A DNA stretch of 11,087 nt. Source: Nitrospinota bacterium (GTDB taxonomy: Bacteria > Nitrospinota > Nitrospinia > JACRGO01). The notes under the pieces are model-generated. The model ran no database searches, had not been told where the DNA came from, and was given only the letters and a program-made list of their open reading frames with translations. Positions 1-11,087 of this stretch are shown here, piece by piece. The translations under genes were made by a program, and so were the position numbers. The stretch spans positions 1-11,087 of the forward strand of contig JACRGO010000231.1 in NCBI GenBank assembly GCA_016212295.1. Reading direction: 5' to 3'. Positions within the stretch are counted from its first letter, which is position 1, and each line of letters begins with the position of its first letter.

Positions 1-82
1 ACTGGAGCTCTGTCTCTGAATGACGGTTTTACTTGATTATCCTTTTTTGACACGATATTCTACTCCCATTCAATAGGCATTC

Positions 83-310
83 ATGAAGACGTCACCTTTC
101 GCCAGTAGTAAGTGTTGCGTTAGCTACTGGCTAACGGGCAGGAAAAAAACAGCAGCGGCAGCGACTTATAAAAAGTCTCCTTCAGGCGGGGGAGGGGGCA
201 CAATTGGCGGCGGCAAAACGGTAAACGGCATTGACACCAACGTTTATAATACGGTAACCATAGGCATCCAGGCATGGATGAAAGAGAACCTCTATGTTCT
301 TCTCCCATAA
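83..310 (+). pseudogene. Truncated FISUMP-domain protein fragment
   Basis: This 75-codon open frame has a Gly-rich spacer (about residues 34-46) followed by residues matching the opening of the Fibrobacter succinogenes major paralogous (FISUMP) domain: VNGIDTNVYNTVTIG, then QAWMKENL. The family normally continues for well over 100 residues after the WMKENL motif. Here a stop comes four residues later, and I found no continuation in the other two forward frames before position 358, where the opposite-strand gene ends. The N terminus has no clear signal peptide, although LTG followed by a Lys/Ala-rich stretch could be a decayed lipobox region. No convincing ribosome-binding site precedes the ATG, and an in-frame stop at 17-19 rules out a longer 5' end. 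I read it as a gene remnant. A contig-edge or sequencing error is the main alternative. The domain match is strong; the decay call is inference. Confidence 0.6.
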
Positions 311-330
311 AAAAGGGAATCTTAAACCCT
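309..330 (-). terminator. Possible weak terminator after the LCCL gene
   Basis: On the minus strand a short AGGG/CCCT stem with a 9-base loop is followed directly by six T residues, about 30 bases beyond the stop codon of the 868-residue protein. The stem is only 4 bp, so intrinsic termination here is weak at best. No better candidate is visible between the two convergent frames. Confidence 0.22.
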
Positions 331-358
331 ATAGGCGCGAGTAAGTATCTAAAAAAGC

Positions 359-2965
359 TTAAGGCAAATCCACGAATATGTAGCTCCCGGACCAGCTTCC
401 ATAAGACAGCGTTGATATCCCGTTTTGAGTGGAGGTTCCATAGGAAGGGAGGCCACCCTGAATTTCATAGACCACATTTCCCCCTGCCGCCATGGTTATT
501 CTTCCCGCGTGGACAGCGGCTGTGCAAACGGATGAATCATCCGTATAAGGGCCGATTCCCCATACGGTCCACGCTGTTCCGTTCTCAGGACAGATTCCCC
601 AGAATTTATCCCCGTTTCTTCCTCGATAGGATGCGGCGCTGGAACTCCAGCTTATCAGGCCCAACTGGGTTACGGTCACCTTATTCACCGCGGGGTCCGT
701 GAAGGTAAAGCTTGCGCCCCATGTTCCATAAGAATTGCTCGTTACGCCGTTCCTGGTTGTTGAAGCATAGGAGCTCATCCCTTCCTTTACAACAATAGTT
801 ATCCTTCCTCCATCGGCGTAGGTGATAAGGCCCATATGGACGGCAGCGCTGCATAGGGAAGAATCGGAAGTGTAGGTGTCGGTCCCCCAAAAAGTGGAAG
901 CAGCGCCTTTAGGAGGGCAAACGCCGGAATACTTGTTTCCATTATTTGCGCTATACGCAGACGCCGTTGTGGTCCAGGTGATATCTCCCATATCAAACGC
1001 GTCCGTACCCGCCGCCACGCCGAAATCTCCGGTGATCGTCACCACGTCCCCAGGCTTTCCGGATTTAGGTGAAAAGGTTATGGAGGAACTTGCCAGGGCG
1101 GACAGGGCCTTCCCTTTCTTGCCCTTTACCGTGAACTTGATTCCCTTTCTCTCAATCTTCATCTTCAAGTCGGAGCGTACGAAATCGCGGCCGAACCGGT
1201 CATAGAGATTGACCTTGGAGAAGTTGATCTCTCCATCCGCGGCCTTGCTTGCTACAACCTCGAATTTCAACACGCCTATCTGGGTGCGCTTATTGTTCAC
1301 CGGGGCCTTCCCCTTTTTCTTGTAGGCCAGTGAGACCACCGCCAAGCCCTTCTTGCGAAATTCCGCGCGCGCGTCAAAGTCCTTTTTCAATTTCTTGTCC
1401 AGGGTGAATTTGGACGCCTTCAATATCCTGGCCGGATACACAAGGCTGAATTCCGATGAGTTCATATCGTTAAGCGTGCTGACGTACAGAGGAACCTCTA
1501 TATAGCGTTTCGCCGATTTCGCGGATTGCGTGGCCGTTTCTAATTGACCATTGACGATTGACGATTGAGAATTGTCTTCCGCCGTCCGTCCTCCGTCTTC
1601 CGTCCTCTGCTCCAATTGAAAATTGTCAATTGACAATTGAAAATTGGCTTCCGTTCCCAAATCCACGATCCTGGTCTTCTGAAACACTTTAATGTCCTTT
1701 AAGGAAGGCCAATCCTTGTTCACCACGTAATAAAGGATCAGGCCCGCGTCGTTGGCCATGATGACGCTGTCACCGTCGATGTCGCCTCCAGCAAGAGGAC
1801 CTTCCCCCGGTTCGGCAAAACCCGTGGAGTACACGAAGGCATTAGAGGAATCATTGGCCTGGACCTTCGCGTCTCCGGTCACGTCCCCTTTGCGGTACTT
1901 GAGTTGGATCTTGAGCGCGCCGTCCGAGGTGTTAAGGGAGATGGCCTTGCCCTCAGGGGTCTTGACCGAGGACGGGAGCGTGGCATGGGCCTGGCCGTGG
2001 AATTTGAAGTCAGTGGTCTTGCCGTCCGAGGCGGAGTCCAGTATCTCGAAGACGACGTTGAACAGGGTCCCGACTCCCCGCAGGGGCTTATTTACCGCGT
2101 TCTTGACGGATATCTTCACCGTGCCTGCCGACGGCTCGGAGAATTCCCATTCGTACTCATAGGACAGGATGGTTTTGTCCACTGAGGAGGGTTTTAGTAT
2201 GGTGGAATCATAATCGATATAAATCTGCACCGCTCCCATTGTGAGTTTGTCGGCGTTCTCTATGTTCACCGGGACCTGGAGCGAGGCCGTGGCGCCCAGG
2301 GCCTTGCCTGTTCCCTTTTCCTGCGCCCCGTTCACGTTTGGTATCCACAGGGAGATGGTCCCGAACATGGCGGAGGCGGACTCGGACTTGTCGCTTTCCT
2401 TGCCGCCGTATGCGGCGCTCACCTTGTAATAATAGGTTGTGCCGATAACAAGGCTTGCGGACTCGTCCAGATAAAAGGCGTCGGTGACGCCGGATTGAAT
2501 AAGGGAATACGTGCCGCCTTCGCTGGAGGCCCGGTAAATATTGCAGCCGGAAATCCCTTCCGCTATGGGGGGTGTCCAGGAGACCTCGATATTTCCCACG
2601 GAGGACCGCGCCTTCACGTCAAAGGGGGCGGGAGTGGGTGTGATGACCTCGAAGTCCGCGGCGCTCAGCCTGAGACTGCCGTCCGAGGTCTCGACCGATA
2701 TTGGGCCAGTGGTCGCTCCCACCGGGACCTTGGCCTTGATTTCAGAAGTGGAACTCGACGCCACCTCCGCGGCAACGCCGTTGAACTTCACAATGGGATA
2801 AGTGGTTAAGGAGGAAGAGTTTTTTAGTTTGATTGGTCTGGTTGGTTCAATTGGTCCGGCGAGCAAAAGATTTCCAGCCCCGATCCCCCAAAGGCATAGT
2901 AAGGCCATGAAAATGGCAGGGACCAATATCAACTTTCCAAGTTTTTCACTGCATCTGATGCGCAT
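359..2965 (-). CDS. Secreted cohesin-dockerin scaffold protein with two C-terminal LCCL domains
   Basis: An 868-residue exported modular protein, probably extracellular or surface-associated. Visible in order: Sec signal peptide (about 1-36); C-terminal half of an IPT/TIG domain (56-105, core VKFNGVAAEV); FN3 domain (111-198); cohesin-like domain (about 205-345); dockerin with two calcium loops (Asp361/Thr363/Asp365/Asp372 and Asp395/Asp397/Asp399/Asp406); repeat-encoded linker (440-475); second cohesin-like domain (488-620); N-terminal half of a TIG domain (626-650, core SPKSGKPGDVVTITG); and two LCCL domains (about 657-757 and 765-868). Each LCCL copy has two Cys 22 residues apart (683/705 and 792/814) and the family signature SS-x-C-x-AAVH-x-G. 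The first ~650 residues parallel the gene just upstream, whose stop lies 30 bases away, so cotranscription is likely. The start is the ATG at 2965; no Shine-Dalgarno sequence precedes it. No sortase, PEP-CTERM or type IX signal is seen. Binding targets cannot be told from sequence. Confidence 0.88.
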   Translation of the reverse strand: MRIRCSEKLGKLILVPAIFMALLCLWGIGAGNLLLAGPIEPTRPIKLKNSSSLTTYPIVKFNGVAAEVASSSTSEIKAKVPVGATTGPISVETSDGSLRLSAADFEVITPTPAPFDVKARSSVGNIEVSWTPPIAEGISGCNIYRASSEGGTYSLIQSGVTDAFYLDESASLVIGTTYYYKVSAAYGGKESDKSESASAMFGTISLWIPNVNGAQEKGTGKALGATASLQVPVNIENADKLTMGAVQIYIDYDSTILKPSSVDKTILSYEYEWEFSEPSAGTVKISVKNAVNKPLRGVGTLFNVVFEILDSASDGKTTDFKFHGQAHATLPSSVKTPEGKAISLNTSDGALKIQLKYRKGDVTGDAKVQANDSSNAFVYSTGFAEPGEGPLAGGDIDGDSVIMANDAGLILYYVVNKDWPSLKDIKVFQKTRIVDLGTEANFQLSIDNFQLEQRTEDGGRTAEDNSQSSIVNGQLETATQSAKSAKRYIEVPLYVSTLNDMNSSEFSLVYPARILKASKFTLDKKLKKDFDARAEFRKKGLAVVSLAYKKKGKAPVNNKRTQIGVLKFEVVASKAADGEINFSKVNLYDRFGRDFVRSDLKMKIERKGIKFTVKGKKGKALSALASSSITFSPKSGKPGDVVTITGDFGVAAGTDAFDMGDITWTTTASAYSANNGNKYSGVCPPKGAASTFWGTDTYTSDSSLCSAAVHMGLITYADGGRITIVVKEGMSSYASTTRNGVTSNSYGTWGASFTFTDPAVNKVTVTQLGLISWSSSAASYRGRNGDKFWGICPENGTAWTVWGIGPYTDDSSVCTAAVHAGRITMAAGGNVVYEIQGGLPSYGTSTQNGISTLSYGSWSGSYIFVDLP
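1541..1647. repeat. In-frame cluster of three heptamer repeat families (linker of LCCL protein)
   Basis: Plus-strand reading shows consecutive 7-base units: an ATTGACN-like family (1541-1576), a TCCGTCN-like family (about 1577-1610) and a CAATTGA-like family (1612-1647). All lie inside the reading frame and encode residues about 440-475. Three heptamers equal seven codons, so the peptide repeats every seven residues (NFQLSID then NFQLE). Immediately left, 1511-1528 carries two 9-base units related to CGCGGATTG. The cluster sits between the dockerin and the second cohesin-like domain. Confidence 0.85.
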
Positions 2966-2995
2966 TATTTTTGTAGGAATTTAGTTGATGAATTA

Positions 2996-5900
2996 CTACG
3001 GGCCTGTCGTAAAACTCCATGCATAGCTGCTTGCCATCGCGTTCCCGGCCAAATCCTTTACCCCTGTTGTGACCGTGATTGTGTAAGCAGTGTTGGCGAA
3101 AAAGCCGGTTGTCGGCGTAAGGGTCGCGGTTGTGCCTGAGTAATTAATGGACATGCCTGGACCTGGACTTGAGGTAATAGTGGAAGTGGTAATGCTTGCC
3201 GGGTCCATTGCCTCTGAGAATATTATTGTAATGATGCCGCTGGCGCCGCCGCTTGGCACGCCAGTTGCCCCATTGGCGGGACTTACCGAACTTACAGTCG
3301 GCGGAATGGCGTCAGAGGTGGCGGAGGTTGTAAAACTCCATGCGTAACTGCTTGCCATTGCGTTCCCGGCCGCGTCCTTCACCCCGGTGGTGATTGTCGC
3401 GGTGTAGGTTGTATTCGGCGAAAGATTGGATGAGGGCGTGAAGGTGGCGGTCGCGCCGGAGTATGCCACCGAGCCGGTTACTCCGCCACTTACCGTGAAT
3501 GTGGATGTGGTAATGGTAGAGGAGTCCATTGTCTCGGAGAATGTCGCTGTGATTGATGTATTGGTTCCAACGCCTGTTGCCCCAAGGGCGGGACTTACCG
3601 AGTTTACATTGGGCGCCGTGGTGTCGCCTCCTCCCGCTGTCGTAAAACTCCATGAGTAGCTGCTTGCCATTGCGTTCCCGGCCGAATCCTTTACCCCTGT
3701 TGTGACAGTGATTGTGTAAGTAGTGCCGGCGAAAAAGCCGGTTGTCGGCGTAAGGGTCGCGGTTGTGCCTGAGTAATTAATAGACATGCCTGGGCCTGGG
3801 CTTGAGGTGATCGTGGAAGTGGTGATGCTTGCCGGGTCCATTGCCTCGGAGAATATGATGGTGATGATGCCGCTGGAAGATCCGCTAGGCACGCCCGTTG
3901 CCCCGGAGGCGGGACTTACCGAGCTTACAGTGGGCGCGGTCGTGTCGGTTCCTCCCGCTGTGGTAAAACTCCATGAGTAGCTGCTTGCCATTGCGTTACC
4001 AGCCGCGTCCTTCACCCCGGTGGTGATTGTCGCGGTGTAGGTTGTATTCGGTGAAAGATTTGATGAGGGCGTGAAGGTGGCGGTCTTGCCGGAGTATGCC
4101 ACCGAGCCGGTTACTCCTCCGCTTATCGTGAATGTTGATGCGGTAATTGTCGCGGAGTCCATTGACTCGGAGAATGTTGCTGTGATTGATGTGTTGGTTC
4201 CAACGCCTGCCGCTCCAAGGGCGGGACTTACCGAACTTACATTGGGCGCCGTGGTATCGCCTCCTCCCGCGGTTTTAAAATTCCATGAGTAGCTGTTTGG
4301 CAATGGATTTCCTGCGGAATCCCTTACCCCTGTCGTGACTGTAATGGTATAAACAGTGTTGGCGAAGAAACCGGTTGTCGGCGTAAGGGTTGCGGTTGTG
4401 CCTGAGTAATTAATGGACATGCCCGGACCAGGGCTTGAGGTGATAGTGGAAGTGGTGATGCTTGTAGGGTCCATTGCCTCGGAGAATATGATCGTGATGA
4501 TGCCGCTGGCGCCGCCGCTTGGCACGCCAGTTGCCCCATTGGCGGGACTTACCGAGCTTACAGCGGGCGCCGTGGAGTCGGCCCCTGCCCCTGTTTTAAA
4601 ACTCCATAAGTAGCTGCTTGCCATCGCGTTTCCCGCCGTGTCCTTTACCCCGGTGGTTATTGTCGCGGTGTAGGTTGTATTCGGCGATAGGGGCGCTGAT
4701 GGCTTGAATTTAGCGGTCACGCCGGAGTACGCCACCGAGCCGGTTACTCCTCCGCTTACCGTGAACGTGGCGGCGGTGATGGTCTTTGGGTCCATTGTTT
4801 TTGAAAATGTAGCGGTGACAGCGGTATTGGTTCCAACGCCTGTCGCCCCAAGGGCGGGGCTTACCGAGCTTACATTTGGCGCCGTTGCGCCTCCTCCCCC
4901 TGTTTTAAAATTTATCGAACCGCTTGCCGCCGGCGACACATTCCCCGCCGCGTCCCTGAACCACACATAAACCGTCTTCACTCCCTGTCCGCTGCTCAAG
5001 GTAAATGATACGCTTGCCGAATAGCTCGCCTCGGATGCAACAGGTTCCCATCCCGAAGCTCCTGCCGCCGGCGTTGTCGGCGTTTCCGACGCGTAATATC
5101 CGGTAACCCCTGCGTCATCAGTCGCCGATAGGGACAGGGTAACATTCGCTGATGTTGTGCTTGACGCGCCGCCGTTGATAAAGTTGGTGGATGTTGTGTT
5201 TTTCGGCGCGGTTGTATCCGCCGCGAAATTCCCCTGTATTGTAATTACATCCCCCACATTTCCCTTTTTAGGGGAAAAGGTGACGGTGGACGCCAGGGAG
5301 GCCGCATCAAAAGCCTTGCCTGTCCCGGCCTTTATCGTGAACTTGGCGCCCTTTTTCACAATGCTCATATTCAGGTCCGAACGGACGAAGTCCCGCCCGA
5401 ACCGGTCATAGAGATTGATACTGGAAAAACCTACCTCGCCTTTTGCCGTTTTGTTCGCCAGAACCTCGAATTTCAACGTTCCAAAGGCTGTGCGCTTGAA
5501 GCCGGCGGAGGCCCGGCCCTTCTTCTTGTACACCAGTGAAACCACGGCCAGGCCATTTCTCCGGAATTCCGTTCGCGCGTCGAACAATTTTTTGATGCCC
5601 TTGTCCGGCGTGAATTTTACCGCCTTTAATATACTTAAGGGATAGACAACTCCGAATTCCCCTGAATTCATGTCATTCAGCGTGCTGATATACAGTGGAA
5701 CTTCCAGGAATTGACGATTTACAATTGATGATTGGCGATTGACGATTGACAAGTTATTTCCGTCCTTCGTCTTTCGTCCTTCGTTCTCTTCTCCCTGCCC
5801 CCTGTCCCCTGCCCCCTGCTCCAATTGACCATTGACCAATGACCAATGACTACTTAGTTTTGAAACAAGCGTCTTTGTCCCCATATCCACGGTCCGTTCC

Positions 5901-7129
5901 TTTTGATAAACGTCGATATTTTCCAGGGACGGCCAGCCGTTGTTTACCACATAATATAGAATAAGGCCGGAATCGTTGGTCATTATGGATTTGTCTCCAT
6001 CAATATCCCCGCCTGCCAAGGGACCCGCCGCCGGCTCTATGATTCCCGCCGCATAGACAAAGGCGGATGAGGAGTCATTGGACCGCACCTTCGCGTCCCC
6101 GTTTACGTCCCCTTTGCGGTATTGTAACTGGATAGTCAACGCCCCGTTGCTCAGATTCAAGGGAATTTCCCTTCCCTCCGGAGACTTGATGAAAGAAGGG
6201 AGGGAATGATTTTTGTCATGGAAGGCGAAATTCACCGTTTGCCCTTCCTTCGCCGCGTCCAGGACTTCAAAGACGATATTAAAGAGGGCGCCCACGCCTC
6301 TAAGGGGCTTATTCACCGCCTGCTTGATATATATTTTAACGGTTCCGGGGGACGCCACGGCGATTTGCCAATCGTATTCCACTGAAAGGATCGTCTTTTC
6401 CACGCTGGAGGGTTTTAAAAAAGAGGCGTCGTAGTCGATATACAACTCCACCTCGCCCATTGTGAGTTTGTCGGCGTTCTCCACGTTGACAGGGACCAGG
6501 AGATTGGATTTGGAGCTCAGGGCCTTGGAGTCCTTTTTCTCTTGCGCGCCGTTCACGTTGGGAATCCATAGGGATATGGTCCCGAAAACAGCGGAAGCGG
6601 CCTCGGATTGGCCGCTTTCCTTGCCCTTGGCGTAAACCGCGCCGACTTTGTAAAAATAAGTCTCGCCGGACGCAAGGTCCTTCGATTCGTCCAGATAAAA
6701 TGTCTCCGTCACGCCGGACTTGATTTGGGCATAGGTCCCGTTTTCACTCGCGGAGCGGTAGATGTTATATCCTGTCAAATCCTCCGCTATCGGCGGACTC
6801 CACGAAATCTCGATGTTCTCCACGGAGGCCTTCGCGGTGACGCCGGTTGGCGCGGGGCTTTGGGATTCCACCTCGAAATCCTCCTCGCTGAATTGGACAG
6901 TCCCGCCTTCCGTTTCAACTGATATGGGGCCAGTGCTTGCGCCCAAAGGGACCCTGGCCTTGACCTCGGAATCTGAACTGGATAGGACCTCGGCGGCAAC
7001 GCCGTTGAACTTAACGACAGGGTAGCTCGCCGGACCGCCAGCGGCATAGCGGCTGAAGGCGGGGAAAAATGAATAAAGCAGGAAGCCGCCAAGAAGGAGA
7101 AGAAACGCGCTTGTTTTTCCGGCATTCAT
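2996..7129 (-). CDS. Giant secreted cohesin-dockerin protein with six SbsA-type Ig-like repeats
   Basis: A 1377-residue exported modular protein. Order: signal peptide (about 1-30); C-terminal half of a TIG domain (36-84); FN3 (88-180); cohesin-like (182-335); dockerin with calcium loops Asp341/Asn343/Asp345/Asp352 and Asp375/Asp377/Asp379/Asp386; repeat-encoded linker (427-474); second cohesin-like domain (475-605); N-terminal TIG half (614-636); an Ig-like segment (639-742); then six SbsA/Big_5-type Ig-like domains (743-1377) with the family's SVSP-x-x-GATGV opening and D-x-AGNAM-x-SSY ending. I chose the ATG at 7129 because GAGA lies 7 bases upstream; the frame can also open at a TTG at 7141, which lacks such a site. 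The gene follows the barrel gene by about 84 bases and precedes its paralogue by 30. It ends abruptly after the last Ig-like domain with no anchoring signal. Likely role, by inference: an elongated surface or extracellular adhesin or scaffold. Confidence 0.88.
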   Translation of the reverse strand: MNAGKTSAFLLLLGGFLLYSFFPAFSRYAAGGPASYPVVKFNGVAAEVLSSSDSEVKARVPLGASTGPISVETEGGTVQFSEEDFEVESQSPAPTGVTAKASVENIEISWSPPIAEDLTGYNIYRSASENGTYAQIKSGVTETFYLDESKDLASGETYFYKVGAVYAKGKESGQSEAASAVFGTISLWIPNVNGAQEKKDSKALSSKSNLLVPVNVENADKLTMGEVELYIDYDASFLKPSSVEKTILSVEYDWQIAVASPGTVKIYIKQAVNKPLRGVGALFNIVFEVLDAAKEGQTVNFAFHDKNHSLPSFIKSPEGREIPLNLSNGALTIQLQYRKGDVNGDAKVRSNDSSSAFVYAAGIIEPAAGPLAGGDIDGDKSIMTNDSGLILYYVVNNGWPSLENIDVYQKERTVDMGTKTLVSKLSSHWSLVNGQLEQGAGDRGQGEENEGRKTKDGNNLSIVNRQSSIVNRQFLEVPLYISTLNDMNSGEFGVVYPLSILKAVKFTPDKGIKKLFDARTEFRRNGLAVVSLVYKKKGRASAGFKRTAFGTLKFEVLANKTAKGEVGFSSINLYDRFGRDFVRSDLNMSIVKKGAKFTIKAGTGKAFDAASLASTVTFSPKKGNVGDVITIQGNFAADTTAPKNTTSTNFINGGASSTTSANVTLSLSATDDAGVTGYYASETPTTPAAGASGWEPVASEASYSASVSFTLSSGQGVKTVYVWFRDAAGNVSPAASGSINFKTGGGGATAPNVSSVSPALGATGVGTNTAVTATFSKTMDPKTITAATFTVSGGVTGSVAYSGVTAKFKPSAPLSPNTTYTATITTGVKDTAGNAMASSYLWSFKTGAGADSTAPAVSSVSPANGATGVPSGGASGIITIIFSEAMDPTSITTSTITSSPGPGMSINYSGTTATLTPTTGFFANTVYTITVTTGVRDSAGNPLPNSYSWNFKTAGGGDTTAPNVSSVSPALGAAGVGTNTSITATFSESMDSATITASTFTISGGVTGSVAYSGKTATFTPSSNLSPNTTYTATITTGVKDAAGNAMASSYSWSFTTAGGTDTTAPTVSSVSPASGATGVPSGSSSGIITIIFSEAMDPASITTSTITSSPGPGMSINYSGTTATLTPTTGFFAGTTYTITVTTGVKDSAGNAMASSYSWSFTTAGGGDTTAPNVNSVSPALGATGVGTNTSITATFSETMDSSTITTSTFTVSGGVTGSVAYSGATATFTPSSNLSPNTTYTATITTGVKDAAGNAMASSYAWSFTTSATSDAIPPTVSSVSPANGATGVPSGGASGIITIIFSEAMDPASITTSTITSSPGPGMSINYSGTTATLTPTTGFFANTAYTITVTTGVKDLAGNAMASSYAWSFTTGP
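2999..4905 (-). repeat. Three tandem copies of a ~633-base A-B double-Ig unit
   Basis: Six Ig-like domains alternate between type A (about 312 bases, GVGTNT and SGGVTGSVAYSG) and type B (321 bases, GASGIITIIFSEAMD and SSPGPGMSINYSG). The recurring TAAAA(C/T)T-type domain boundary falls at 3010, 3331, 3643, 3964, 4276, 4597 and 4906. The true period is therefore the A-B pair: 633, 633 and 630 bases. Type B copies are nearly identical at protein level; the outermost A copy (first in the protein) is the most diverged. The pattern implies duplication of a two-domain block. Confidence 0.9.
5709..5849. repeat. In-frame cluster of four heptamer repeat families (linker of giant protein)
   Basis: Successive 7-base arrays on the plus strand: GATTGAC-like, six units (5709-5750); CGTCCTT-like, about four units (5761-5788); CCCTGCC-like, four units (5793-5820); and CAATTGA/CCAATGA-like, four units (5822-5849). 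They encode a Gln/Asn/Gly/Glu-rich linker (residues about 427-474) including the heptapeptide repeat SIVNRQS. The position in the protein, between dockerin and second cohesin-like domain, matches the array at 1541-1647 in the neighbouring paralogue, and the families occur in the same order. Confidence 0.88.
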
Positions 7130-7159
7130 GGGTTTTCTCAAAAGTGGGTTTATGAACTT

Positions 7160-7188
7160 AACATAATCTTATTATGATGGGAAATCAA
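7160..7188 (-). promoter_or_regulatory. Possible sigma-70-type promoter before the giant cohesin-dockerin gene
   Basis: On the minus strand TTGATT (7188-7183) and TATGTT (7165-7160) are separated by exactly 17 bases, each matching 4 of 6 consensus positions. Initiation would fall about 24 bases before the ATG at 7129. The gap is AT-rich, so a chance match is possible. Confidence 0.3.
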
Positions 7189-7208
7189 GAAATTTTTTGG
7201 AAAATTTC
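7189..7208. repeat. Perfect 8-bp AT-rich inverted repeat after the barrel gene
   Basis: GAAATTTT (7189-7196) and AAAATTTC (7201-7208) pair perfectly around a 4-base loop, 6 bases beyond the stop codon of the barrel gene. No T tract follows on the minus strand, so it is not a standard intrinsic terminator; it could stabilise or attenuate the transcript. Confidence 0.45.
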
Positions 7209-7213
7209 ATTGT

Positions 7214-8611
7214 TTAAAAATGTACAATGGCGGAAAGCAGGAAGATATGCTGCCGGACGTCCGCCGAGGCGTTCTCCACCTCTATATTGTCCTTTTCCAC
7301 GCGGTTCCCGAAGCGGAACTGCCAGGCTGCGTCCACCACTACATTCCCGAACATCCAGCCTGTGCCCAGGCCGACCCCATAAAAGGCCTCGTTTGAATTC
7401 GTGGCAGGCTCCGGGTCAATAAAAAATCCTCCGCGGAAAGGGATGATTGTCCTGTATTTAATCCATAAATATTCCGCTCCGAACCGGAACTGGTTCGTGG
7501 CTGATATGCCGGAGCCTCCCAGCTCCCCGCCGTTCACCGGACTGGTAACATTGCCTTGCCCGTCCCGCATTGCGAATTTCTTCCACTCGGTGCGGTACGC
7601 GTCGAAGGAGACCGTTAACTCATCGGAAAAACGGCAGGCGGCGCCAAGGCCGTAGGAATCCGGGAACCGGAGGGAAAAACTTTCGTCAAATGAGGCCTGG
7701 CCCTGTGTGTCCAGCCAGGGCGAATCAGGATATTCCACGCGGCTTTCATAAAAAAAATCGTGCCTCCCTTTCAGCTTAAAGGCTGTCTTGTATACAGCGC
7801 CTATGGTGATTCTGTCCGTGATATTCCATAAAAACCCCGCGTTAAGGTTCTGGCCCCAAAGATCATGGTAGCGGTTCTTGATGGCGGCGCGGCTGCTGAA
7901 TGGATCGCCCGCGAGGCTTCCTGTTCCGGTGGATTCATACCGGTTTTCCCATCCCCTGTTGACCCCTGCCTGGCGTGGATAGAGATTCAGCGTAAAGCCA
8001 AGGGAAATTTCCGGGGCCAGTTGAAGGCAAAAGGCGGGGGACAGGGAATTTATGCTTCCATGCTGCTTGAAATCGATGTTTCTGTCAAAGTTGAAATCGA
8101 ATCCAGGCGCGAGGGATTGCCTTAAGTTGTAATCAAAATTAATATTGGAATCAAGGCTGTACAGATTCTGGTGGTTGAGGGAAAAGGCCATGTTTTTTTC
8201 CAGAAACCGGAAGGGCAGGGCAAGGCTGAAATAATTTATTTCCGAAGTGGACACAGGATTTCCCCCTTGCGCCTCCGGGTGCGCCGGGGAGGAGAACCAG
8301 GCGCCAAGCCTGTTGCGGGAAAGGACCATTGACGCCTCCGCGGTTTCCAACTGGATCAGTCCACCAGGGTTCCACGACGCGGCGGTGGCGTCGTCCGCCA
8401 CGGCGATAAAGGCGCCTCCCATTCCCATGGCCCTGGCGCCGGACCCCACGGGATTAGGGGAAGACGCGATCCGCACCTGCTGAAAGATGGTGGCGTCGCT
8501 GAAGGCGTAAGCCGCGTTGGAAAGAGAGGACAGGAACGGAAAAAGACACAGCCAGGAGAAACGGATTATTAAAGAATGAACATCGAACATTGAACATCGA
8601 ACGTCGAACAT
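7214..8611 (-). CDS. OmpP1/FadL-like outer-membrane beta-barrel protein
   Basis: A 465-residue predicted outer-membrane barrel. A hydrophobic signal peptide (about residues 14-36) ends in AYA, giving likely cleavage before FSDA. The mature N terminus carries the motif SGARAMGMGGAFIAVADDA followed by WNPGGL, typical of the OmpP1/FadL/TodX superfamily and its PorV-like relatives. The rest alternates amphipathic strands rich in aromatic residues, and the chain ends IVHF with the terminal Phe expected for BAM-dependent insertion. FadL relatives import hydrophobic compounds, while PorV acts in type IX export; the sequence does not choose between these. The only in-frame ATGs ahead of the signal peptide (8611 and 8590) both lie in a heptamer array, and neither has a Shine-Dalgarno sequence, so the first 13 residues are repeat-encoded. 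It precedes the two cohesin-dockerin genes and may be cotranscribed with them. Confidence 0.87.
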   Translation of the reverse strand: MFDVRCSMFDVHSLIIRFSWLCLFPFLSSLSNAAYAFSDATIFQQVRIASSPNPVGSGARAMGMGGAFIAVADDATAASWNPGGLIQLETAEASMVLSRNRLGAWFSSPAHPEAQGGNPVSTSEINYFSLALPFRFLEKNMAFSLNHQNLYSLDSNINFDYNLRQSLAPGFDFNFDRNIDFKQHGSINSLSPAFCLQLAPEISLGFTLNLYPRQAGVNRGWENRYESTGTGSLAGDPFSSRAAIKNRYHDLWGQNLNAGFLWNITDRITIGAVYKTAFKLKGRHDFFYESRVEYPDSPWLDTQGQASFDESFSLRFPDSYGLGAACRFSDELTVSFDAYRTEWKKFAMRDGQGNVTSPVNGGELGGSGISATNQFRFGAEYLWIKYRTIIPFRGGFFIDPEPATNSNEAFYGVGLGTGWMFGNVVVDAAWQFRFGNRVEKDNIEVENASADVRQHIFLLSAIVHF

Positions 8612-8616
8612 TGAAC
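8575..8616. repeat. Six-unit heptamer array overlapping the barrel start codon
   Basis: Six 7-base units of the form ATYGAAC run from 8575 to 8616 with only single-base variation. Read on the minus strand they encode MFDVRCS then MFDV, a seven-residue period. They contain both candidate ATG starts (8611 and 8590) of the barrel gene. Confidence 0.88.
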
Positions 8617-8626
8617 GCCTTTTTTA

Positions 8627-8661
8627 TTTTGGATTTCGTAATGCGGATTTAAAATCCAAAA
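8627..8661. repeat. Perfect 10-bp inverted repeat in the intergenic region
   Basis: TTTTGGATTT (8627-8636) is exactly complementary to AAATCCAAAA (8652-8661), with a 15-base loop, just upstream of the barrel start. It could be a transcript hairpin or an operator-like site; no regulator is encoded nearby. The rest of 8612-8926 holds the other repeats listed here and no gene that I can support. Confidence 0.5.
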
Positions 8662-8675
8662 AAGATTATTTGCCT

Positions 8676-8734
8676 CACACGAAGGCACAAAGGCACAAAG
8701 GTTTTTTTCTTTGTGGTCTCAGCGCCTTTGTGTG
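8676..8734. repeat. Octamer-built large inverted repeat (hairpin)
   Basis: The left arm (8676-8700) consists of 8-base units related to GCACAAAG. After G and seven T residues, the right arm (8709-8734) pairs back: an 11-bp outer stem (CACACGAAGGC with GCCTTTGTGTG, one G-T pair), an internal loop, and a 7-bp inner stem (CACAAAG/CTTTGTG). The form is that of a dispersed palindromic intergenic element. It lies between the lipoprotein and barrel genes and could reduce read-through. Confidence 0.7.
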
Positions 8735-8811
8735 ATATAAATCCTTCAATTTTTAGCGCTATATTACAACCAAGAGAGGCAAAAGTAAATGAGCAAAACC
8801 ACTGAAATTAA

Positions 8812-8846
8812 TTTTAGATTTGCGATTTTAGATTTCAGATTTCAAG
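8812..8846. repeat. Five-unit TTTYAGA heptamer array
   Basis: Five contiguous 7-base units (TTTTAGA, TTTGCGA, TTTTAGA, TTTCAGA, TTTCAAG) lie between the lipoprotein and barrel genes. They belong to the same 7-base class as the other arrays but form a different sequence family. Confidence 0.75.
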
Positions 8847-8864
8847 TTTAAAGTGACTAAAGTT

Positions 8865-8877
8865 GCGGCGAAGCCGC
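8865..8877. repeat. GC-rich 5-bp hairpin after the lipoprotein gene
   Basis: GCGGC (8865-8869) and GCCGC (8873-8877) pair around a 3-base loop, about 50 bases beyond the lipoprotein stop. On the minus strand only a broken T-rich stretch follows, so termination is possible but weak. Confidence 0.35.
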
Positions 8878-8882
8878 GCCAT

Positions 8883-8929
8883 GCCTCTGTGCCTTTGTGC
8901 CTTTTATCCTTCGCCTTTCGCCCTTCTCA
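8883..8929. repeat. Octamer and heptamer units running into the lipoprotein stop codon
   Basis: GCCTCTGT and GCCTTTGT (8883-8898) belong to the same octamer family as 8676-8734. They are followed by heptamers CTTCGCC, TTTCGCC and CTTCTCA (8909-8929). The last unit contains the TGA stop of the lipoprotein gene (8927-8929 on the minus strand). Confidence 0.65.
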
Positions 8930-10984
8930 TTTCATTATCACCAAATCGCCGGCCTTTATCTCCCCGCTCTTCAGATGCTTGACAATTTCGCCCTTGGAGT
9001 AAGCCTCCAGAACGCCGGTGATCTTGCCCTCGGCCAGGATAACCGCGTCAGCGCCAAGCTTTTTCCCGGTCAGCGGCTGGATAACCGGCTCTCCCTCCCT
9101 GTAGATCAGCGCCCTGCTGTTTTCCCGGATATTGCTCCTGAGGCCCAGGTCGAGGGTCAGCTCTTTTCCATTGGCCCGCACCACCATCCCCTCGGCCAAG
9201 GGAATCTTTTCCATGAACTTCGCCGCCAGCCCGCGGCATATATAATCAAGGCCCTTCATGGACTTGTCGGTGGTGAATACGTCCTCCGCGGCAAGGACCT
9301 CCGAGGTTTCAGTGTCAATAATCCGCGCGAATATCTCGACGGATTCCGGAGACTCCGAAATGGCGCCTGCAAGGATGGCCTCCGCAGCCGTGATCTTGCC
9401 TATTCGCACCGCTGAGTCGGGGTCCACAAGGTCCGTCCTGGAAAGGCCCACTTCCTTCAGGACCGCATCCAACTCCTTTCCCCGGCTGACTATTTTGAAC
9501 CGCCTGGAGTCCATCAGGGCGTTCAGCATCATGTCATAAGACCGTGGAGACAATTCCGCCTGGCCGCTCTTTTCCTGAAAGGGCAGAACGGACAGGGCCA
9601 GGCGCGAGCCAACGGACCTGGCCTTTTGGGGATTCCTGGTGACGATGAATTCCTTTTCAACGACATTCCCAAGGGCGTCCCCGGCCTTGACGCTGATCCT
9701 GTTTTCCCCTTCCTTGAGGCGGACTATGTAATTAAAAAACAGTTCAAGCGCGGGTTTGACGTTCAGGGATTCCCCGTTGATTTCCACGAACTTCACCTTG
9801 CCGGAATCAGCGACGCTCCCCTGTAAATAATAATCCTCGGCGTACACCGGCACATTCTCTTCCATTCCCTCCAGCCTGATCCTTGGAGGCGCAGTGTCCT
9901 CAGTGGAAAATAGCCCGGCGAGCATGCCCGGAGCCGGTTCCATGTTCATTGCCAGGAGCGCTGGTTCAGCCAGGCCGGCAAGGAGCGGGCGGACCTCTGC
10001 CCGGCTTTCATTGCCAAGAATGTCCCGCGCCTTTATCTCAAGGGCCTCATTTTGCCTGAGCTGTTTTTTGAAAATCAATTCCCTGCTCTTTCCGTCCGTT
10101 TCCAAGCCTGAGACAAACACGACAGGGGATGAGTCCGCCAGCCGGATTGTCAGTATCTTGCCGCCTGGCTCTTCCCCTTCCTCCTGGTCCACGATGCTCA
10201 CAACCGGGCCTTCCCTGTCCAGGAAAACATCCAGGCTCTTTTCGGCCTTGTTCCCGGACAGGTCTTCTACTTCAATGCTGATCCGGTTATTGCCCTTCAC
10301 GAGAAAAAGCGATTTTTGGAAAGAATAGCTCTTTTCCGCGAGCTCCATGAAGACCCGCTCCCCGTTTATCCGGACGCCGGACACGTACCCGGCGTCTTCC
10401 ACTGCGCCGTTTAGTTGGAAAACGGGATTATTGGTGAGCGAGCGGGTTTCCTTGGCCGCGATATGAATCGCCGGGGACGTCGTGTCCTTTTCATTCCTGG
10501 CGATGAGGGCCTTCCGCATGAGGTTGGCGTAAAATTTGGCCTTGCCGCTTTCAGCCTGGGCCAGGGACAGAAGGATTTCCTTTTCTCCCTCCTCGAATCT
10601 CCCCTGGTGATATAAAACCACCGCGAGATCGCGATGCGGGAAATAATCGATGAAATGAAGCCCGTAGGTCCTTGCCATGCGCGCGTCTTTATCGCGCAAG
10701 GCTATGGCCTGGCGCAGGTCCCGTTCCGCCTCCTCCAAAAATCCTCCCGCCAGAAAGGAGCAGCCCCGCTCGTAATAATTCCACCACCGGTCGCGGAAGA
10801 GTCCGCGCGTGGTCCCGTATTCCTTTCCCTCCTTCATGTATTGGGGACTAACCGCCTGTCTGCAGCCGGGGAGGAACAACGCCAGGAAAAAAAGGAAGAG
10901 ATAGAACGCGGAAGACGCGGATTTGTACGGATCTATAAAAACATTTTTTTTATTCTTGTAAATTCGTGTTATCCGGGAATTCAT
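8927..10984 (-). CDS. TPR / Ig-like / CsgG-like outer-membrane lipoprotein
   Basis: A 685-residue predicted lipoprotein. The hydrophobic segment ends in lipobox LPGC (Cys41). Next come TPR-like helices (about 67-162, with RWWNYYERG, YFPHRDLAVVLYHQG and GRFEEGEKEI), Ig-like segments typical of GNNRISI-type beta domains (about 170-257, 259-332 and 365-450), a CsgG-like domain (459-592: LSVLPF, then RRFKIVSRGKELDAVLKEVG and IGKITAAEAILAGAI) and a FlgT-like C-terminal domain (596-685). CsgG forms the curli export pore, but many CsgG-like lipoproteins lack export activity, so a role in envelope assembly is inference. I chose ATG 10984; a TTG at 11023 also opens the frame but no ribosome-binding site favours it. 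The 34-residue stretch ahead of the hydrophobic core is unusually long and partly repeat-derived. The barrel gene follows after 315 bases of repeats. Confidence 0.85.
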   Translation of the reverse strand: MNSRITRIYKNKKNVFIDPYKSASSAFYLFLFFLALFLPGCRQAVSPQYMKEGKEYGTTRGLFRDRWWNYYERGCSFLAGGFLEEAERDLRQAIALRDKDARMARTYGLHFIDYFPHRDLAVVLYHQGRFEEGEKEILLSLAQAESGKAKFYANLMRKALIARNEKDTTSPAIHIAAKETRSLTNNPVFQLNGAVEDAGYVSGVRINGERVFMELAEKSYSFQKSLFLVKGNNRISIEVEDLSGNKAEKSLDVFLDREGPVVSIVDQEEGEEPGGKILTIRLADSSPVVFVSGLETDGKSRELIFKKQLRQNEALEIKARDILGNESRAEVRPLLAGLAEPALLAMNMEPAPGMLAGLFSTEDTAPPRIRLEGMEENVPVYAEDYYLQGSVADSGKVKFVEINGESLNVKPALELFFNYIVRLKEGENRISVKAGDALGNVVEKEFIVTRNPQKARSVGSRLALSVLPFQEKSGQAELSPRSYDMMLNALMDSRRFKIVSRGKELDAVLKEVGLSRTDLVDPDSAVRIGKITAAEAILAGAISESPESVEIFARIIDTETSEVLAAEDVFTTDKSMKGLDYICRGLAAKFMEKIPLAEGMVVRANGKELTLDLGLRSNIRENSRALIYREGEPVIQPLTGKKLGADAVILAEGKITGVLEAYSKGEIVKHLKSGEIKAGDLVIMK
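10908..10934. repeat. 9-base repeat units in the lipoprotein signal-peptide region
   Basis: GCGGAAGAC, GCGGATTTG and TACGGATCT are consecutive 9-base units sharing a CGGA core, within the first codons of the lipoprotein. The same 9-base class occurs at 1511-1528 in the linker of the LCCL protein. Confidence 0.5.
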
Positions 10985-11032
10985 CTCGCGCAATCCATTC
11001 AAGTTTGTTAAATCAAAACCCAAAAATGAACC

Positions 11033-11087
11033 GCGGAGACGCTGAGGCGCGGAGAAAAGCCCTTTAATTTTAATATTTTTTTCTCCG
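11033..11087. repeat. GCGGAGAC-type octamer element, cut by the window edge
   Basis: Three 8-base units (GCGGAGAC, GCTGAGGC, GCGGAGAA; 11033-11056) are followed after an AT-rich stretch by TTCTCCG (11081-11087), the exact complement of CGGAGAA at 11050-11056. The right arm probably continues past the window. The design is parallel to the 8676-8734 element, placed upstream of the lipoprotein. Confidence 0.6.

Follow-up and report, generated by a model that had tools for sequence, protein, structure and literature searches.

A bacterial cohesin/dockerin-type protein that ends in tandem LCCL domains, from a paralogue family with one chassis and different C-termini

Genes of the window and chassis of the 868-aa protein

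The window, meaning the whole 11,087-bp stretch of DNA that was analysed, is an entire 11-kb contig from the 237-contig assembly of a Nitrospinota bacterium. On its minus strand the ORF 359..2965 encodes an 868-aa protein, for which Pfam searches and paralogue alignment gave the domain order signal segment, TIG-like segment, fibronectin type III (Fn3), cohesin 1, dockerin, cohesin 2, hinge, LCCL, LCCL. The part before the LCCL domains is a chassis common to several paralogues (TIG-Fn3-cohesin-dockerin-cohesin, ending in a conserved hinge), and a sister protein of 1381 aa (2996..7141, minus) shares it at 61% identity and carries six Big_5 repeats instead of LCCL. Upstream on the same strand lie a FadL/BamG/PorV-like outer-membrane β-barrel (7214..8611, minus) and a protein that bears a lipobox as well as TPR, Ig-like and CsgG/LpoB-like regions (8927..11023, minus). 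Among the ORFs at other chassis loci no counterpart of the β-barrel was found, and the lipobox-bearing protein gave a weak match at one such locus only. An Rfam search of the window returned no match, and a promoter scan gave scores no better than those of shuffles.

The 868-aa protein begins with a putative signal segment, a hydrophobic stretch of about residues 1–40 read from the sequence (2846..2965, minus). The TIG-like segment that follows (residues 54–105; 2651..2806, minus) scored 18.2 bits, under the Pfam cut-off of 20.9, and the TIG match rises above the cut-off in the diverged paralogues L032 and L033. Similarly, the Fn3 domain (residues 113–195; 2381..2629, minus) is under the Pfam cut-off here and above it in the sister protein, and a profile of the chassis built from six paralogues matches the Fn3 structure 3mpc with an E-value of 8.7e-9. 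Cohesin 1 (1985..2284, minus) is over the PF00963 cut-off at about 46–47.1 bits, and the same profile matches the solved cohesin 2xdh. The type I dockerin-like module (about residues 360–422; 1700..1888, minus) has two D-x-x-x-D...D loops, with calcium loops that are only partly canonical, and taken in isolation scored 11.6 bits against the PF00404 cut-off of 22.9. The chassis profile, however, matches the solved type I dockerins 5nrm_B (E 3.4e-5) and 4uyp_B, and the paralogue C214 has a Pfam-positive dockerin of 39 bits at the same position. The second cohesin-like domain (about residues 486–613; 1127..1510, minus) rests on alignment with C214, where its equivalent is PF00963-positive at 40.8 bits. 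Thus the naming of this gene product as a cohesin/dockerin protein in the preliminary description stands directly for the cohesin (47 bits) and, through profile and paralogue, for the dockerin, though the latter is itself under the Pfam cut-off.

The hinge SSITFSPKSGKPGDVVTITGDF (1022..1087, minus) marks the junction between chassis and C-terminal module and recurs in the paralogues before their differing C-termini. A model of the full-length protein was unreliable across the chassis (mean pLDDT 53.9) because few sequences entered the alignment, and no anchor was recognised in the 868-aa protein. In both chassis proteins of the window, the linker that joins the dockerin to cohesin 2 contains recurring phrases such as SIVNGQL and MFDVRCSMFDV. 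Phrases of this kind are also found at the start of the 7214–8611 ORF, and the linkers resemble translated dispersed repeats; a 20-mer search flagged only the Big_5 region. Cellulosomal scaffoldins are arrays of cohesins that bind dockerin-bearing glycoside hydrolases, with a CBM or SLH anchor. Among the paralogues scanned there was no match to CBM, SLH or glycoside hydrolase families, and only the cohesin-dockerin-cohesin arrangement was present. The term 'scaffold' in the preliminary description would, in the cellulosomal sense, be a putative one.

Identity of the C-terminal repeats

Both C-terminal repeats of the 868-aa protein are LCCL domains, as confirmed by profile and by predicted fold. 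Domain 1 (707..958, minus) matched PF03815 at 71.7 bits (E 1.6e-19) and domain 2 (383..631, minus) at 66.4 bits (E 7.2e-18), both well above the curated cut-off of 22.6 bits, whereas 14 control genomes searched in the same way yielded zero LCCL matches. The two copies jointly reached 125 bits in hmmscan, and phmmer against the PDB found the cochlin LCCL domain 1jbi (E 1.3e-9). An AlphaFold2 model of the tandem, made from an alignment that included 36 bacterial relatives, had a mean pLDDT of 94.0, and its best structural match was again 1jbi (Foldseek E 1.4e-6; Z 13.8, rmsd 2.0 Å over 98 residues), with Rxt3-type subunits of fungal histone deacetylase complexes ranking next (Z 8.6–11). For the LCCL tandem at the end of the protein, the preliminary description is therefore upheld by both profile and fold.

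Classical animal LCCL members typically have four cysteines, which is not a requirement of the profile. Both window copies lack two of these four and keep only the conserved C...C pair, C683/C705 in one and C792/C814 in the other, with a spacing of 22 in each. A quick tree, with weak branch support, did not pair the two copies as sisters and so gave no support to an origin by duplication in situ.

An LCCL end could also be a contaminating or mis-joined fragment of a metagenome assembly. The extent of the window, a whole 11-kb contig among 237, would permit this, and so would the absence of LCCL from 76 other genomes of the same class that were searched and the lower third-position GC of the LCCL part (0.54 versus 0.69 for the chassis). 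However, the reading frame is unbroken across the junction, the hinge preceding LCCL is the same as in the paralogues, the third-position GC lies inside the genome range at about the 9th percentile of windows, and the estimated contamination of the assembly is 0.38%; we consider such an artefact very improbable and treat the LCCL pair as a genuine end of the protein. The same percentile gave no support to recent horizontal import as judged by composition.

LCCL domains in other bacteria and their combination with cohesin/dockerin

The best-known LCCL domains belong to animal proteins that adhere to microbes, and the preliminary description named animal and apicomplexan secreted proteins as their best-known source. 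LCCL is not, however, mainly eukaryotic. We scanned a genome collection with a hand-made degenerate DNA motif, whose pattern takes in the second cysteine and some of the core, and obtained at least 116 bacterial LCCL loci from many phyla (Alphaproteobacteria, Myxococcota, Acidobacteria, Chloroflexi, Gemmatimonadetes, Actinobacteria, Cyanobacteria, Spirochaetes, Nitrospirae and others). In plasmids, only three LCCL records were found. Among the matches listed, the LCCL profile matched all 109 proteins scanned, two or more copies were present in 44 of 118 proteins, and the first two classical cysteines were missing in 67 of 159 aligned domains, window copies included. Hence four cysteines do not define the family in bacteria. 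The identical 22-residue spacing pointed out earlier is real in both window copies and is also the commonest in bacterial LCCLs, being the mode in the matches listed (67 of about 171 measured). Because the sample was picked by motif, all these fractions describe motif matches and not every bacterial LCCL.

Among the matches listed, single bacterial proteins combine LCCL with OmpA, peptidase M57, Hsp70, TIR, trypsin or PAN domains, and one protein from a Schekmanbacteria MAG (G142; L236:1471-2562) joins LCCL to Mucin2_WxxW, both of which are better known from animals. Moreover, the Rxt3 family PF08642 also matched 105 of the 109 bacterial LCCL proteins among the matches listed, and together with the Rxt3-type structural matches above this suggests an LCCL-like fold for Rxt3 of histone deacetylase complexes.

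What is rare is the combination of LCCL with cohesin/dockerin, not LCCL in bacteria. Cohesin was found in one of the 109 LCCL proteins scanned among the matches listed, the window protein itself, and in 10 of 100 other LCCL-bearing genomes among the matches listed. In one of these 100 listed genomes, the Acidobacteria MAG metabat2.299 (G129 C689), a single ORF (L204:1315-3255) holds LCCL, cohesin and dockerin, with LCCL N-terminal, the reverse of the order in the window protein, and a dockerin of 15.8 bits against the cut-off of 22.9. The gene adjoining it (L204:451-1311) encodes a cohesin, then an apparent membrane segment and zinc ribbons, and its product is a possible anchor for the Acidobacteria dockerin. 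The recurrence of the three modules in another order, with a cohesin gene next door, suggests a functional association. The combination is thus known from two distant lineages. The preliminary description considered the architecture possibly new: LCCL and dockerin were not found in the same paper among the open-access papers searched, from which absence from all literature does not follow, but with the Acidobacteria ORF the architecture is not unique.

Paralogue family, proposed function and known systems

The genome contains 13 cohesin (PF00963) matches, 22 stretches resembling the 868-aa protein and three Pfam-positive dockerin places. Six chassis proteins, counting the 868-aa protein, are conserved to about residue 650–677 and then differ. 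The C-termini of the other five (the C191 sister, C18, C156, C211 and C214) consist of six Big_5, CHB_HEX_C_1, FGE-sulfatase, Ig-like repeats that were read by eye and have no Pfam match, and one end without a Pfam match. That the paralogues share a chassis but differ in their C-terminal modules is a point absent from the preliminary description. A profile search found the chassis in none of the 76 other same-class genomes, which also lack LCCL; the profile matches there, including those in a genome of the same genus, covered mostly the Fn3 part only. By sequence comparison the 868-aa protein is a member of a private family of paralogues, seen in one MAG.

Two further relatives are shorter. 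A 369-aa protein (L028:898-2004, on C34) goes from the N-terminal TIG-like part to the hinge and on to Lcl_C (113 bits), without Fn3-cohesin-dockerin-cohesin, and a fragment on C156 carries RCC1 and cohesin 2 and terminates after the hinge. A diversity-generating retroelement was considered for the differing C-termini and rejected, the only reverse transcriptase in the assembled genome being a group II intron maturase.

We lean, with modest confidence, towards the 868-aa protein being a secreted, surface-associated, non-cellulosomal cohesin-dockerin adaptor that displays an LCCL ligand-binding tip. Secretion is suggested by one feature, the hydrophobic N-terminus. The Fn3-cohesin-dockerin-cohesin chassis would then join siblings, the dockerin of one chain entering a cohesin of another, and the joined siblings would form a surface or matrix assembly that may serve in adhesion. 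From it the LCCL pair would project as a putative ligand-binding tip, while siblings would display other tips on the common chassis. Cohesin and dockerin are established outside cellulosomes (PMC9012536). The ligand would probably be anionic glycans or lipid-A/LPS-like material, by analogy with animal LCCLs, for which binding to bacteria, LPS/lipid A and sulfated GAGs is reported (PMC10892792; PMC12839204).

The pairing of chains is the step at which another arrangement has to be weighed, namely that the cohesin and dockerin modules are not intermolecular plugs and either pack within the chain or stabilise an adhesin stalk as β-sandwich and calcium-binding elements. The presence of cohesin-dockerin-cohesin in one polypeptide is compatible with this, as are the degenerate dockerin of the 868-aa protein (by Pfam) and a survey for dockerin-bearing enzyme partners that spanned three Pfam-positive places. 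Nevertheless the 13 cohesin matches and the dockerins of this genome, which are spread over separate proteins, fit an interacting set, and strong mutual binding is reported for archaeal non-cellulosomal modules (PMC9012536). We regard the alternative as rather doubtful, although it keeps some weight, and prefer pairing between chains.

A second question concerns the tip. The adjacent sister has six Big_5 repeats at its end, another paralogue has Ig-like repeats there, and by comparison with these the LCCL pair might be a mere structural spacer or stalk with no specific ligand. Yet LCCL is compact, and its motif YTxDSxxCxAAVHxG is strongly conserved; part of this motif was used for selection of the sample, but positions outside the selection pattern, such as the first cysteine, are conserved as well. 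Moreover there are just two copies, at the extreme C-terminus, which is not stalk-like, and ligand binding is reported for animal LCCLs (PMC10892792; PMC12839204). A spacer role is therefore unlikely in our judgement, and a ligand-binding tip is the reading that we keep.

Several of the C-terminal families among the paralogues (LCCL, Lcl_C, CHB_HEX_C, FGE-sulfatase and Big_5) are extracellular or of binding type. More tentatively, and as a possibility that we would not yet call probable, the family may be a genome-wide display platform, in which a self-associating chassis would have been duplicated and its copies fitted, at a fixed hinge, with different binding- or catalytic-type modules, LCCL among them. 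The product would be a mixed, multivalent polymer on the surface, with a binding repertoire that would change by exchange of tips. If the adaptor reading is true, it would allow LCCL function to be tested in a bacterium, apart from animal immunity, and cohesin-dockerin chemistry would be presenting interchangeable ligand-binding tips and not cellulases. The broad bacterial spread of LCCL bears on the origin of the animal and apicomplexan LCCLs.

Compared with known systems, the window LCCL shares with that of cochlin (PF03815, PDB 1jbi) the fold and the CP...SSxC...AAVHxG core, but it has two of the four classical cysteines and is fused to cohesin/dockerin, whereas that of cochlin is fused to vWA domains. 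CRISPLD2/Lgl1, which is secreted, likewise carries a pair of LCCL domains, and its tandem is reported to bind lipid A (PMC10892792); it has a CAP/SCP domain where the window protein has cohesin-dockerin. Bacterial LCCL proteins (at least 116 loci) often have LCCL in tandem and often the same two-Cys pattern, but cohesin only in the window protein, of 109 scanned among the matches listed. The Acidobacteria metabat2.299 ORF also unites LCCL, cohesin and dockerin in one polypeptide; its LCCL, however, is single and N-terminal, with a Gly-rich linker and no Fn3 chassis. Non-cellulosomal archaeal/ANME proteins (PMC9012536) have both cohesin and dockerin in one protein with no cellulosome shown, and the window protein differs from them by its LCCL tip and by paralogues with differing C-termini. 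LCCL and this type of adaptor are thus each known, and what is new is their combination, within a private family with C-termini that look exchangeable.

Follow-up and report, generated by a model that had tools for sequence, protein, structure and literature searches.

The window, that is, the whole 11,087-nucleotide stretch of DNA analysed here, corresponds to an entire contig (G000:C191) of a draft Nitrospinota genome comprising 237 contigs and 3.74 Mb. It carries two large minus-strand genes, encoding proteins that we call A and B, which have a block of domains in common and continue into different C-terminal modules. In the following list of their features, strand names within the TIG fold are assigned by homology, and the piece containing strands A and B is termed the N-half and that containing strands C to G the C-half.

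359..2965, minus strand: protein B, 868 aa, consisting of signal peptide, TIG C-half, fn3, cohesin, dockerin, second cohesin-like domain, TIG N-half and two LCCL domains
2639..2800, minus strand: TIG C-half of B (strands C to G), aa 56-109, shortly past the signal peptide, from profiles
2381..2629, minus strand: fn3 domain of B, aa 113-195, from Pfam
1985..2284, minus strand: cohesin domain 1 of B, from Pfam Cohesin
1700..1888, minus strand: dockerin-type duplicated calcium-loop module of B, aa 360-422, from sequence motifs, the match of the family profile to dockerin structures and Pfam Dockerin_1 in paralogues
1543..1650, minus strand: in-frame short-word repeat insert of B (ATTGACnATTG words) in the linker between dockerin and cohesin 2
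1130..1504, minus strand: second cohesin-like domain of B, about aa 488-612, from the paralogue alignment and a second Pfam cohesin match in the paralogues C214 and C223
1022..1090, minus strand: TIG N-half of B (A-B hairpin), aa 626-648, SSSITFSPKSGKPGDVVTITGDF, from profiles and shuffles
365..955, minus strand: two LCCL domains, the variable C-terminal module of B, from Pfam (E 1.3e-36)
2996..7129, minus strand: protein A, 1377 aa, with the block common to B followed by six Big_5 repeats
6863..7024, minus strand: TIG C-half of A, aa 36-89, from profiles
6596..6853, minus strand: fn3 domain of A, aa 93-178, from Pfam
6233..6508, minus strand: cohesin domain 1 of A, from Pfam Cohesin
5927..6112, minus strand: dockerin-type module of A, aa 340-401, from sequence motifs and the match of the family profile to dockerin structures
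5711..5850, minus strand: in-frame short-word repeat insert of A in the linker between dockerin and cohesin 2
5336..5710, minus strand: second cohesin-like domain of A, about aa 474-598, from the paralogue alignment
5225..5293, minus strand: TIG N-half of A, aa 613-635, ASTVTFSPKKGNVGDVITIQGNF, from profiles and shuffles
2996..4910, minus strand: six Big_5 Ig-like repeats, the variable C-terminal module of A, from Pfam

Both proteins begin with a signal-peptide-like stretch, as judged by eye rather than by a predictor, and the two TIG pieces are separated by 516 residues in B and 523 in A. Cohesin scores above the Pfam cut-off in both A and B, whereas Dockerin_1 does so only in the paralogue C214, the assignment elsewhere being backed by dockerin structures that match the family profile. 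LCCL is a domain known best from animal proteins. The Big_5 repeats of A (2996-4910) form a 321-bp tandem array, in which two repeat types alternate according to the translation.

Examination of the sequence alone had proposed that each protein starts, after the signal peptide, with the second part of a TIG domain and reaches the first part only about 520 residues later; the positions and the spacing proved right, and the presence of a split TIG with its halves in reversed order in A and B is confirmed. The Pfam TIG match at the start of B covers profile positions 30-82 only. A local HMM was built on six complete TIG domains of this genome, all of them outside the split family. It aligned the short segment to profile positions 2-23 and the long segment to approximately 29-83, without overlap, in 7/7 proteins (A, B and five paralogues). 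In each of the seven, the score of the short half was reached by none of 1000 composition shuffles of the surrounding region. Searching the genome with a profile of the short half recovered its own eight source sequences and, as the next matches, the N-terminal halves of complete TIGs.

The same reading held that one normal TIG domain would result if the block's end were connected to its start, and this is borne out by the Pfam scores, the PDB profile match and the local HMM positions. As isolated pieces, the halves score low against Pfam TIG (B N-half 13.8, B C-half 16.3 and A C-half 17.5 bits), whereas the rejoined N- and C-halves exceed the Pfam cut-off of 20.9 bits in five of the seven proteins, at 26.6-31.1 bits. 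The N-halves of C211 and C214 are weak, reaching 12.4 and 10.9 bits, respectively, in isolation with the local HMM and gaining little under Pfam, yet the local HMM still positions both correctly. In a PDB search, a profile of the rejoined halves matched the IPT/TIG-type domains of CGTase and amylase structures (best E 1.4e-4), whereas the profile of either half alone matched no TIG structure and a native-order profile (C-half, then N-half) matched nothing. The whole-domain IPT/TIG profile (PF01833) thus recognises these proteins only after rejoining (5/7 by Pfam; 7/7 by the local HMM), and the contiguous strand order of the family is absent, the halves being reversed and about 520 residues apart. 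A TIG-like appearance arising by chance was also considered, and is ruled out by the shuffles together with the differing results of the rejoined-order and native-order profiles.

Both halves occur in seven genes of this genome, namely those for A and B and further genes on contigs C18, C156, C211, C214 and C34, and each gene with a C-half also carries an N-half. The modules that follow the short half comprise two LCCL domains in B, six Big_5 domains in A, CHB_HEX_C in C18, an FGE-sulfatase domain in C156, Lcl_C in C34, repeats lacking a Pfam match above the cut-off in C211 and a stretch with no assigned domain in C214. Since each member continues with a different module at this point, the short half constitutes a fixed edge that carries exchangeable modules. 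It is also an island of conservation: its P..G..G core and hydrophobic pattern are retained across paralogues that are 38-62% identical to B, while the preceding linkers vary in both length and sequence (about 80 residues separate cohesin 2 from the hairpin in C211) and everything behind it differs. An isolated cohesin fragment of the split-TIG family lies on contig C37 (L029:5885-6013) and is apparently a pseudogene remnant.

Two divergent paralogues, C223b and C172b, offer a view of how this arrangement may have arisen. In both, a complete TIG directly precedes the fn3-cohesin-dockerin-cohesin block, no TIG piece lies behind the last cohesin and the protein ends shortly after it. These are relatives with the unpermuted order, and a complete TIG ahead of fn3 in both argues that the split order is derived, that is, a circular permutation. 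The older order thus looks to have been TIG-fn3-cohesin-dockerin-cohesin, the split family having transferred the first hairpin from the front of the block to its rear, and the earlier suggestion that the ancestral unit was cut inside TIG fits these two proteins. The textbook route to circular permutation is duplication followed by trimming of both ends. Homologues with several complete units in tandem, for which the sequence-only reading had advised a search, did not turn up: neither this genome nor the 77 phylum genomes searched contained such an intermediate. A literature search, in which subscription journals were thinly covered, found no paper combining circular permutation with IPT/TIG.

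Whether the halves also complement each other, as had been proposed, is a separate matter, on which two rearranged paralogues bear. In C34 (L026:6879-7895, minus strand), the fn3-cohesin-dockerin-cohesin block has been deleted and both halves are kept about 22 residues apart, with Lcl_C behind them; remnants of both the beginning of the cohesin (NGAREKGKAL) and the end linker are still visible at the junction. When C34 is compared with B, its N-half shows 10 synonymous and 3 non-synonymous substitutions, giving an omega of 0.055; omega is 0.21 for the C-half, against 0.46 for the entire N-terminal region including signal peptide and spacer. That C34 lost the block yet kept both halves at low dN/dS argues that the halves belong together, as free drift would be expected to produce more amino-acid change; however, B and C34 are close paralogues, and the low dN/dS may therefore partly predate the deletion. 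C156b (L023:4493-5512), in contrast, consists of a signal peptide, an RCC1 piece, half of an fn3 domain, cohesin 2 and a TIG N-half that ends three residues ahead of the stop codon, the TIG C-half having been lost. Its cohesin 2 is not decayed, being 52-62% identical to its relatives with the exception of C214, and an N-half lacking a C-half would fit either use in trans or a recent loss or rearrangement. Complementation is partly and indirectly supported by joint retention and low dN/dS in C34; C156b speaks against exclusive pairing. AlphaFold models were of low confidence, with a mean pLDDT of 36.0 for the B block alone with no alignment and 34.8 for B together with A, using input sequences from the window only; in the model with the better of the two alignments, the C-terminal hairpin was left unstructured.

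In Ig-like folds, a C-G piece without strands A and B would have an exposed core. We infer that the halves pair, that they do so within one chain, and that the proteins are surface or matrix scaffolds. Our main reading, to which we assign a probability of about 0.5, is that the C-terminal hairpin packs against the C-half at the N-terminus of the same molecule, thereby closing the block as a ring or clasp. The mature protein would start at TIG strand C, and strands A and B would return after fn3-cohesin-dockerin-cohesin; docking of the A-B hairpin on the C-G part of the same chain would then yield one complete TIG domain, so that the intervening domains form a clasped loop whose base bears the exchangeable C-terminal module. 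If the halves do pair, this would be a naturally occurring circular permutation of an Ig-like domain, in which four domains separate the former termini and which has been retained across a set of module-swapping paralogues. It would also be a new way for a secreted scaffold to be closed or chained, and a possible source of split-Ig tags. With its halves only about 22 residues apart, C34 makes the pairing question testable on one small protein.

The alternative that survives best, although we regard it as unlikely, is pairing between molecules: as in donor-strand complementation, each protein would supply its A-B hairpin to the C-G part of its neighbour, giving homo- or heteropolymers joined head to tail. 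In its favour, the acceptor half lies at the free mature N-terminus, both halves are common to all seven paralogues, so that mixed chains are possible, and C156b, with an N-half and no C-half, has the form expected of a chain end. Against it, the spacing of about 22 residues in C34 is sufficient for self-closure, and the donors of known donor-strand systems are usually single terminal strands rather than mid-chain hairpins of two strands. A doubtful extension of such coupling is that the seven paralogues, with their different modules, mix and polymerise head to tail into a mosaic surface fibre, in addition to their cohesin-dockerin contacts. Filaments of Ig-like units linked by donor strands are known, and precedent exists for both modes of pairing: TasA is described as self-complementing when monomeric and as complementing the adjacent subunit when in filaments (PMC9715654).

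We also consider it improbable that the two pieces are leftovers of shuffling, namely unpaired remains of two TIGs, one before and one behind the block, each of them truncated, with the hairpin serving merely as a fusion site for new modules. All variable modules do begin right behind the hairpin, and the nearest complete TIG differs between the halves (C223b for the C-half, C159 for the N-half), a comparison of little power. Such an origin would nevertheless require that both truncations happened to hit a single loop of the fold, and it sits poorly with the conservation of the short half between unconserved flanks and with its low dN/dS between C34 and B. Finally, it is very improbable that the hairpin belongs structurally to cohesin 2 or to the following module and resembles TIG strands A and B by convergence: it does lie close behind the second cohesin in most members and is kept together with it in C156b, but C34 retains it without any cohesin, the linker of C211 sets the two far apart, the following modules are mutually unrelated and the hairpin matches TIG positions 2-23 in all seven proteins.

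When compared with known systems, the A/B family resembles RTX adhesins in that other domains interrupt an Ig-like domain, whose two pieces flank the inserted unit (PMC12077191, PMC10865825). In the RTX adhesins, however, the Ig-like split domain follows the order N-half, insert (a ligand-binding domain), C-half (PMC12077191), whereas the A/B family shows the reversed order of C-half, block and N-half, with the variable module outside the block. Donor-strand filaments such as chaperone-usher pili, archaeal threads and TasA likewise combine an incomplete Ig-like fold with a distant beta segment (PMC9715654); in A and B, what the incomplete fold lacks is a hairpin of two strands located about 500 residues further downstream, and a cohesin and a dockerin are present. 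By the features tested, the family is a member of neither group, and it would work like RTX split domains or donor-strand filaments if its halves pair. Its agreement with complete IPT/TIG domains (PF01833; CGTase/amylase chains 1cyg and 1qho) extends to the profile and key residues of both halves, the difference being their permuted order. Cohesin and dockerin are likewise recognisable by profile (nearest solved structures 2xdh and 5nrm, respectively), while the A/B proteins differ from cohesin/dockerin proteins in combining a cohesin, a dockerin, a second cohesin and a permuted TIG in one chain; no cellulase module was seen in the family.

Beyond this genome, the cohesin block had no match among 77 Nitrospinota genomes, one of which belongs to the same genus; these genomes gave fn3-like matches only. 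Scans of GTDB r220 returned nothing but one 21-residue cohesin stretch on a Phycisphaerales contig, and no match was found among IMG/VR viral contigs. As pattern scans perform best at close relatives, more distant relatives may exist.

The inserts in the linker between dockerin and cohesin 2 belong to a wider set of short-word repeats. For words of the ATTGACnATTG type, the window contains 17 near-matches where 0.63 would be expected. Exact matches to the longer word ATTGACNATTGACNATTG number 20 in this genome (2 of them in the window), 18 in genome G008 and none in the same-genus genome. At the same place in the paralogues, the linker contains other short words. The intergenic region at 8577-8900 consists of a variety of short-word repeats, among them GAACATC and ATTTTAGATTTCAG, which are similar in kind to the linker inserts of A and B. 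A short open reading frame at 83-310 on the plus strand is apparently truncated and ends in VYNTVTIGIQAWMKENLYVLLP, which we take to resemble the start of a Fibrobacter-type major paralogous surface domain.
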